Source of the DNA: an uncultured Clostridia bacterium
Lineage (GTDB): Bacteria > Bacillota > Clostridia > Christensenellales > Borkfalkiaceae
Assembly (NCBI GenBank): GCA_947623655.1
Contig: CANQHG010000004.1
Span: 38,081-102,080 of the forward strand
Direction of reading: 5' to 3'
Length of the DNA: 64,000 bases
Made by a program: the position numbers and the translations under genes
Shown: positions 1-64,000 of the stretch, one piece after another
How the letters are laid out: each line of letters starts with the position of its first letter
Position numbering within the stretch: the first letter of the stretch is position 1
The notes under the pieces: generated by a model
The model's database searches: none
What the model was told of the DNA's origin: nothing
What the model saw: the letters and a program-made list of their open reading frames with translations, nothing else

Positions 1-1301
1 TCTCCCAGTATCAATACGGCAACGGCAAGGCGTACGTCATCATGGCGATCGACGACGGCAACGGCGGTTCTCTGAACGCTACCTATGCCCAGCTCAACGG
101 CGACGACAAAGTTGCCCTCACGACGCAGACGTGGCTCTTCGATCTTCTCTTCTCGGGCGACGAGGCCTCGCAGGAAGACAACTGGAAGATCCTTCTCGAC
201 CAGCTCACCAAGGACGACATCAAGAATCTCATCGGTATCAGCGGCTTCCAGACCGTGGCGCTCGAGTCTATCGGCAAACCCCGCAACACCGATAAAGACG
301 GTCCTGCGGGCTTCAACAACAACGTCGTCGACGCGAACACGATGACCGCGTTCCCCATCTTCCCCGCGGAGACCCTCTCCGGCTGCTCATGGAACACCGA
401 TCTCATGTACGATATCGGCCGTGCGCAGGGACTTGTCGGCACCGCGATGGGCGTACAGGGCTGGTATGCGCCGGGCGTCAACCTGCACCGCTCGCCCTAT
501 AACTCCCGTAACTACGAATATTACAGCGAGGACGGCAGACTCTCGGGCCACATGGCGGCCGCGACTATCAAGGGCGCCAAAGACGAGAATGTCTATTGCT
601 ATCTGAAGCACTTCGCCCTCGCCGAGAGCGGACAGAACTCCAACGAATGGTTCACATGGGTAACAGAACAGGCGCTCCGCGAGAACTACTGCAAGCCGTT
701 CGAGATCGCCGTCAAAGTGGGCGGCGCGAACGCCATGATGTCTGCGTTCAACTGCGTCGGCGCCGTTTGGTCGGGTTACAACCACGCGCTCCTCACCGAT
801 CTTCTGAGAGAGGAATGGGGCTTTAAGGGTTCCGTCATCACCGACTGGGGACAGACGTACATGAGCAACTACGGCAGGGCGATCAAGGCAGGCAACGACA
901 TGTGGCTGAGCACTTCCACAACGCCCGCTTCCATCAACTTCGACGGTTCAGGCGAAGAATATGCGGCGCGCCAATCGGCGAGGGCGATCCTCTTCACCTA
1001 TATCGACACCCTCTACACCTCAGGGCAAGAATCGCAGACCGCAACGGCGGCGCCTTTCTCACCGCTCTTCGTCACGCTATGGGCGGTCGTCGACGTCGTG
1101 CTCGTGCTCGGCATCGCGGCATGCGCGCTGTTCTTCTTCTGGTCTCCCAAAAAGAAGAAGCCCGTGCCCGAAGACGGCGCATCCGTTGAGGAGCTTCCCG
1201 AAGCGGAGACGGCCGCGGTGAGCAAGGAAGCGCCCGCAGAAGAGGAAAACGTCATATCCGCAAACAAGAAAAAGGCGGATGAAGAGACTTTCGATGAATA
1301 A
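1..1301 (+). CDS. Glycoside hydrolase family 3-like protein, 5'-truncated by window edge, with C-terminal TM anchor and charged tail
   Basis: Frame is open to the left edge (SQYQYGNGKAYVIMAIDDG...). GH3 catalytic-barrel features: GPAGFNN, YAPGVNLHRSPYNSRNYEYYSEDG, KHFAL, GSVITDWG. Then a hydrophobic TM segment (LFVTLWAVVDVVLVLGIAACALFFFW) and KKKK tail. Confidence 0.8.
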   Translation, partial: SQYQYGNGKAYVIMAIDDGNGGSLNATYAQLNGDDKVALTTQTWLFDLLFSGDEASQEDNWKILLDQLTKDDIKNLIGISGFQTVALESIGKPRNTDKDGPAGFNNNVVDANTMTAFPIFPAETLSGCSWNTDLMYDIGRAQGLVGTAMGVQGWYAPGVNLHRSPYNSRNYEYYSEDGRLSGHMAAATIKGAKDENVYCYLKHFALAESGQNSNEWFTWVTEQALRENYCKPFEIAVKVGGANAMMSAFNCVGAVWSGYNHALLTDLLREEWGFKGSVITDWGQTYMSNYGRAIKAGNDMWLSTSTTPASINFDGSGEEYAARQSARAILFTYIDTLYTSGQESQTATAAPFSPLFVTLWAVVDVVLVLGIAACALFFFWSPKKKKPVPEDGASVEELPEAETAAVSKEAPAEEENVISANKKKADEETFDE

Positions 1302-1303
1302 CA

Positions 1304-1338
1304 AAAAAATAAGGCAGCTCAGCTGCCTTATTTTTTTG
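1304..1338. terminator. Bidirectional intrinsic terminator between GH3 (+) and mnmG (-)
   Basis: aaaaaaataaggcagctcagctgccttattttttt: palindromic stem with A-tract and T-tract on either side. Confidence 0.85.
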
Positions 1339-3252
1339 TCAGTTCTTTTTTAAACTTAAATACACCATGAGGACGGCGATGTCGGCGGGAGATACGCCCG
1401 AAATGCGTTCCGCCTGTCCGAGGCTCAGCGGCTTGATGCGGTTGAGCTTTTCCCGCGCTTCAAGCCTCAGCCCCTCGATCGAGGCATAGTCCAGATCGGG
1501 CGGCAGGGGCTTTTGTTCCATACGCCGCGCCTTTGCGGCTTCCGCCTCCGCCCGTTTCAGATAACCCTCGTATCTGATCTCCGTCTCGCAGGAGAGTGCC
1601 ACGTCTTTGGGAAGATCGGGCAAAATGCCGAAAGTTTCGCGTATTTCGCCGAGGGAGAGGCCGCGGCGGATGAGGTCGGCGTAGGTGACGCCCGAGGAAA
1701 GGGGCGGGAAGCCGTGCTCCCGCACCGCTTCGTCGGCCGCCGCATGCGGGGCGCGTTCATTGAGCGTCTTTATGGCGAGTTCCCGCAATGCGGCCCGTTT
1801 TGTGTACGCCGCATACCGCTCTTCCGTGACGAGCCCGCATCTGTATCCGTAATCTGTGAGTCTTAAATCGGCGTTGTCCTGCCGCAGAGAAAGGCGGTAT
1901 TCCGCCCGCGACGTCATCATGCGGTAAGGCTCTTCCGTGCCCTTTGTCGTGAGATCGTCGATGAGTACGCCGATGTACGCCTCGTCCCGTCTCAACACGA
2001 GAGGGGGCATGCCGCGCAACTTTAAAGAGGCGTTGAGTCCCGCCATGAGCCCTTGCGCCGCCGCTTCCTCGTAGCCGCTCGTGCCGTTGATCTGTCCCGC
2101 CGTGAAGAGCCCGCAGACCCCTTTGAATTCGAGGGTGGGGTAGAGATCGAGCGGATCGATACAGTCGTATTCAATGGCATAGGCATAGCGGACGATCTCG
2201 CAGTTTTCGAGCCCGCGCACGGTGCGATACATGCTCTTTTGCAGGTCGTGCGGCAATGAGGTGGAGAGCCCCTGCACGTAGACTTCCGAAGTGTCCGCGC
2301 CCTCGGGCTCAAAAAAGAGCTGATGGCGGGATTTATCGGCAAAGCGCACGACTTTGGTCTCGATGGAGGGACAATATCTCGGGCCCGTAGAGGAGATCAG
2401 GCCGTTGTAGAGTGGGGCGCGGCTGAGATTGTCGAGGATGAGTTTGTGCGTCTCCTCGTTCGTCCAGCCGAGATAGCAAGGGGTCTGAAAGTCGGGGACG
2501 TCCCCGTTTAAAAAGGAGAACGGGTATGTCTTTTCGCCGTTTTGAATGTCGAGCGCGCCGACTTCCACCGTCCTGCCGTCGAGGCGGGCGGGCGTGCCCG
2601 TCTTGAACCGCCGCACGTGGAAGCCGAGGTCGATGAGATTTTGGGTGAGAGCGGTTGCGCGGGCGAACCCATTCGGCCCCCCCGCGACGACAAATTCGCC
2701 CGTGACCGTCTGTGCGTTGAGATAGACGCCCGTCGCAACGACAACGGCGCGGCAGGAAAAAATGCCGCCGTATGTCGTCCTTACTCCCACAACGCGCCTC
2801 TCTCGGCTCTCTCTTGCGGGGGTGTCATCCCAATTCTCCACCAAGATTTCCGCCGCTTCGCCCTGTACGATGCGGAGGTTTTCGGTATGCTCGAGGACGC
2901 GCTTCATCTCGGTGTGATACTTGTTCTTATCCACTTGCGCGCGGAGCGACTGCACTGCGGCGCCCTTTCCCTCGTTGAGCATACGGTATTGAAGGGCGCA
3001 ACGGTCTGCATTGAGGCCCATTTCGCCGCCGAGCGCGTCGATCTCACGCACTAAATGCCCCTTCGCCGTGCCGCCGACGGAGGGGTTACAGGGCATAAAG
3101 CCGATCGAATCCGCATTGAGGGTAAGCATGACGGTTTTGAGCCCCGTTCTTGCGAGGGCGAGCGCGGCTTCACAGCCCGCATGGCCCGCGCCGATCACAA
3201 CGGCGTCGCAGCTCCCTTCCGAAAAAGTATTCATAAGAAATTTAAGATCCAA
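1339..3252 (-). CDS. mnmG: tRNA uridine-5-carboxymethylaminomethyl(34) modification enzyme MnmG
   Basis: VIGAGHAGCEAALALARTG FAD motif, MPCNPSVGGTAKGHLVREIDALGGEMG, full length 637 aa; the in-frame MNTF (7th codon) is an alternative start. Confidence 0.95.
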   Translation of the reverse strand: MDLKFLMNTFSEGSCDAVVIGAGHAGCEAALALARTGLKTVMLTLNADSIGFMPCNPSVGGTAKGHLVREIDALGGEMGLNADRCALQYRMLNEGKGAAVQSLRAQVDKNKYHTEMKRVLEHTENLRIVQGEAAEILVENWDDTPARESRERRVVGVRTTYGGIFSCRAVVVATGVYLNAQTVTGEFVVAGGPNGFARATALTQNLIDLGFHVRRFKTGTPARLDGRTVEVGALDIQNGEKTYPFSFLNGDVPDFQTPCYLGWTNEETHKLILDNLSRAPLYNGLISSTGPRYCPSIETKVVRFADKSRHQLFFEPEGADTSEVYVQGLSTSLPHDLQKSMYRTVRGLENCEIVRYAYAIEYDCIDPLDLYPTLEFKGVCGLFTAGQINGTSGYEEAAAQGLMAGLNASLKLRGMPPLVLRRDEAYIGVLIDDLTTKGTEEPYRMMTSRAEYRLSLRQDNADLRLTDYGYRCGLVTEERYAAYTKRAALRELAIKTLNERAPHAAADEAVREHGFPPLSSGVTYADLIRRGLSLGEIRETFGILPDLPKDVALSCETEIRYEGYLKRAEAEAAKARRMEQKPLPPDLDYASIEGLRLEAREKLNRIKPLSLGQAERISGVSPADIAVLMVYLSLKKN

Positions 3253-3273
3253 AATTGCGGCCCCGCGTCATTC

Positions 3274-3333
3274 TGCCCCGTGCGCATTCTTATTGCACTA
3301 AGCACGGCACGAGCGCCGTCCTTGGCGCGAAGT
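3274..3333. repeat. 60-bp dispersed intergenic repeat, copy 1 (inverted relative to 60872-60931)
   Basis: Reverse complement matches 60872-60931 at 59/60 positions by eye. Confidence 0.9.
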
Positions 3334-3377
3334 GGAAACGGGGAAAGAACGAAGTCGAAGGAATTGACCCAAAGAAT

Positions 3378-3536
3378 CTCGCGGGGGCTCCCCGCTTGAG
3401 CGCACCTCATTCGGTACCCTGCGGGAACCTTAATGTCTGAATGAAATACGGAGTCGGCGGTTGCGGACTTCCTGTGAAATACGGCGCCTGACTCCTCGAT
3501 GAATTCTTTTTGGTCCTTAAAAAAGAATTCATCGAA
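3378..3536 (-). repeat. Dispersed structured element A, copy 1 (3' of dnaA), begins with a terminator-like hairpin
   Basis: Minus-strand TTCGATGAATTCTTTTTTAAGGACCAAAAAGAATTCATCGA-GGAGTCAGG...GTATTTCACAGG...TAAGGTTCCCGCAGGGTACC...GTGCGCTCAAGCGGGGAGCCCCCGC aligns with 19192-19345. Confidence 0.85.
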
Positions 3537-3537
3537 C

Positions 3538-4875
3538 CTATTGTTTCAGCACAGCGCTTCTGATGTCGTTGACGTCTTTCACCATCGCGTCGCTCACTTT
3601 CATGAGGCTTATCACCTTGTCGCGGGAGTAGATGACCGTGGCATGATCTCTGCCGCCCATTTCTTTTCCGACGGTGACGAGGGGAAGCGCCAGCATATCG
3701 CACATCAGATACGTGCATATCTGCCGCGCCCGCACGAGTTCCGCACGCTTGTTTTTGCCGAGAAGTTCTTCTTTTCTGACCGAAAAATGCGTACATGTCG
3801 CCCGAATGATCGTCTCGGGCGTAACGACGGCCGTTTCGTCTACGTTGATCGCTTCCTGCAATGCCGTCGCGGCGAGCTTGAGCGTGATCGGCTCTTCGTG
3901 CAGTTTGCTCGCAAAAATTACCGTGTTGAGCCGTCCCTCGAGGGTGCGCACGTTGCTGTCCGAATTTTTTGCGAGGAAGCCGAGCACGTCGTCGGGAACG
4001 AGATATTTCTTTTCGAGCGCTTTCCGCTTGAGGATGGCGATCTTCGTCTCGAGGTCGGGCGGTTGGATATCGGCGATAAGCCCGCCCTCGAAGCGCGTAC
4101 GGAGCCTCTCTTCGAGCGTCGTTAGATCTTTTGCGGGGCAGTCGGACGAGATGACGATCTGCTTGTTTTGCGAGGAGAGCTCGTTGAACGTATGGAAAAA
4201 GGCCTCCTGCACGCCGTATTTTCCCGCCCAGAATTGAATATCGTCGATGAGAAGCACGTCCACATTGCGGTAGCGGTTGCGGAAGCGCGACTCCCGACCC
4301 TCTCCTTTGCGGGCGAGACTGTCTACAAACTCGTTGAGAAATTGTTCACTCGTCGTATATTTTACTTTCAGAGCGGGTTTTTTCTCCTGCAATTCGTTGA
4401 CGATCGCCTGCATCAGGTGCGTCTTGCCGAGCCCCGTGCCTCCGTAGATGTAGAGGGGATTGTTGTCAACGCCCGGGTCGTTTGCAACGGCCTTCGCGGC
4501 GGCGTAGACGAACTGGTTGGAAGAACCGACCACGAAAGAGTCGAACGTGTAGCGCTTGTCCACCATGACGGGGCTGTCTTCATAGGCGTCGGGGATATTG
4601 TCGAGAGTATATTCCTCGCTGCCGTCGACGATGATGGCGACGTCCGAGAGCCCGACGTCGGCCGATTTGACGGCCTCTCTGAGCTGCGTCAGGTGATGCG
4701 CCGTCACGGTCTTTGCGATGAGTTCGTCTTCCGCCTTTAAAACGAGAGTGCGGCCCGTGATGTCGACGGGTTCGAGCACATGGATAAAGCGCTCGTAGGA
4801 AAGGGGATTGATGACGCGCTCCGCCCGTTCCCTTATTTTCTTCCACAAATATTCGTACTGCGTATTTTCTGACAT
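3538..4875 (-). CDS. dnaA: Chromosomal replication initiator DnaA
   Basis: Walker A GGTGLGKTHL, LLIDDIQF, C-terminal GGRDHATVIYSRDKV DnaA-box binding signature. Confidence 0.97.
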   Translation of the reverse strand: MSENTQYEYLWKKIRERAERVINPLSYERFIHVLEPVDITGRTLVLKAEDELIAKTVTAHHLTQLREAVKSADVGLSDVAIIVDGSEEYTLDNIPDAYEDSPVMVDKRYTFDSFVVGSSNQFVYAAAKAVANDPGVDNNPLYIYGGTGLGKTHLMQAIVNELQEKKPALKVKYTTSEQFLNEFVDSLARKGEGRESRFRNRYRNVDVLLIDDIQFWAGKYGVQEAFFHTFNELSSQNKQIVISSDCPAKDLTTLEERLRTRFEGGLIADIQPPDLETKIAILKRKALEKKYLVPDDVLGFLAKNSDSNVRTLEGRLNTVIFASKLHEEPITLKLAATALQEAINVDETAVVTPETIIRATCTHFSVRKEELLGKNKRAELVRARQICTYLMCDMLALPLVTVGKEMGGRDHATVIYSRDKVISLMKVSDAMVKDVNDIRSAVLKQ

Positions 4876-4893
4876 TTTATCCTCGCAAACGTT

Positions 4894-4921
4894 TTGAATT
4901 TTTTTCGGAATTTGTTATAAT
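4894..4921 (+). promoter_or_regulatory. Candidate sigma-A promoter for recF
   Basis: TTGAAT (4894-4899), 16-nt spacer, TATAAT (4916-4921). Confidence 0.55.
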
Positions 4922-5000
4922 AGCTGAGAAAGCATTTCCTTTCCGTTCCATTATAATACAAAATTGCCCGAAAAGAAAGTGATTTTACGGTAAAATCGAC

Positions 5001-6083
5001 ATGGTGATCAAAAATTTGGCTCTGCACAACTTCAGAAATTACGAAGACGAGACTTTTTCGTTTGAAGAGGGACTCAACGTACTCACGGGGAAGAACGCGC
5101 AGGGCAAAACGAATTGCGCCGAGGCCGTTTATTACCTCTGCACGGGGTCGTCTCTTCGGATCCGCCACGACCGACAGCTCATTCGCCACGGGGAAAACGC
5201 CGCAAGTATCGCGGCGGAGCTCGTGAGCCGCTACGGAAAAGTCTTTCTCAAGGCGGTCATTTACGAGAATAAGCGGGAGTTGTATGTAAACGGGAATAAA
5301 CTTACGAGGGCTGTGGATCTTTTGGGGAACATGAACGCGGTGTTTTTCTCTCCGGGGGAGCTCAGGCTCATACAAGACGGGCCCGACGAGAGAAGAAGAT
5401 TTTTGAATTTATCCATTTCGCAGACTTCCAGAGAGTATTGCACGGCGCTTCTCCGCTATCAAAAAATTCTCGATCAGCGGAATAATTTGCTTAAAAATCA
5501 CGATATATCGCTGATTTTGGAGACTTTACCCGTCTGGGACGAGCAACTTGCGACCTATGCCGCCCGCATCGTCTTCCGCCGCAGGGCTTTTTTGAAAGAA
5601 CTTTCTCCCCTCGCCCAAGAGGCGCACTATTTCCTCACCGACGGGGCGGAAAAGCTCGAACTCGAAAGCGACGGCCGAGAGGAGAGCGAGGAAGAAATTC
5701 AGGCGAGATTGATAAGAGAATTTGATAATTCGCGCGAGAGAGATCTGCGGCTCGGTTTTACTACCGTGGGGCCGCACCGCGACGACGTAAAGATCGTGAT
5801 CGACGGGCAGGACGCGCGCGGGTTTTCCTCGCAGGGGCAGGCGCGGACGGCGGCGCTCTCGATGAAGCTTTCCGAGATGAAGATCTTCGAAAAGATCGCC
5901 GGAGAACCGCCCGTGCTCATTCTGGACGATGTGATGAGCGAACTCGACCTCCCCCGCCGGAAAAAACTGCTCTCCCGCGTCAAAGGCGTGCAATGTATCC
6001 TCACTTGTACCCATGCCGAACGCGTCTTATACGGGGCAGACTGCCATAAGATCAGAATCCACGGGGGGAAAATCATCGTATGA
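5001..6083 (+). CDS. recF: DNA replication/repair protein RecF
   Basis: MVIKNLALHNFRNYEDETFSFEEGLNVLTGKNAQGKTNCAEAVYYL; FSSQGQARTAALSMKLSEM; VLILDDVMSELD. Confidence 0.95.
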   Translation: MVIKNLALHNFRNYEDETFSFEEGLNVLTGKNAQGKTNCAEAVYYLCTGSSLRIRHDRQLIRHGENAASIAAELVSRYGKVFLKAVIYENKRELYVNGNKLTRAVDLLGNMNAVFFSPGELRLIQDGPDERRRFLNLSISQTSREYCTALLRYQKILDQRNNLLKNHDISLILETLPVWDEQLATYAARIVFRRRAFLKELSPLAQEAHYFLTDGAEKLELESDGREESEEEIQARLIREFDNSRERDLRLGFTTVGPHRDDVKIVIDGQDARGFSSQGQARTAALSMKLSEMKIFEKIAGEPPVLILDDVMSELDLPRRKKLLSRVKGVQCILTCTHAERVLYGADCHKIRIHGGKIIV

Positions 6084-6907
6084 GAGCAGATCTGCATATC
6101 CACACTTACTACTCGGACGGCCTTTGTCCGCCGCGGGAGATCGCCCGTCTTGCCAAGGAGAACGGCGCGGCGCTCATCTCCATGACCGATCACGATTCCA
6201 TGGACGGTCTCGCCGAAAAGAAAGCGGCCGCGGAAGAGGCGGGGCTCCTCTTTGTGAGCGGTTGGGAAGTTTCGGCTTACGCGGGGTGCAAGGTGCACGT
6301 CCTCGGGTATAATTGCCGAAAAAACGCAACATATGACGCGTTTTTGCAGGAGAGAAAGGAGAGCGCCCTGCTTCGCGCCGCAGATATTCTGAAGAAAGCG
6401 AACGCCTGTCTCGGCATTCATGCGACGCTTGAAGACGCGCTTGCGGAGATGACCGTGAAAGACGCTCCTCTGCATACGATGCACGTCGTCCGCGCCGTCG
6501 GCAAGAAGGCGAATATCCCGTTCCGCGATCTCTACGGCGAGCTCTTCGACGTCGGAAAGCCCGCCTATTCGGAGATCGGTCGTCCCTCTCCTTTCGACGC
6601 GCTCGAAGTCATCCATAAAACGGGCGGCATCGCCGTTCTCGCCCACCCCGGCCGCATCGGCATGGAGGAGGGGGAGAAGCGCAAACTCATGGACGCCCTC
6701 ACCGACCGCGGGCTCGACGGTATAGAATGCGTCCATTCGCAACATACTTTGGAAGAGACGGAGCGATTCAGGCGCTACGCCGACGGGAGAGGTCTTTTAA
6801 AGACGGGCGGCTCTGACTTCCACGCGGTAAATTCGCCGCGCAGGATCGGCTATCCCGTCTTCGAACCCGACGAAAAACTTCTCGTGGCGCTCGGACTTCG
6901 CCTCTGA
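6080..6907 (+). CDS. PHP-domain metal-dependent phosphoesterase
   Basis: MRADLHIHTYYSDG...ISMTDHDSMDG...VLAHPGR...GGSDFHA. Confidence 0.9.
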   Translation: MRADLHIHTYYSDGLCPPREIARLAKENGAALISMTDHDSMDGLAEKKAAAEEAGLLFVSGWEVSAYAGCKVHVLGYNCRKNATYDAFLQERKESALLRAADILKKANACLGIHATLEDALAEMTVKDAPLHTMHVVRAVGKKANIPFRDLYGELFDVGKPAYSEIGRPSPFDALEVIHKTGGIAVLAHPGRIGMEEGEKRKLMDALTDRGLDGIECVHSQHTLEETERFRRYADGRGLLKTGGSDFHAVNSPRRIGYPVFEPDEKLLVALGLRL

Positions 6908-6914
6908 GGAGCGA

Positions 6915-8180
6915 ATGAAAAAATTTTTTTTGCTGGATATTGCGCTCTTTCTGTTGGGGAGCGCTCTTTTTTTAGGCGGTTGGACGATCGGCAGAGTGAA
7001 GAAAGGAGTCGTCGTCGACGGCGTGGCGGTCGGCGGGCTCCCGTATAGCGAGGCCGAGCAGGCCGTACGGCAAAAACTTGCCGACGCGCTTCTGCCGTTC
7101 ACCGTGCATACCGCAGAGGGAGACGAGCTGTTCGAAACGGGGTTTTCCGACGACCTTGCCGATCTTCTGCGCCGCGCGAAAAAGGGGGAAGAACTGCATG
7201 CCACGGCAAAGCGGGTTTGGGTGGCTCTCGAAGAAGACCTGCAGAGCTTGTGCGCCCGTCACAGCTTTGCGGCGCATGATGCAACGATGTCTTTTTCCGC
7301 ACGCGGATTTGCCTATAGCGCGGAGAAAAACGGCCGCGCGTGCGATTACGCAAGATTGCTGTCGGACGTGACGGAGGCGCTGGAGAGCGGGCGGTCGGAA
7401 GTTACCCTTTACACATTTCCCGTCGAGCCGCATGTCACGGAAAAAAGTCTGCGTGCGCGTACGCGGGCGCTGGCGTCCTATTCCACTTCTTTTGACGGGA
7501 GCAATGCGCCGCGCGCGCACAACATCGCGCTCGCGGCGAGCAAGATCTCGGGGACCGTGCTCATGCCCGACGAGGAATTCTCTTTTAACGATACAGTGGG
7601 ACAACGCACGCGGGAAAACGGGTTTGAGGAGGCAAACGTCATCTCGGGCGGGGAATTCGTCCCCGGCGTGGGCGGCGGCGTGTGTCAGGTGAGCACAACG
7701 CTCATGAACGCCGCGCTTCTTGCGGGGCTCAAAGTGACGGAGAGCAGGCCGCATTCCCTTGCGGTCGGTTACGTCTCCCCCTCGCGGGACGCCATGGTGT
7801 CGGAGTATTCCGATCTGAAATTCAAAAATCCGTACGACGTGCCCGTCTATCTTCTGGGACTTGCGGGCGGGGGAGAGGTGAAATTTACCTTTTACGGGCT
7901 TCCCGACGGCAAAAAGTACGAGATCGAGAGCAAAGTGCTTCTCGTCGCCGACCCTCCCGCCGAAAAGATCGTGGAAGGCGAGGAAGACAGGATCCTGCGC
8001 GCGCCCAAACAGGGAATCGCGAGCGAGAGTTATCTTCTCGTATACGAGAACGGCGTGCTCCTCTCGCGCACCCTTCTCCGCCGCGACGCCTATGCCGTTG
8101 TACAGGGCATACGGCAGGTGAAGAGAATGGAACAAGAAGATCCCGACGGGACGTCTCCGCTTCCCGCCGCTCATTTTTAA
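6915..8180 (+). CDS. VanW family protein, membrane-anchored
   Basis: N-terminal TM; VanW signature [49 protein letters not shown]. Confidence 0.85.
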
Positions 8181-8308
8181 TTTATAATTTTTCATTTTTC
8201 GGTGAAAAACGGTTGCAATCTTTCCGAAAATCCGATATAATGGCTTATGACTTCGGGCGGTCCTCTGCTTTTTCGGCACGAACGCCGCGTATTACAGGAG
8301 GTAAAGTC

Positions 8309-8650
8309 ATGGGGCTCATCGAGCAAATCGAAGCGGAAGGCTTAAAGGCAAACGTCCCTCAGTTCAACGTTGGCGACACCGTTAAGGTTGGCTATCGTAT
8401 CATCGAGGGTGGCAAAGAGCGTATCCAGAACTTCGAGGGCGTGGTCATCGCCAAAAAGGGCGGCAGCATCCGCGAAACGTTCACCGTTCGCCGTCTTTCT
8501 TTCGGCGTCGGCGTCGAGCGTTGCTTCCCTCTCCACTCTCCCAAGGTCGCGTATGTCAACGTGGTGAGAGCGGGCAAGGTAAGAAGGGCAAAGCTCTATT
8601 ATCTGCGCGGGCGCACGGGCAAGGCTGCCAAGATCAAAGAAAAGAAATAA
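8309..8650 (+). CDS. rplS: 50S ribosomal protein L19
   Basis: [52 protein letters not shown]...; SD aggaggt upstream. The longer ORF 7682-8650 is an artefact. Confidence 0.97.
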
Positions 8651-8656
8651 GAAATT

Positions 8657-8690
8657 CGGTCTGCCGAAAGTCACGGCGGACCGTTTTTTT
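8657..8690 (+). terminator. Intrinsic terminator of rplS
   Basis: CGGTCTGCCG-aaagtca-CGGCGGACCG-TTTTTTT. Confidence 0.9.
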
Positions 8691-8847
8691 GTCAAATATG
8701 TTTTTTGGGGTACAATTTTCGGAACGATTTGTCAACAATCGGCATTAAACTGAAAAAAATTTGTCCGAAATGTCCGAAAAATCATTTACAATTTTACCGC
8801 AATGGGTTAGAATAAGACAGAATAACTTATAATAGGGAATACCTCTT

Positions 8848-10926
8848 ATGAAGAAAACAGGCAAAACAAGAAAAAAACTCACTCCGTTTTTCATCGCGTT
8901 CCTCGCGGTGGCGCTCGTGTTCCTCGCCTTGGGGCTCGGCACGCTCGGTTCGTTCCGTACCACGGGCGACGACTTCGAGCTCAGGGCGCCCGTGACCGAC
9001 GGGAACGGCGAGCGGCAGACCTCCACCGTTGTGTTCCGTCTCGAGTCGAGCGTCTCCGAAACTTATACCGACGCAGAGGGGAAAGAACAGACCCGTAGCG
9101 TCAGTCTTCTTATCGACGACGTGTATCTCTTCGTCAACGCCGTCTACGCCGAGGCGGGCGTTCCCGCGGGCGTATCCGTGCGCCGCAGCTCTTCCTCCGA
9201 CGATTATTTCGGCGGACAGGTGACGGGAAGCGTCGAAAACCTCTTTACGGAGACGCAAAATACGGAAGAGGGGACGGAGCCGCAGGCCGAAGAGACCGAA
9301 GAAGAGTACGGCGGGCTTTACCGTTGGATCAACCCTTTCACGTTCGCGACGAATTGGTCGATCAGCACCTATCGCTATTGGGAACTCTCCGCGACGAGCG
9401 CGAACATGCGTGTGGCGGAAGTCCTCTTCGTCGGGAGACCCAGCGACGCGACAAACGCTTCCAGCGAGAGATATATCGTTCCCGCGAGCGTCGTCTCCGC
9501 AACGCCCGACACGGGCGAGACGGCCGAAGAGGCGAGAGCGAAGGCCGAGGCTCTTCTCGACGCCCAGCCCTCCGAGCTTCCCTCCGAGCCCGTCAGCTCT
9601 TACGATACGTTCACCGAAGCGGAGTTCTATTCTCTTCTCACAGTCACGGAGATGCGCGTCGGAGACCGTTATACCACCGACCTCAACAACCGCGACACCA
9701 GCGTCTATCACGCGGAAAGCGTGTATAACGTGCTCGGCATGGACCTCGTGGCGCTCGGCACGACGATGTTCGGCGTGAGCCCGTTCGGCCTCAGATTTAT
9801 GCCCATGCTCTTCTCGTTTGCCGTTCTCGTGCTCGGCTTCTTCTTTGTGAGAAACCTGTTCAAGAGCGACAGAGCAGGCTTTATCTTCGCGCTTCTGTAT
9901 GCTTTATGCGACTTCTCGTTCTCTCTCGGGCATGTCGGCACGCCGCTCACGGCGGGGCTCTTCTTCCTGTTGCTCGCCGCCTACCTCGTCGACGTCTTCT
10001 ACCGCAAGGGCATGCGGCGGGTCGGCTTTAAGGGCCTTGCGCCTCTCATCTTCGGCGGGCTTGCCTCCGCCGCGGCGATCTGCGTCAACGGGGCGATGCT
10101 CATTCCCGTCGTCGGCGTGTGCGCCCTCTATGTCGCGGCGATGATCCGCCAGCAGAAGGCAAACAGATACTATCTCGATAAGGCGGTCGCGGAGTGCGAA
10201 GCGAAGCCTGCGGCCGAAGACGGCACGAAAGACACGGGGGCCGTTGCCAAGGTCTTGAACGAAAACCGTTATAAGAACCTCTCGGCGGGCTTTGTGTTCC
10301 CCGTGGCGCTCATTCTGGGCACGGTCATCTTCTCGTTGCTCTTCATCCTTCCCGTCTATTATCCCCTCGTCAAGTTCTACGACGATCCCGCTTCTCCCAC
10401 GTCGAACGTGTTCTCGCTCGGCTGGAAGGCGTTTATCGGCGGATTTGTCGGGGTGAACGAGCTTGGGTCCGTTCCCTCGGCATGGAGCGTGTTCCTCACC
10501 CTCTTCAAAGGCACGGGCGAAGCTTACGCCGTTACGGCCGTCGTCATCAACGCGGTCGCCGCGGTGTGCGGTCTCATCGGCCTTGCGTATGCCGTGTATA
10601 AGATCGTAACGATCGCGCGCAACTTCTCCGAACAGGGCAAAGATCTTCGCCGCATCGTGCCGCTTGTGTGCGGGCTCGTGCTCTCGCTCATCGCCGCTGC
10701 ATGCGGCGGCGGAACGCTCGGCTTTATCTTCCTCGCCTATATCTTCTCCTTTATGCTCGCGGCGTACGCGGCAGACGACTGCATGAAGCGCGAGGGAAAA
10801 GCGGGGCTTGCCGCAAAGATCGTGACCATCACGGCGCTCGTTCTTCTGCTCGTATGCTTCGCGCTGTTTGCGATCTTTACTTTCTCGGTACCGTTGCCCG
10901 CAAGCTTTATGGGGAAATTCTTTTAA
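8848..10926 (+). CDS. Multi-TM glycosyltransferase-39/PMT-like membrane protein
   Basis: Polytopic; region FGVSPFGLRFMPMLFSFAVLVLGFFFVRNLF resembles PMT/ArnT-type membrane glycosyltransferases. Confidence 0.6.
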   Translation: MKKTGKTRKKLTPFFIAFLAVALVFLALGLGTLGSFRTTGDDFELRAPVTDGNGERQTSTVVFRLESSVSETYTDAEGKEQTRSVSLLIDDVYLFVNAVYAEAGVPAGVSVRRSSSSDDYFGGQVTGSVENLFTETQNTEEGTEPQAEETEEEYGGLYRWINPFTFATNWSISTYRYWELSATSANMRVAEVLFVGRPSDATNASSERYIVPASVVSATPDTGETAEEARAKAEALLDAQPSELPSEPVSSYDTFTEAEFYSLLTVTEMRVGDRYTTDLNNRDTSVYHAESVYNVLGMDLVALGTTMFGVSPFGLRFMPMLFSFAVLVLGFFFVRNLFKSDRAGFIFALLYALCDFSFSLGHVGTPLTAGLFFLLLAAYLVDVFYRKGMRRVGFKGLAPLIFGGLASAAAICVNGAMLIPVVGVCALYVAAMIRQQKANRYYLDKAVAECEAKPAAEDGTKDTGAVAKVLNENRYKNLSAGFVFPVALILGTVIFSLLFILPVYYPLVKFYDDPASPTSNVFSLGWKAFIGGFVGVNELGSVPSAWSVFLTLFKGTGEAYAVTAVVINAVAAVCGLIGLAYAVYKIVTIARNFSEQGKDLRRIVPLVCGLVLSLIAAACGGGTLGFIFLAYIFSFMLAAYAADDCMKREGKAGLAAKIVTITALVLLLVCFALFAIFTFSVPLPASFMGKFF

Positions 10927-10945
10927 ATATTCATAAGGGGGATCT

Positions 10946-12466
10946 ATGATCGCTAAAATCATTTGCTATGCGCTCAGCGGCCTCGAGGGCGTGCCCGTAG
11001 AGGTCGAAGCGGACGTCAACAAGGGCGTCCCGTCCTACGAAATGGTCGGGCTTCCCGATACGGCCGTGAAAGAAAGCAAGGAAAGGGTCCGTTCCGCCCT
11101 CAAAAACAGCGGACTGCTCTTTCCGATGAACAGAATCACGATCAACTTCGCCCCAGCCGATCTCAAGAAAGAGGGCGCGGCATTCGACCTTGCCATTGCC
11201 GTCAGTCTTCTCAAGGCGAGCGAACAGCTTTTGGGCGCGGACGTAAAGGATATCGTGTTCCTGGGCGAATTGGCTCTCACGGGCGATATCCGTCCCGTTG
11301 CGGGGCTTCTCCCCATTCTCATTTCGGCGAAATCGCACGGATATACGCGCTTTATCATTCCCGCGGCGAACGCGGAAGAGGCGAGATATCTCGGCGGCGC
11401 GGAGATCTATCCCGCATCGTCGCTGTCCGAAGTCGTCGGCCATCTCGTCGGCATGCGGCCGATCCCGCCCCTCGAACTCAAAGAATTTGTTCCCGGCAGG
11501 CATAAAACGGGTACGGCAGACTTAAAGTATGTCAAGGGACAGCCCGTTGCAAGGCGGGCGCTCGAGATCGCCGTCGCCGGCGGACACAATATGCTCATGT
11601 CGGGCCCTCCCGGCACCGGCAAGACCATGCTCGCAAGATGTCTTCCCACCGTCATGCCCGATCTCAGCTTCGAGGAGGCGCTCGAGATCACGAAGATCCA
11701 CTCTGTGGCGGGCGTTCTTGGCGAAGAGGGCATCGTTTCCGAGCGGCCTTTCCGCACCCCGCACCACACGGCGACCACCGTCTCCATGTGCGGCGGCGGG
11801 AACAGGATCGTCCACCCCGGCGAGATCTCTCTCGCCCACGGCGGCGTCCTCTTCCTCGACGAGTTGCCCGAGTACAAGCGCTCCACGCTTGAGGCTCTGC
11901 GCCAGCCCCTCGAGGACGGTTGCATCACCATTTCCCGCGCGGGCGGTTCCTTTACATATCCCGCACGCTTCATGCTCTGCGCGAGCATGAACCCCTGCCC
12001 CTGCGGCAACTACGGCTCCGCGGACAGGGTATGCACCTGTACGCCCGCCGAGATCAGGCGGTACAGGAGAAAGATCTCGGGCCCTCTTCTCGACAGAATC
12101 GATCTGCAAGTGGAAGTGGACAACATCACATACGACGACCTCACGTCTTCCGAAGTCCGCGAGGACTCCGCGGCCGTGCAAAAGCGGGTCAATGAGGCGA
12201 GGCGGATCCAGCGCGTGCGCTTCGAGGGCTCTTCCATTCATACCAATGCCGAAATGGGGGAGAAAGAGATCCAGGAATTCTGCGTTCTCACCCGCGAGGG
12301 AGATAAAATTCTGCGCGACGCGTTCGAGAGAATGGAACTTTCCGCGCGCGCCCGTGCGCGTATCATCAAAGTAGCCCGCACCATTGCCGATCTCGACAGC
12401 AGCGAACAGATCATGCCCAAGCATGTGTTCGAGGCCGTCTCCTACCGTCTGTTCGACAAGGTTTGA
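10946..12466 (+). CDS. comM: YifB/ComM family Mg chelatase-like AAA ATPase
   Basis: GLPDTAVKESKERVRSALKNSG, GPPGTGKTMLARCLPTVMP, FRTPHHTAT, ASMNPCPCGNYG. Confidence 0.95.
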   Translation: MIAKIICYALSGLEGVPVEVEADVNKGVPSYEMVGLPDTAVKESKERVRSALKNSGLLFPMNRITINFAPADLKKEGAAFDLAIAVSLLKASEQLLGADVKDIVFLGELALTGDIRPVAGLLPILISAKSHGYTRFIIPAANAEEARYLGGAEIYPASSLSEVVGHLVGMRPIPPLELKEFVPGRHKTGTADLKYVKGQPVARRALEIAVAGGHNMLMSGPPGTGKTMLARCLPTVMPDLSFEEALEITKIHSVAGVLGEEGIVSERPFRTPHHTATTVSMCGGGNRIVHPGEISLAHGGVLFLDELPEYKRSTLEALRQPLEDGCITISRAGGSFTYPARFMLCASMNPCPCGNYGSADRVCTCTPAEIRRYRRKISGPLLDRIDLQVEVDNITYDDLTSSEVREDSAAVQKRVNEARRIQRVRFEGSSIHTNAEMGEKEIQEFCVLTREGDKILRDAFERMELSARARARIIKVARTIADLDSSEQIMPKHVFEAVSYRLFDKV

Positions 12467-12471
12467 TCGGT

Positions 12472-13476
12472 ATGAACTATACCCCCGAAGAAAAAACGGT
12501 CATCTATGCGGCGGCCGTAAAAGGCATGAACAACCGCGCGGGGCTTGCCGCCGTGCGCGGGGGCGACGCCGTCCGTCACCTCGACGGTGAGGAAGAAAAA
12601 GAAGTTTCCGCCTACACCGCCATGCTCGAAAAACGGGGGATCTTCATCGTTACGTTTCTTTCGGACGACTATCCCGAGAGCTTGCGCAACGCTTCCGACC
12701 CGCCTCTCATTCTCTACGGCGCGGGAAGGCGCGAACTTCTGAAGAGGCGGAAGCTCTGCATCGTCGGTTCCCGCATCACGCCGCCGTGGGCGGAAAAGTT
12801 CGGGAAAACTCTCTCCGCAGAGCTCTCGGAACATTTCACGATCGTGACGGGGCTCGCCGAAGGAGGAGACGCCGCGGCGATCGCGGGCGCTCTTGCGGGC
12901 GGGAACCTCATCTCCGTTCTCCCGTGCGGGATCGACGTCTGTTATCCCGCCGCGCATACGGCGCTGAAAGAAAAAATTCTCGAAAAGGGTCTCATCCTCA
13001 GCGAATATCCGCTCGGGACGGGCACCGCAAAATTCTCTTTCCATGCGAGGAACAGGCTTCTCGCGGGGCTGAGCGAGGGCGTTCTCGTCCTCTCGGCGGG
13101 CGTCAGGAGCGGCGCTCTCATCACGGCGGGCCGCGCCCTCGACTACGGCAGAGACGTGTTCGCGCTTCCCTACAATGCGGGCGTCTCGCAGGGAGCGGGA
13201 TGTAACGCGCTCATCAAGGCGGGAGCATACCTCGTCACCGAAGCGGCCGATATCCTCTCCGTCTACGGCATTGTATCCAAGGAGAAAGAGGAGCCCGAGG
13301 CAGAGGGAGAAGAGGGACGAATTCTGCAATATCTGCGGGAACAGGGCGAAGTACACGTCGCCGCGCTTGCCGAGGCGCTCGGCATGAGAATTTTCGAAGC
13401 GTCCGCCGCGCTGTCGGCGCTCGAGCTCAAAGGACTCGCCGTCAAATCGGGCGGCAACAAATACAGCGCACTATAA
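12472..13476 (+). CDS. dprA: DNA-processing protein DprA
   Basis: LCIVGSRITPPWAEKFG, TGLAEGGDAAAIAGAL, LPCGIDVCYPAAH, FHARNRLLAGLSEGVLVLSAGVRSGALITAGRALDYGRDVFALP. An alternative start exists at 12463. Confidence 0.93.
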   Translation: MNYTPEEKTVIYAAAVKGMNNRAGLAAVRGGDAVRHLDGEEEKEVSAYTAMLEKRGIFIVTFLSDDYPESLRNASDPPLILYGAGRRELLKRRKLCIVGSRITPPWAEKFGKTLSAELSEHFTIVTGLAEGGDAAAIAGALAGGNLISVLPCGIDVCYPAAHTALKEKILEKGLILSEYPLGTGTAKFSFHARNRLLAGLSEGVLVLSAGVRSGALITAGRALDYGRDVFALPYNAGVSQGAGCNALIKAGAYLVTEAADILSVYGIVSKEKEEPEAEGEEGRILQYLREQGEVHVAALAEALGMRIFEASAALSALELKGLAVKSGGNKYSAL

Positions 13477-13489
13477 AACAGGATAATAT

Positions 13490-15691
13490 ATGGATCTGAT
13501 CATCGTAGAATCGCCCAGCAAGGCAAAGACAATTTCAAAGTATCTCAAGGGGAAATACCGTGTGGACGCTTCGGGCGGCCACATCCGCGACTTGCCCCAA
13601 AAAACGCTCGGCGTCGCCGTCGACAAGAATTTCGAGCCCCGCTATGTCACCTCTCCCGGCAAGGAAGAGACGATAAAGCGCCTCACCGAAGAGGCGAAGA
13701 AGGCCGACAGAGTGTATCTGGCTACCGACCCCGACCGTGAGGGCGAAGCCATCTCGTGGCACCTTCAGAGCGTTTTAGGGCTGCCCGAAGAGGGGGAGAA
13801 CCGCATCGAGTTTAACGAAATTTCTCCCCGCGCCGTCGAGAGAGCGCTCAAAAATCCGCGCAAGATCAACTATAGTCTCGTGGACGCCCAGCAGGCAAGG
13901 CGCGTGCTCGACAGGCTCGTCGGCTATAAGCTCTCCCCGCTTCTGAGCAATAAGATACAAAACAAGCTTTCCGCGGGACGGGTACAGTCGGTCGCGCTCC
14001 GTCTTGTCGTCGAACGCGAGCGGGAGATAACGTCGTTCGTGGCAGAGGAATATTGGACAATTTCCTGCGATCTGCAGGATCTTGGCAAGAACCATCCCTC
14101 TTTCCGCGCCGTTCTCGAGAAGCTCAAGGGCAAAAAGCTCAAGATCGCCTGCAAAGAAGAGGCCGACAACGCCTTGGCGGCTCTGGGCGGCGGGGAATAC
14201 GTTGTAGGCTCCGTCAAAAAGACGGTGACGCGTTCGCACGCCCCCGCGCCTTTCACGACTTCTACTCTGCAACAGGACGCTTCCAACAAACTCGGCCTCT
14301 CCGCGCCCGAGACCATGCTCATGGCACAGCACCTCTACGAGGGCATCGACGTCGAGGAAGAGGGGCATATCGCGTTCGTCACCTATATCCGTACCGACTC
14401 CACCCGCGTCTCCGAGGAGGCGCAACAGGCGGCGCGGGAGTATATCGCGGCCAAATACGGCAAGGAATATCTTCCCGAAAAACCCAACATATATGCTTCT
14501 AAAAAGGGCGCGCAGGACGCGCACGAGGCGATCCGTCCCATCGATCTTTCGCGCACGCCCGAAGCCGTGAAAAAGATGCTTGACAAGAAGCACTACAGCG
14601 TTTATAAGCTCATATATGAGCGTTTTATTGCCTCGCAGATGGCGGAAGCGCTATACGACGCCGTGCAGGCGGATATCCTCAACGGGGACTATACGCTCAA
14701 GGCGAGCGGCAAGGCTCTCCGCTTTGCGGGGTTTACCGCCGTGTGGGCGGACGTCAAAACGGAGGGCGAAGAGGAGACCAAGGGACTTCTGCCTCCGCTC
14801 AACGAGGGCGACGGGCTCGAATGCCTCGCGGTCAAACCCGAGCAGAAGTTCACCAAGCCGCCGATCCGCTACACCGACGCTTCTCTCGTCAAGGCGATGG
14901 AAGACAAGGGGATCGGCCGCCCGTCGACATACGCCTCCATCATCTCCGTGCTCAATAAGCGCAAATATGTCGAAAAAGAGGGCAAATACATGAAGCCCAC
15001 CGAGGTCGCCTACCGAATCACGGACATGCTCGTACAGTACTTCCCCGACATCATGGACGTCGGCTTTACGGCGGGTATGGAAGAGCGGCTCGACGAGATC
15101 GAAGACGGCGGCAAGGATTGGCACTCCATCATCGGAGACTTCTATCCCCCCTTTGAAAAACAGCTCCGCCACGCTTCCACCGACGGCGACGTGATGACGG
15201 AGATCAGATGCGAGAAATGCGGCCGTCCCATGGTGAGAAAGACGGGGAAATACGGCACATATCTTGCATGCAGCGGCTATCCCGCTTGTTCCAATATCGT
15301 CAGCGAGACGCAGGACGAAGTGTCCGACACGCCCTGCCCCAAGTGCGGCGCGATGATGGTCGTAAAGAGCGGCAGGTTCGGCAAGTTCCTCGCCTGTCCC
15401 AACTATCCCTCCTGCAGATCCACGTTGCCTTTCGGCGAAAAGAAAGAAGAGGATATTCTGGAAGGCGTCTGTCCCGATTGCGGCAAACCGACAAAGAAGT
15501 TGCGTTCGCGCACGGGAAAACCTTATTACGGTTGCAGCGGCTATCCCGCCTGCAAATTCATGAGCTGGGATATGCCCACGGGCGAAAAGTGTCCGAAGTG
15601 CGGCGCTGCCATCGTCAAATCCGCCCGCGGCGTCGTCAAGTGTTCCGACCGCTCGTGCGGCTACAAAGTGCCGTCGGAGTCGAAAAAATGA
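13490..15691 (+). CDS. topA: DNA topoisomerase I with four C-terminal zinc-ribbon repeats
   Basis: IVESPSKAKTISKYL, YIRTDSTRVS, GIGRPSTYASII; four CxxC...C zinc-ribbon modules. Confidence 0.97.
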   Translation: MDLIIVESPSKAKTISKYLKGKYRVDASGGHIRDLPQKTLGVAVDKNFEPRYVTSPGKEETIKRLTEEAKKADRVYLATDPDREGEAISWHLQSVLGLPEEGENRIEFNEISPRAVERALKNPRKINYSLVDAQQARRVLDRLVGYKLSPLLSNKIQNKLSAGRVQSVALRLVVEREREITSFVAEEYWTISCDLQDLGKNHPSFRAVLEKLKGKKLKIACKEEADNALAALGGGEYVVGSVKKTVTRSHAPAPFTTSTLQQDASNKLGLSAPETMLMAQHLYEGIDVEEEGHIAFVTYIRTDSTRVSEEAQQAAREYIAAKYGKEYLPEKPNIYASKKGAQDAHEAIRPIDLSRTPEAVKKMLDKKHYSVYKLIYERFIASQMAEALYDAVQADILNGDYTLKASGKALRFAGFTAVWADVKTEGEEETKGLLPPLNEGDGLECLAVKPEQKFTKPPIRYTDASLVKAMEDKGIGRPSTYASIISVLNKRKYVEKEGKYMKPTEVAYRITDMLVQYFPDIMDVGFTAGMEERLDEIEDGGKDWHSIIGDFYPPFEKQLRHASTDGDVMTEIRCEKCGRPMVRKTGKYGTYLACSGYPACSNIVSETQDEVSDTPCPKCGAMMVVKSGRFGKFLACPNYPSCRSTLPFGEKKEEDILEGVCPDCGKPTKKLRSRTGKPYYGCSGYPACKFMSWDMPTGEKCPKCGAAIVKSARGVVKCSDRSCGYKVPSESKK

Positions 15692-16983
15692 TACAGATCG
15701 TCGGCGCGGGCCTCGCGGGATGCGAGGCGGCGCACTATCTTGCAAAACAGGGGGCGGAAGTCGAACTTATCGACATGAAGCCCCTCAAATTTTCTCCCGC
15801 CCACACGAGCGAAACGCTGTGCGAACTCGTCTGTTCCAACTCTCTCAAGAGCGACGACGTATACGGCAACGCCTGCGGCCTTTTGAAAGAAGAGATGCGC
15901 GTGCTCGGTTCTATCACCATGGCGGCGGCGGAGAAGGCGCGCGTGCCCGCGGGCGGGGCGCTCGCCGTCGATCGTGACAAGTTCTCTCATCTTGTCACAG
16001 AGACCCTCCGTTCATTCAAAAATGTGCACATATCGTCGAAAATCGTCGAAAAATTGCCCGCGCAGGGGATCGTCGCGACGGGGCCTCTGACGGATATGGG
16101 CCTTGCGGAGAATATCCGTGAGACGTACGGCGGCGGCTTGCACTTTTATGACGCTTCCGCGCCCATCGTCGCGGCGGACAGCATCGACGCGTCATGCACG
16201 TTCACGCAGGACCGCTACGGAAAGGGGACGGGGGACTATATCAACTGCCCGCTCACCAAAGAGGAGTACGAAATTTTTGTGCGGGAACTCGTCGGCGCCG
16301 AGCGGGCGACCCTGCACGACTTTGAAAAAGGGGAGATCTTCGAGGGCTGTATGCCCATCGAAGTCATGGCGGCAAGGGGAAAAGATACGCTCCGCTTCGG
16401 CACTTTCAAGCCCGTCGGCCTTGTCTTGGAAGACGGAACGCGCCCCTATGCCGTGCTCCAACTGAGAAAAGAGAATGCGGCGGGCACGAGCTATAATCTC
16501 GTCGGCTGCCAGACCAATCTCAAGTTCGGCGAGCAGAAGCGGGTATTTTCTCTCATTCCCGCCCTCAAGAACGCGGAATTTTTGCGCTACGGCGTCATGC
16601 ACCGCAACACTTATCTGCAATCGCCCGACATTCTGAACGCAGATTTTTCGGCAAAAAACAACCCCGTGCTCTTTTTTGCGGGGCAGATGACGGGCGTGGA
16701 GGGGTATGTGGAGAGCGCGGCTTCGGGGCTCATGGCGGGCATTCACCTGTGGCGGCGGCTGAACGGGAAGCAGACTTCCGTTCCCTCGGACAAGACGGTC
16801 ATCGGCGCTCTCTCGCGCTATATCGCAACGCCGAACAGAGATTTCCAGCCCATGAATGCCAATTATGGCATTCTCTGCGACGGTTTCGGCAACGTGCGCG
16901 ACAAAAAGGAGAAGCGCCGCCTTCTCGCCGAACGCTCTCTTGAAGAGATCGGCGCCTACGCGGATTCCCTCCGTTCATTCTGA
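15688..16983 (+). CDS. trmFO: Methylenetetrahydrofolate--tRNA-(uracil-5-)-methyltransferase TrmFO
   Basis: MIQIVGAGLAGCEAAHYLAKQGAEVELIDMKPLKFSPAHTSETLCELVCSNSLKSD; ATG overlaps the topA stop. Confidence 0.96.
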   Translation: MIQIVGAGLAGCEAAHYLAKQGAEVELIDMKPLKFSPAHTSETLCELVCSNSLKSDDVYGNACGLLKEEMRVLGSITMAAAEKARVPAGGALAVDRDKFSHLVTETLRSFKNVHISSKIVEKLPAQGIVATGPLTDMGLAENIRETYGGGLHFYDASAPIVAADSIDASCTFTQDRYGKGTGDYINCPLTKEEYEIFVRELVGAERATLHDFEKGEIFEGCMPIEVMAARGKDTLRFGTFKPVGLVLEDGTRPYAVLQLRKENAAGTSYNLVGCQTNLKFGEQKRVFSLIPALKNAEFLRYGVMHRNTYLQSPDILNADFSAKNNPVLFFAGQMTGVEGYVESAASGLMAGIHLWRRLNGKQTSVPSDKTVIGALSRYIATPNRDFQPMNANYGILCDGFGNVRDKKEKRRLLAERSLEEIGAYADSLRSF

Positions 16984-17106
16984 GCGTAACGAAGAATCCC
17001 CTGAACGGAGTCCGTGGGTCTATGAGATCCTTCGCCTACGGCTCAGGATGAGCGTCCCTCGCTCATTCTGAGGGAGCATAGCGACCGAAGAATCCCCTCA
17101 AATGCA
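16969..17106. repeat. Two copies of a dispersed TCATTCTGAG...GAAGAATCcC intergenic repeat; the first overlaps the trmFO stop codon
   Basis: ttcattctgagcgtaacgaagaatcccc and gctcattctgagggagcatagcgaccgaagaatcccctc; related copy at 60781-60815. Confidence 0.85.
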
Positions 17107-17175
17107 GTCCCACCTGTTTTGAAATCTTTCAAACGGGGTAAAAGTAAGTAAAATCTCTTTTTCTACGGAGTAATT

Positions 17176-17709
17176 ATGGAATTTCGAGGAACTACGATCT
17201 GTGCCGTTAAAAAGAACGGCGTCACGGCGATCGCGGGGGACGGACAAGTCACCATGGGCGAGAGCGTTGTATTCAAAAATTCGGCGATCAAAGTCCGCCG
17301 CATCTACGGCGGCAAAGTCATTCTCGGTTTTGCGGGATCCGTCACGGACGCGTTCGCACTCTCCGAACGCTTCGAGGGAATGCTCAATAAATTCGCGGGC
17401 AACCTTATGCGCTCGGCGGTAGAGCTCGCGGATCTTTGGCGGAGCGATAAGATCGGCAGAAAGCTCGACGCGATGATGATCACCGCCGATAAAGACACTC
17501 TGCTCATTCTCTCAGGCACGGGGGAAGTCATCGAGCCCGACGAGGGAATCTGTGCGATCGGTAGCGGGGGCAACTACGCCTTGGCGGCCGCGCGTGCGCT
17601 GGCGCAAAACACCGATTTCTCCGCCGAGGAGATTGCAAAGAAGTCCCTCAAGATCGCGTCCGAGATATGCGTCTATACCAACGACCACATCATTTGCGAA
17701 ACTGTTTGA
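17176..17709 (+). CDS. hslV: ATP-dependent protease subunit HslV
   Basis: [56 protein letters not shown]. Confidence 0.95.
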
Positions 17710-17831
17710 GCGCATATCTGCTTCGCAATACGGCGTCATGCTTGCGTTTCCCTTTGGTCACGTACGAATTGGTACGCTCCCTGCAGGGAAGCCGCGCATT
17801 CCTTGTCTTGCTTGCATCTATGCACTCAAAC
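17704..17831. repeat. Palindromic/TIR-flanked intergenic element overlapping the hslV stop codon
   Basis: Ends gtttgagcgcata / tatgcactcaaac are inverted repeats (12/13); internal stems ttccct...agggaa and cgtac-gaattg-gtacg. Confidence 0.7.
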
Positions 17832-17880
17832 TTCGAAGAGACTTTTTGCGCCGATAAGGCATCATCAATAAGGAGTTATT

Positions 17881-19191
17881 ATGGATCTGTCACCCAAACA
17901 AATCGTAAACGAACTGAATAAGCACATTATCGGGCAGGAAGAGGCCAAAAAGGCCGTTGCTATCGCCTTGCGAAACCGCTATCGCCGCGCTCAGCTCTCC
18001 CAAGAACTGCGCGAGGAGATCACCCCTAAAAACATCATTATGAAGGGGCCCACGGGCGTCGGAAAGACGGAGATCGCAAGGCGGCTCGCCAAACTCGTCA
18101 AGGCGCCTTTCGTCAAGGTCGAAGCCACCAAATATACCGAGGTCGGCTATGTCGGCAAAGACGTAGAGGGCATGGTCCGCGATCTTGTGGAATGTGCCTA
18201 TCGGCTTGTCAAGGACGAAAAGGCGGCGGAAGTACGTTTGAAAGCCACAGACGCCGCCGAGAAAAAGATGGTAAAACTTCTCGCCGAGCTCAAGAAGAAC
18301 GATCGCGGCGAGACGGCCCGCGAGGTTTTTGAAGACAATCTTCTCGATTCGCTCAGAAAGGGCGTGTTCGACAGCGTAGTCATCGAGGCGGACGTGCGGG
18401 AGGAGCTCAAGAGCATGGAACTCATGCCGGGCGGCGCCGCCATCAACCTCGGGTCCATTTTCGGCGAAGTGCTCCCCCCCAAGCGCAAGAAGCGCAAACT
18501 CACCGTAAAAGAGGCGATGCAACTCTACATCGCCGAGGAGAGCGAGAAGCTCATCGACGAAGACGCCGTAAAAGAGGAGGCGCTCCGCCGCGCCGAGAAC
18601 GACGGCATCATTTTCATCGACGAGATCGATAAGATCGCCGGCAAGGGCAACACCTCGGGGGCGGACGTCAGCCGCGAGGGCGTGCAGAGAGATATTCTTC
18701 CCATTGTCGAGGGTTCCACCGTCATGACAAAGTACGGCGCGGTCAAAACCGATTATATGCTCTTCATCGCGGCGGGCGCTTTCCATGTCTCCCGCATCGA
18801 GGATCTCATCCCCGAGTTGCAGGGACGTTTCCCCGTATCCGTTGAGCTGAAATCGCTCACAAAGGACGATTTTGTGCAGATATTGACGAATACAGAGCAC
18901 TCTTTGACCCAGCAATACGCGGTACTTCTCGCGGTCGATAACATCGACCTCAAGTTCACGCCCGACGCCATCGAGGCGATCGCGGAGATCTCCGAAGAGA
19001 TCAACCTCACGAGCGAGGACATCGGGGCGAGACGTCTGCACACGGTCATGGAATATCTTCTCGAGGACATTTCGTTCAACGCGGGCGGCGGCGATTATCC
19101 CGTCATTCCCGTCGAGATCAACCGCGCCTATGTTGAAGAGCACCTCAAGAACATGACAAAAGACCGTAATTTGAAAAAATACGTGCTTTAA
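17881..19191 (+). CDS. hslU: ATP-dependent protease ATPase subunit HslU
   Basis: SPKQIVNELNKHIIGQEEAKKAVAIALRNRYRR, GPTGVGKTEIARRLAKL, IIFIDEIDKIAG. Confidence 0.97.
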   Translation: MDLSPKQIVNELNKHIIGQEEAKKAVAIALRNRYRRAQLSQELREEITPKNIIMKGPTGVGKTEIARRLAKLVKAPFVKVEATKYTEVGYVGKDVEGMVRDLVECAYRLVKDEKAAEVRLKATDAAEKKMVKLLAELKKNDRGETAREVFEDNLLDSLRKGVFDSVVIEADVREELKSMELMPGGAAINLGSIFGEVLPPKRKKRKLTVKEAMQLYIAEESEKLIDEDAVKEEALRRAENDGIIFIDEIDKIAGKGNTSGADVSREGVQRDILPIVEGSTVMTKYGAVKTDYMLFIAAGAFHVSRIEDLIPELQGRFPVSVELKSLTKDDFVQILTNTEHSLTQQYAVLLAVDNIDLKFTPDAIEAIAEISEEINLTSEDIGARRLHTVMEYLLEDISFNAGGGDYPVIPVEINRAYVEEHLKNMTKDRNLKKYVL

Positions 19192-19345
19192 TTCGTTGAT
19201 TTCTTTTTAAGGACAAAAAGAAATCAACGAGGGGTCAGGTTGCGTATTTCACAGTCGCTCCGCTGCCACGCTTTCCGTCTTTCATTCGTACAGTAAGGTT
19301 CCCGTAGGGTACCAATAAAGTGCGCTTAGGCGGGGAGACCCCGCC
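19192..19345 (+). repeat. Dispersed structured element A, copy 2 (3' of hslU)
   Basis: Starts directly after the hslU stop: TTCGTTGATTTCTTTTTAAGGACAAAAAGAAATCAACGA-GGGGTCAGG...GTATTTCACAG...TAAGGTTCCCGTAGGGTACC...GTGCGCTTAGGCGGGGAGACCCCGCC; alignable to the reverse complement of 3378-3536. Confidence 0.85.
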
Positions 19346-19368
19346 ACGCGCCACGATTTCGGAATGAT

Positions 19369-19418
19369 TTCGAACATTTCTTTACTCGGCCTGCGGCCTT
19401 CGAAAAGAAACGTTCGAG
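19369..19418. repeat. Hairpin repeat B, short ('empty') form
   Basis: TCGAACATTTCTTT...AAAGAAACGTTCGA arms (13/14 complementary) around actcggcctgcggccttcga. Confidence 0.8.
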
Positions 19419-19545
19419 CGAACCTTCCCCGTTCATCAATCGGGTTGACCGCGGAAGCGTTATATGCAATTACAACAAGGCGCAGGTATGCGCCGAATTG
19501 GGTCGCCCACGGCGGAAGTGATTTCCGCCTAAGGCACGTGATGTT

Positions 19546-19786
19546 GGAATGATTTCGAACATTTCTTTACTCGGCCCGCTTACCTGCCCCCTTTGAAGGG
19601 TGGAGCGGCACCGTTCTTGCTCAACAGCCCTGTGGGCTGTGAGCGTGCCGCGACATGAGGCGTGGCCTCGCCGAAGGGGTTGCGGCGGTCCCTGCCGCCG
19701 CAACGGGTGGCGCGGCGAAGCCGCGTCAGGTGGGGGTTGAAGTTGGGGCAGCTCGCGGGCCTACGAAAAGAAAGTGTTCGAAATAA
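19546..19786. repeat. Hairpin repeat B, long form with ~30-bp imperfect terminal inverted repeats and ~180 bp of GC-rich palindromic interior
   Basis: Left ggaatgatttcgaacatttctttactcggcccgc; right gcgggcctacgaaaagaaagtgttcgaaat is its imperfect inverse. First 31 bp is identical to 19361-19391. Confidence 0.75.
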
Positions 19787-19799
19787 AAAAGGAGTACTT

Positions 19800-21062
19800 A
19801 TGATCAATATCCCCAAGGGGACAAAGGACGCACTGCCGTCCGACATCCACAAATGGCACTTTATCGAGGCGGCTGCGAGAAGAACGTCCGAGAAGTACGG
19901 CTTCAAGGAGATCCGCACGCCCGTCTTCGAACACACGGAGCTCTTTTCCCGCGGCGTCGGCGATACGACGGACGTCGTGCAAAAGGAGATGTACACCTTT
20001 CTTGACAAGGGCGGCCGCTCCGTAACCCTCCGTCCCGAGGGTACGGCGGGCGTCGCGCGAGCCTTTATCGAAAACGGCCTGCAGGGCGGGGTCATGCCTT
20101 TCAAAACGTACTATCTCATCTCCGCTTTCCGCTATGAACGCCCGCAGGCGGGTCGGCTCCGTGAGTTCCACCAATTCGGCGCGGAGCTCTACGGCGCGGA
20201 GGGCCCGTCGGCAGACGCCGAGGCCATCTGCTTTGCCTACAGGTTTTTGCGGGAGATCGGCGTCTCGACGGCTGTGCGGCTCCACATCAATTCCATAGGC
20301 TGTCCCGCGTGCCGCATGAAGTATCAGCAGGCGCTCAAGGAGTATTTCCGTCCCGATCTTGCCGACATGTGCGAGGATTGCCGGAGCCGCTTCGACAAAA
20401 ATCCCATGCGTATGCTCGATTGCAAGGAGGAAAATTGCAAAAAATACACGGCAAACGCCCCCCGCATGCTCGATTTCCTCTGCGATGATTGCAGGGCGCA
20501 TTTTGAGGGCGTGAAGTCTCTTCTGACGGCGGCGGGGATCGTCTATGACGTCGACCCGTCCATCGTCCGCGGCCTCGACTATTACAGCCGCACGGTATTT
20601 GAATTCACGAGCGACGCCCTCGGCGCCCAAAGCACGGTGCTCGGCGGGGGAAGATACGATACGCTCCTTTCCCAGCTCGGCGCCAAGCCCACGCCCGCAG
20701 TCGGTTTCGCGGCGGGATTGGAGAGGCTCATTCTGGTGCTTGACGCGCTCGATCTCGTCCCCGCGGTAAGGGAGACGGATTGCTATCTCCTCGGCATGGA
20801 CGATGCGTCGCGGCAGAAGGCTTTCCTCCTCGCCGAAGAGATGAGAAGCGAGGGGCTCATCTGCGAGACAGATCTTGTCGGCCGCTCCGTCAAGGCCCAG
20901 TTCAAATATGCGGACAAGCTCGGCGCGAGGTTTGTCGTCGTCATCGGGGAGACGGAGCTTCAAGAGGGCGCCGCCGAAGTCAAGGACATGCAAAATTCTG
21001 CCTCTCAGCGCGTAAGATTCGGCGCTTTGGCGCAATATATCAAACAGAGGAGGAAATTGTAA
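19800..21062 (+). CDS. hisS: Histidine--tRNA ligase
   Basis: MINIPKGTKDALPSDIHKWHFIE...; LRPEGTAGVARAF; RYERPQAGRLREFHQFGAELYG; GLDYYSRTVFEF. Confidence 0.95.
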   Translation: MINIPKGTKDALPSDIHKWHFIEAAARRTSEKYGFKEIRTPVFEHTELFSRGVGDTTDVVQKEMYTFLDKGGRSVTLRPEGTAGVARAFIENGLQGGVMPFKTYYLISAFRYERPQAGRLREFHQFGAELYGAEGPSADAEAICFAYRFLREIGVSTAVRLHINSIGCPACRMKYQQALKEYFRPDLADMCEDCRSRFDKNPMRMLDCKEENCKKYTANAPRMLDFLCDDCRAHFEGVKSLLTAAGIVYDVDPSIVRGLDYYSRTVFEFTSDALGAQSTVLGGGRYDTLLSQLGAKPTPAVGFAAGLERLILVLDALDLVPAVRETDCYLLGMDDASRQKAFLLAEEMRSEGLICETDLVGRSVKAQFKYADKLGARFVVVIGETELQEGAAEVKDMQNSASQRVRFGALAQYIKQRRKL

Positions 21063-21380
21063 ATGGTAAAAGAAGTGAGCGGGCAGGAGCTCGACAGGCT
21101 CGTGACCGAAGAAAAAAAGACGGTCGTGTGCGACTTCTGGGCGCCGTGGTGCGGCCCTTGCCGCATGCTCGGCCCCGTGATGGAAACGCTGAGCGAGGAG
21201 TTTAAGGAGAAAGCGGAGTTCGTCAAAGTGAATGTGGACGAAAACGGCGACCTTGCGGCGTCTCTCGGTATCTTCTCCATCCCCGACGTCTATATCTTTG
21301 CGGACGGGGAAGTCAAGACGCACAACCTCGGTTTTCTCCCCGAAGAGAACATGCGGGAATTTCTCGAAGAAAATTTGTAA
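21063..21380 (+). CDS. trxA: Thioredoxin
   Basis: CDFWAPWCGPCRMLGPVMETLSEEF, 105 aa. Confidence 0.95.
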   Translation: MVKEVSGQELDRLVTEEKKTVVCDFWAPWCGPCRMLGPVMETLSEEFKEKAEFVKVNVDENGDLAASLGIFSIPDVYIFADGEVKTHNLGFLPEENMREFLEENL

Positions 21381-21382
21381 TC

Positions 21383-21417
21383 AAAAAACCGTCACATATG
21401 TGACGGTTTTTTGATTT
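21383..21417. terminator. Bidirectional terminator with CACATATGTG core
   Basis: caaaaaaccgtcacatatgtgacggttttttg. Confidence 0.9.
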
Positions 21418-21426
21418 CCGAAAAAA

Positions 21427-22407
21427 TTATCTGTCGTTGAAAGTCGCCTTTTTAAGGGTGTATGTCATGGTCCCGAGGGAGTACATCACGGGATTTTCAA
21501 AGCGGAGAAGCACGCTCCTGTATTTCTTGGAATTTTCGTCCGTCCGCGCCGCGTAGATAAATTTGCGCTGAGGACCGGGCTGTGAGGAACCGTAGGAGCA
21601 GGTGACCTGCACCGCGTCGATACTCGACGAGATCGTCTCCCCATTGCAGTCAAAAGCGACCGCCGTCGTGATCGCCTCGGTGGAGAGATTTACGGTGACT
21701 GGTTTTTGCGTCTGCGGGTCGATGCTGACAAAGGGGACCGTGGAAGAGGCCGAGGAGAGGTTGAGCCCGCGGAGCGCGATCGTGATCTGCTCGTTGTCGA
21801 TGACCGTCTCGTCGACGTCCAGCTTCACGGTGCCGCTGTTCGTCTTTTTCTTCGATTCGGGCGCGGTGATATCGAGCGTGTAGTCGGCGGCAGAGAGATC
21901 TTGCGCGTAGTTCAATTCGTACGTAAAATCATAGGCGGTGTAGAACGTTTCCGCGTTCTGTTCCGTGGAGGGGACGGTCGCATGCACCGTCTTGGCGCTT
22001 CTGATGGGGCGGAGACCCTCTGCGGCCCGCGTGAACCAGACGTCCGTCGTCATGCTGTCTTCAAACATGTCTCCCCGCTCCGTCCCTTTTTCATATCTTC
22101 CCGCGATGTTGAATTGGGTATGGTAGCGGTAAACCTGCATAGACGTCTCTCCCTGTACATAGTTTTCCGCGGAGAGCGTGGTGACGTAAGTGCCGTTGTC
22201 GTAATTGACCGTGATCCCATCGATCGTGTTCGGGAGAAAGGAGACCTCGTATTCGAGCGTTTCGTTCTTTCCCGTGATGTTCTCGACCGTGTTTTCAAAA
22301 TACCAATTAGGCGAAAAACCGAGCGTCATCGTTCCGCCGCAACCCGCAAAGAGAGCGAGGGGCGCAAGAGCCAACACCGAAAGCCTCAACAGACGTTTCT
22401 TTTTCAT
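21427..22407 (-). CDS. Hypothetical lipoprotein
   Basis: MKKKRLLRLSVLALAPLALFAGCGG lipobox; no recognised domain. Confidence 0.75.
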   Translation of the reverse strand: MKKKRLLRLSVLALAPLALFAGCGGTMTLGFSPNWYFENTVENITGKNETLEYEVSFLPNTIDGITVNYDNGTYVTTLSAENYVQGETSMQVYRYHTQFNIAGRYEKGTERGDMFEDSMTTDVWFTRAAEGLRPIRSAKTVHATVPSTEQNAETFYTAYDFTYELNYAQDLSAADYTLDITAPESKKKTNSGTVKLDVDETVIDNEQITIALRGLNLSSASSTVPFVSIDPQTQKPVTVNLSTEAITTAVAFDCNGETISSSIDAVQVTCSYGSSQPGPQRKFIYAARTDENSKKYRSVLLRFENPVMYSLGTMTYTLKKATFNDR

Positions 22408-22542
22408 GCCGTATCCTCCAGACCGTTCTTTGGACTATTATAGCACATTTTTTTTCATTTGTAAAAATAAAACGGCGAAATATCGGAAATTTTCACGCAA
22501 GTATGATATAATAGAATAAATTTTTTCGGAACAGGTGGACGA

Positions 22543-25500
22543 ATGACGAATTTTATCGGCGCTCCGACGCTCAACTGCGCGCTCTCGGCGCTCACTAAGG
22601 TCGTGGAAAAGGGCGAAAGCGCGGGGGAAAAGATCACGGTTTTCTGTGAAGACAAGCTCACTCTCCTTGCCGAGCGTGCCGCCGTTGCCCATTCAAAGGG
22701 GACTTTTTCGACGGAAGTCACGACGTTCGCGCGCTTTTTGAAGGGAGACAGGGCTCTGCTCTCCAAAGAGGGGTCGGTGATGGCGGTCTCCTCCATCCTC
22801 GCGCGGAACACGTTGCTCCGCTGTTTTAAAAAATCGGACGCGAGGGCAGTATACGAGACGATCGCCCAGCTGCTCTCCTCCCGCGCCGACGCCGCGACTC
22901 TCCGCAAGAGCGCCGAAGAGACGGAGGGCATGCTCTCGCGCAAGCTTTCCGACCTCGCCTTCGTCCTCGAAAAATATCAACAATTTCTTGACGAAAAAGG
23001 GCTGCTCGATGAGAACGGATACCTTGCTCTTCTTCCCGGGAAGATCGGCGGGACGCTCGGGGACAGCCATATCGTCTTTTTTGCGTTCCCCTCGTTTACC
23101 CGTCAGGCCGCGGAGGGCGTGCGGGCGGCGGTCATGAACGGAAGAAAGGTCACGGGGATCTTTCTTGCGGGAAAGGGCGGCGCCTATACCAACGAAGCGG
23201 CAAAGATCTTTCTTTCCGTCGCAAAAGAGGCGGGGGAGATCGGGGAAACGTTCTGCGCAAGCGATCTGAAAGACGACGCCGCATTTTTAGCGCACGGATT
23301 GTTTTCTCCGGAGATCTATGGCAAAAAAGCGGAAAAGCGGGAGCATATCCATCTCTTCCGCCCGCAGGACGAGGGAGATGAGGCGGAGACCGTATGCGCT
23401 CTCATCAAAAAGCATATGGCGGAAGACGGGCTCCGCTACCGTGATTTTGCGGTACTTCTTCCCGATAAAGAGAGGTTCCCGCAAATCGAGCGCATGTTTG
23501 CGGGCTATCGCATTCCCTTTTTCTCGGACAGAAAGCGGCCGTTTTCGGAGCATCCGTTCTGCCGCTTTGCGCTCGACGTCCTCGCCTGCGTATACGACGG
23601 CGGTCAGCCCGATTCCGTCGACGCCGTGCTCTCTTCCTGCTATTTCGGGCAGGCGGACGACTATCGGAACTATCTTCTGAAGTACGGCGGCTATCGCGGG
23701 GCGGTGAACCGCGAGATCAAAGACGGAGACGCCGTTAAGGGATACAGAAGAGAGGAGCTCGTCGCCGCGCGGGACAAGATCCGCGCCGTCCTTTCTCTCT
23801 TTCCGCGCGAGGGAAAGGGGAAGAAGTTTATCTCTGGCGTCCGTGCGCTCTATGAATTGACGGACGGAGACGCCGTTACCCAAAAACTCACCGATAAATT
23901 CGCGGGAGTCGAGCGCGAGTTCCTTGATATAGCCCCTCTTTCGGCCGTTCTCTCGGAGATAGAGGGATTGTCGGGCGAGGAGCGGTACACGGCGCGGGAA
24001 TTTATGACCGTGCTCGAAAACGGCCTCGCGGCGCTCGAGATCGCGATGATCCCGCAGTCGTCGGACGCCGTGTTCATCGGCGACGCCACGGAGAGCAAAT
24101 TTATGCGGGTGTCCGTCCTTTTCTGCCTCGGTGCGGACGAGTCTCTTCCCCGCCTTTCCAACGACACGGCCGTCATCACCGACGGCGAGATCAAGCGCCT
24201 TTCCGCGCTCTCCGTAGAGATAGAGCCGCAGATCGACGTCGTAAACAGACGGGCGAAAGAGAGCCTCTATTTCAATCTTTGCTCCTTTGAAAAGGAACTT
24301 TACGTCAGTTGTCCCTTGCGCCTGAACGGCGAGGAAGCGCGGCGCGGCGAAGCATTTTTGTACATCGACCGCATGTGTTTTGGGGCACCCATGTCCGAGA
24401 CTCTCCTCTACAAAAGTTGTGAGAGAGCGCCCGCCATGCGCACGCTCCTCCGTTTGAGAGACGAGTTGGAGTCGGGCAAAGAGGAGAGCGGCGAGGCGTT
24501 TGCTTCGCTCAAAGCCATGCTCGCAAAGGAAGAGGGAGAAGAGACCGTCGGCCGCCTTTTATCGGAAGACGGGAAGAAGACGAGCGCAAAACTTGCCGAT
24601 CTTCTCTTCCGCGGGCCGATCTCGCCAAGTCTTCTCGAGACGTATTTCGGCTGTCCCTATAAGAGTTTCGTCTCTTTCGCGCTCAGGCTCAGAGAACGGG
24701 AAGAACGGACCGCTCTCGACACGGATACGGGCTCTTTCGTGCACACCGTGCTCGAGAAGACGGCGCCCTTTTTCAACGAGATCGAGAGCGAAGAGGTGTG
24801 CAGAGAACTCGCCGAGCGGACGGCGGAAGAATTGCTTACATCCCCCCGCTACGCCTTTCTCGCCGATACGGGCGCGGGAGCTTACACGGGGCGGCGGCTC
24901 GTAAAAGAGTGCGGCGCCGTGACGGCGGCTTGTTATAAGCAAGTCCGCTACTCGGCTTTTTCGGTCTCGGGAACGGAGCGGGATATCTCCCTGCCCGCGC
25001 TCGGGCTCAAGGGAAGAACGGACAGGGTAGACGTCTCCGACGAATATGTCCGCGTCATCGATTACAAGACGGGCGAGATCGACGATAAGCCCGCCGCCTA
25101 CTACACGGGCAGAAAACTGCAGCTCCAGCTCTATCTGCTCGCCGTCTCCGAGGGGAAACTCCCCGCGGGCGCTTTCTATTTCCCCGCACAGGAACAGTTT
25201 GCGGGCGAAAACGACGAGCCTTTCCGCATGAAAGGATTTTTTGTGAAAGACGAGAGCGTCCTCTCCCGCATGGATACCCTGCGCACAGAGGGCAAGAGCG
25301 CATTTTTCGAGGGCGGAGGCCGATCGGAGAAAGGCCTTTCGCAGGAGGAGTTTTCCGATTTTCTCCACTATGCGCTCCTCGTCTCCCAAAAGGCCGTCGG
25401 GGAGATGAAAGAGGGAAACATCGCGCCCTCGCCCTATGAGGGAACGTGCAATTACTGTAAATATAAGGGCATGTGCGGTTTTTCGGGAGAAAGCAGAAAG

Positions 25501-25563
25501 GAAGCTTCCGTCACATGCGCGCAGATCGCCGCCATTGTCAAGGCGGAAAGGGGGGGAGAATGA
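22543..25563 (+). CDS. addB: ATP-dependent helicase/nuclease subunit AddB-like
   Basis: C-terminal PD-(D/E)XK motif VIDYKTG; Fe-S cysteines FGCPYKSF...CNYCKYKGMCGF; directly upstream of addA. Confidence 0.9.
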   Translation: MTNFIGAPTLNCALSALTKVVEKGESAGEKITVFCEDKLTLLAERAAVAHSKGTFSTEVTTFARFLKGDRALLSKEGSVMAVSSILARNTLLRCFKKSDARAVYETIAQLLSSRADAATLRKSAEETEGMLSRKLSDLAFVLEKYQQFLDEKGLLDENGYLALLPGKIGGTLGDSHIVFFAFPSFTRQAAEGVRAAVMNGRKVTGIFLAGKGGAYTNEAAKIFLSVAKEAGEIGETFCASDLKDDAAFLAHGLFSPEIYGKKAEKREHIHLFRPQDEGDEAETVCALIKKHMAEDGLRYRDFAVLLPDKERFPQIERMFAGYRIPFFSDRKRPFSEHPFCRFALDVLACVYDGGQPDSVDAVLSSCYFGQADDYRNYLLKYGGYRGAVNREIKDGDAVKGYRREELVAARDKIRAVLSLFPREGKGKKFISGVRALYELTDGDAVTQKLTDKFAGVEREFLDIAPLSAVLSEIEGLSGEERYTAREFMTVLENGLAALEIAMIPQSSDAVFIGDATESKFMRVSVLFCLGADESLPRLSNDTAVITDGEIKRLSALSVEIEPQIDVVNRRAKESLYFNLCSFEKELYVSCPLRLNGEEARRGEAFLYIDRMCFGAPMSETLLYKSCERAPAMRTLLRLRDELESGKEESGEAFASLKAMLAKEEGEETVGRLLSEDGKKTSAKLADLLFRGPISPSLLETYFGCPYKSFVSFALRLREREERTALDTDTGSFVHTVLEKTAPFFNEIESEEVCRELAERTAEELLTSPRYAFLADTGAGAYTGRRLVKECGAVTAACYKQVRYSAFSVSGTERDISLPALGLKGRTDRVDVSDEYVRVIDYKTGEIDDKPAAYYTGRKLQLQLYLLAVSEGKLPAGAFYFPAQEQFAGENDEPFRMKGFFVKDESVLSRMDTLRTEGKSAFFEGGGRSEKGLSQEEFSDFLHYALLVSQKAVGEMKEGNIAPSPYEGTCNYCKYKGMCGFSGESRKEASVTCAQIAAIVKAERGGE

Positions 25564-28500
25564 ATTTCACGGCAGAACAGAGGCTCGCGATCGACAAGAG
25601 GGGAAAGATCATCGTCTCCGCGGCGGCGGGGAGCGGGAAGACCGCCGTCATGATCGAGCGGCTCGTCTCCCTCATTCTTTCGGGAACGGACGTGAGACAA
25701 GTGCTCGCCCTCACTTTCACCAACAAAGCGGCCGCCCAGATGCGCGACAGGCTGCGCACCGCCCTCTCGGAGCGGCTCGTCTTGTCGGAGGGCGCGGAAA
25801 AAGAGAGGCTCAAAGACCAACTATCCGCTCTTCCCCTCGCCGAGATCGGGACCATTCACGCCTTTTGCGGCAGACTTGTGAGAACGTATTTCTTCCTCGC
25901 CGGCGTCGACGCGGCTTTTACCATCATCTCCCCCGACGACGCCGAGGGAGCGTCGCTCAAGGGACGCGCCATGGACCTCGTGTTCGAAGACGCGTACGAA
26001 CGGCAGGATCCCGCTTTTTCGGAGTTGCTCTCCGTCTATTTCCGCAAGAAAAAGGACAAGCGGCTCAAGACCGTGCTCTCCGCTCTCTATGCGCAGGTGC
26101 GAGAGCTGAGCGACTATCGCGCGATGCTTACGGGCGGCGGGGCGGACTTTTCCGGTATCTGCGATTATCTTGCGGAAGGCTACCGCGGGACGGCGGTTTT
26201 CCTCGAAGAAAGGCTCGGAGCGCTCAGAGAAAAGCTCAAAGAGAACGCCCGCGCCCTTGTCGTGCTCGATGAGGTCGTTGCCGCTTGCCGCGCGATCGAG
26301 GGGGAAACGCTCTTCGGTATGCGTACGGCGGCGCTTGTCCCGCCCGACATTTCCCGAATGCCGCGCATGACAAAGGCAGACGGCGAGGAACTGAAAAATC
26401 TGCGTTTTCTCTCGGGCGCGAGCAAAAAAATCAAGGAGATCTATGCGGAACTGAGAGAACTTGCCGACGAAGAGACCGAGCTTTCCCGTTTCAGACAGGC
26501 GGAAAAGCTCTCGGCGGCGCTTGCCGACTTTCTTCTCCGTTTCGACGGGGAATACACCCGTCTCAAGCGCGAGGCCAACGTGCTGGATTACAACGATCTC
26601 GAACATCTCGCCCTGAAAGTGCTCTCGGACGAAGAGGCGCTCGGCGGGCTCAGAAGCAGATATACGCATATTTTCGTAGACGAATATCAGGACGTCAACC
26701 GCGTGCAGGAACGTATTCTCTCCGTGCTCGCGGGCGACGAAGTATTTCTCGTGGGAGACAGCAAACAGGCGATCTACGGCTTCCGCGGCAGCAGTTCGGC
26801 GTTTTTTGAGGAGAAGAGGGCGGCGTTCCGCAATGAGGGCGGCGATATCCCGCTCAACCGCAACTTCCGTTCGGGAACGGCCGTGCTCAACGCAGTCAAC
26901 CGCGTGTTCATGCCCTTTTTGAAGCATTACGAAGAAATGGCGGGCGGCGACCGCTACAGAGACGCGCAGGGCGCAGTGTGTTTTCACCGCATAGAGAGCG
27001 AAAAGACGGAGCGCGAGACGGCTGGCGTCTATTCGGTGCGCGAGCACGAAGGGCAGCAGAAGCGGGACGCGATCGCGACCTATATCGCAGATCTTATCGA
27101 AGATGAGATCGCGACGCAGATCTACGACGCCGATCGGGGAAAGTTCCGCAAGACAGAATTTTCGGATATTGCCGTCCTCGTGCGGAAACATTCGGGCGAA
27201 ATGGACGCCGTTGTCCGCGAGCTCGGCCGTCGCGATATCCCCGTTTCCGCCGCCGCAAGCGTCAATATCTGCGACTTTTCGGAAGCGCAGCTTCTCATCG
27301 ATTGGCTCTCCCTTCTCGACAACGCCGAGCAGGACGCCCCGCTTTGCACGGCGCTTCTCTCCGCGGTCGGCGGGTTCGGAGAGGATGAACTCGCCGCAGT
27401 CCGTCTCGCCTGTCCCGACGTTTATAACTTCCGTGACGCCTGCCGTGTCTATGCGTACGCCGAAGAGAACAAGACGGAACCCTTGGCGCAAAAACTGCGC
27501 GGATTTTTTGTGTTATTAAAGGACATGCGGGCGCGGGCACAAGTGCTCACCGCCGCGGACGTACTCGCGTCTCTCCTCTCCATGGGGCTGGAAACGCAGA
27601 TCGCGGCGGGGAAAAACGGCGCCTTGCGGCTTGCGCGCGTCAGACGCTTTCTCCTCGCGAGCGAAAACAAGAGCGTTCACGCCTTTTTATCCGATCTCAA
27701 AGCGAGCGGCTACCGTCTCGACTACACGGGCGGCGGCGGGGAAAACGCCGTGCAGGTGCTCACCATGCACGCTTCCAAGGGGCTCGAATATCCCATCGTC
27801 ATTCTCGCCGACCTCGACGTCCCTTTCCACGGAGCGGACAGAGGAGACGTTTTGTTCACCGAGCGTTTCGGCTTCGCCCCCTATGCCTACGACATAGAGG
27901 AGAGACGGGTGCACACCACGCTTGCCCGCCGCGCGAGCGAGCGGTTGCAGGAAGAGGAAGAGCGCGTGGGCGAGACCAACCTCCTGTATGTTGCCATGAC
28001 CCGTGCAAAATACCGCCTGCACATGCTGTTCGAAGACAAGGGCACGGCGATCGATCCCGCTTATGCGGAAAGGATGTCCGATTTTATCGATCTTTCCGCC
28101 ATGTCCGATCTGTTTGCAGAGCCCCCCGCGGCCAAGGGAGAGGCCCTGCCGCACCACGCTTTCAGGGGAGAGGAAAACGGGGCGCTCATCTCCCGTCTTT
28201 GCGCCGTCTACCGCGCGCCCTATGCGTTTGCGGAGAGCGCGGCTCTTCCCCTCAAGAGTTCTGCCACGGATATCATGCGGAGGAACAGGGAAGAGAGCCC
28301 GTCGGGCGGCGGCGGACCCGTCCACACCAAGGAAGAGGGGCTCGCCTACCACGCCTTTCTGGAACATGTGCGCTTCGGGCGGCCCGCGGCGGAAGAGCTT
28401 GCGCGTATGTGCGGGCAGGGGATCTTGTCCCGTGAAGAAGAGGCGCTTCTCGACGCGGAAAAGTTGCAGAAAATTCTCGATCTGCCCTGCTTTCGGGGCA

Positions 28501-28808
28501 TTGAAGAAAAGAGGATCAGACGGGAACAAACCTTTTTGGCGCTTCTTCCCGCCGCCGATCTCTTCGAAACGGACGCCGCGGACGAAATTCTCTTTCAGGG
28601 CGCCATCGATCTTCTCGTGGAGGACGGCGCGGGGTTCACCGTCATCGACTATAAATTCTCGGGGCACGGCGACGAAGCGATCAAAGAGACGTACGCGCCG
28701 CAGATTAAGCTCTACAAAAAGGCCGTCGCCCGTGCGATGGGGGTGCGCGAAGAGAGCGTTGGGGCCCGCATCGTCAACATTGCGCTTCTCCGCGAGATCG
28801 AAATGTAA
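25560..28808 (+). CDS. addA: ATP-dependent helicase/nuclease subunit AddA (UvrD-like)
   Basis: MNFTAEQRLAIDKRGKIIVSAAAGSGKTAVMIERL, LALTFTNKAAAQMRDRL, VDEYQDVN, GDSKQAIYGFRG, VLTMHASKGLEYP; nuclease motif VIDYKFSG. ATGA overlap with addB. Confidence 0.95.
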   Translation: MNFTAEQRLAIDKRGKIIVSAAAGSGKTAVMIERLVSLILSGTDVRQVLALTFTNKAAAQMRDRLRTALSERLVLSEGAEKERLKDQLSALPLAEIGTIHAFCGRLVRTYFFLAGVDAAFTIISPDDAEGASLKGRAMDLVFEDAYERQDPAFSELLSVYFRKKKDKRLKTVLSALYAQVRELSDYRAMLTGGGADFSGICDYLAEGYRGTAVFLEERLGALREKLKENARALVVLDEVVAACRAIEGETLFGMRTAALVPPDISRMPRMTKADGEELKNLRFLSGASKKIKEIYAELRELADEETELSRFRQAEKLSAALADFLLRFDGEYTRLKREANVLDYNDLEHLALKVLSDEEALGGLRSRYTHIFVDEYQDVNRVQERILSVLAGDEVFLVGDSKQAIYGFRGSSSAFFEEKRAAFRNEGGDIPLNRNFRSGTAVLNAVNRVFMPFLKHYEEMAGGDRYRDAQGAVCFHRIESEKTERETAGVYSVREHEGQQKRDAIATYIADLIEDEIATQIYDADRGKFRKTEFSDIAVLVRKHSGEMDAVVRELGRRDIPVSAAASVNICDFSEAQLLIDWLSLLDNAEQDAPLCTALLSAVGGFGEDELAAVRLACPDVYNFRDACRVYAYAEENKTEPLAQKLRGFFVLLKDMRARAQVLTAADVLASLLSMGLETQIAAGKNGALRLARVRRFLLASENKSVHAFLSDLKASGYRLDYTGGGGENAVQVLTMHASKGLEYPIVILADLDVPFHGADRGDVLFTERFGFAPYAYDIEERRVHTTLARRASERLQEEEERVGETNLLYVAMTRAKYRLHMLFEDKGTAIDPAYAERMSDFIDLSAMSDLFAEPPAAKGEALPHHAFRGEENGALISRLCAVYRAPYAFAESAALPLKSSATDIMRRNREESPSGGGGPVHTKEEGLAYHAFLEHVRFGRPAAEELARMCGQGILSREEEALLDAEKLQKILDLPCFRGIEEKRIRREQTFLALLPAADLFETDAADEILFQGAIDLLVEDGAGFTVIDYKFSGHGDEAIKETYAPQIKLYKKAVARAMGVREESVGARIVNIALLREIEM

Positions 28809-28840
28809 AATCCGACATCTTTCCGCAAAGAATGATAAAA

Positions 28841-28882
28841 AACTCCCGTGAGGAAAGGCTATCCTTGTACGGGAGTTTTCAT
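28841..28882 (+). terminator. Hairpin downstream of addAB
   Basis: aaaaactcccgtgaggaaaggctatccttgtacgggagtttt. Confidence 0.6.
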
Positions 28883-28883
28883 T

Positions 28884-29483
28884 ATGGAAAGTTTTTATGT
28901 CATCCGCGATTTTCTCGCATCGTTGCCCCTCTGGAGTGTGCTTGTCCCGCCCTGCGCTCTTTTTGTGTGCGCTCTGCCTCTTCTTGCATACCGCAAAAAG
29001 AGGGTCTATCTTTGGCTCTCGGCGCTTTGCCTTACGGTCGGCGGACTTCTCGCGTTCGGAAAAGAATTCGTCGCGCCGTATCTTCTCCTCTTTTGCGCGG
29101 AGATCCTTCTCCTTTATCCGCTCTTCTGGATCCGCGGGCGGACGAGGCGCAAAGAGGGACGCGAGGAGGAGCTGTATGGAAAATTCAAGCGCGAGCTCGA
29201 ACAGCCCTTTCCCGAAAAAAAGGAATATCCGCCCAAGGTATGCTGTTTCGAGCAGACGGGCGGCGAGACCGCCGAAGAGCGCGGCATGAAGCTCTCGCAC
29301 GTCATCACCCTTCTGGAGAGACTGAAAAAGGAGAAATTGACCCCCGCCGACCGTCTCGAAGTGGAAATGCTCTCGCGCAACGTTGAAGGGAGCAGCGGGC
29401 GCCCGCTCACGGACAGCCAGACCGACGACCTCAACGACAGTCTCTCCGCCGTTTTACGCCTTGTTGCAAAATACAGCCGCTGA
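28884..29483 (+). CDS. Hypothetical membrane protein
   Basis: Two or three N-terminal TM segments, then soluble charged C-terminus; start chosen after the 28841-28882 hairpin. Confidence 0.7.
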   Translation: MESFYVIRDFLASLPLWSVLVPPCALFVCALPLLAYRKKRVYLWLSALCLTVGGLLAFGKEFVAPYLLLFCAEILLLYPLFWIRGRTRRKEGREEELYGKFKRELEQPFPEKKEYPPKVCCFEQTGGETAEERGMKLSHVITLLERLKKEKLTPADRLEVEMLSRNVEGSSGRPLTDSQTDDLNDSLSAVLRLVAKYSR

Positions 29484-29499
29484 ATTGAAAGCGGACGGC

Positions 29500-30279
29500 T
29501 CAGTAGACGTTTGTGAGCGTATTGACGGTAAGGGCGAGAAGACGGCCTTTTTTGCGGGCGCGGGAGAGCACTTCGGGCGTGATCCTGTCTCCCGCGAGCG
29601 CGACGATCTCTCCCTGTGCGTCGAATACGCTGCGCATCACCCGTCTGCCGAGGAGATTTCTGCCCCCGAGCTCATATTTAAAAGTCTGTTCCGCGGCCTG
29701 CGTTCTCTCTTCGGTCGGCTCTTCTTGCGGTTTTGCTTCGGAGTGCGTCTCTTCGCCCTCCGTTTTTTCGTCGTACGGAAGATTTTGTGAGGGGATGGGG
29801 TCGGACATGGTATCTTCATTTTCCGTCGAAGCCGTTTTAACGGCTTTTTTTAATGCTCTTTTTTTGGGAGCGGGCCGTGCGCCGGAGAGATAGACGATAA
29901 CGCTCTCCTCCGAGGCGACCGCTTCGGCGGGATAGCCCGTTCTCACGCCGTCTTTCACGAGGATGAACGCGGGTTCGCAGTCGCCGAACAGCCAATCGCC
30001 GACAACGCCGAGGTCGTCCCCCTTTTCGGAAAAGGCGCGCACGCCGATGGGGGCGGAGACTCCGGGGGGCGCGGTGACGCGGATCTTCGATGCGATGATC
30101 GCGTCGGAGCAGGCGCGTATGGCGCGGACGGGCAGAATAAAATCTTCCTCGTCGCCGTCCACGGCCGAGAGAGCGGTGAGCGTCTTTAAGTCGCGCGAAA
30201 GGTACGCCCCTGTGACGTACCCGAGTTGTTCTCCCGCTGGGGAGACGATTTTTTTGCCGATAAGCGAAGATAATTGCAT
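29500..30279 (-). CDS. PRC-barrel domain protein
   Basis: MQLSSLIGKKIVSPAGEQLGYVTGAYLSRDLKTLTAL...; PRC-barrel-like N-terminus, low-complexity acidic linker. The ORF-track N-terminal extension to 30510 is rejected. Confidence 0.75.
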   Translation of the reverse strand: MQLSSLIGKKIVSPAGEQLGYVTGAYLSRDLKTLTALSAVDGDEEDFILPVRAIRACSDAIIASKIRVTAPPGVSAPIGVRAFSEKGDDLGVVGDWLFGDCEPAFILVKDGVRTGYPAEAVASEESVIVYLSGARPAPKKRALKKAVKTASTENEDTMSDPIPSQNLPYDEKTEGEETHSEAKPQEEPTEERTQAAEQTFKYELGGRNLLGRRVMRSVFDAQGEIVALAGDRITPEVLSRARKKGRLLALTVNTLTNVY

Positions 30280-30433
30280 AATTTCACCTCTTTGCCCTAT
30301 GGTATGCGAAAAGAGCGCGCGCGGCGAGAAGAAATTTTGCGGGAATAGCGAGGATTTTGTCAAAAATCCCGCCGCCGTCCTTGTTGAAAAGACCCGTGCG
30401 GATCTTTGCGGCGGGAAGGCTCCGAAAGAGGAA

Positions 30434-30611
30434 TGTGGATAACTTATTTTAATGAAAAGTATAAAAAATTTTAAAGATAAGTAAAGATTGTGGCCAAAAA
30501 CACTTGACAAAAAAGCGGGGGGGGGTAAAATAGAGGACGAGAAGTTCTGCTTATAGTTTCCACCTATAATTGTGGATAGGATTCAGCCGATAACGGCTTT
30601 TTTGTGGAAAA
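30434..30611 (+). promoter_or_regulatory. Cluster of DnaA-box-like 9-mers
   Basis: TGTGGATAA (30434-30442, perfect), TGTGGATAG (30571-30579), TGTGGAAAA (30603-30611), same orientation, plus an AT-rich stretch 30440-30490. Confidence 0.5.
30504..30531 (+). promoter_or_regulatory. Sigma-A promoter with G9 homopolymer in the spacer
   Basis: TTGACA (30504-30509), 16-nt spacer ending in G9 (30517-30525), TAAAAT (30526-30531). Confidence 0.8.
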
Positions 30612-30650
30612 CTGTGGCGGACAAAAATTTAAAGAGGAGGGTAAAAAGAC

Positions 30651-33600
30651 ATGAACAAAAAGTTGCGCAGACTGCTCACGGCAGTCGCAGCGACGGGGAT
30701 GGCGCTCGCGATGGCATTTTCTCTTGCGGCATGCGGAGAATCTGCCTACGACCTTGCCGTAAAGCATGGGTTTAAGGGCACCGAGGAAGAATGGCTCGAG
30801 AGCCTCAAGGGGCAAGACGGGCAGGACGGGAAAGACGGTTACAACGGTCTGAACGGACAGGCGGGTACCGATGGCACGAACGGCACCAACGGGAAAGACG
30901 GTACCAACGGGAAAGACGGCATCACGCCCAGCATCGGTCCCGACGGGTATTGGTATTTCGGCAACGAGAAGACCGACTTCAAGGCGGCCGGGACAAACGG
31001 AACGAACGGTTTAGACGGCAAGAGCGTCTATGAACTCTACAAACAGGAACATCCCGAATATAAGGGGACCCTTGCGGAATGGCTTGAGAGCCTCAAGGGG
31101 CAAGACGGGATCAACGGGATCGACGGCGAAGACGGCAAGGACGGCGCGAACGGCGTCGACGGCAAGAGCGCGTTCGAGCTCTACAAACAGGCCTATCCCG
31201 ACTACGAGGGCGAACTCGAAGATTGGCTCGCGAGCCTCAAGGGCGAAACTGGCGCGCAAGGCGCTCCGGGACAAGACGGGGCGGACGGTCAAGACGGTAA
31301 AGACGGCGTGAACGGCGTCGACGGCAAGAGCGCTTTCGAACTCTACAAACAGGCCAACCCCGAATATGAGGGCGACCTCGAACAGTGGCTCGCAAGCCTC
31401 AAGGGCGAGAAAGGCGAGACGGGCGCGCAGGGCGCACAGGGCGAAAAAGGCGAAACAGGCGCAACGGGTGAAAAAGGCGTCGACGGCAGAGACGCCTATC
31501 AGCTCTATGTCGACTGGTTCAGCGCTCAAACGGGCAACGAGGGCAAGAAGCCTCTCACCCTTGAGGAATGGTTCGAGAGCCTGAAAGGACAGGACGGTGC
31601 GGACGGCGCCGACGGTGAAGACGGCGTTACGCCCAGCATCGGTCCCGACGGCTATTGGTATTTCGGCGAACAAAAGACGGATTATAAGGCGACGGGCTCG
31701 GACGGCAAGTCGGCCTACGAGCTCTATGTAGAACAGTACAAAAAAGAGCATTCTGGGCAATCGGATGGGGCCATGTCCGAGGAGGAGTGGCTCGAAAGCC
31801 TTCAAGGCAAGGATGCCGAGCTCGAAGGTTTCTTGACGGGCACGGGCGATCCCGACGTTTCCCTCGGCGCAGAGAAAGATATCTATCTCGATACCGAAAC
31901 GGGCGAGATCTGGCAGAAGGGCAGCGTGTCTTGGTCTAAGAAAGGCTCGCTCGGAAATTTAAGTGCTTCCCACATTAAGGAAGTGAAATACTTAACTCGT
32001 TCTTGGGGATTGACCCAAGGCTTTAACGTCCTTAATAGCGCAGATAGCATGGGCGGAACGCTCAATTATAATGAAAATCTTAAAGTCGGCGGCAGTTCCA
32101 TCGAAGGCTATTGGCTCATATTTGAAAACAACTCTGCTTTTTTCATTCAAAAGAAGTGTTTACATGACAGTGGCACGGGGCAAAACAGTATAATAACAAT
32201 CTATAATGATGATTGCACCTTTGGAACAGTCCAAATTCTTAAATGCGCCTACTGCGGCGAAACAGTGACGCGGGTGAAGGATCCGACAAGCAAACCCACG
32301 CATCGCTATGCAGAAGGGTGGACTTCCGACGAAACGCATCATTGGCATGAAGCTGTTTGCAGTCATAAAGCGGAGCTTGATCCCAAGAAAGACGAACATT
32401 TATGGCGCGAGTATTATACTGTCGATTATGATGAAGGCAGCAGTGAAGTAAAAGGCTATATCAAGTGGCAGGAGTGCAAAATCTGCGGGTTTACGACCAA
32501 CGATAAGATCTCTGCGATCACCCCCGAAAGTTTGTTGCAAGGAGACATTGTACATATTTCCAATGCAGACGAATGGAATGTGTTTGCAAAAGCGGTAAAC
32601 AGCGGTGCTGAATACAGTGATGGAGCGAAAAAGTTTGCCGAAGCGACAGTCGAGTTGGACGGCGATATCAACTTCGGCGGTTTGACGATCACCCCCATCG
32701 GACTTCCCTCCAATGCGGCAGACGTCACCGACCGCGCAAACCTCGCGTATCTTGATTTGAAAGCGGACGCCAATATCGAAGGCGGATTCAAGGGTATCTT
32801 TAACGGCAACGGTCATACGCTCAGCAACTTCGTGCTTGACGGCGGCAACTTCACGGGGCTCTTCGGGTATCTCAACAATGCCAAGATCGAGAACCTCACC
32901 GTAAAGAATGCCACCGTTACAGGCGACGCCTTCGTCGGCGGGGTCGCGGGTTTCATCACGGGTACCGATCTTCGTATTTCCAAAGTCACCGTCATCGATT
33001 CCAAGGTAACGGGGCTCGCCCATATCGGCGGCATCGCGGGCTATGCAAAGGACGCAGGCCCCAAACTCACAAAAGCAAATGCCTCCGATGAGGCTGCGAT
33101 CAAGAACTGCACTGTCATGTCCGAGACCGGAAAAAGCTTCACCAATGATGCAGTTATGCAAATCAAAGCAGTATGTTATGATACAAAGGATACGGACGGG
33201 TATTACTTTGACGGCGCCAATGTGGGTGGGATCCTCGGGACCTCGTACAGTAGCTCCGTTATCGGATGTTATGTAAAAGAAATCAAAATTTCTTACGTCA
33301 CAAGCTTTGCTGGCTTTGTTGGATTTGCCGAGGGTACAAACGAGGCAAAGAGCGTCGTCCTTGGAAATATTTTGTCCGTTGAAGGTGGTCAAAACAACAT
33401 CACCAGTTTGAATGGCGTTACAAAAAACGGTCAGAGTATGGATAAGGACAGACGTACTCCTAAAAGCAAAGTAGGCAAGCTCGAGATGAAACCTGAAGGC
33501 GGAGATTTTTATGTTCGTATGACCACCAATGGAGGAGCCAATGTTTTACGCAGCGGTAATAAGGAAAGCACAACAGAAAAACCGTATGATGAAGCCGGCA

Positions 33601-34580
33601 GCGTAGCCTCCATTGCACTTAGATTGTATAGGCAAAAAGATGCGGAACTGGTTAAAAACATTTCTACCACAACTGACTTGGATACATGGGCGGAGGAAGT
33701 AGATAGTGGGGAAGTATCGTATGCAAATTATACGATCAATCTCATGAACGATATTATTTATCCCAAAGAGGGCGATAATTATTGGTACCCTATCAGTATT
33801 TTCAGGCCGGAAAACAGCCCGCTTGCAAATGCCGTATTCGATGGAAAAGGACACACGATCTACAATTTACATACGGCGGATCAACCCGAGAACCCCTATC
33901 CTTACGGCGTTGGAATGTTCGGTGTCTTGACGGGTACCTTCACCATTCAAAATGTTACTTTTAATGACGCACACATGCACTTTATTAAGGGCGATCTCTA
34001 TGGGAATGTTGGGGCAGTCGTCGTCGGTTACGCCTACGGAAATCTGACCTTCAAAAATGTCACCGTTACAAAAAGCGAAGTCTGGGGATATGGCAAAGTG
34101 GGCGCTCTGCTTGGCATGGGCGCGGACCCCGGCGTAAATATTACATTCAATAATTGCACCGCGACAGACAATCATTTGCACGGGGTGTATAATGTTGGCG
34201 GGTTTGCGGGAAATATCCAGCGGGCTACGAACGGTGATGATAATACGGAGTTCATCGGTACGAACAATGCTTCCAACAATGAGTTCGTTTTGGAAAATAA
34301 TTATGTGACTTTGGACGGCACGGCACAGTTCCTCCCCAACGACCGTACGGGAACCGAATATCCGCAAGCGATCAACGGCTCGTATGTGGATCTTTCCGGT
34401 TATTACTACGGCGCAGTTGCGAAATACTACGTTTCCTACGGTAGTTCCTCGCATGACCCTGTATTTACGGGAACGATGACGCAGGGTACGACCGTGACGA
34501 CAGACTTTAGCTGTAAGATCGCCAACAGCGAAGTCTGCATTGATACGCCGCATCCGTTCCGTGAAAAGACGTCGGCATAA
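30651..34580 (+). CDS. Large surface lipoprotein with collagen-like Gly-X-Y tracts, ELYKQ...EEWLxSLKG spacers and GLUG-like repeats
   Basis: SD gaggaggg; signal peptide plus lipobox LAMAFSLAACGES; GQDGQDGKDG.../GEKGETGAQGAQGEKGETGATG triplets; NGNGHTLSNFVLDGGNFTGLFGYLNNAKIENLTVKNATVTGDAFVGGVAGF. Confidence 0.9.
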   Translation: MNKKLRRLLTAVAATGMALAMAFSLAACGESAYDLAVKHGFKGTEEEWLESLKGQDGQDGKDGYNGLNGQAGTDGTNGTNGKDGTNGKDGITPSIGPDGYWYFGNEKTDFKAAGTNGTNGLDGKSVYELYKQEHPEYKGTLAEWLESLKGQDGINGIDGEDGKDGANGVDGKSAFELYKQAYPDYEGELEDWLASLKGETGAQGAPGQDGADGQDGKDGVNGVDGKSAFELYKQANPEYEGDLEQWLASLKGEKGETGAQGAQGEKGETGATGEKGVDGRDAYQLYVDWFSAQTGNEGKKPLTLEEWFESLKGQDGADGADGEDGVTPSIGPDGYWYFGEQKTDYKATGSDGKSAYELYVEQYKKEHSGQSDGAMSEEEWLESLQGKDAELEGFLTGTGDPDVSLGAEKDIYLDTETGEIWQKGSVSWSKKGSLGNLSASHIKEVKYLTRSWGLTQGFNVLNSADSMGGTLNYNENLKVGGSSIEGYWLIFENNSAFFIQKKCLHDSGTGQNSIITIYNDDCTFGTVQILKCAYCGETVTRVKDPTSKPTHRYAEGWTSDETHHWHEAVCSHKAELDPKKDEHLWREYYTVDYDEGSSEVKGYIKWQECKICGFTTNDKISAITPESLLQGDIVHISNADEWNVFAKAVNSGAEYSDGAKKFAEATVELDGDINFGGLTITPIGLPSNAADVTDRANLAYLDLKADANIEGGFKGIFNGNGHTLSNFVLDGGNFTGLFGYLNNAKIENLTVKNATVTGDAFVGGVAGFITGTDLRISKVTVIDSKVTGLAHIGGIAGYAKDAGPKLTKANASDEAAIKNCTVMSETGKSFTNDAVMQIKAVCYDTKDTDGYYFDGANVGGILGTSYSSSVIGCYVKEIKISYVTSFAGFVGFAEGTNEAKSVVLGNILSVEGGQNNITSLNGVTKNGQSMDKDRRTPKSKVGKLEMKPEGGDFYVRMTTNGGANVLRSGNKESTTEKPYDEAGSVASIALRLYRQKDAELVKNISTTTDLDTWAEEVDSGEVSYANYTINLMNDIIYPKEGDNYWYPISIFRPENSPLANAVFDGKGHTIYNLHTADQPENPYPYGVGMFGVLTGTFTIQNVTFNDAHMHFIKGDLYGNVGAVVVGYAYGNLTFKNVTVTKSEVWGYGKVGALLGMGADPGVNITFNNCTATDNHLHGVYNVGGFAGNIQRATNGDDNTEFIGTNNASNNEFVLENNYVTLDGTAQFLPNDRTGTEYPQAINGSYVDLSGYYYGAVAKYYVSYGSSSHDPVFTGTMTQGTTVTTDFSCKIANSEVCIDTPHPFREKTSA

Positions 34581-34590
34581 CGCAATTTGA

Positions 34591-34632
34591 AAAAATAACT
34601 CACCTGCAGTGCAGGTGAGTTATTTTTTGCGC
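34591..34632 (+). terminator. Intrinsic terminator of the lipoprotein gene
   Basis: aaaaaataactcacctgcagtgcaggtgagttatttttt. Confidence 0.9.
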
Positions 34633-34697
34633 TTTTTCGCCTTAAAATACCAAAAAGTTGCTTATTTCGATAATTATCGAAATAATGATTTCTGCTC

Positions 34698-35072
34698 TTG
34701 CCCCCTCCCGAGGAGGGGGGGTAGGGGGGTGGGCAACGATTCCAGAACATGCCCACCTCAGTCGCCTGTGGCGACAGCTCCTCCTTGGGAGGCGCCTTAC
34801 GACCCCAATGGGGGGAGGCCTCTTGCCCCCTCCCGAGGAGGGGGGGTAGGGGGGTGGGCAACGATTTCAGAACATGCCCACCTCAGTCGCCTGTGGCGAC
34901 AGCTCCTCCTTGGGAGGAGCCTTACGACCCCAATGGGGGGAGGCCTTTTGCCCCCTCCCGAGGAGGGGGGTAGGGGGGTGGGCAACGATTCCAGAACATG
35001 CCCACCTCAGTCGCCTGTGGCGACAGCTCCTCCTTGGGAGGAGCCTTGCGACCCTATAGGGGGGGAGGCCTT
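34698..35072. repeat. Three tandem ~125-bp GC-rich palindromic repeat units
   Basis: Unit ccccctcccgaggaggggggtaggggggtgggcaacgattccagaacatgcccacctcagtcgcctgtggcgacagctcctccttgggaggagccttacgaccccaatggggggaggcc starts at 34701, 34826, 34951; degenerate relative near 63497. Confidence 0.92.
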
Positions 35073-35084
35073 GTTCAACGCAAC

Positions 35085-35120
35085 AAAAAAAGCGCACCAT
35101 GAGGTGCGCTTTTTTTGCTT
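35085..35120. terminator. Terminator 3' of gapA
   Basis: aaaaaaagcgcaccatgaggtgcgctttttttgc. Confidence 0.85.
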
Positions 35121-35123
35121 TGA

Positions 35124-36146
35124 TTACAGTTCCGCGAAATATTTGATCGTACGGACCATCTGAGAAGTGTAGCTGTTCTCGTTGTCGTACCACGCAACGA
35201 CCTGCACCTGATAGGTATCGTCGTCGATCTTCGTGACCATTGTCTGGGTCGCGTCGAAGAGGGAACCGTAGGTGATGCCGATAACGTCGGAGGAGACGAG
35301 CTGTTCCTCGGTATAGCCGAACGACTTGGAAGCGGCCGCCTTCATCGCGGCGTTGATAGACTCTTTCGTGATCTCTTTTCCCTTGACGACCGCGACGAGA
35401 ATGGTGGTGGAGCCGGTGGGAACGGGAACGCGCTGTGCGCTGCCGATGAGCTTGCCGTTGAGGGCGGGGATGACGAGGCCGATCGCTTTCGCCGCGCCCG
35501 TGGAGTTGGGAACGATGTTGACGGCCGCGGCGCGCGCACGTCTCAGATCGCCCTTTCTATGAGGCCCGTCGAGAACCATCTGGTCGCCCGTGTAGGCGTG
35601 AACGGTCGTCATGATGCCCGAAACGATGGGATATGCCTTATTGAGCGCGTCTGCCATGGGAGCGAGGCAGTTCGTCGTGCAGCTGGCGGCGGAAATAACG
35701 GTGTCTTCTTTCTTCAGGGTCTTTTCGTTGACGCCGTAGACGATCGTGGGAAGGTCTTTGCCCGCGGGAGCGGAGATGACGACTTTCTTCGCGCCTGCGT
35801 CGATGTGCGCCTGCGCTTTCTCTTTCGAGGTGTAGAAGCCCGTGCACTCGAGCACGACGTCTACGTCGAGTTCGCCCCAAGGCAGATTCTTAGCGTCCTT
35901 TTCCTCGTAAATTTTGATGGTCTTGCCGTCAACGGTGAGCGTTCTCTCTTCGTCGTTCGCGAAAACGGTGTCGGCAAGGGCATATCTGCCCTGCGCACTG
36001 TCGTACTTGAGAAGGTGTGCGAGCATCGTAGGCGTGGTGAGGTCGTTGATGGCGACGATCTCATACCCCTTTGCGCCGAACATCTGTCTGAATGCGAGAC
36101 GGCCGATGCGTCCGAATCCGTTGATTGCAACCTTTACGTTTGCCAT
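35124..36146 (-). CDS. gapA: Glyceraldehyde-3-phosphate dehydrogenase, type I
   Basis: [56 protein letters not shown]. Confidence 0.96.
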
Positions 36147-36404
36147 GATGAAAAATCCTCCGATAAAAATTCTTTTGACGCTTACTGCGCCATTCATACA
36201 GGAATATTTTACCACTTATTTTATGCGCCGTCAAGGTTTTTTTAAAATTTTACCTCATAATCTTGTCCCCGTTCGGGAGCCGTGCGGCGATCGCGCTTTC
36301 CGCGGCCGATCACTTTGCGAATTTTTGGTTAATTTTGCATTTTCTATTGCATTTTCCCGCCGAAAGCATTATAATTGAGAAAAAACCATGGAGGGAATTT
36401 TCCA

Positions 36405-37340
36405 ATGCCTTTAGTCACAACCAAGGAAATGTTCAAAAAGGCGTACGAGGGCGGCTATGCCGTCGGCGCGTTCAACGTCAACGATATGGAGATGGTGCAG
36501 GCCATCGTCGAAGCCGCCAACGAATGCAATTCGCCCGTCATTCTGCAAGTCTCCGCGGGCGCGAGAAAGTATGCCAATCCCGTATATCTTCGCCACCTCG
36601 TGCAGGCGGCTGTCGAAACCACGAACATTCCCATCGCGATGCATCTCGACCACGGCGCCGATTTCGAGATCTGCAAACAGTCTATCGACGACGGTTTTAC
36701 TTCCGTCATGATCGACGCTTCCTCGAAACCCTGGGAAGAAAACATCGCCATCACAAAGAAAGTTGTTGAATATGCGCACGACCACGGCGTTGTCGTCGAA
36801 GCGGAGCTCGGCAAACTCGCGGGGATCGAAGACGACGTGCATGTCGCCGCAGACGACGCGATGTTTACCTCTCCCGACGAGGTGCAGGAGTTCACGTCCC
36901 GCACGGGGATCGACTCTCTTGCGATCGCGATCGGCACTTCCCACGGCGCCTATAAATTCAAACCCGGGCAGGATCCCAAGCTTCGGATCGACATTCTCGA
37001 AGAGATCGGCCGCCGTCTTCCCGGTTTCCCCATCGTTTTGCACGGCGCCTCGAGCGTCCCGCAGGAACAGGTCGCTATCGTCAATCAATTCGGCGGTTCT
37101 ATGCCCAATGCCATCGGTATCCCCGAGAGCGAACTCAAAAAGGCCGCAAAGCTCGCCGTCTGCAAGATCAATATCGACTCCGACCTCCGCGTTGCGTTCA
37201 CGGCGGCATGCAGAAAGCACTTCTTTGAGCATCCCGACCACTTCGATCCTCGGCAATATCTCGGCGACGCCCGCACGAACATGAAAGAGATGGTCAAGCA
37301 CAAGATCATCGACGTTTTAGGTTCCGCAAACAAGGCGTAA
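36405..37340 (+). CDS. fba: Class II fructose-1,6-bisphosphate aldolase
   Basis: MPLVTTKEMFKKAYEGGYAVGAFNVNDMEMVQAIVEAA; HLDHGADFE; AIGTSHGAYKF; VLHGASSVP. Confidence 0.96.
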   Translation: MPLVTTKEMFKKAYEGGYAVGAFNVNDMEMVQAIVEAANECNSPVILQVSAGARKYANPVYLRHLVQAAVETTNIPIAMHLDHGADFEICKQSIDDGFTSVMIDASSKPWEENIAITKKVVEYAHDHGVVVEAELGKLAGIEDDVHVAADDAMFTSPDEVQEFTSRTGIDSLAIAIGTSHGAYKFKPGQDPKLRIDILEEIGRRLPGFPIVLHGASSVPQEQVAIVNQFGGSMPNAIGIPESELKKAAKLAVCKINIDSDLRVAFTAACRKHFFEHPDHFDPRQYLGDARTNMKEMVKHKIIDVLGSANKA

Positions 37341-37350
37341 AATTTGCTTC

Positions 37351-37392
37351 GATCTTAAAAAATCGGCACATATGTGTCGATTTTTTAAGATC
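37351..37392. terminator. 42-bp near-perfect palindrome, bidirectional terminator with CACATATGTG core
   Basis: gatcttaaaaaatcg-gcacatatgtgt-cgattttttaagatc. Confidence 0.85.
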
Positions 37393-37449
37393 GCTCATGC
37401 CGTATGCGCCCCGCGTCACTCTGCTCCTTGGCTTCCCCTTGAGGGGGAA

Positions 37450-37478
37450 AAGAAAAAGGCGGGGGGACCCGCCTTTTT
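37450..37478 (-). terminator. Intrinsic terminator of pgi
   Basis: aaaaaggcggggggacccgccttttt. Confidence 0.8.
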
Positions 37479-37503
37479 CGACAATAAGTCAAAGATTTTT
37501 ACA

Positions 37504-38931
37504 TTACACAATGTACTTTTCGTCGGGAGCGGCGCCGTCGAGCTCCGCTTTCTGGCTCTCATAGCCGGGCTTTCCGAGAAGCGCGAACGTCGCTTTCTTC
37601 CCCGCTTCCACGCCGGGCTGGTTGAACGTGTCGATGTTCAGCATTGCGCCCGCATAGGCCGTTTGAAGTTCGAAGAAATACAAGAGCTCGCCGAGCGTAA
37701 ATGCGTTTACGACGGGAAGTTCGACCGTGTAGTTCAGTCTGCCCGCCTTGGTGAGCGCGAACGCCGTGGCCTTGTTTTCCGCCTGAATGAGTTCCTCCAT
37801 CGTATGGCCGCCCAAAAAGCTCACGTCGGGGATGTTTTCGCACCCGTGCGGAATGGGGGTCTTCTCTCCATAGGAACGGACGGAGAGGAATGTGACGACC
37901 TTGTCGTACGGGCCCTCGGTATAGAGCTGGACCTGAGAATGCTGGTCGGTGACGCCGAGCGCTTTGACGGGGGTTTGACCGACGTTACACTTCTCTCCCG
38001 AGAGCGTGACGTTTTTGCCGAGGGACTCCGCCCAAAGTTGCGCATACCAATCGGAGACGTATTTCAAATTGTCCGAATAGGGCATGAGCACGCCGATATT
38101 TTTGCCGTCCTGCATGGCGATATATTGCAGTAATGCTGCAATAAGTGCGGGATTTTTCTTGAGATCGGGCCTCGAGCAAAGTTTATCCATATAGGCCGCG
38201 CCCTTGAGCAGAAGCTTGATGTCGATGCCGAGCACCGCCGCGGGAAGAAGCCCCACGGGGGAGAGCTCCGAAAATCTTCCGCCCACGCCGTCGCCGAGCA
38301 CGAACGACTTCACGCCGCCGAGCTCTTTGGAGATCTTCACGAGATTGCCTCTTTGTGCGTCTGTGGTAAACACGAGATGATCTTTTACGTTTTCACCCGC
38401 CTGTTTCAACAGATCGGAGACGATGAGATACTGCGCCATGGTCTCGCTTGTGGCACCCGATTTGCTGATGACGTTGAAGTATGTCTTTTTGATGTCGATG
38501 ACGTCGAGCAGTTCTTTCATGCGAACGGGGTCAACGTTGTCTTCCACATAGAATTTTGGACCCTTGCGCTTTTTGGACGGCAAGTCGTTGTAGTGCAGAT
38601 GGCAGAGGGCGTTGAAAGCCATGATGGGGCCGAGCGCCGAACCGCCTATCCCTAAAACGACAAAATAATCGAACTTTTTGCGGATATCTTTCGCGGTCGC
38701 AAGAATATCTTCCACGATCTCCGTCTGGTTGTAAGGAAGCTCCGTCCATCCCATAAAGAGTTCGTCTTTGCCCCTGTTTTTGCTCACATAGGCGTGCGCC
38801 GCCTTCGCAAGGGATTTGCGGTCTTCGATCGTCTTTGATGAAATGCCCTTTTCACCGAGATATTTGTCGGTCATGTTGGTGTAATCCACCCGTATGCGCC
38901 ATTCTTTTCGCTGCGTTTCCGAAATTTTCAT
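37504..38931 (-). CDS. pgi: Glucose-6-phosphate isomerase
   Basis: FVVLGIGGSALGPIMAFNAL, VISKSGATSETMAQYLI, GGRFSELSPVGLLPAA. Confidence 0.95.
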   Translation of the reverse strand: MKISETQRKEWRIRVDYTNMTDKYLGEKGISSKTIEDRKSLAKAAHAYVSKNRGKDELFMGWTELPYNQTEIVEDILATAKDIRKKFDYFVVLGIGGSALGPIMAFNALCHLHYNDLPSKKRKGPKFYVEDNVDPVRMKELLDVIDIKKTYFNVISKSGATSETMAQYLIVSDLLKQAGENVKDHLVFTTDAQRGNLVKISKELGGVKSFVLGDGVGGRFSELSPVGLLPAAVLGIDIKLLLKGAAYMDKLCSRPDLKKNPALIAALLQYIAMQDGKNIGVLMPYSDNLKYVSDWYAQLWAESLGKNVTLSGEKCNVGQTPVKALGVTDQHSQVQLYTEGPYDKVVTFLSVRSYGEKTPIPHGCENIPDVSFLGGHTMEELIQAENKATAFALTKAGRLNYTVELPVVNAFTLGELLYFFELQTAYAGAMLNIDTFNQPGVEAGKKATFALLGKPGYESQKAELDGAAPDEKYIV

Positions 38932-39095
38932 TCTAACCTCCTGTTGTTCAGCGGAACCATTGTATCACAATCTTTTGCACCTTGCAAGCATGAGCGGGAA
39001 TTTTTCCGAATTTTTCGGTCAAAAAAGAAAAGAGAAAGGATTTTCCCGCGCGGCGGCCGCGGCGCGTTGTCATAATATATGGTGACAAAAAATCG

Positions 39096-39124
39096 TTTGA
39101 CATTGAAATGTTCATGCAGTATAA
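39096..39124 (+). promoter_or_regulatory. Perfect-consensus sigma-A promoter upstream of the polysaccharide operon
   Basis: TTGACA (39096-39101), 17-nt spacer, TATAAT (39119-39124). Confidence 0.9.
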
Positions 39125-39184
39125 TAGTCTAAATCGTCTTCTTCCATTATAAGGGAAAGGAGACAGGGACGGCAGGCAGTTAAC

Positions 39185-39862
39185 ATGAACGAAAGATCGG
39201 GCGAAAACAAGCAGGACAAGCCACCGCGCAAAAAGAGCGGATTTCGCTGGTTTTGCTACCGTTTCACAAAACGTACATTCGATATCGTCTCCTCGGGCCT
39301 TGCGCTCATTCTTTTTTCATGGCTTATTCTTCTCATTTTGCTTATCAAATGGCTGGAAGATCGGCACAGCCCCGTTTATGTTTCCGATCGGGTCGGGAAA
39401 GACGGGAAGATCTTTAAATTCCATAAAATCAGGACCATGTGCCCCAATGCCGAAGAAATGAAGCAGAAACTGATCGAGATGGGGCTGAATGAGGCCGATC
39501 CTCCTGCTTTTAAGATGAAAAACGATCCGCGCATCACAAAGGTGGGGAAATTCCTCAGAAAGACAAGTTTAGACGAACTTCCACAGCTGTGGGATATCTT
39601 CCGCGGAAAGATGAGCGTCGTAGGCCCCCGCCCGCCCATTCCGTCCGAGGTTGCACAGTATACAGAAGAGCAGCTCCGCCGTCTCGATGTTAAGGGGGGG
39701 CTGTTGTGTCTTTGGCAGATCCAGAAAAACAGAAATTCCCTTTCTTTCAACGAATGGGTGCGCTTGGATCTTGAATACATCGAAAGGCAGAGCGTTTGGC
39801 TCGACCTGAAGATCATCTTTAAAGGGTTTTTCATGGTGGTCTTCGACAGGAGCGGGGAATAA
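39185..39862 (+). CDS. Undecaprenyl-phosphate sugar phosphotransferase (priming bacterial sugar transferase)
   Basis: KRTFDIVSSGLALILFSWLILLILLIKW; KIRTMCPNAEE; RKTSLDELPQLWDIFRGKMSVVGPRPP. Confidence 0.93.
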   Translation: MNERSGENKQDKPPRKKSGFRWFCYRFTKRTFDIVSSGLALILFSWLILLILLIKWLEDRHSPVYVSDRVGKDGKIFKFHKIRTMCPNAEEMKQKLIEMGLNEADPPAFKMKNDPRITKVGKFLRKTSLDELPQLWDIFRGKMSVVGPRPPIPSEVAQYTEEQLRRLDVKGGLLCLWQIQKNRNSLSFNEWVRLDLEYIERQSVWLDLKIIFKGFFMVVFDRSGE

Positions 39863-39864
39863 CC

Positions 39865-40998
39865 ATGAAAATTCTGCATATCAGCAAATATTATTATCCC
39901 TTTATCGGCGGGGTCGAGCAGGTCGCACGGGACTGCGTGCATGCCATGCGGGGCGAAGACGTCTCCCAGCGCGTGCTGTGTTTTAACCACGAAAAGGGGA
40001 ACGATACGGGCGAAGTAGACGGCGTTCCCGTCGTGCGGGCGGGATGCTTTGCAAAAGTTTCCTCGCAATCTCTCTCTTTCTCCTATAAAAAGTTGTTGAA
40101 GAAAGAGTTCAAAGAATTTGCGCCCGACATCGTTGTCTTTCACTATCCCAATCCGTTTGCGGCGCACTATCTCCTGAAATGTCTGAAAAAGAACCCCGCT
40201 TGCAAGCTCGTTTTGTATTGGCATCTCGATATCACCAAGCAAAAGATTTTAAAACGGCTTTTCGGGGGGCAAAACAGACGGTTGCTCGCCCGCGCGGCAA
40301 AGATCGTCGCCACCAGCCCGAACTATATCGACGGTTCGCCCTATCTTTCCGAAAACAGGGGAAAGTGCGTCGTCATTCCGAACTGCGCCGCCCGTGAAAG
40401 GGTCGAGTGCGGAGAGGAAGCGCTTACGCGCGCAAGAGAACTCAGAGAGATCTTCGGGGGCAGAACGCTTCTCTTTGCGCTCGGCCGCCACGTCCCCTAC
40501 AAGGGCATGGAATATCTCGTGAAGGCAAGTAAATTTCTGCCGAACGGGTATGCTGTCTGTATCGGCGGCGAGGGCCCGCTCACGGAGTCGTTGAAGCGGC
40601 TCGCCGAAGACGATCCGAAGATCACTTTCCTCGGCAGCGTAGACGAAGAGGAGCGCAAGGCATATCTCTCTGCCTGCGACATTTTCTGCTTCCCTTCCGT
40701 CACCAAGAACGAGGCGTTCGGCGTCGCACTGGCCGAGGCGATGATGTTCGGAAAACCTTGCGTCACCTTTACGATCGGGGGCTCGGGCGTCAACTATGTA
40801 TCCGTGAAAGGCGTCACGGGAGAGGAGGCGGAAAACGGCAACGCGGAAGCTTTTGCCGAGGCGATCGAAAAGATCGCTTCCGACGGCGAGCTTTCGACCC
40901 GCTATGCGCTGGCGGCAAAGGAGAGAGCGGAGAGGCTCTTTTCCGAAGAGGCGTACAAAGAAAATATCCATGCGCTCACGGAAGCGCTTGCAGAGTGA
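39865..40998 (+). CDS. Glycosyltransferase family 4
   Basis: MKILHISKYYYPFIGGVEQVARDC; ALGRHVPYKGMEYLVKA; FPSVTKNEAFGVALAEAMMFGKPCV. Confidence 0.92.
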   Translation: MKILHISKYYYPFIGGVEQVARDCVHAMRGEDVSQRVLCFNHEKGNDTGEVDGVPVVRAGCFAKVSSQSLSFSYKKLLKKEFKEFAPDIVVFHYPNPFAAHYLLKCLKKNPACKLVLYWHLDITKQKILKRLFGGQNRRLLARAAKIVATSPNYIDGSPYLSENRGKCVVIPNCAARERVECGEEALTRARELREIFGGRTLLFALGRHVPYKGMEYLVKASKFLPNGYAVCIGGEGPLTESLKRLAEDDPKITFLGSVDEEERKAYLSACDIFCFPSVTKNEAFGVALAEAMMFGKPCVTFTIGGSGVNYVSVKGVTGEEAENGNAEAFAEAIEKIASDGELSTRYALAAKERAERLFSEEAYKENIHALTEALAE

Positions 40999-41013
40999 AC
41001 TGTAAATTTACAT

Positions 41014-42078
41014 ATGAACGTATACGGAATTATTATGGCGGGCGGCGGCGGCACGAGGTTTTGGCCGCTCTCCCGCATTCATACCCCCAAACAACTGCTT
41101 AATCTGAGCGGGAAAGACGTTATGGTCAACGAGGCCGTTGCGCGCCTCTGCCGCATCACAGCGCCCGAAAATATCTACATCGCCACCAATACGGCACAGT
41201 CCGCTTCCATGGAAAAAGCGGTGAAAGGCAGGATCCCGCCCGAAAATATTCTTGCGGAACCGGCCGCACGCAACACGGCCGCCTGTATCGGGTATGCCGC
41301 GGTCGAACTCATCAAAAAGAGGGGAGACGGCGTGATGGTCATAACGCCTTCCGACGCCTATATCCGTGATGACGATGCTTTCGAACAGGTATTGCGAACG
41401 GCCGTGAAAGCGGCGGAAGAGACGGGAAAACTCGTTACGATCGGGATCGATCCCACATTTCCCGCCACGGGCTACGGGTATATCCGATTCAAAAAGTCGG
41501 ACGGGCCCGTGAAAGAAGTTTTAGAGTTTGTGGAGAAGCCCCCCCTCGAAAGAGCGAAAGAATATCTTGCGAGCGGCGACCATGTTTGGAACAGCGGCAT
41601 GTTCGTCTGGAAAATCTCCGCCATTCTGGAGCACTATAAGACGCTTTTGCCCGATCTTTATAATAATCTTGCGGAATTTTCCGAGGCAGTTGGCACCGAC
41701 AAGGAGCAAGACGCCTTAGAGAAGCTATACGGCAGGATAGAGGACATCTCTGTCGACTACGGCGTGATGGAGAAAAGCTACGATATCCTGGTTGTTCCCG
41801 GTGAATTCGGTTGGAGCGACGTCGGCAGTTGGGACATGCTCGGCGTGCTTCACGATCCCGAGGAAAACGGAAACGTCGTCGTGGGCGACGGCGTTCTCGT
41901 TGAATCAAAGAATAATATCGTATTTGCAAAAGATAAAACAGTGGCGCTCGTCGGCGTTTCCGATCTCGTTGTCGTGGAAACGCCCGATGCGGTGCTGGTT
42001 TGCCCGAAAGACAAAGCGCAGGACGTCAAAAAGGCCGTCGACGCGCTCAAGGCAATGGGCAGAGAGGATTTGCTTTGA
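41014..42078 (+). CDS. manC: Mannose-1-phosphate guanylyltransferase
   Basis: IIMAGGGGTRFWPLSRIHTPKQLLNL; FVEKPPLERAKEYL; PGEFGWSDVGSWDML. Confidence 0.93.
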   Translation: MNVYGIIMAGGGGTRFWPLSRIHTPKQLLNLSGKDVMVNEAVARLCRITAPENIYIATNTAQSASMEKAVKGRIPPENILAEPAARNTAACIGYAAVELIKKRGDGVMVITPSDAYIRDDDAFEQVLRTAVKAAEETGKLVTIGIDPTFPATGYGYIRFKKSDGPVKEVLEFVEKPPLERAKEYLASGDHVWNSGMFVWKISAILEHYKTLLPDLYNNLAEFSEAVGTDKEQDALEKLYGRIEDISVDYGVMEKSYDILVVPGEFGWSDVGSWDMLGVLHDPEENGNVVVGDGVLVESKNNIVFAKDKTVALVGVSDLVVVETPDAVLVCPKDKAQDVKKAVDALKAMGREDLL

Positions 42079-43802
42079 TGGATCATCTTGCGGAATATCG
42101 CCGATGGCTTACCGACAGCGTTTTCGATGAGGACACGAAAAACGAATTGAAGGCACTCACCGACGAAAAAGAAATCGAAGACAGGTTTTATAAAACGTTG
42201 GCCTTCGGCACCGGCGGGCTACGCGGCGTCGTGGGCGCAGGCACTAACCGCATGAATCTCTACACGGTGGGGCGTGCGACGCAGGGGCTTGCAGACTATA
42301 TCAATGCGCAAACGGAAAAAGGTAGCGTAGCCATTGCCTACGATTCGAGGCGTATGTCGGAAGAATTTGCTCTTTCTTCGGCATGTATTCTGGCGGCCAA
42401 CGGCATCAGGGCCTATCTTTTCGATGCGCTTCGTCCGACGCCCGAGCTCTCTTTCGCGGTAAGATATTTGCACGCGACGGCGGGCATCGTCATCACGGCG
42501 AGCCACAATCCCCCCGCATACAACGGCTATAAAGTCTATTGGTCGGACGGCGGACAGATCGTCCCCCCGCACGACAAAAATATTATTGCTTGCGTCAATA
42601 AGGTGGATTATAAAGATATCCGCCGTATCGGGAAAGAGGAGGCGGTCGGCAGAGGACTGCTGAAACCGATCGGGGAAGAGACGGACAGAGCTTATCTCGA
42701 CGCGCTCAAGAGTCTTTCGCTTTCGCCTGAAGCAGTCGCGCGGCAGGGGAAAAGACTCAAGATCGTATATACGCCTCTGCACGGCACGGGGAATGTACCT
42801 GTGCGTAGAATCTTGCAAGAGACGGGGTTCGAAAATGTGTTTGTCGTCCCCGAGCAGGAGTTTCCCGATCCGAATTTTTCGACGCTCGCCTATCCCAATC
42901 CCGAGGATCCCAAGGCCTTTGAATTTGCGCTTGCTCTCGCAAAGAAAGTCGATGCCGATCTTGTGCTCGCCACCGACCCCGACGCAGATCGTCTCGGCGT
43001 CTATGCAAAGGATAAAAACGGCACCTATGTGCGTTTTTCAGGCAATATGAGCGGATTGCTCATCGCAGAATATGTCTTGTCCCTCCGCAGAGAAAAGTGC
43101 CTTTTGCCCAAGAAGGGAGACGGCGCGCTCGTCACCACGATCGTCTCTTCCAAAATGGCATACCCCATTGCGGAAGAATATGGGCTCAAAGTCATCGAAA
43201 CGCTCACAGGGTTTAAATACATAGGAGAACAGATCGACCTCTTTGAGCGCGCGCGTGGGAAAAACGGCGGCAAGACGGACGGAGAGGCGGGCGCGTTTGC
43301 ATATGAATTCGGCTTCGAGGAGAGCTATGGTTGCCTCGCGGGCACATATGCAAGGGATAAAGACGCTGTGGCGGCCGTCATGTTGCTCGCTGAAGCGGCA
43401 GCATACTACGCTGAAAAAGGCCTTACACTTCCCGGGCAGATGGAGCGCATGTACCAAAAATACGGCTACTACACGGAAGATCTCTATACGGAGACGGCTG
43501 CGGGCGCCGCGGGCGCGGAACGGATCGGACAGGCAATGCAGGCCATGCGGAAAGATCCGCCCGCTTTTCTCGGCGGGAACCGCGTGATTGCTTTCACGGA
43601 TTATCTGAATGAAGAGCGGGGACTCCCGAAGAGCGACGTCCTCCGTTTTACGTTTGAGCGCGGCTGGTGTTGCGTCCGTCCGTCGGGTACGGAACCGAAG
43701 ATCAAGTTTTACATCGGTGTAAACGGCGAGCGCACGGATGCGGAAGAGCGCATCGGCGCGGTGAGACAAGATCTGCTGCGCTTGACGGGTTTTGAGGTTT
43801 AA
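42078..43802 (+). CDS. Phosphoglucomutase/phosphomannomutase
   Basis: FGTGGLRGVVGAGTNRMN; ITASHNPPAYNGYKVYW; DPDADRLG; RPSGTEPKIKFYI. Confidence 0.93.
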   Translation: MDHLAEYRRWLTDSVFDEDTKNELKALTDEKEIEDRFYKTLAFGTGGLRGVVGAGTNRMNLYTVGRATQGLADYINAQTEKGSVAIAYDSRRMSEEFALSSACILAANGIRAYLFDALRPTPELSFAVRYLHATAGIVITASHNPPAYNGYKVYWSDGGQIVPPHDKNIIACVNKVDYKDIRRIGKEEAVGRGLLKPIGEETDRAYLDALKSLSLSPEAVARQGKRLKIVYTPLHGTGNVPVRRILQETGFENVFVVPEQEFPDPNFSTLAYPNPEDPKAFEFALALAKKVDADLVLATDPDADRLGVYAKDKNGTYVRFSGNMSGLLIAEYVLSLRREKCLLPKKGDGALVTTIVSSKMAYPIAEEYGLKVIETLTGFKYIGEQIDLFERARGKNGGKTDGEAGAFAYEFGFEESYGCLAGTYARDKDAVAAVMLLAEAAAYYAEKGLTLPGQMERMYQKYGYYTEDLYTETAAGAAGAERIGQAMQAMRKDPPAFLGGNRVIAFTDYLNEERGLPKSDVLRFTFERGWCCVRPSGTEPKIKFYIGVNGERTDAEERIGAVRQDLLRLTGFEV

Positions 43803-43810
43803 AAAATACT

Positions 43811-44758
43811 ATGATTCGTCTTAAATCTATCTATAAGACAATGTTATGGGGCGGACTCAGGATCCGCGATTTTCTCCATAAGGACACGGGAGAACTCACA
43901 AAAGTTGCGGAGAGCTGGGAGGTTTCCACTCACCCGAGCGGCGAATGTCTGATCGCAAGCGGGGAATATGAGGGGAAGACCCTTTCGGAGTACTACGACG
44001 CTGTAGGTTGGGATCAGGCGGGCAGATATGCCATGAAACGCAAACGGCTGCCGATCATGGTCAAATATATCGACGCACGCGAAAATCTCTCCATTCAGGT
44101 CCATCCCGGCGAAAGGTATGCGAGAAAGCATGAGAACGACGGCGGAAAGAACGAGATGTGGTACATTCTCGACGCCGAGGAGACGGCATTTATCTATCTC
44201 GGCTTCAACCGCGACGTCACCAAGCAGGAAGTCCGCACTTCCATCAAAAACGGAACGATCGAAGGGCTTCTCAATAAAATTCCCGTCAAAAAGGGACAAG
44301 TCTTCTATATCCCCGCCGGCACGGTGCATGCCATCGGGGCGGGTTGCCTTATTTGCGAGATCCAACAGACGTCGGACGCAACTTACCGCCTCTACGACTA
44401 CGGCCGGATCGACGACAACGGCAAGCCCCGCCAACTCCATGTAAAAAGGGGATTGGAAGTTCTCAATCTGAAACGTACGCCTGTCCCGATGGTCAGAAGT
44501 ATTTCATCCATTAACCGTAAGGCAAAAAAAATGCTCGGCGTGATCGGGCATTTGACGGTCACGGAATACAACGCTTCGGGCGAGTTCACCTATTGGTGTC
44601 CCGACGCGCAGTTTGGCGTTGCGCTCGTGCTTGACGGCGAGGGCAAGATGAAGAGCGAAGAGGGCGTGACGCGCGTTGAACAGGGAGAGAGCTGGCTTCT
44701 CACTTCCCGTCACTACACCATTAAAGGCAAATGCCGCGTGGTGTGTATCAGCTATTGA
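43811..44758 (+). CDS. manA: Class I mannose-6-phosphate isomerase
   Basis: LWGGLRIRDFLHKDTG; LSIQVHPGERYARKHENDGGKNEMWYIL; FYIPAGTVHAIGAG. Confidence 0.92.
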   Translation: MIRLKSIYKTMLWGGLRIRDFLHKDTGELTKVAESWEVSTHPSGECLIASGEYEGKTLSEYYDAVGWDQAGRYAMKRKRLPIMVKYIDARENLSIQVHPGERYARKHENDGGKNEMWYILDAEETAFIYLGFNRDVTKQEVRTSIKNGTIEGLLNKIPVKKGQVFYIPAGTVHAIGAGCLICEIQQTSDATYRLYDYGRIDDNGKPRQLHVKRGLEVLNLKRTPVPMVRSISSINRKAKKMLGVIGHLTVTEYNASGEFTYWCPDAQFGVALVLDGEGKMKSEEGVTRVEQGESWLLTSRHYTIKGKCRVVCISY

Positions 44759-44781
44759 TTTTGAATAAAGACGGGGAAAAC

Positions 44782-46020
44782 ATGACTGTTATCATCGTTT
44801 CGGATTTTGCCAACATCAATGGCGGCGCTGCCAAAGTCGCCATTGAAACCGCTCGCGGCCTTGCGCAAGCGGGACAAAACGTTATTTTCTTTGCAGGTTG
44901 CGGAAAGCCATCGGAGATGTTGTCGCACGAAAATATTCGCGTAATTGCGCTTGGAATGCCGGAACTTGCGCGGGGAAATAAGCTAAAGATGTTTTTTCAG
45001 GGGATCAAGAATCGGCGGTCAGAGATAGAATTCGGAAAACTTCTCGATACCGTTGATCCCGATGAAACTATTGTGCATATACATTCTTGGGTGAAAGTGC
45101 TTTCCCCAACGATTTTCCGTGCCCTGAAAAGACGTCATATGCCGTTTATCATTACGGCTCACGACTATTTTCTTACATGTCCTAACGGAGGATTTTTTCA
45201 TTATAAACATAACGAGATCTGCACGCTCAAGCGGGGTTTTCGTTGTTTTTGTACGAACTGCGACTCGCGTAGCTATCCCATTAAATTATGGCGCATTTTG
45301 CGTGACAGATTCCAAAGAAAATGCCTTAAGAACTGTGATTTTTCTCTTATCGTTATTTCCGATTTGATGAAACGTGTCCTTGGCAATGAAGCGAAAAGGG
45401 TCTATTTGTTGAAAAATCCTATCGATTTTAACGAATCCCGAACAATATCCGATAATTATGAGGATGCGTTTGCATTTGTCGGGAGGCTTTCACGGGAAAA
45501 AGGCATAGAAACGTACTGTGAAGCGCTGAGGATGACAGGATATCGCGGTTATATCGTCGGTGACGGACCCATCGCTTCGGATCTTCGTACGCGCTACTGC
45601 GGCAAAAATTTGGTTTTTACAGGTTGGAAGAACCGTGACGAAGTGAAAGCCGTATATAGCTCTGTGCGTTGTTTGGTGTTCCCGTCCGTATGGTATGAGG
45701 GGGCGCCGCTTACGATACCTGAAGCGCAGTCTTACGGCGTACCGTGCCTTGTTTCGGACGCGTGCTCTGCGGCAGAAGATATCGTCGACGGTGTTAACGG
45801 ATATGTGTTTCCCTCAAAAGACGCGGAGGCGCTTTCAGAGCATATGAAACGGATAATGCAATTTGATCGTAACGAGATAGACAAATTGCGTAAATCCACA
45901 TTTGATCGTTGCATGGCTGATAATTTAACTCTTCAAACACATATAGAGAAACTGATAGGGATCTATGACAAGGAGAAACAGAGCAATTATGAAGAACAGA
46001 GCGAACATGAAAGTAGATAA
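44782..46020 (+). CDS. Glycosyltransferase family 4
   Basis: MTVIIVSDFANINGGAAKVAIETARGLAQAG; AFVGRLSREKGIETYCEAL; WYEGAPLTIPEAQSYGVPCLVSD. Confidence 0.9.
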   Translation: MTVIIVSDFANINGGAAKVAIETARGLAQAGQNVIFFAGCGKPSEMLSHENIRVIALGMPELARGNKLKMFFQGIKNRRSEIEFGKLLDTVDPDETIVHIHSWVKVLSPTIFRALKRRHMPFIITAHDYFLTCPNGGFFHYKHNEICTLKRGFRCFCTNCDSRSYPIKLWRILRDRFQRKCLKNCDFSLIVISDLMKRVLGNEAKRVYLLKNPIDFNESRTISDNYEDAFAFVGRLSREKGIETYCEALRMTGYRGYIVGDGPIASDLRTRYCGKNLVFTGWKNRDEVKAVYSSVRCLVFPSVWYEGAPLTIPEAQSYGVPCLVSDACSAAEDIVDGVNGYVFPSKDAEALSEHMKRIMQFDRNEIDKLRKSTFDRCMADNLTLQTHIEKLIGIYDKEKQSNYEEQSEHESR

Positions 46021-47266
46021 TACGGTCAGTTTGCTTTTATGGTTGCTGTCCGTGCTTTTGATGTTACTCGGGCTGTTCGGGGTCGAGATGGCTTATTTTC
46101 TTGCTGTGTCTCTTTGTGCGTTTGCAATTTTGATCAAGGCGCGGATTTCCTATTTTTCCATTAAAACCATCGTACTCTATTATGTTTCTATTCCCGTAAT
46201 GGCAAAATACTTTTTCGGTTATTCCGTGGGGATTTTGTCGTCTACGAGCATCCCGCTTTATTATTCTGTTATGATGGGGATGCTGTATGTTTATTTCAGC
46301 ATAAATTTGTTTTTACTGATAAAGACGCGCATTCTTGCACTTGAGACGAAGATCATTAGAAACGGGTTCCATATCCCTACGGAATTTGTATATCTGTTCA
46401 GCATTTTAGCAATGATATGCATTATAATACAATTTCCCTATTTCAGGGACTTTTCGGGGAAAGAAGGCATGCAGACCCCGTTGCTCCCTGGCAGTGCTTG
46501 GAATGCCGTATCTCTTGTTTGTTTGATTTTTTGTCTGCCGTATATCGAAAAAAAATGGATCGTAAGAATAGCCTATTTGTTTGTTGTCCTTTGGTGCTTT
46601 CTGCATTTTGAGCGCGTTGACGCTCTCGGGATCCTGATACTTGTTCTGTTCTATTTTATGAAAAAATACCGCTTGTCTACCAAGTGGTATGTCGCGATCG
46701 GTGTTGCACTTCTTGCAATCTTGCTTGCGCTTGCCTATATCGGGAACTACCGCGCGGGCGGAACGGAGCAATCGATCTTTATGCAACTTTTGGTACAAAC
46801 TACCGCAAGCGACATATCTTATCTCTACAATATCGGGTTCCAATATATCGAAGATTACGGATTTTTGTTCGGGCGTTCGCTTTTGTCCTATTTTACGGAA
46901 CTGGTTCCCGGACTTTCAAGCCATTACGATATTTCCTCGATTTTATTTGACGCATACGGTCATCCCGGCGGACAATTTTTATTGAGCGAGCCGTTGATGA
47001 ATTTCGGAATGGTCGGCTTGCTGCTTTTTGCCTTTGCGGAATTCGGAGCTATCTATTTTGTCTTGAAAAAATGCAAAGGGGTCGGCTTCCTGTATTATGC
47101 ACTTTTGGTCGCGTCCCTTTTCCGCTATTGCTGGTATGGAATACATTACATCGAAACGGCATGCGTGTTTATTATACCGATTTTATATGTTGTGACGAAA
47201 TATGTGCGGTTCCGAGAACCCCGTGCGCATTGCGCAGAACATCTGAAGGGGAGAGAAAAATGTTAA
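45989..47266 (+). CDS. Polytopic O-antigen polymerase (Wzy)-like protein
   Basis: Many TM segments; located between GT genes. Start uncertain (45965, 45989 or 46007). Confidence 0.65.
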   Translation: MKNRANMKVDNTVSLLLWLLSVLLMLLGLFGVEMAYFLAVSLCAFAILIKARISYFSIKTIVLYYVSIPVMAKYFFGYSVGILSSTSIPLYYSVMMGMLYVYFSINLFLLIKTRILALETKIIRNGFHIPTEFVYLFSILAMICIIIQFPYFRDFSGKEGMQTPLLPGSAWNAVSLVCLIFCLPYIEKKWIVRIAYLFVVLWCFLHFERVDALGILILVLFYFMKKYRLSTKWYVAIGVALLAILLALAYIGNYRAGGTEQSIFMQLLVQTTASDISYLYNIGFQYIEDYGFLFGRSLLSYFTELVPGLSSHYDISSILFDAYGHPGGQFLLSEPLMNFGMVGLLLFAFAEFGAIYFVLKKCKGVGFLYYALLVASLFRYCWYGIHYIETACVFIIPILYVVTKYVRFREPRAHCAEHLKGREKC

Positions 47267-47991
47267 AACTTTTTGTTGTGACACACAAGACTGTAGGCGC
47301 GATCCCTGCGGACAGAACGTTGATCGGCGTGGGGAGTGGCGAAATTGACAATGTCGATTTGCGTGATTCCGGCGGAGAGTCAATTTCGGAGAAAAATGCG
47401 AACTTCTGTGAACTGACCGCACTCTATTGGATATGGAAAAACGATTTTTCCGGAATGGTCGGATTGGAGCATTATCGTAGATTCTTTTGTAAAAAAACAC
47501 TGTTTGTCGCAAGACCGTTGTCGGTTTCTGCAATTGAGAAGAAATTAAAAAAATCAGATGTCTTGTTGCCGAGAAAATTGATCATGCGCGAAACGGTGTA
47601 CGAGCAATATAGTAACGGACATTTAATCTCCGATTTGGAGCTGTGTCGGAGTATTATCGACGAAAAGTATCCCGACTATCTTTCGTCCTTTGATAAAACC
47701 ATGAAGTGCAAACGAGCATACATGTATAACATGTTTGTGATGCGGCGCGAATTGCTCTGCGATTATGCGGAGTGGTTATTCTCCATCCTATTTGAAGCGG
47801 AGAAGCGGATAGACCTGACAGGGAGAGACCCATATCAACTTCGCGTGTTCGGTTTTTTGTCTGAACGATTATTTCAGGTATGGATTACCCATCACAAATT
47901 GAAAGTCAAGTGTGCACCTGTCTACAACATCGGAGAAAGGGTTTTTGTGCGAAACTGCAAATATTTGGCAAAAAAAATTCTGTTAAAATAA
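47260..47991 (+). CDS. DUF4422-type glycosyltransferase
   Basis: MLKLFVVTHKTVGAIP...ISEKNANFCELTALYWIWKNDFSGMVGLEHYRRFF, typical of DUF4422 capsular proteins. Confidence 0.85.
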   Translation: MLKLFVVTHKTVGAIPADRTLIGVGSGEIDNVDLRDSGGESISEKNANFCELTALYWIWKNDFSGMVGLEHYRRFFCKKTLFVARPLSVSAIEKKLKKSDVLLPRKLIMRETVYEQYSNGHLISDLELCRSIIDEKYPDYLSSFDKTMKCKRAYMYNMFVMRRELLCDYAEWLFSILFEAEKRIDLTGRDPYQLRVFGFLSERLFQVWITHHKLKVKCAPVYNIGERVFVRNCKYLAKKILLK

Positions 47992-48035
47992 ATCATCGAA
48001 GTACAATGCCAAAATTTTCGGAGTAAAAATCAACC

Positions 48036-48986
48036 ATGGAACAACTTACGATCGTGATTCCGACGTATAATCGCCCGGAAAACATAAAAAGAATTCTGTC
48101 CGAGCTTTCAAAGACATGGGCAGAGTACAGTTTCACTGTCTGGATCTTCGACAGCGGAACCAATGATGAAACAGAGAACGTGGTAAAGGAATATGCCGCG
48201 CCGTGCCTTCATTACCGTCGGGTCGATCCCTCCATGGACATCGACGAAAAGACACTCCTCGCCGTTCAAGAAGCGACGGGGCAGTATGTTTTGCTCTGCG
48301 GCGATCGGTATTGCCCGAGGATTCGGGAAATTTTTGAAACGATCGATTTCGAGCGGGAAAGCGCCGAGATCATCGCACTGTATGATTCCCGATGGGAGCC
48401 TCAAAAAAAATATTGCGAAAACTTGACACATGCCGATTATCATACCAAAGAGGATTTTTTTCGCGACCATTATTGGCAGTTGATTTTGTACGGAGGATCG
48501 ATCTGTCGTCGCTCTCTCTTTGACGGAATGGACTTGAATGGCTTGGTGAAGAGCTTCAATAAGACCGGGTTCATCTATCCCTCAACGCTTGCGATCCAAA
48601 GCAAAGGCAACTTGTTTTCATGGAGATGCGGCGAATTTCTCGAAGTTGCGCCTGTCGATTCACAGTGGGTGAAAAATAAGTCGGCGATCCGCATTTGGTG
48701 TTATCAATTTTGCCTTGTGCTCGACCGGTTGAAATCTGTTTTGGGGGAGTCTGTCTGCGAAGAAATCATTGCCACGACGGGGAAGCGGACAGAAATGTTG
48801 ACGCCGAGAAATCTTGCACGATACAAGGCAAACGGAAACTTTACGCTTTCAATCTATCGGAAGTATCGGAAGAGCATTTTTCGTACCTGTGCGTGCTCCA
48901 AGGCATACCTCAGACTATTGGCATATTCACCGACCTTTCTCTTTGCCTTTTTAAGATGGTTGCGGCATCCAAGAAAGAAAAAATAA
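48036..48986 (+). CDS. Glycosyltransferase family 2
   Basis: MEQLTIVIPTYNRPENIKRILSELSKTW; LLCGDRYCPR in place of the DDD motif region. Confidence 0.85.
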   Translation: MEQLTIVIPTYNRPENIKRILSELSKTWAEYSFTVWIFDSGTNDETENVVKEYAAPCLHYRRVDPSMDIDEKTLLAVQEATGQYVLLCGDRYCPRIREIFETIDFERESAEIIALYDSRWEPQKKYCENLTHADYHTKEDFFRDHYWQLILYGGSICRRSLFDGMDLNGLVKSFNKTGFIYPSTLAIQSKGNLFSWRCGEFLEVAPVDSQWVKNKSAIRIWCYQFCLVLDRLKSVLGESVCEEIIATTGKRTEMLTPRNLARYKANGNFTLSIYRKYRKSIFRTCACSKAYLRLLAYSPTFLFAFLRWLRHPRKKK

Positions 48987-49000
48987 CGGAGAAACGATCC

Positions 49001-49783
49001 ATGAAAGTTGTACTTTTGGCGGGGGGATTCGGGACCCGCATATCGGAAGAGTCTCAATATAAGCCCAAACCCATGATCGAGATCGGCGGCAAGCCCATCC
49101 TTTGGCACATCATGAAGGAGTATTCCTATTACGGATTCAATGATTTCATCATCTGCGCGGGCTACAAGCAGCATGTCATCAAAGAATGGTTTGCCGATTA
49201 CTTTTTGCACAACAGCGATATTACATTCGACTTTACAAAGGGCACAAACGACATGATCATTCATAACCAGACGTGCGAACCGTGGAGAGTGACCGTCGTG
49301 GACACGGGCCTGCATACGATGACGGGCGGCAGGATCAAGCGTGTGCGTCCCTACATCGGCGATGAGACCTTTATGATGACTTACGGCGACGGCGTTTGCG
49401 ACGTCGACATCTCTGAGCTCGTGAAATTTCACCGTTCTCATGGCAAGATCGCGACGCTCACTGCCGTGCAGCTCGAGCAGCAGAAAGGAGTGCTTGATAT
49501 CGGCGGCGACAATGCAGTGAAAGCGTTCCGCGAAAAGAGCATCACCGACGGCTCGCTCATCAATGCGGGCTACATGGTGTTGGAGCCTGAAGTTTTCGAC
49601 TATATTGAGGGCGATGGCACCGTGTTCGAGCGTGAACCGATGGAAAACCTCGTGAAAGACGGTCAGCTCATGTCTTACCGTCACAAGGGGTATTGGCAGT
49701 GTATGGATACCAAACGCGAGATGGATCTTCTCGAGCATCTTCTCGAGACCGACAACGCACCGTGGAAGAAGTGGAAAGATTGA
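49001..49783 (+). CDS. rfbF: Glucose-1-phosphate cytidylyltransferase
   Basis: MKVVLLAGGFGTRISEESQYKPKPMIEIGGKPILWHIMKEYSYYGFNDFIICAGYKQHVIKEWFADYF. Confidence 0.95.
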   Translation: MKVVLLAGGFGTRISEESQYKPKPMIEIGGKPILWHIMKEYSYYGFNDFIICAGYKQHVIKEWFADYFLHNSDITFDFTKGTNDMIIHNQTCEPWRVTVVDTGLHTMTGGRIKRVRPYIGDETFMMTYGDGVCDVDISELVKFHRSHGKIATLTAVQLEQQKGVLDIGGDNAVKAFREKSITDGSLINAGYMVLEPEVFDYIEGDGTVFEREPMENLVKDGQLMSYRHKGYWQCMDTKREMDLLEHLLETDNAPWKKWKD

Positions 49784-49784
49784 T

Positions 49785-50843
49785 ATGTCAAATATAAATT
49801 TTTACAAGGGGAAGCGCGTTTTCGTCACTGGGCATACGGGTTTTAAGGGGGCATGGCTGTGCAAAATTCTGACGGACGCCGGCGCCGAGGTCACGGGCTA
49901 CGCTCTCGAGCCGCCCACAAAGCCAAATCTGTTTGCGCTTTCGGGGGTGGAAAAACGCATGCGTTCGGTCATCGGCGATGTGCGTGATTTCGCACATATG
50001 TATGAGATTTTTCAAGAGTGCAAGCCCGAGATCGTCTTTCATCTCGCCGCGCAGCCCATTGTCCGTGAGGGCTATCGCGATCCCCGCTATACCTATGAGA
50101 CAAACGTCATGGGGACGGTCAACCTGCTCGAGTGCGTCCGTCTTTCCAAAGGGGTAAAGAGCGTCCTCAACGTGACGACGGACAAGGTTTATTTCAATGA
50201 CGAAACTCCCGACCACGCGTTCCGTGAGGATGAACCGCTCGACGGGTACGATCCGTACAGTAACTCCAAGTCATGCAGTGAACTCGTGACGCACAGCTAT
50301 AAAAAATCCTTTTTCGGCAACGGCGTCGCTCTGTCTACGGCGCGTGCGGGAAACGTCATCGGCGGCGGAGATTTTGCGCCGGACCGCATTATTCCCGACT
50401 GCGTTCGTGCGGCGGAGAGAGGGGAGACGCTCATCGTGCGCAATCCCTATTCCACCCGCCCCTATCAGCATGTCCTCGAGCCGCTCGCGGTCTATCTCGA
50501 GATCGCCGAAAAGCAATATCGGGACGAAAAATTCGCAGGTTACTATAATGTCGGGCCTGACGTGTGCGACTGTGTGACGACGGGCGAACTCGCGACTCTC
50601 TTTTCCAAGGCGTGGGGCGGTGGCTTTGCGTGGGAGAACAGGGCGGACGGCGGGCCGCACGAGGCGGCTTTTCTCCAACTCGATAACACAAAGATCAAGG
50701 CGACGTTCGGTTGGTCGCCACGCTGGCATATTGGCGAGGCTGTCCGAAAAACTGTGGAATGGACAAAAGTCTATTTGAAAGATAAAGAAAGGATCCCCGC
50801 AGAGATGGAAGCGGAGATCGATGAATTTTTTATACGAAAATGA
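49785..50843 (+). CDS. rfbG: CDP-glucose 4,6-dehydratase
   Basis: FYKGKRVFVTGHTGFKGAWLCKILTDAGAEVTGYALEPPTKPNLF; HLAAQPIVREGYRDPRYTYETNVMGTVNLLE. Confidence 0.95.
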   Translation: MSNINFYKGKRVFVTGHTGFKGAWLCKILTDAGAEVTGYALEPPTKPNLFALSGVEKRMRSVIGDVRDFAHMYEIFQECKPEIVFHLAAQPIVREGYRDPRYTYETNVMGTVNLLECVRLSKGVKSVLNVTTDKVYFNDETPDHAFREDEPLDGYDPYSNSKSCSELVTHSYKKSFFGNGVALSTARAGNVIGGGDFAPDRIIPDCVRAAERGETLIVRNPYSTRPYQHVLEPLAVYLEIAEKQYRDEKFAGYYNVGPDVCDCVTTGELATLFSKAWGGGFAWENRADGGPHEAAFLQLDNTKIKATFGWSPRWHIGEAVRKTVEWTKVYLKDKERIPAEMEAEIDEFFIRK

Positions 50844-52471
50844 AGGCAAAAAGCGTCAGGCATCACGGGTTAAAGGCCAATTTCATATTTAATTTTATCA
50901 GCCAGATCCTCACGCTGATCGTGCCGCTCATCACGACGCCCTATGTTTGGAACGTTTTGGGGCGCGACGGGAACGGACAATACAGTTTTTCCCTTTCGAT
51001 CATCACTTATTTTATTCTCTTTGCGAACATGGGGTTCGATCTTTACGGCCAAAAGCAAATTGCCGCCTGCCGTGAAGACAGAGAAAAAAAGAGCGCTATC
51101 TTTTGGGAACTCTTTTTCCTGAAATTTATCTTCACGGCAATATCGATGGGCATTTTGCTCGGTATTCTGTTCGGGATCGGGTTCGGAGAAAAGTACGATA
51201 GCCTTATTCTCATTTTGTCGATCCAGATCGTAGCTGTGCCGTTCGATATCCAGTTTCTCTTCCGCGGGGACGAAGATTTCCTTTCGATCGCACTCAGGAC
51301 GATTGTCTTGCGGCTCCTCGGCATGGTGTGTATCTTTGTGTTCGTGAAGAACGAGACGCATGTGTGGCTCTATTCGCTCTGCCTTTCTCTTTCGACGATT
51401 GCATCAAACCTCATCATGTGGCCGTCGGCTTTCAGACAAATATCCTTTGTCTCGCCCAAAAAGCTTTCGCTCTTCAAACATATCGTTCCCTCTCTCCTCA
51501 TTTTTCTTCCGACGCTTGCTATCACCGTCTATTCGGTGTTTGATAAGACGATGATCGGCCTTTTGGCACAAAATCCCGATGCGGAGAACGGATATTACGA
51601 AAAAGCGTACCAAATCAACAGCATTGCGCTCTTGCTGGTTACGATCATCTCGTCTGTATTGGTTTCGCGGAATGCCTATGACTACAGCGAGGGAAACTAC
51701 GAGAGGGTTCAGGGGCATTTGTATTCTGCGTCGCGATATGTCTGGATGATGGGACTTCCGCTCATCGCCGGGTTTGCTGTTCTGTCGCACAATCTCTGTG
51801 CATGGTTTTTCCGCACCGAATATGACGGGATTCCTATTCTTTTGATGATCATGTCGGTGCGATTTGTCGTTTCCGGATTCGGAGAAGTACTCGGAAACCA
51901 ACTCTTCATCGCGATCGGGAAAAATCAATATCCGCTGATTGCGACTCTCTGCGCGGCGGTCATCAATGTAACGCTCAATTATTTTCTGATCCCTATTTAC
52001 GGGGCTGTGGGCGCGGCGATCGCAACTGCCGCGTGTGAGGTCGTCGATACCGTCATTTACTTTATTATTGCGACAAAAAAGAAATACATCTCTTTTTGGA
52101 AAGTGCTGGCATCTTCGTGGAAATATCTTATTTCTGCGGCTGTCATGTTTGTCCCGATCTTTTTCATGCAACGCGCGATGGGAGAAACAGTTTGGACGTT
52201 TCTTCTCATCACCTTGGTCGGGGTCGTCGTCTATGCGCTTATGTTGGCGCTTCTGCGCGACACGTTTTTCTTGAAATATGTCAAAATCGCCTTTCAGACC
52301 GTCAAAAAGATCTTCAGAGGGAAGAACAAGACGGAAGCCGCAGCGGTTTCGGAGGGAGACGGTGCGCAAACGGGGGTTACGGAAGAACAAACGCAGGAGA
52401 TCGCAGAGACGGAAAATCAAGCCGAAAGCGAGATCCGTCAGGCGGACGAATATACAGAAGAAAACAAATAA
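50840..52471 (+). CDS. Wzx-type flippase / polysaccharide biosynthesis protein
   Basis: Polytopic; NFIFNFISQILTLIVPLITTPYVWNVLGRDGNGQYSFSLSIITYFILFANMGFDLYGQK. ATG overlaps the rfbG stop. Confidence 0.9.
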   Translation: MKAKSVRHHGLKANFIFNFISQILTLIVPLITTPYVWNVLGRDGNGQYSFSLSIITYFILFANMGFDLYGQKQIAACREDREKKSAIFWELFFLKFIFTAISMGILLGILFGIGFGEKYDSLILILSIQIVAVPFDIQFLFRGDEDFLSIALRTIVLRLLGMVCIFVFVKNETHVWLYSLCLSLSTIASNLIMWPSAFRQISFVSPKKLSLFKHIVPSLLIFLPTLAITVYSVFDKTMIGLLAQNPDAENGYYEKAYQINSIALLLVTIISSVLVSRNAYDYSEGNYERVQGHLYSASRYVWMMGLPLIAGFAVLSHNLCAWFFRTEYDGIPILLMIMSVRFVVSGFGEVLGNQLFIAIGKNQYPLIATLCAAVINVTLNYFLIPIYGAVGAAIATAACEVVDTVIYFIIATKKKYISFWKVLASSWKYLISAAVMFVPIFFMQRAMGETVWTFLLITLVGVVVYALMLALLRDTFFLKYVKIAFQTVKKIFRGKNKTEAAAVSEGDGAQTGVTEEQTQEIAETENQAESEIRQADEYTEENK

Positions 52472-52483
52472 ACGGAGGATCAT

Positions 52484-53830
52484 ATGTTTGAAAACATGAC
52501 CGAACAGGAAGCACGCGAAAAAATCAAGGAAATGGTCGCGGCATATTATCGCGCATATAAGCAGAAAAAGCCGTTTGAAGAGGGCGACCGTATCACTTAT
52601 GCGGCGCGTGTATTCGACGAAAAGGAAATGTGTGCGCTCACAGACGCGACGCTTGACTTTTGGCTCACGACGGGTAGATTTTGCGAGCAATTCGAAAAGG
52701 AGTTTGCAAAGTGGATCGGCGTTAAATTTGCGCATCTCGTGAACAGCGGTTCCTCTGCAAATCTGATCGCATTTTCAGCCTTGACGGCGCCCGAGCTCGG
52801 GGAACGCAGGATAAAACGCGGCGACGAAGTGATCACAGTCGCGTGCGGGTTCCCGACGACTGTTGCGCCCATCCTGCAATACGGAGCGGTGCCCGTCTTT
52901 GTGGATGTCACCGTCCCCGCATACAATATCGACGTCGCCAAACTTGAGGGGGCGCTGTCGGAACGCACCAAAGCCGTCATGATCGCCCACACCTTGGGAA
53001 ATCCTTTCGACCTCGGAGCCGTAAAAGCGTTCTGCGAAAAACATCATCTTTGGCTCGTTGAAGACAACTGCGACGCGCTTGGCAGCGAATACACGATCGA
53101 CGGCGTAACAAAATTCACGGGCACTTGGGGAGATATCGGTACGAGCAGTTTCTATCCGCCTCATCACATGACGATGGGCGAGGGAGGATGCGTCTATACC
53201 AACGATCCGCTCTTGAACCGCCTGATCCTCTCCTACCGTGATTGGGGGCGCGATTGTATTTGTCCCTCGGGGAAGGACAACTTCTGCGGGCACCGCTTCG
53301 ACGGCCAATTCGGAGAACTTCCCAAGGGGTACGACCATAAATATGTCTATAGTCATCTCGGATATAATCTGAAAGTCACGGACATGCAGGCCGCGATCGG
53401 CTGTGAACAGCTCAAAAAATTCCCCTCGTTCATCGAGAGAAGACGGCATAATTGGCAGAGGCTCCGCGCCGCGCTCGCGCCCGCGGAGGATAAGCTCATT
53501 CTCCCGGAACCCGAGGCGAACAGCAAGCCGTCTTGGTTCGGTTTCCTGATCTCCGTGAAAGAGGGCAGCGGCCTCGACCGCAACGGGATGACGCGCTATC
53601 TCGAACAGTGCAACATTCAGACGCGACTTCTCTTCAGCGGAAATCTCACGCGGCATCCCTGCTTTGACGATATCCGCGGCACGGACGCTTACCGCATTGC
53701 GGGCGAGCTCACGGTGACCGATTTCATCATGAACAACACGTTCTGGGTCGGCGTCTATCCCGGCATGACGGACGAGATGATCGATTATATGGCGAAGAAA
53801 ATTCTGGAGGCGGCGGCACAACGGGCATAA
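52484..53830 (+). CDS. rfbH: RfbH/DdhC-type CDP-4-keto-6-deoxyglucose-3-dehydrase (PLP/[2Fe-2S])
   Basis: FWLTTGRFCEQFEKEFAKWIGVKFAHLVNSGSSANLIAFSAL; His in place of PLP Lys (SSFYPPHHMTMGEGG); C-X-C-X7-C (CICPSGKDNFC). Confidence 0.93.
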   Translation: MFENMTEQEAREKIKEMVAAYYRAYKQKKPFEEGDRITYAARVFDEKEMCALTDATLDFWLTTGRFCEQFEKEFAKWIGVKFAHLVNSGSSANLIAFSALTAPELGERRIKRGDEVITVACGFPTTVAPILQYGAVPVFVDVTVPAYNIDVAKLEGALSERTKAVMIAHTLGNPFDLGAVKAFCEKHHLWLVEDNCDALGSEYTIDGVTKFTGTWGDIGTSSFYPPHHMTMGEGGCVYTNDPLLNRLILSYRDWGRDCICPSGKDNFCGHRFDGQFGELPKGYDHKYVYSHLGYNLKVTDMQAAIGCEQLKKFPSFIERRRHNWQRLRAALAPAEDKLILPEPEANSKPSWFGFLISVKEGSGLDRNGMTRYLEQCNIQTRLLFSGNLTRHPCFDDIRGTDAYRIAGELTVTDFIMNNTFWVGVYPGMTDEMIDYMAKKILEAAAQRA

Positions 53831-53880
53831 AGTGCTCCGTTCGTTTGATCTGATAGAAGAGATAACAGCAAGGAGAACAG

Positions 53881-54690
53881 ATGGAAAGTAAAGCGCTTGC
53901 AAAGGCCGTCAGGATCGATGTGGTTGAGATGATTCATCGGTCTCATGCGTCTCATATCGGATCGGCACTGTCGATCGTCGATATTCTGAGCGTCTTATAC
54001 ACGGATATCATGAAATATGATACCGCCGATCCCGCGTGGGAAGGGCGGGACAGACTTGTTTTGAGCAAGGGGCATGCGGGTTCCGCGCTCTATGCCGTTC
54101 TGGCCGAAGTCGGATTTTTCCCGAAATCGTGGCTTGAAAACTATGATTTGAACGGGAGCCCGCTTTCGGGTCACGTCTCCCACAAGGGCGTTCCCGGTGT
54201 GGAATTTTCCACGGGCTCCTTGGGGCACGGGGCATGCGTCGCATGCGGCATGGCGCTTGCGTCGAAGTTGAACGGAAAGACGAACAGAACTTTTGCGATC
54301 GTCGGCGACGGTGAATGTGATGAGGGCTCGATTTGGGAAATGGCCATGTTTGCCAATCATTTCCGCCTTTCGGATTTCACATTGATCGTCGACTGCAACG
54401 GGTTGCAAAGTTTCGGCCCCTGCGAAGAGACGATCGAACTCCTGGATCTCGGCCGTAAATTCCGCGACTTCGGCTGGAATGTCATGGAGGTCGAAGGGCA
54501 CGACCACGATGCATTGCGCAAAGCCTTTTCCGCACGTCCGTCAAACGGAAGACCGACCTGCGTGATCGCAAAAACCGTCAAGGGCAAGGGCGTTTCTTTT
54601 ATGGAAAACAACGTTTTATGGCATTACAGAGATCCGCAGGGTGAGGAGTACGAGAGGGCTCTCTCTGAATTACAAGGAGCGGAACAATGA
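53881..54690 (+). CDS. Transketolase N-terminal subunit (ThDP-binding)
   Basis: SHIGSALSIVDILSVLYTDIMKYD; SKGHAGSALYAVLA; GDGECDEGSIWEMAMFANHFRLSDFTLIVDCNG. Confidence 0.93.
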   Translation: MESKALAKAVRIDVVEMIHRSHASHIGSALSIVDILSVLYTDIMKYDTADPAWEGRDRLVLSKGHAGSALYAVLAEVGFFPKSWLENYDLNGSPLSGHVSHKGVPGVEFSTGSLGHGACVACGMALASKLNGKTNRTFAIVGDGECDEGSIWEMAMFANHFRLSDFTLIVDCNGLQSFGPCEETIELLDLGRKFRDFGWNVMEVEGHDHDALRKAFSARPSNGRPTCVIAKTVKGKGVSFMENNVLWHYRDPQGEEYERALSELQGAEQ

Positions 54691-55610
54691 GAAATACGTT
54701 GGTAAAAACGTTGACCGAGGAAGCGCTCAAGGACAATACTATCATGCTCCTGACGGGCGACCTCGGGTTCAATGTCCTCAATAAGTTTTATGACGTATTG
54801 CCGCAACAATATGTCAATGCGGGAATCAGCGAGCAGAACATGACTTCCGTTGCGGCAGGGCTCGCCCTCTCGGGGAAGAAAGTCTTTACCTATTCGATTG
54901 GGAATTTTTCGACGTTGAGATGTTTTGAGCAGATCCGAAACGACATCTGCTATCACAATGCGAACGTCAAAGTCGTATCCCTCGCCGCCGGATTTGCCTA
55001 TGGTCCGCTCGGCATGAGCCATCATGCGACGGAGGACATCGCCTGCATGCGGTCGCTCCCTAACATGCGCGTTTTTTCGCCCGCCGATCCCTTAGAGACG
55101 ATCGCCGTGACTAAGGCCGCGATCACCTCGGACGGACCCTGTTACATCCGTCTCGGAAAGGGCGGGGAACCGAATTTGAGAGAAGCTTTCGACATTGAAA
55201 ATTTTGAAGTCGGAAAGGCGTATCAACTGCGTGACGGAAAAGCAAATGTATGTATTTTTTCCACAGGGTCCGTGACGAAAGAGGCAATTCTGGCGGCGGA
55301 ACAACTGAAAGACAGAGGCAGTATTCCCGTCTACACATTTCCGACGGTAAAGCCCATCGACGAAGAGTTTATCCGTGCTTGCGCGGAACGTTACGATGCG
55401 ATTTTGACCTTGGAGGAGCACAATATTGTCGGCGGCCTCGGCGGAGCCGTTGCGGAGGTGCTGGCCGAAAACCCGAGCAGGGCACGTTTGATCCGCTTGG
55501 GACTTCGGGACGTGTTCTCAAGCGTAGTCGGGGACGTTGCATATCTGAGGCATTACTATAAAATCGATGCGGAAGCGGTCGTAACCGCATTGGAGAAGGT
55601 GTTGAAATGA
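54687..55610 (+). CDS. Transketolase C-terminal subunit
   Basis: TGDLGFNVLNKF; NAGISEQNMTSVAAGLALSGKKVFTYSI; ATEDIACMRSLPNMRVFSPADPLE; LEEHNIVGGLGGAVAEVL. Confidence 0.93.
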   Translation: MRNTLVKTLTEEALKDNTIMLLTGDLGFNVLNKFYDVLPQQYVNAGISEQNMTSVAAGLALSGKKVFTYSIGNFSTLRCFEQIRNDICYHNANVKVVSLAAGFAYGPLGMSHHATEDIACMRSLPNMRVFSPADPLETIAVTKAAITSDGPCYIRLGKGGEPNLREAFDIENFEVGKAYQLRDGKANVCIFSTGSVTKEAILAAEQLKDRGSIPVYTFPTVKPIDEEFIRACAERYDAILTLEEHNIVGGLGGAVAEVLAENPSRARLIRLGLRDVFSSVVGDVAYLRHYYKIDAEAVVTALEKVLK

Positions 55611-56530
55611 AACAGGCAATCGTTACGGGCGCAACGGGCTCGATCGGAACCGAACTTGTCCATAATTTATTGAGGAAAGGCGTTCGGGTATGCGCGATTC
55701 TCCGCGAAGGCTCGGCGCATAATTCCCGTTTGCCCGAGCATCCGCTCCTGAAAAAGATATATTGTCCTCTGCAGGATCTATCCGCACTTCAAAATGCAGA
55801 CGGAGAAAGCTACGACGTCTTTTATCATCTGGCATGGGACGGGATAAGCGGGCCCACGCGGCAGGAACTCCAAAGACAGACGGAAAATATCCGCTACGCG
55901 CTCGATGCCGTGGAACTTGCAAAGCGGTTCGGGTGCCATACCTTTATCGGCGCGGGGTCGCAGGCCGAATATGGAAGGGTAGAGGGCGAACTCAGGCCCG
56001 ACACGCCCGCCTTTCCCGAAAACGGTTACGGTATTGCCAAGCTCTGCGCGGGTCAGATGTGCCGCGAGCGTGCCCGCCAGCTCGGGATGAAATTTATGTG
56101 GGTGCGCATTGTGAGCGTCTACGGACCGTATGACGGACCGCAGAGCATGATCTCCTCCACGATCAAAAAACTCCTCGCGGGGGAGCGGGCTCCCTTCACC
56201 AAGGGCGAGCAGCTGTGGGACTATCTCTACAGCGCAGACGCCGCCGAGGCGTTCTATCAGATCGGCGAAAGAGGCAAAGACGGAAAAATTTATGTGCTCG
56301 GAAGCGGCACGGCGCGGCCGCTCGCGGAATACATTCGCCTCATCGGCAGGACGTGCGGTGCGGAGGACAAGATCGATCTCGGCGCTGTCCCGTATGCCGA
56401 GCGGCAGGTGATGTGCCTGAAAGCGGACATTTCAGATTTACAAAAAGACACGGGTTGGACGCCCGAGACGAAGTTTGAGGACGGTATGAAATTGATTGTT
56501 AAAAAATATCAACAATTTGGAGATAAATAA
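55607..56530 (+). CDS. NAD-dependent epimerase/dehydratase (extended SDR), candidate deoxysugar reductase
   Basis: MKQAIVTGATGSIGTELVHNLLRKGVRV; YGIAKLCAGQM catalytic YxxxK. Confidence 0.85.
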   Translation: MKQAIVTGATGSIGTELVHNLLRKGVRVCAILREGSAHNSRLPEHPLLKKIYCPLQDLSALQNADGESYDVFYHLAWDGISGPTRQELQRQTENIRYALDAVELAKRFGCHTFIGAGSQAEYGRVEGELRPDTPAFPENGYGIAKLCAGQMCRERARQLGMKFMWVRIVSVYGPYDGPQSMISSTIKKLLAGERAPFTKGEQLWDYLYSADAAEAFYQIGERGKDGKIYVLGSGTARPLAEYIRLIGRTCGAEDKIDLGAVPYAERQVMCLKADISDLQKDTGWTPETKFEDGMKLIVKKYQQFGDK

Positions 56531-56533
56531 ATT

Positions 56534-57631
56534 ATGTATGACTATCTGATCGTCGGAAGCGGGCTCTTTGGCGCGGTGTGTGCGAGAGAGCTCACAAACC
56601 GAGGGAAAAAATGCCTCGTCATCGAAAAACGCTCGCATATCGGCGGAAATATCTACACGGAAAATATTGAAGGCATCAACGTGCACCGCTACGGCGCTCA
56701 TATCTTCCATACGTCCGATAAGACCGTGTGGGAATATGTCAACAAGTTCGCGGAGTTCAACAACTACGTCAACTGTCCCGTTGCAAGGTATCATGACGAA
56801 TGCTACAACCTGCCTTTCAACATGAACACTTTCACCAAGCTCTGGCCCGACGTCTTCACGCCCGCCGAGGCGGAGGCGAGGATCGCCAAAGAGCGCGGCG
56901 AGGCGTATGTGGAAGCGCCTCAAAACCTCGAGGAACAGGCGATCAATCTCGTCGGCAAGACCATCTACGAAAAACTCGTCAAGGGCTACACCGAAAAGCA
57001 GTGGGGGAAGAAATGCACCGAGCTCCCCGCCTTCATTATCCGCCGCCTGCCCGTGCGTTTTACCTTTGATAACAACTATTTCAACGACCGCTATCAGGGT
57101 ATCCCCATCGGCGGCTACACGCAGATGATCGAGCGCATGCTTGAAGGCGTCGAAGTGCGGCTCAACTGCGACTTTTTCGCACATAAGTGCGAGTTTTTGC
57201 AGGAAACGCAACATGTTATCTACACGGGCGCGATCGACAGATATTTCGATTATTGCTACGGCCCGCTCGAATACCGCTCGGTGCGGTTTGAGACGGAAGT
57301 TATCGATATGCCCAACTTTCAGGGGAATGCCGTCGTCAACTATACGGCGGCGGAAGTGCCTTTCACGCGCATCATCGAACACAAGCATTTCGAATTCGGC
57401 ACCCAACCGAAGACGGTCATTTCGCGCGAGTATTCTTCCGCCTGGAAGCCGGGGGACGAACCTTATTATCCCGTCAATGACGAAAAAAACGGCAACTTAT
57501 ATGCGAAATACAGGGCTCTGGCGGAGGAAGAGAAGAATGTCGTATTCGGCGGCCGTCTCGGCCAATACAAATATTACGACATGGACGACGTGATCATGAG
57601 CGCCTTTGAAATGCTGAAAACACTTAAATAA
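56534..57631 (+). CDS. glf: UDP-galactopyranose mutase
   Basis: YDYLIVGSGLFGAVCARELTNRGKKCLVIEKRSHIGGNIYTENIEGINVHRYGAHIFHTSDKTVWEYVNKF. Confidence 0.97.
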   Translation: MYDYLIVGSGLFGAVCARELTNRGKKCLVIEKRSHIGGNIYTENIEGINVHRYGAHIFHTSDKTVWEYVNKFAEFNNYVNCPVARYHDECYNLPFNMNTFTKLWPDVFTPAEAEARIAKERGEAYVEAPQNLEEQAINLVGKTIYEKLVKGYTEKQWGKKCTELPAFIIRRLPVRFTFDNNYFNDRYQGIPIGGYTQMIERMLEGVEVRLNCDFFAHKCEFLQETQHVIYTGAIDRYFDYCYGPLEYRSVRFETEVIDMPNFQGNAVVNYTAAEVPFTRIIEHKHFEFGTQPKTVISREYSSAWKPGDEPYYPVNDEKNGNLYAKYRALAEEEKNVVFGGRLGQYKYYDMDDVIMSAFEMLKTLK

Positions 57632-57632
57632 T

Positions 57633-57660
57633 AAAAAAAGAGCCGTCAGGCTCTTTTTTT
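57633..57660. terminator. Terminator between glf (+) and the flippase (-)
   Basis: aaaaaaagagccgtcaggctcttttttt. Confidence 0.9.
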
Positions 57661-59167
57661 ACAGGGCGGGCGCTTTCTTTTTCGGCAAGAATTTTAAAAA
57701 GAACGCACGGAAATCGAAGAGTTTCAAAAGGCTCAGCAGCACGGCTTCCGTGCCCGCGATACAGAGAACGGTAAGGACAAGCGCGGGAAGATAGCTCATA
57801 TAGCGCATAAACAGCATGCGGGCCAGAACGCCGAGCACGCAGACGGGAAGAAACGCGAGGGCGAGTTTCAGGACGTATTTGCCCGAACGCAGTTTTCCCG
57901 TCTTTTTTCTCAATAGGCCGAGCGAACATGCCGCGCAGAGCAGGTAGTCGCACGTCATACCGACGAGCAGCGCTCCGCTTCCGAGGTATTTCGGCAACAG
58001 CCACACGCACAGCAACATGGCGCAGGAGCCGAGCGTGAAGATGCCGAGCGTCTGTTTTTCGCAGCCGAGAGAGTTCAGCAGGCTCGTCGAGATCATCGTC
58101 ACGCTCATGGGAATGAGAATAAGGGCGCTCTTTTCGATCATCTTTCCGCTTGCGGCGTTGGAATAGAGCAGAACGCCCACGCCCTCGCCGCACGCCATAA
58201 AGAAAGGAATGAGCAGCACGGCAATGAGAAGAGTCGCGTTGAGCGCCTTTTCCACGAGCACCGCCACTTTTTCCCGTTCTCCCTTATAGAAACACTCCGA
58301 GAGCTCGGGAACGAGTACGAGCGCGATGGAGCCGATGAGCGAGGAGGGGATCATGAGGACGGGCATCACCATGCCGTAAACGACGCCGTATTCGCTCATG
58401 GCGCGGGAAGAGGAGTATCCGGCCGCCATCAGACGCATGGGGAAGAGCACGGAAATGAGCGAACTCATGAGCGAGGAGCTCGTACGCATCGCCGTGACGG
58501 GGAGAGAGGCCTTTAAAAGAGGCAAAAGCTCTCCCTTGGGCGAGGCAAGGCGTCCGCCTCTCGCGAAGAAGTACACGGAGGCAATGGAAAAGGAGAAGAG
58601 GTAGCTTACGAGGACTGCAATGCCTGCCTTGTTGACGTCCGCCGCACCCGTGCGGAAGACGACGAGGAGCAAAATGCCCACAAAGATCATGACGATCTCC
58701 TCGATGAGCTCGATGAGGGAGTAGGCGAAAAATCGTTTGTTCCCCCAAAAACTGCCCCTTATGATTGCGTAAACGGACGTAAAGGAGAGCCCGAAGAGAA
58801 AGATGTAGAAGAGATCCGCACATCTCGGGTCAGAGAAGACGGCCGTAAAGGGCTTCCGCAAGAGAAAGAGGAGCACGGTAACGGGAACGCTGAAAGAGAG
58901 AGTGAGGAGAATGGCGGCGGTCGTTGCGGCATGTTCGCCCCTTTTGTATTTTTCGGCGCGATGCTTGGAGATCACGCGGGAGAGCGTGATGGGAAGCCCC
59001 GAAGAGCAGATCGTCAAAAAGACGGCGAACACCGTGAGCGATACCTGATAGATCCCGAGCCCCTCGCTGCCGAGCGTGCGGGAGAGTATGATGCGGTATA
59101 AAAACCCGAGTCCGTGCTCGAGTGCGGAGAAGATCGTCACGATCGCTGCCGTGCGGTACAAGTTCAT
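57659..59167 (-). CDS. SpoVB/MurJ-like oligosaccharide flippase superfamily protein
   Basis: MNLYRTAAIVTIFSALEHGLGFLYRIILSRTLGSEGLGIYQVSLTVFAVFLTICSSGLPITLSRVISKH; start codon at 59167. Confidence 0.85.
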   Translation of the reverse strand: MNLYRTAAIVTIFSALEHGLGFLYRIILSRTLGSEGLGIYQVSLTVFAVFLTICSSGLPITLSRVISKHRAEKYKRGEHAATTAAILLTLSFSVPVTVLLFLLRKPFTAVFSDPRCADLFYIFLFGLSFTSVYAIIRGSFWGNKRFFAYSLIELIEEIVMIFVGILLLVVFRTGAADVNKAGIAVLVSYLFSFSIASVYFFARGGRLASPKGELLPLLKASLPVTAMRTSSSLMSSLISVLFPMRLMAAGYSSSRAMSEYGVVYGMVMPVLMIPSSLIGSIALVLVPELSECFYKGEREKVAVLVEKALNATLLIAVLLIPFFMACGEGVGVLLYSNAASGKMIEKSALILIPMSVTMISTSLLNSLGCEKQTLGIFTLGSCAMLLCVWLLPKYLGSGALLVGMTCDYLLCAACSLGLLRKKTGKLRSGKYVLKLALAFLPVCVLGVLARMLFMRYMSYLPALVLTVLCIAGTEAVLLSLLKLFDFRAFFLKFLPKKKAPAL

Positions 59168-59221
59168 ACCGTATTTTATTATTTCTGTCACATAAATATG
59201 AAAAAAAGCATACAATAGCGC

Positions 59222-59506
59222 ATGGAACTCAAAATTATCGTCCCGACTTATTACCGCGTCAAGAGCGGACAAACGCTCACTGCCGTCTCCATTGCCTTCC
59301 GTGTTCCGCTTCCTCTTCTCGCACGGGAAAACGGACTTTCTGACGAACCTTTCGCGGGTCAGATTTTGAAGATACCGCAGAGCTTCGGCAATGCGTACAC
59401 GGTGAAAGGGGGAGAGAGCAAAACGCTGCTTTGCGGCTCGCCCGAACAGTTTTACGCCCGAAACGGAACTTCGGCGCTGTACCCCGCGCAGACCGTATTT
59501 GTCTGA
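59222..59506 (+). CDS. Small LysM-domain protein without signal peptide
   Basis: YYRVKSGQTLTAVSIAFRVPLPLLARENGLSDEPFAGQILKIP. Confidence 0.8.
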   Translation: MELKIIVPTYYRVKSGQTLTAVSIAFRVPLPLLARENGLSDEPFAGQILKIPQSFGNAYTVKGGESKTLLCGSPEQFYARNGTSALYPAQTVFV

Positions 59507-59547
59507 TGAAAAAAGCGGGAAGTTTCGCCCCGTGCACGCAAGTGTAA

Positions 59548-59582
59548 AAACAAAAACCGCCACATGTGTGACGGTTTTTTCC
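59548..59582. terminator. Bidirectional terminator with CACATGTG core
   Basis: caaaaaccgccacatgtgtgacggttttttc. Confidence 0.85.
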
Positions 59583-59602
59583 TGTTCCGTGGAGTTATTT
59601 TG

Positions 59603-60256
59603 TTACTTTTTGCTGCATGCGCGGCCCTGCGGATAGAGGGGAAGTTCAAAGAACCCGGAGCACACTTCCTGCGAGTACTCCTGAGCGGGCGGAATGGCGC
59701 AGTAGCCGTAGCTGGGGACGAGAAGTTCCACCTGCATCGCGATCTTTAAGATGACCGTGACGCAAGCGTTCACGTTGAAAGAGTTGGTCGCGGGATCGAA
59801 CGTGCCGTCGGGGGAGACGCAGCTCGCGACGCTCGTCACCGTGAAAGGCATGATCGATGCGGGCGGTACGTACATCAACACATCTTCGCTGAGGACGAGA
59901 TTGCTCGTCGCCGTGCCCTCCACGCCGTTCGCGTCGACATAGACGACTTCGAGGGGAACGGTCACAGTCGCCTGTACGCGGGCGAGACATCCCTCGGGCT
60001 GGCGTTCCACGGAGAGACCCGTAACGGTCCCCGTGCTCGTCGTCGAGCGGGCGCTGACGAACGTGAGGGGATATGTAGGATTTGACGGGGTAGGGTCGAT
60101 GAGGGGGATATTGTAGTTTTCGAGACGGGTCTGTATGATCCCCGCGTCGAAGATCTTCTCCGCCTGAATACACACCTTTTCGTTGAGACCGCCGAGCGGA
60201 TTACCCGTTATGGTCCCGGGGCAGTGGTCAGATTGGAAATTAGAAAAAAATGACAT
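59603..60256 (-). CDS. Hypothetical protein, cysteine-containing, possibly spore-coat related
   Basis: 217-aa ORF in coding-like composition (GLNEKVCIQAEKIFDAGIIQTRLENYNIPLIDP...); family not certain. Confidence 0.6.
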   Translation of the reverse strand: MSFFSNFQSDHCPGTITGNPLGGLNEKVCIQAEKIFDAGIIQTRLENYNIPLIDPTPSNPTYPLTFVSARSTTSTGTVTGLSVERQPEGCLARVQATVTVPLEVVYVDANGVEGTATSNLVLSEDVLMYVPPASIMPFTVTSVASCVSPDGTFDPATNSFNVNACVTVILKIAMQVELLVPSYGYCAIPPAQEYSQEVCSGFFELPLYPQGRACSKK

Positions 60257-60476
60257 TTGTTTCCTCCGTAAACCGTATTCGGTCTATTGCATTGTATGAT
60301 TCGGCACGCAAATTTGCGCCGATTTTGATTTTCGATTTAAATTTTTCATTCTCAATTAAAAATCCTTTGACATCTTCCCCAAAATATGGTATGCTATTCA
60401 AGACGTATGCGAGGAATTGCGCTCTCCACGCATCTCTTGGCATCACGTAACACATTCCATAGGAGGATAAACGCAA

Positions 60477-60731
60477 ATGGAAAAGCAAGAGATCATCGCA
60501 AAGTATGCCCGTAGCGAGGGCGACACGGGTTCGCCCGAGGTCCAGATCGCGCTCCTCACCGAGCGTATCAACCACCTCAACGAGCACCTCAAGATCCACA
60601 AGCAGGACAATCACTCCCGCCGCGGACTTTTAAAGATGGTCGGTAAGCGCCGCGGACTTCTCGACTACCTCAAGGCGAAAGACATCGAGCGCTACAGAGC
60701 CATTGTCGAACAGCTCGGGCTTCGTAAGTAA
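60477..60731 (+). CDS. rpsO: 30S ribosomal protein S15
   Basis: [58 protein letters not shown]. Confidence 0.98.
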
Positions 60732-60740
60732 CGGACCGAA

Positions 60741-60769
60741 AGGGCGGTATTTTTTGCCGCCCTATTTTT
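60741..60769 (+). terminator. Intrinsic terminator of rpsO
   Basis: AGGGCGG-tattttttg-CCGCCCT-attttt. Confidence 0.8.
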
Positions 60770-60871
60770 AATGCCTCGCCGCTCATTCTGAGGGAGCGCA
60801 GCGACCGAAGAATCTCATCAAACGGGCGGAGTATGTGCTTCCGTAGGTCTATGGGATGCTTCGCTTGCGCT

Positions 60872-60931
60872 ACTTCGCGCCAAGGGCGGCGCTCGTGCCG
60901 TGCTTAGTGCAATAAGAATGCGCACGGGGCA
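60872..60931. repeat. 60-bp dispersed intergenic repeat, copy 2
   Basis: acttcgcgccaagggcggcgctcgtgccgtgcttagtgcaataagaatgcgcacggggca; one mismatch to the reverse complement of 3274-3333. Confidence 0.9.
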
Positions 60932-61035
60932 GCATGAGCGCACGGAGGCTACCTTCAACATAACATCGGTAAATCGCTCCCGCCGTCATGGGACTACGGG
61001 GCAAAGAATAGGACAGATAAGGAGAACAAATCAAA

Positions 61036-63132
61036 ATGACACCCAACTACAAAGAATTCAAGCTTCAGATCGGCGGCAGAGAAGTTACCGTCGAGACGGG
61101 CAAATATGCCGAACAGACGAACGGCCACTGCGTCGTCCGTTGCGGCGAGACAGCCGTCATGGTCAACGTCTGTATGTCCGCAACGCCGCGCGACGGCATC
61201 GATTTCTTCCCGCTTCAAGTGGATTACGAAGAGAAGATGTACGCCGTCGGCAAGATCCCGGGCGGCTTCAAGCGCAGAGAGGGCAGAGCTTCCGATAAGG
61301 CCATCTTAACGGCCCGCCTCATCGACAGACCCTTGCGCCCCCTCTTCCCGAAAGGCCTCTTCAACGACGTCGTTGTCACGGCGACCGCGCTCTCCGTCGA
61401 ACCCGACGTTGCACCCGAGCCCCTCGCCATGATCGGCTCCTCCATCGCCCTCGCCATTTCCGACATCCCTTGGGCGGGCCCCACGGGTTCCGTTGTCGTC
61501 GGCCTCGTTGACGGCGAGTACGTCATCAATCCCGACGCCGCACAGCGCGAAAAGAGCGCCATTCACCTCAACCTCGCAGGCACCAAAGACGCCATCCTCA
61601 TGATCGAGGCGGGCGCGAACGAGGTCACAAACGACGAAATGGTCGGCGCCATCATGTTCGGACAAGCCGAGATCGCAAAAATTTGCCTTCAGATCGAGAA
61701 CGAGATCGTTCCCGTTGTCGGTAAGCCCAAGAAAGAGATCGAACTCTATCACATTCCCGAGGAGATCGACGACGCCGTGCGCGAGTTTGCGAGTGAAAAG
61801 CTCGACTGGGCGCTCGACACTTTCGACCGTCAGGAGCGTCAGACCCGTCAGGATCAGGTCGGTGCGGAAATTCTGGAACATTTCAAGACGATCTTCCCCG
61901 AAAAGGAGAGAGAGATCAACGACTCCGTTTATTACCTGACCAAGGAGAAAGTCCGCGCGAAGATCTTCGACAAGGGCATCCGTCCCGATGGAAGAGGGCT
62001 CAAGGAGATCCGTCCCATCTGGTGCGAGAGGAGCGTTCTTCCCCGTGCGCACGGTTCGGCTGTGTTCACGAGAGGCCAGACGCAGACCCTCACCACCTGC
62101 ACGCTCGACATGCTTGCGGCGGCGCAGAAATTGGAGGGCCTCGACGACGAAACGGAGAAGCGGTACATGCACCAATACAATTTCCCCGGCTACTGCACGG
62201 GCGAAGCCAAGGCGCTCCGTTCCCCCGGCAGGCGTGAGATCGGCCACGGCGCACTCGCAGAACGCGCCCTCGAGCCCGTCATTCCCTCCAAAGAGGAGTT
62301 CCCCTACGCCATCCGTGTCGTCAACGACATTTTGTCCTCCAACGGTTCCTCTTCCATGGCCTCCGTCTGCGGCTCGACCATGGCTCTCATGGATGCGGGC
62401 GTTCCCATCAAGGCTCCCGTCGCGGGCGTCGCAATGGGCCTCATCAAGAATCAGGAAACGGGTGAATTCCGCGTCATGACGGATATCCAAGGGCTCGAGG
62501 ACTTCCTCGGCGATATGGACTTCAAGGTCGCGGGTACCACCAAGGGCATCACCGCCATTCAGATGGATATCAAGATCAAGGGCATTTCCGAGGAGATCAT
62601 GCACACCGCCATCGAACAGGCCAACGAGGGCCGGCAGTTCATCCTCAATAAGATGCTCGAATGCGTTCCCGAGGTCAGCCCCGAACTCAGCAAGTATGCG
62701 CCCCGAATCATTTTCTTCCAGATCGATCCCGAGAAGATCGGCGACGTCGTCGGCAAGCAGGGGAAGGTCATCAACTCCATCATCGCCGAAACGGGCACCA
62801 AGATCGATATCGAGGAGGACGGCACCGTCTGTATCGCTTCCTATGGCGACAGCGAGGCTGCGCTCAAGGCCAAGGCCATCATCGAGAGCATTGTGCATGA
62901 CCCCGAGGTCGGCGACATGTTCATCGGCCGCGTCGTGAGGATCCGTTCCGAGATCGGCGCGTGGGTGGAATTCGCCCCCGGCAAGGACGGCATGATCCAC
63001 ATCTCCAAGCTCTCCGACAAGCGCGTGGAGAAGGTGGACGACGTGCTCTCCATCGGCGACACGGTCAAGGTGAAGATCATCAAGATCGGCGAAAAGGGCA
63101 TCGACTTCAAGCTTCTCGAAAAATTAGACTAA
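61036..63132 (+). CDS. pnp: Polyribonucleotide nucleotidyltransferase
   Basis: MVNVCMSATPRDGIDFFPLQVDYEEKMYAVGKIPGGFKRREGR; KH domain IGDVVGKQGKVINSI; S1 domain C-terminus. Confidence 0.98.
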   Translation: MTPNYKEFKLQIGGREVTVETGKYAEQTNGHCVVRCGETAVMVNVCMSATPRDGIDFFPLQVDYEEKMYAVGKIPGGFKRREGRASDKAILTARLIDRPLRPLFPKGLFNDVVVTATALSVEPDVAPEPLAMIGSSIALAISDIPWAGPTGSVVVGLVDGEYVINPDAAQREKSAIHLNLAGTKDAILMIEAGANEVTNDEMVGAIMFGQAEIAKICLQIENEIVPVVGKPKKEIELYHIPEEIDDAVREFASEKLDWALDTFDRQERQTRQDQVGAEILEHFKTIFPEKEREINDSVYYLTKEKVRAKIFDKGIRPDGRGLKEIRPIWCERSVLPRAHGSAVFTRGQTQTLTTCTLDMLAAAQKLEGLDDETEKRYMHQYNFPGYCTGEAKALRSPGRREIGHGALAERALEPVIPSKEEFPYAIRVVNDILSSNGSSSMASVCGSTMALMDAGVPIKAPVAGVAMGLIKNQETGEFRVMTDIQGLEDFLGDMDFKVAGTTKGITAIQMDIKIKGISEEIMHTAIEQANEGRQFILNKMLECVPEVSPELSKYAPRIIFFQIDPEKIGDVVGKQGKVINSIIAETGTKIDIEEDGTVCIASYGDSEAALKAKAIIESIVHDPEVGDMFIGRVVRIRSEIGAWVEFAPGKDGMIHISKLSDKRVEKVDDVLSIGDTVKVKIIKIGEKGIDFKLLEKLD

Positions 63133-63145
63133 AAGGTAAAATCAT

Positions 63146-63178
63146 ATGCCCGCGGCGTTCCGCCGCGGGCATTTTTTC
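63146..63178 (+). terminator. Intrinsic terminator of pnp
   Basis: atgcccgcggcgttccgccgcgggcatttttt. Confidence 0.9.
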
Positions 63179-63231
63179 TGCTTTTTTATTAATAACATGC
63201 GTTATATAACATATATTATTTTATACACGCA

Positions 63232-63343
63232 TACCCTTGGCTCCCCACATAGGGGAGCCGTCACGCGCTCTTGCGTGACTGAGGGGTTTTTGAGAACCCT
63301 ATCCCCCGCTGCGCGGGTACTTCTCCTATGAGGGGAAGCAAGG
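63232..63343. repeat. MITE-like palindromic intergenic element
   Basis: cccttggctccccacataggggag... ...cttctcctatgaggggaagcaagggg imperfect terminal inverted repeats with internal hairpins. Confidence 0.7.
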
Positions 63344-63769
63344 GGGCGTCATGCTGAGAAGGTAAGTATGAACGCAGTCCATGAGAGTTGTACCGTAGCA
63401 TCTCGCCGCATAGTACACGTTTGCCCCGAGAGATTCTTCGGGTCAGATCCCGTACTTTTTACAGCCCTCGTGGCTCAGAATGACGCGGGGCCATGCCCCT
63501 TCCAAGGGGGGGGAGGGGAGTGGGCAACGTGTTCTTAAACATGTCATCCTAAGCCGCGCCTAAGCGCTTGTCGAAGGATCACCGCATTATAATAAGGAAA
63601 GGTTCGACGGGCTACATCACGCCAAGGACGGTGCTACTTCGGTCGCTACGTTCCCTCAGGATGAGCATTCGTCTCCTCAGAATGAGCGTATAACCAACAA
63701 GCCCGCCCGACGGTGAAACCGTCGGGCGGGCGTTCTGATTTCCGAAAAAAAACTGTGAGGGCTTTTTTT

Positions 63770-64000
63770 GTTGCTGTATACCGGAGCGGTAACGCGGCAG
63801 CCGGCTCCCGCAAAGCTACCTCATGGCACACGCGCGGCACCGTTTAGTGCTGCTGTATCCCTACCCTGACACGGTTCGCGGACGCACGTTGCATAAGACC
63901 TTACGATCATCACTGCTTACTGCGTGCTGCCTCCCATAGACAACACCGAGAAAAGCGTTCGGCTCTGCTATAGCGGATTGCAGATTCAGGGCACCGCTAA
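63770..64000 (-). ncRNA. ffs: Signal recognition particle RNA, large bacterial type with Alu domain (5' end beyond window)
   Basis: Minus strand AGCGGTGCCCTGAATCTGCAATCCGCTATAGCAGAGCCGAAC matches the Bacillus-type 5' Alu domain; helix 8 core CCGTGTCAGGGTAGGGATACAGCAGCACTAAACGG. Confidence 0.93.

Follow-up and report, generated by a model that had tools for sequence, protein, structure and literature searches.

Expression of bacterial surface structures can depend on homopolymer tracts at promoters. The Bordetella fim genes carry a poly-C tract near the promoter boxes, the length of which controls a surface structure. The fim promoters are activator-dependent and have C where the promoter described here has G, the two systems being alike in the position of a homopolymer near the promoter boxes of a surface-structure gene. 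Bordetella homopolymer tracts have been the subject of a survey (PMC1891110). The promoters of the Neisseria surface-protein genes porA and fetA have their homopolymer between the two boxes (PMC5320596, PMC7864442). In Treponema pallidum a poly-G tract lies between the -35 and -10 boxes of tp0126, which codes for an OmpW homologue and is best expressed at a total spacer length of 17 nt (PMC7864442). Promoter poly-G tracts of 7-11 are also found at the T. pallidum surface-protein genes tprE/G/J and tprL, the latter showing in vivo one length in most molecules with minorities within 7-11 (PMC7864442).

The locus analysed here shares with porA, fetA and tp0126 the homopolymer between the boxes, at least 8 nt long, and with the tpr genes the poly-G tract in promoters of surface proteins. 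The original prediction had drawn the parallel to Bordetella fim, which is right in kind, while porA and tp0126 are closer (PMC7864442, PMC5320596). The described cases concern few genes. Those of Neisseria, with poly-G or poly-C, were shown to switch and code for Gram-negative outer membrane proteins, and tp0126 is a single gene of a spirochaete pathogen with a demonstrated effect of tract length. In contrast, the promoters described below form a multi-gene class of uncultured Clostridia that is recognized by its sequence architecture and is predicted to switch. A search of open-access papers found no account of a poly-G spacer promoter design in Clostridia.

The promoter and the lipoprotein gene of the window

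The window, which is the whole stretch of 64,000 nt that was analysed, belongs to an uncultured Clostridia bacterium. Direct reading of its plus strand gives a -35 box TTGACA (30504-30509), a 16-nt spacer (30510-30525) composed of AAAAAGC and nine Gs (30517-30525), and a -10 box TAAAAT (30526-30531) that the G9 tract abuts, as originally predicted. The site is the top promoter-like match of a consensus scan of positions 29400-35200, with 11 of 12 consensus positions, and the scan gave no other plus-strand candidate between it and the lipoprotein ATG (30651), located 120 nt from the -10 box. The AAAAACAC stretch adjoining the 5' side of the -35 box (30496-30503, plus strand) is kept in 18 aligned relatives and lies within a blastn core that is 85-98% identical. 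Relatives have in common the sequence CTTGACA at the -35 box and carry tracts of G7-G10, while the -10 box is common to the close promoter family.

The predicted 5' leader (30538-30650, plus strand), whose start is placed from the position of the -10 box, ends downstream of a ribosome-binding site AGGAGG (30635-30640) and folds no better than its shuffled versions (z -1.25). It has a terminator-like AGCCG-ATAA-CGGCT hairpin followed by a T run (30585-30603) that is found in the window copy only, the 17 other leaders of the alignment being gapped there. A riboswitch or attenuator is not claimed because the leader fold is ordinary and the hairpin is confined to the window copy. Rfam gave no match at the promoter site and phage records searched with the promoter region gave none either.

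The downstream gene (30651-34580, plus strand) codes for a protein of 1309 aa that has a lipoprotein signal (MNKKLRRLLTAVAATGMALAMAFSLAAC followed by G) and collagen repeats (Pfam PF01391, E 2.9e-18), in agreement with the collagen-like lipoprotein that had been proposed. Both features indicate that the protein is probably exposed at the cell surface. WL-SL-G segments are repeated in it, and its carboxyl-terminal part weakly resembles pectate lyases. A protein search found relatives of parts of this protein in 87 of 103 genomes of the genus. The near relative L021, found in a scan of genome contigs, is 94% identical, and its promoter is outside the comparison because the contig starts inside the gene. 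The intergenic region is bounded on the other side by a divergent gene coding for a PRC-barrel protein (29503-30279, minus strand). Repeated DNA follows the lipoprotein gene immediately (34609-35160), with recurring ORF fragments such as HLSRLWRQLLLG. A gene for the large bacterial SRP RNA (Rfam RF01854; 63755-64000, minus strand) is cut by the window end.

Recurrence of the design and its target genes

In a blastn search of 101 genomes of the same genus with positions 30440-30720, the part that recurs is the core 30496-30536; it is present in 21 other genomes, one of which has as many as seven copies. Nearly all copies fetched have TTGACA, a spacer part and G7 to G10 followed by a -10 box. 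The design was then defined by the pattern TTGACAN{2,14}GGGGGGGN{0,2}TANNNT, the reversed pattern serving as control. Matches were found in 69 of the 103 genus genomes; those listed comprise about 150 sites, versus 1 for the reversed control. A run of G per se is not rare, GGGGGGGG having 3 matches in the window for 1.97 expected; what makes the run notable is its place between the two boxes, which is far from chance given the ratio of pattern to control sites. At the family scale the pattern is found in 92 of 301 genomes, covering 12 of 18 genera, and at the order scale in 41 of 200 genomes with two families rich in it, while it is rare in the rest of the class (11 of 274 genomes). The tract is carried by 170 distinct spacer sequences across unrelated spacers, genes and genera. 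The G9 promoter of the window is one copy of a design common to well over 100 genes in this order of Clostridia, most of them coding for surface proteins.

A lipobox was recognized in 66 of 110 distinct downstream genes versus 3 of 47 window genes (gene calls and lipobox rule being simple scripts); the associated Fisher p value of 5e-11 is optimistic because the target set, mostly promoter or pattern hits, contains many paralogues and a few loci (L163-L192) fetched by protein search. Pfam analysis of 70 target proteins identified collagen repeats in 10, BspA-type leucine-rich repeats in 7, ABC transporters in 6 and Big_2 domains in 5. Four orthologous ABC-transporter promoters from three genera (L100, L115, L141 and L146) all have G9 in spacers that are otherwise unalike.

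The window's own genome (G000) has four further promoter-like sites with G8-G10 and no match to the reversed pattern. A G10 tract in a 20-nt spacer leading to a weak -10 box precedes a lipoprotein gene (L063), and a G8 tract precedes a gene whose product weakly matches camelysin (L083). The other two sites stand before related genes for secreted or membrane proteins on contig C2, with G8 in a 19-nt spacer at ~36.6 kb (L067) and G9 in a 20-nt spacer at ~51.2 kb (L068). These two promoters are duplicates, identical in both boxes and in the non-G part of the spacer, with tracts that differ by one G. In both of them the tract adjoins the -35 box. An identical 31-nt promoter, TTGACAATCAAAAACC-G9-TAAAAT, was found before related lipoproteins in L039 (G088:C7) and in another genus in L150 (G250:C7), which suggests either transfer of the gene with its promoter or a misassigned contig.

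Spacer length and base preference

Consensus promoters without a G tract listed in G000 and G098 have a 17-nt spacer in 116 of 144 cases (81%), which bears out, for these genomes, the original premise that a G10 tract would bring the window promoter to an optimal spacing of 17 nt. Among unique G-tract promoters of the genus selected by the same -10 rule, 17 nt is found in 6 of 84 (7%), with modes at 15 and 18 (Fisher p about 2e-29), and the window promoter has 16. The tract keeps promoters off the spacing that ordinary promoters use in the same cells. Off-17 spacing may correspond to an off or weak promoter. G-tract DNA takes an A-like form and can be read by proteins (PMC3902906), and such a geometry could itself shift the optimum spacing. 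Tracts span G7-G15, with one G23, in spacers of 13-22 nt; their mode is G9, which is not a decay from G7.

Tracts next to the -10 box are strongly biased towards G, with 3 C-tract sites versus ~150 G-tract sites among the matches listed. C8-C9 tracts nearer the -35 box are found in 19 genomes, the inspected cases being mostly before genes for lipoproteins or secreted proteins. Those of L152-L154 and L211-L217, all from the same genus, often have an extended -10 box (TGn). The base is not essential, since lipoprotein genes also have promoters with C tracts in these spacers, which speaks for slippage in general but leaves the preference for G unexplained. A weak AC precedes the tract on its 5' side (C 62%, A 48%).

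Tract length between copies and roles of the tract

Tract lengths were read from metagenomic assemblies, in which homopolymer errors are possible and the consensus gives the majority length only; at T. pallidum tprL, too, one length prevails among the molecules (PMC7864442). Sites of the same genome with identical boxes and non-G spacers form 17 groups, 8 of which differ in G count. Spacer length is 16 nt in L013, 14 nt in L109 and 15 nt in L111, three close orthologues whose flanks are 95-97% identical. Orthologues of the window gene have G7 (L114), G8 (L118) or G9 (L094, L117 and L178), and one (L173) is without tract and has a plain G-free spacer of 17 nt. Where the 7-nt non-G part is the same, members of the window promoter family nearly all have G8, the G9 of the window being among the exceptions. 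Their flanks are on average only about 60-85% identical, and tract length in this family looks held rather than scrambled. Free switching in the window family is disfavoured because G8 is near-constant despite the diverged flanks. Taken together, the length differences are compatible with switching and fall short of proof.

The reading that we favour, with a probability of about 0.6, is that these are slippage-tuned sigma-A promoters of the porA and tp0126 kind, used across the lineage as a repertoire. The G tract would be the variable part of a class of surface-protein promoters spread over the genus and the order, in which the boxes are close to the sigma-A consensus and the G count would set the distance between them. 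Most G-tract promoters have spacers of 15, 16, 18 or 19 nt, putatively one or two slips away from the usual 17, and replication slippage in tracts of at least eight Gs would bring individual cells to 17 nt or take them away from it. Expression of each surface protein would then be heterogeneous and reversible, a diversity that might be beneficial against phages, immunity or competitors. The slippage switch originally suggested for the window promoter gains from the recurrence of the design and from paralogues and orthologues that sometimes differ only in G count, but it does not sit well with the near-constant G8 of the window's own family.

That constancy is better accommodated if the tract is a fixed element, its A-like geometry or a regulator reading it making a weak or regulated off-17 promoter common to a surface-protein regulon. 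This account, the main rival of the favoured reading, is tenable though rather unlikely. It would give meaning to the avoidance of 17 nt, to the AC 5' of the tract and to the choice of G over C adjoining the -10 box, for which slippage alone gives no reason, and it agrees with the known properties of G tracts (PMC3902906). Tract length and position vary widely, however, promoters that are the same in all else differ by one or two Gs, C tracts occur with the same kinds of target, and no further operator sequence shared among the spacers was found. A combination, in which the poly-G spacer is a slippage site and also marks its own promoter class, with an A-like tract adjoining the -10 box, avoidance of 17 nt and an order-wide dependence on a shared factor or supercoiling, is more speculative and regarded as unlikely.

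A specific regulator came into consideration with the related promoter L017, which stands before a CsoR-family gene (Trns_repr_metal, E 2.1e-18) and has an operator-like spacer TACC-N4-GGGGGTA. Operators of CsoR/RcnR-family repressors contain G tracts, and known CsoR sites have a TAC-X9-GTA dyad (PMC3902906). Direct reading of the window site found no such dyad around the tract, and it is present in only 3 of 170 distinct spacers, a count that mostly refutes the candidate; the targets are moreover lipoproteins and not metal genes. The tract as an operator of this kind is thus rejected as highly improbable. It is also quite improbable that the tract is functionless and was carried along with duplicated lipoprotein genes. 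Recurrence is partly due to paralogy, and the window family shares also 50-60 bp of upstream sequence, but the diversity of spacers, genes and genera carrying the tract goes beyond duplication, the four ABC-transporter promoters keep G9 with no other common spacer sequence, and a G9 mode is not what neutral decay would leave.

Slippage-tuned promoters are described so far for few genes of few pathogens, and here they would serve a lipoprotein repertoire across a lineage of Clostridia that are mostly uncultured, a single genome having as many as about a dozen copies. If switching is true, surface diversity would be built promoter by promoter. It would then matter for strain tracking as well as for predation by phages and recognition by immunity, and would be hidden in standard assemblies. 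With so sharp a contrast at 17 nt (81% versus 7%), existing reads could give a direct test of the question.

Among the G-tract sites listed (~150), seven are ~110 bp or less from the low end of their contig (G021:C89, G082:C95, G095:C32, G030:C40, G047:C14, G065:C74 and G065:C88), apparently more than expected, and six of these contigs stop just downstream of the G-tract promoter. Repeats or mixtures of tract lengths could break assembly at these positions. Two other G tracts were observed in the window's genome. A G8 tract on contig C6 (L080) lies inside the inverted repeat GCAGATCT...AGATCTGC, which closely precedes a gene for a PfkB-family sugar kinase. On contig C43 a G11 tract (L090:838-848) is found within an N4/N6 DNA methylase gene that has phage-like neighbours and a reading frame broken at this tract; by analogy with phase-variable methylases, this is the classic coding form of the slippage device.
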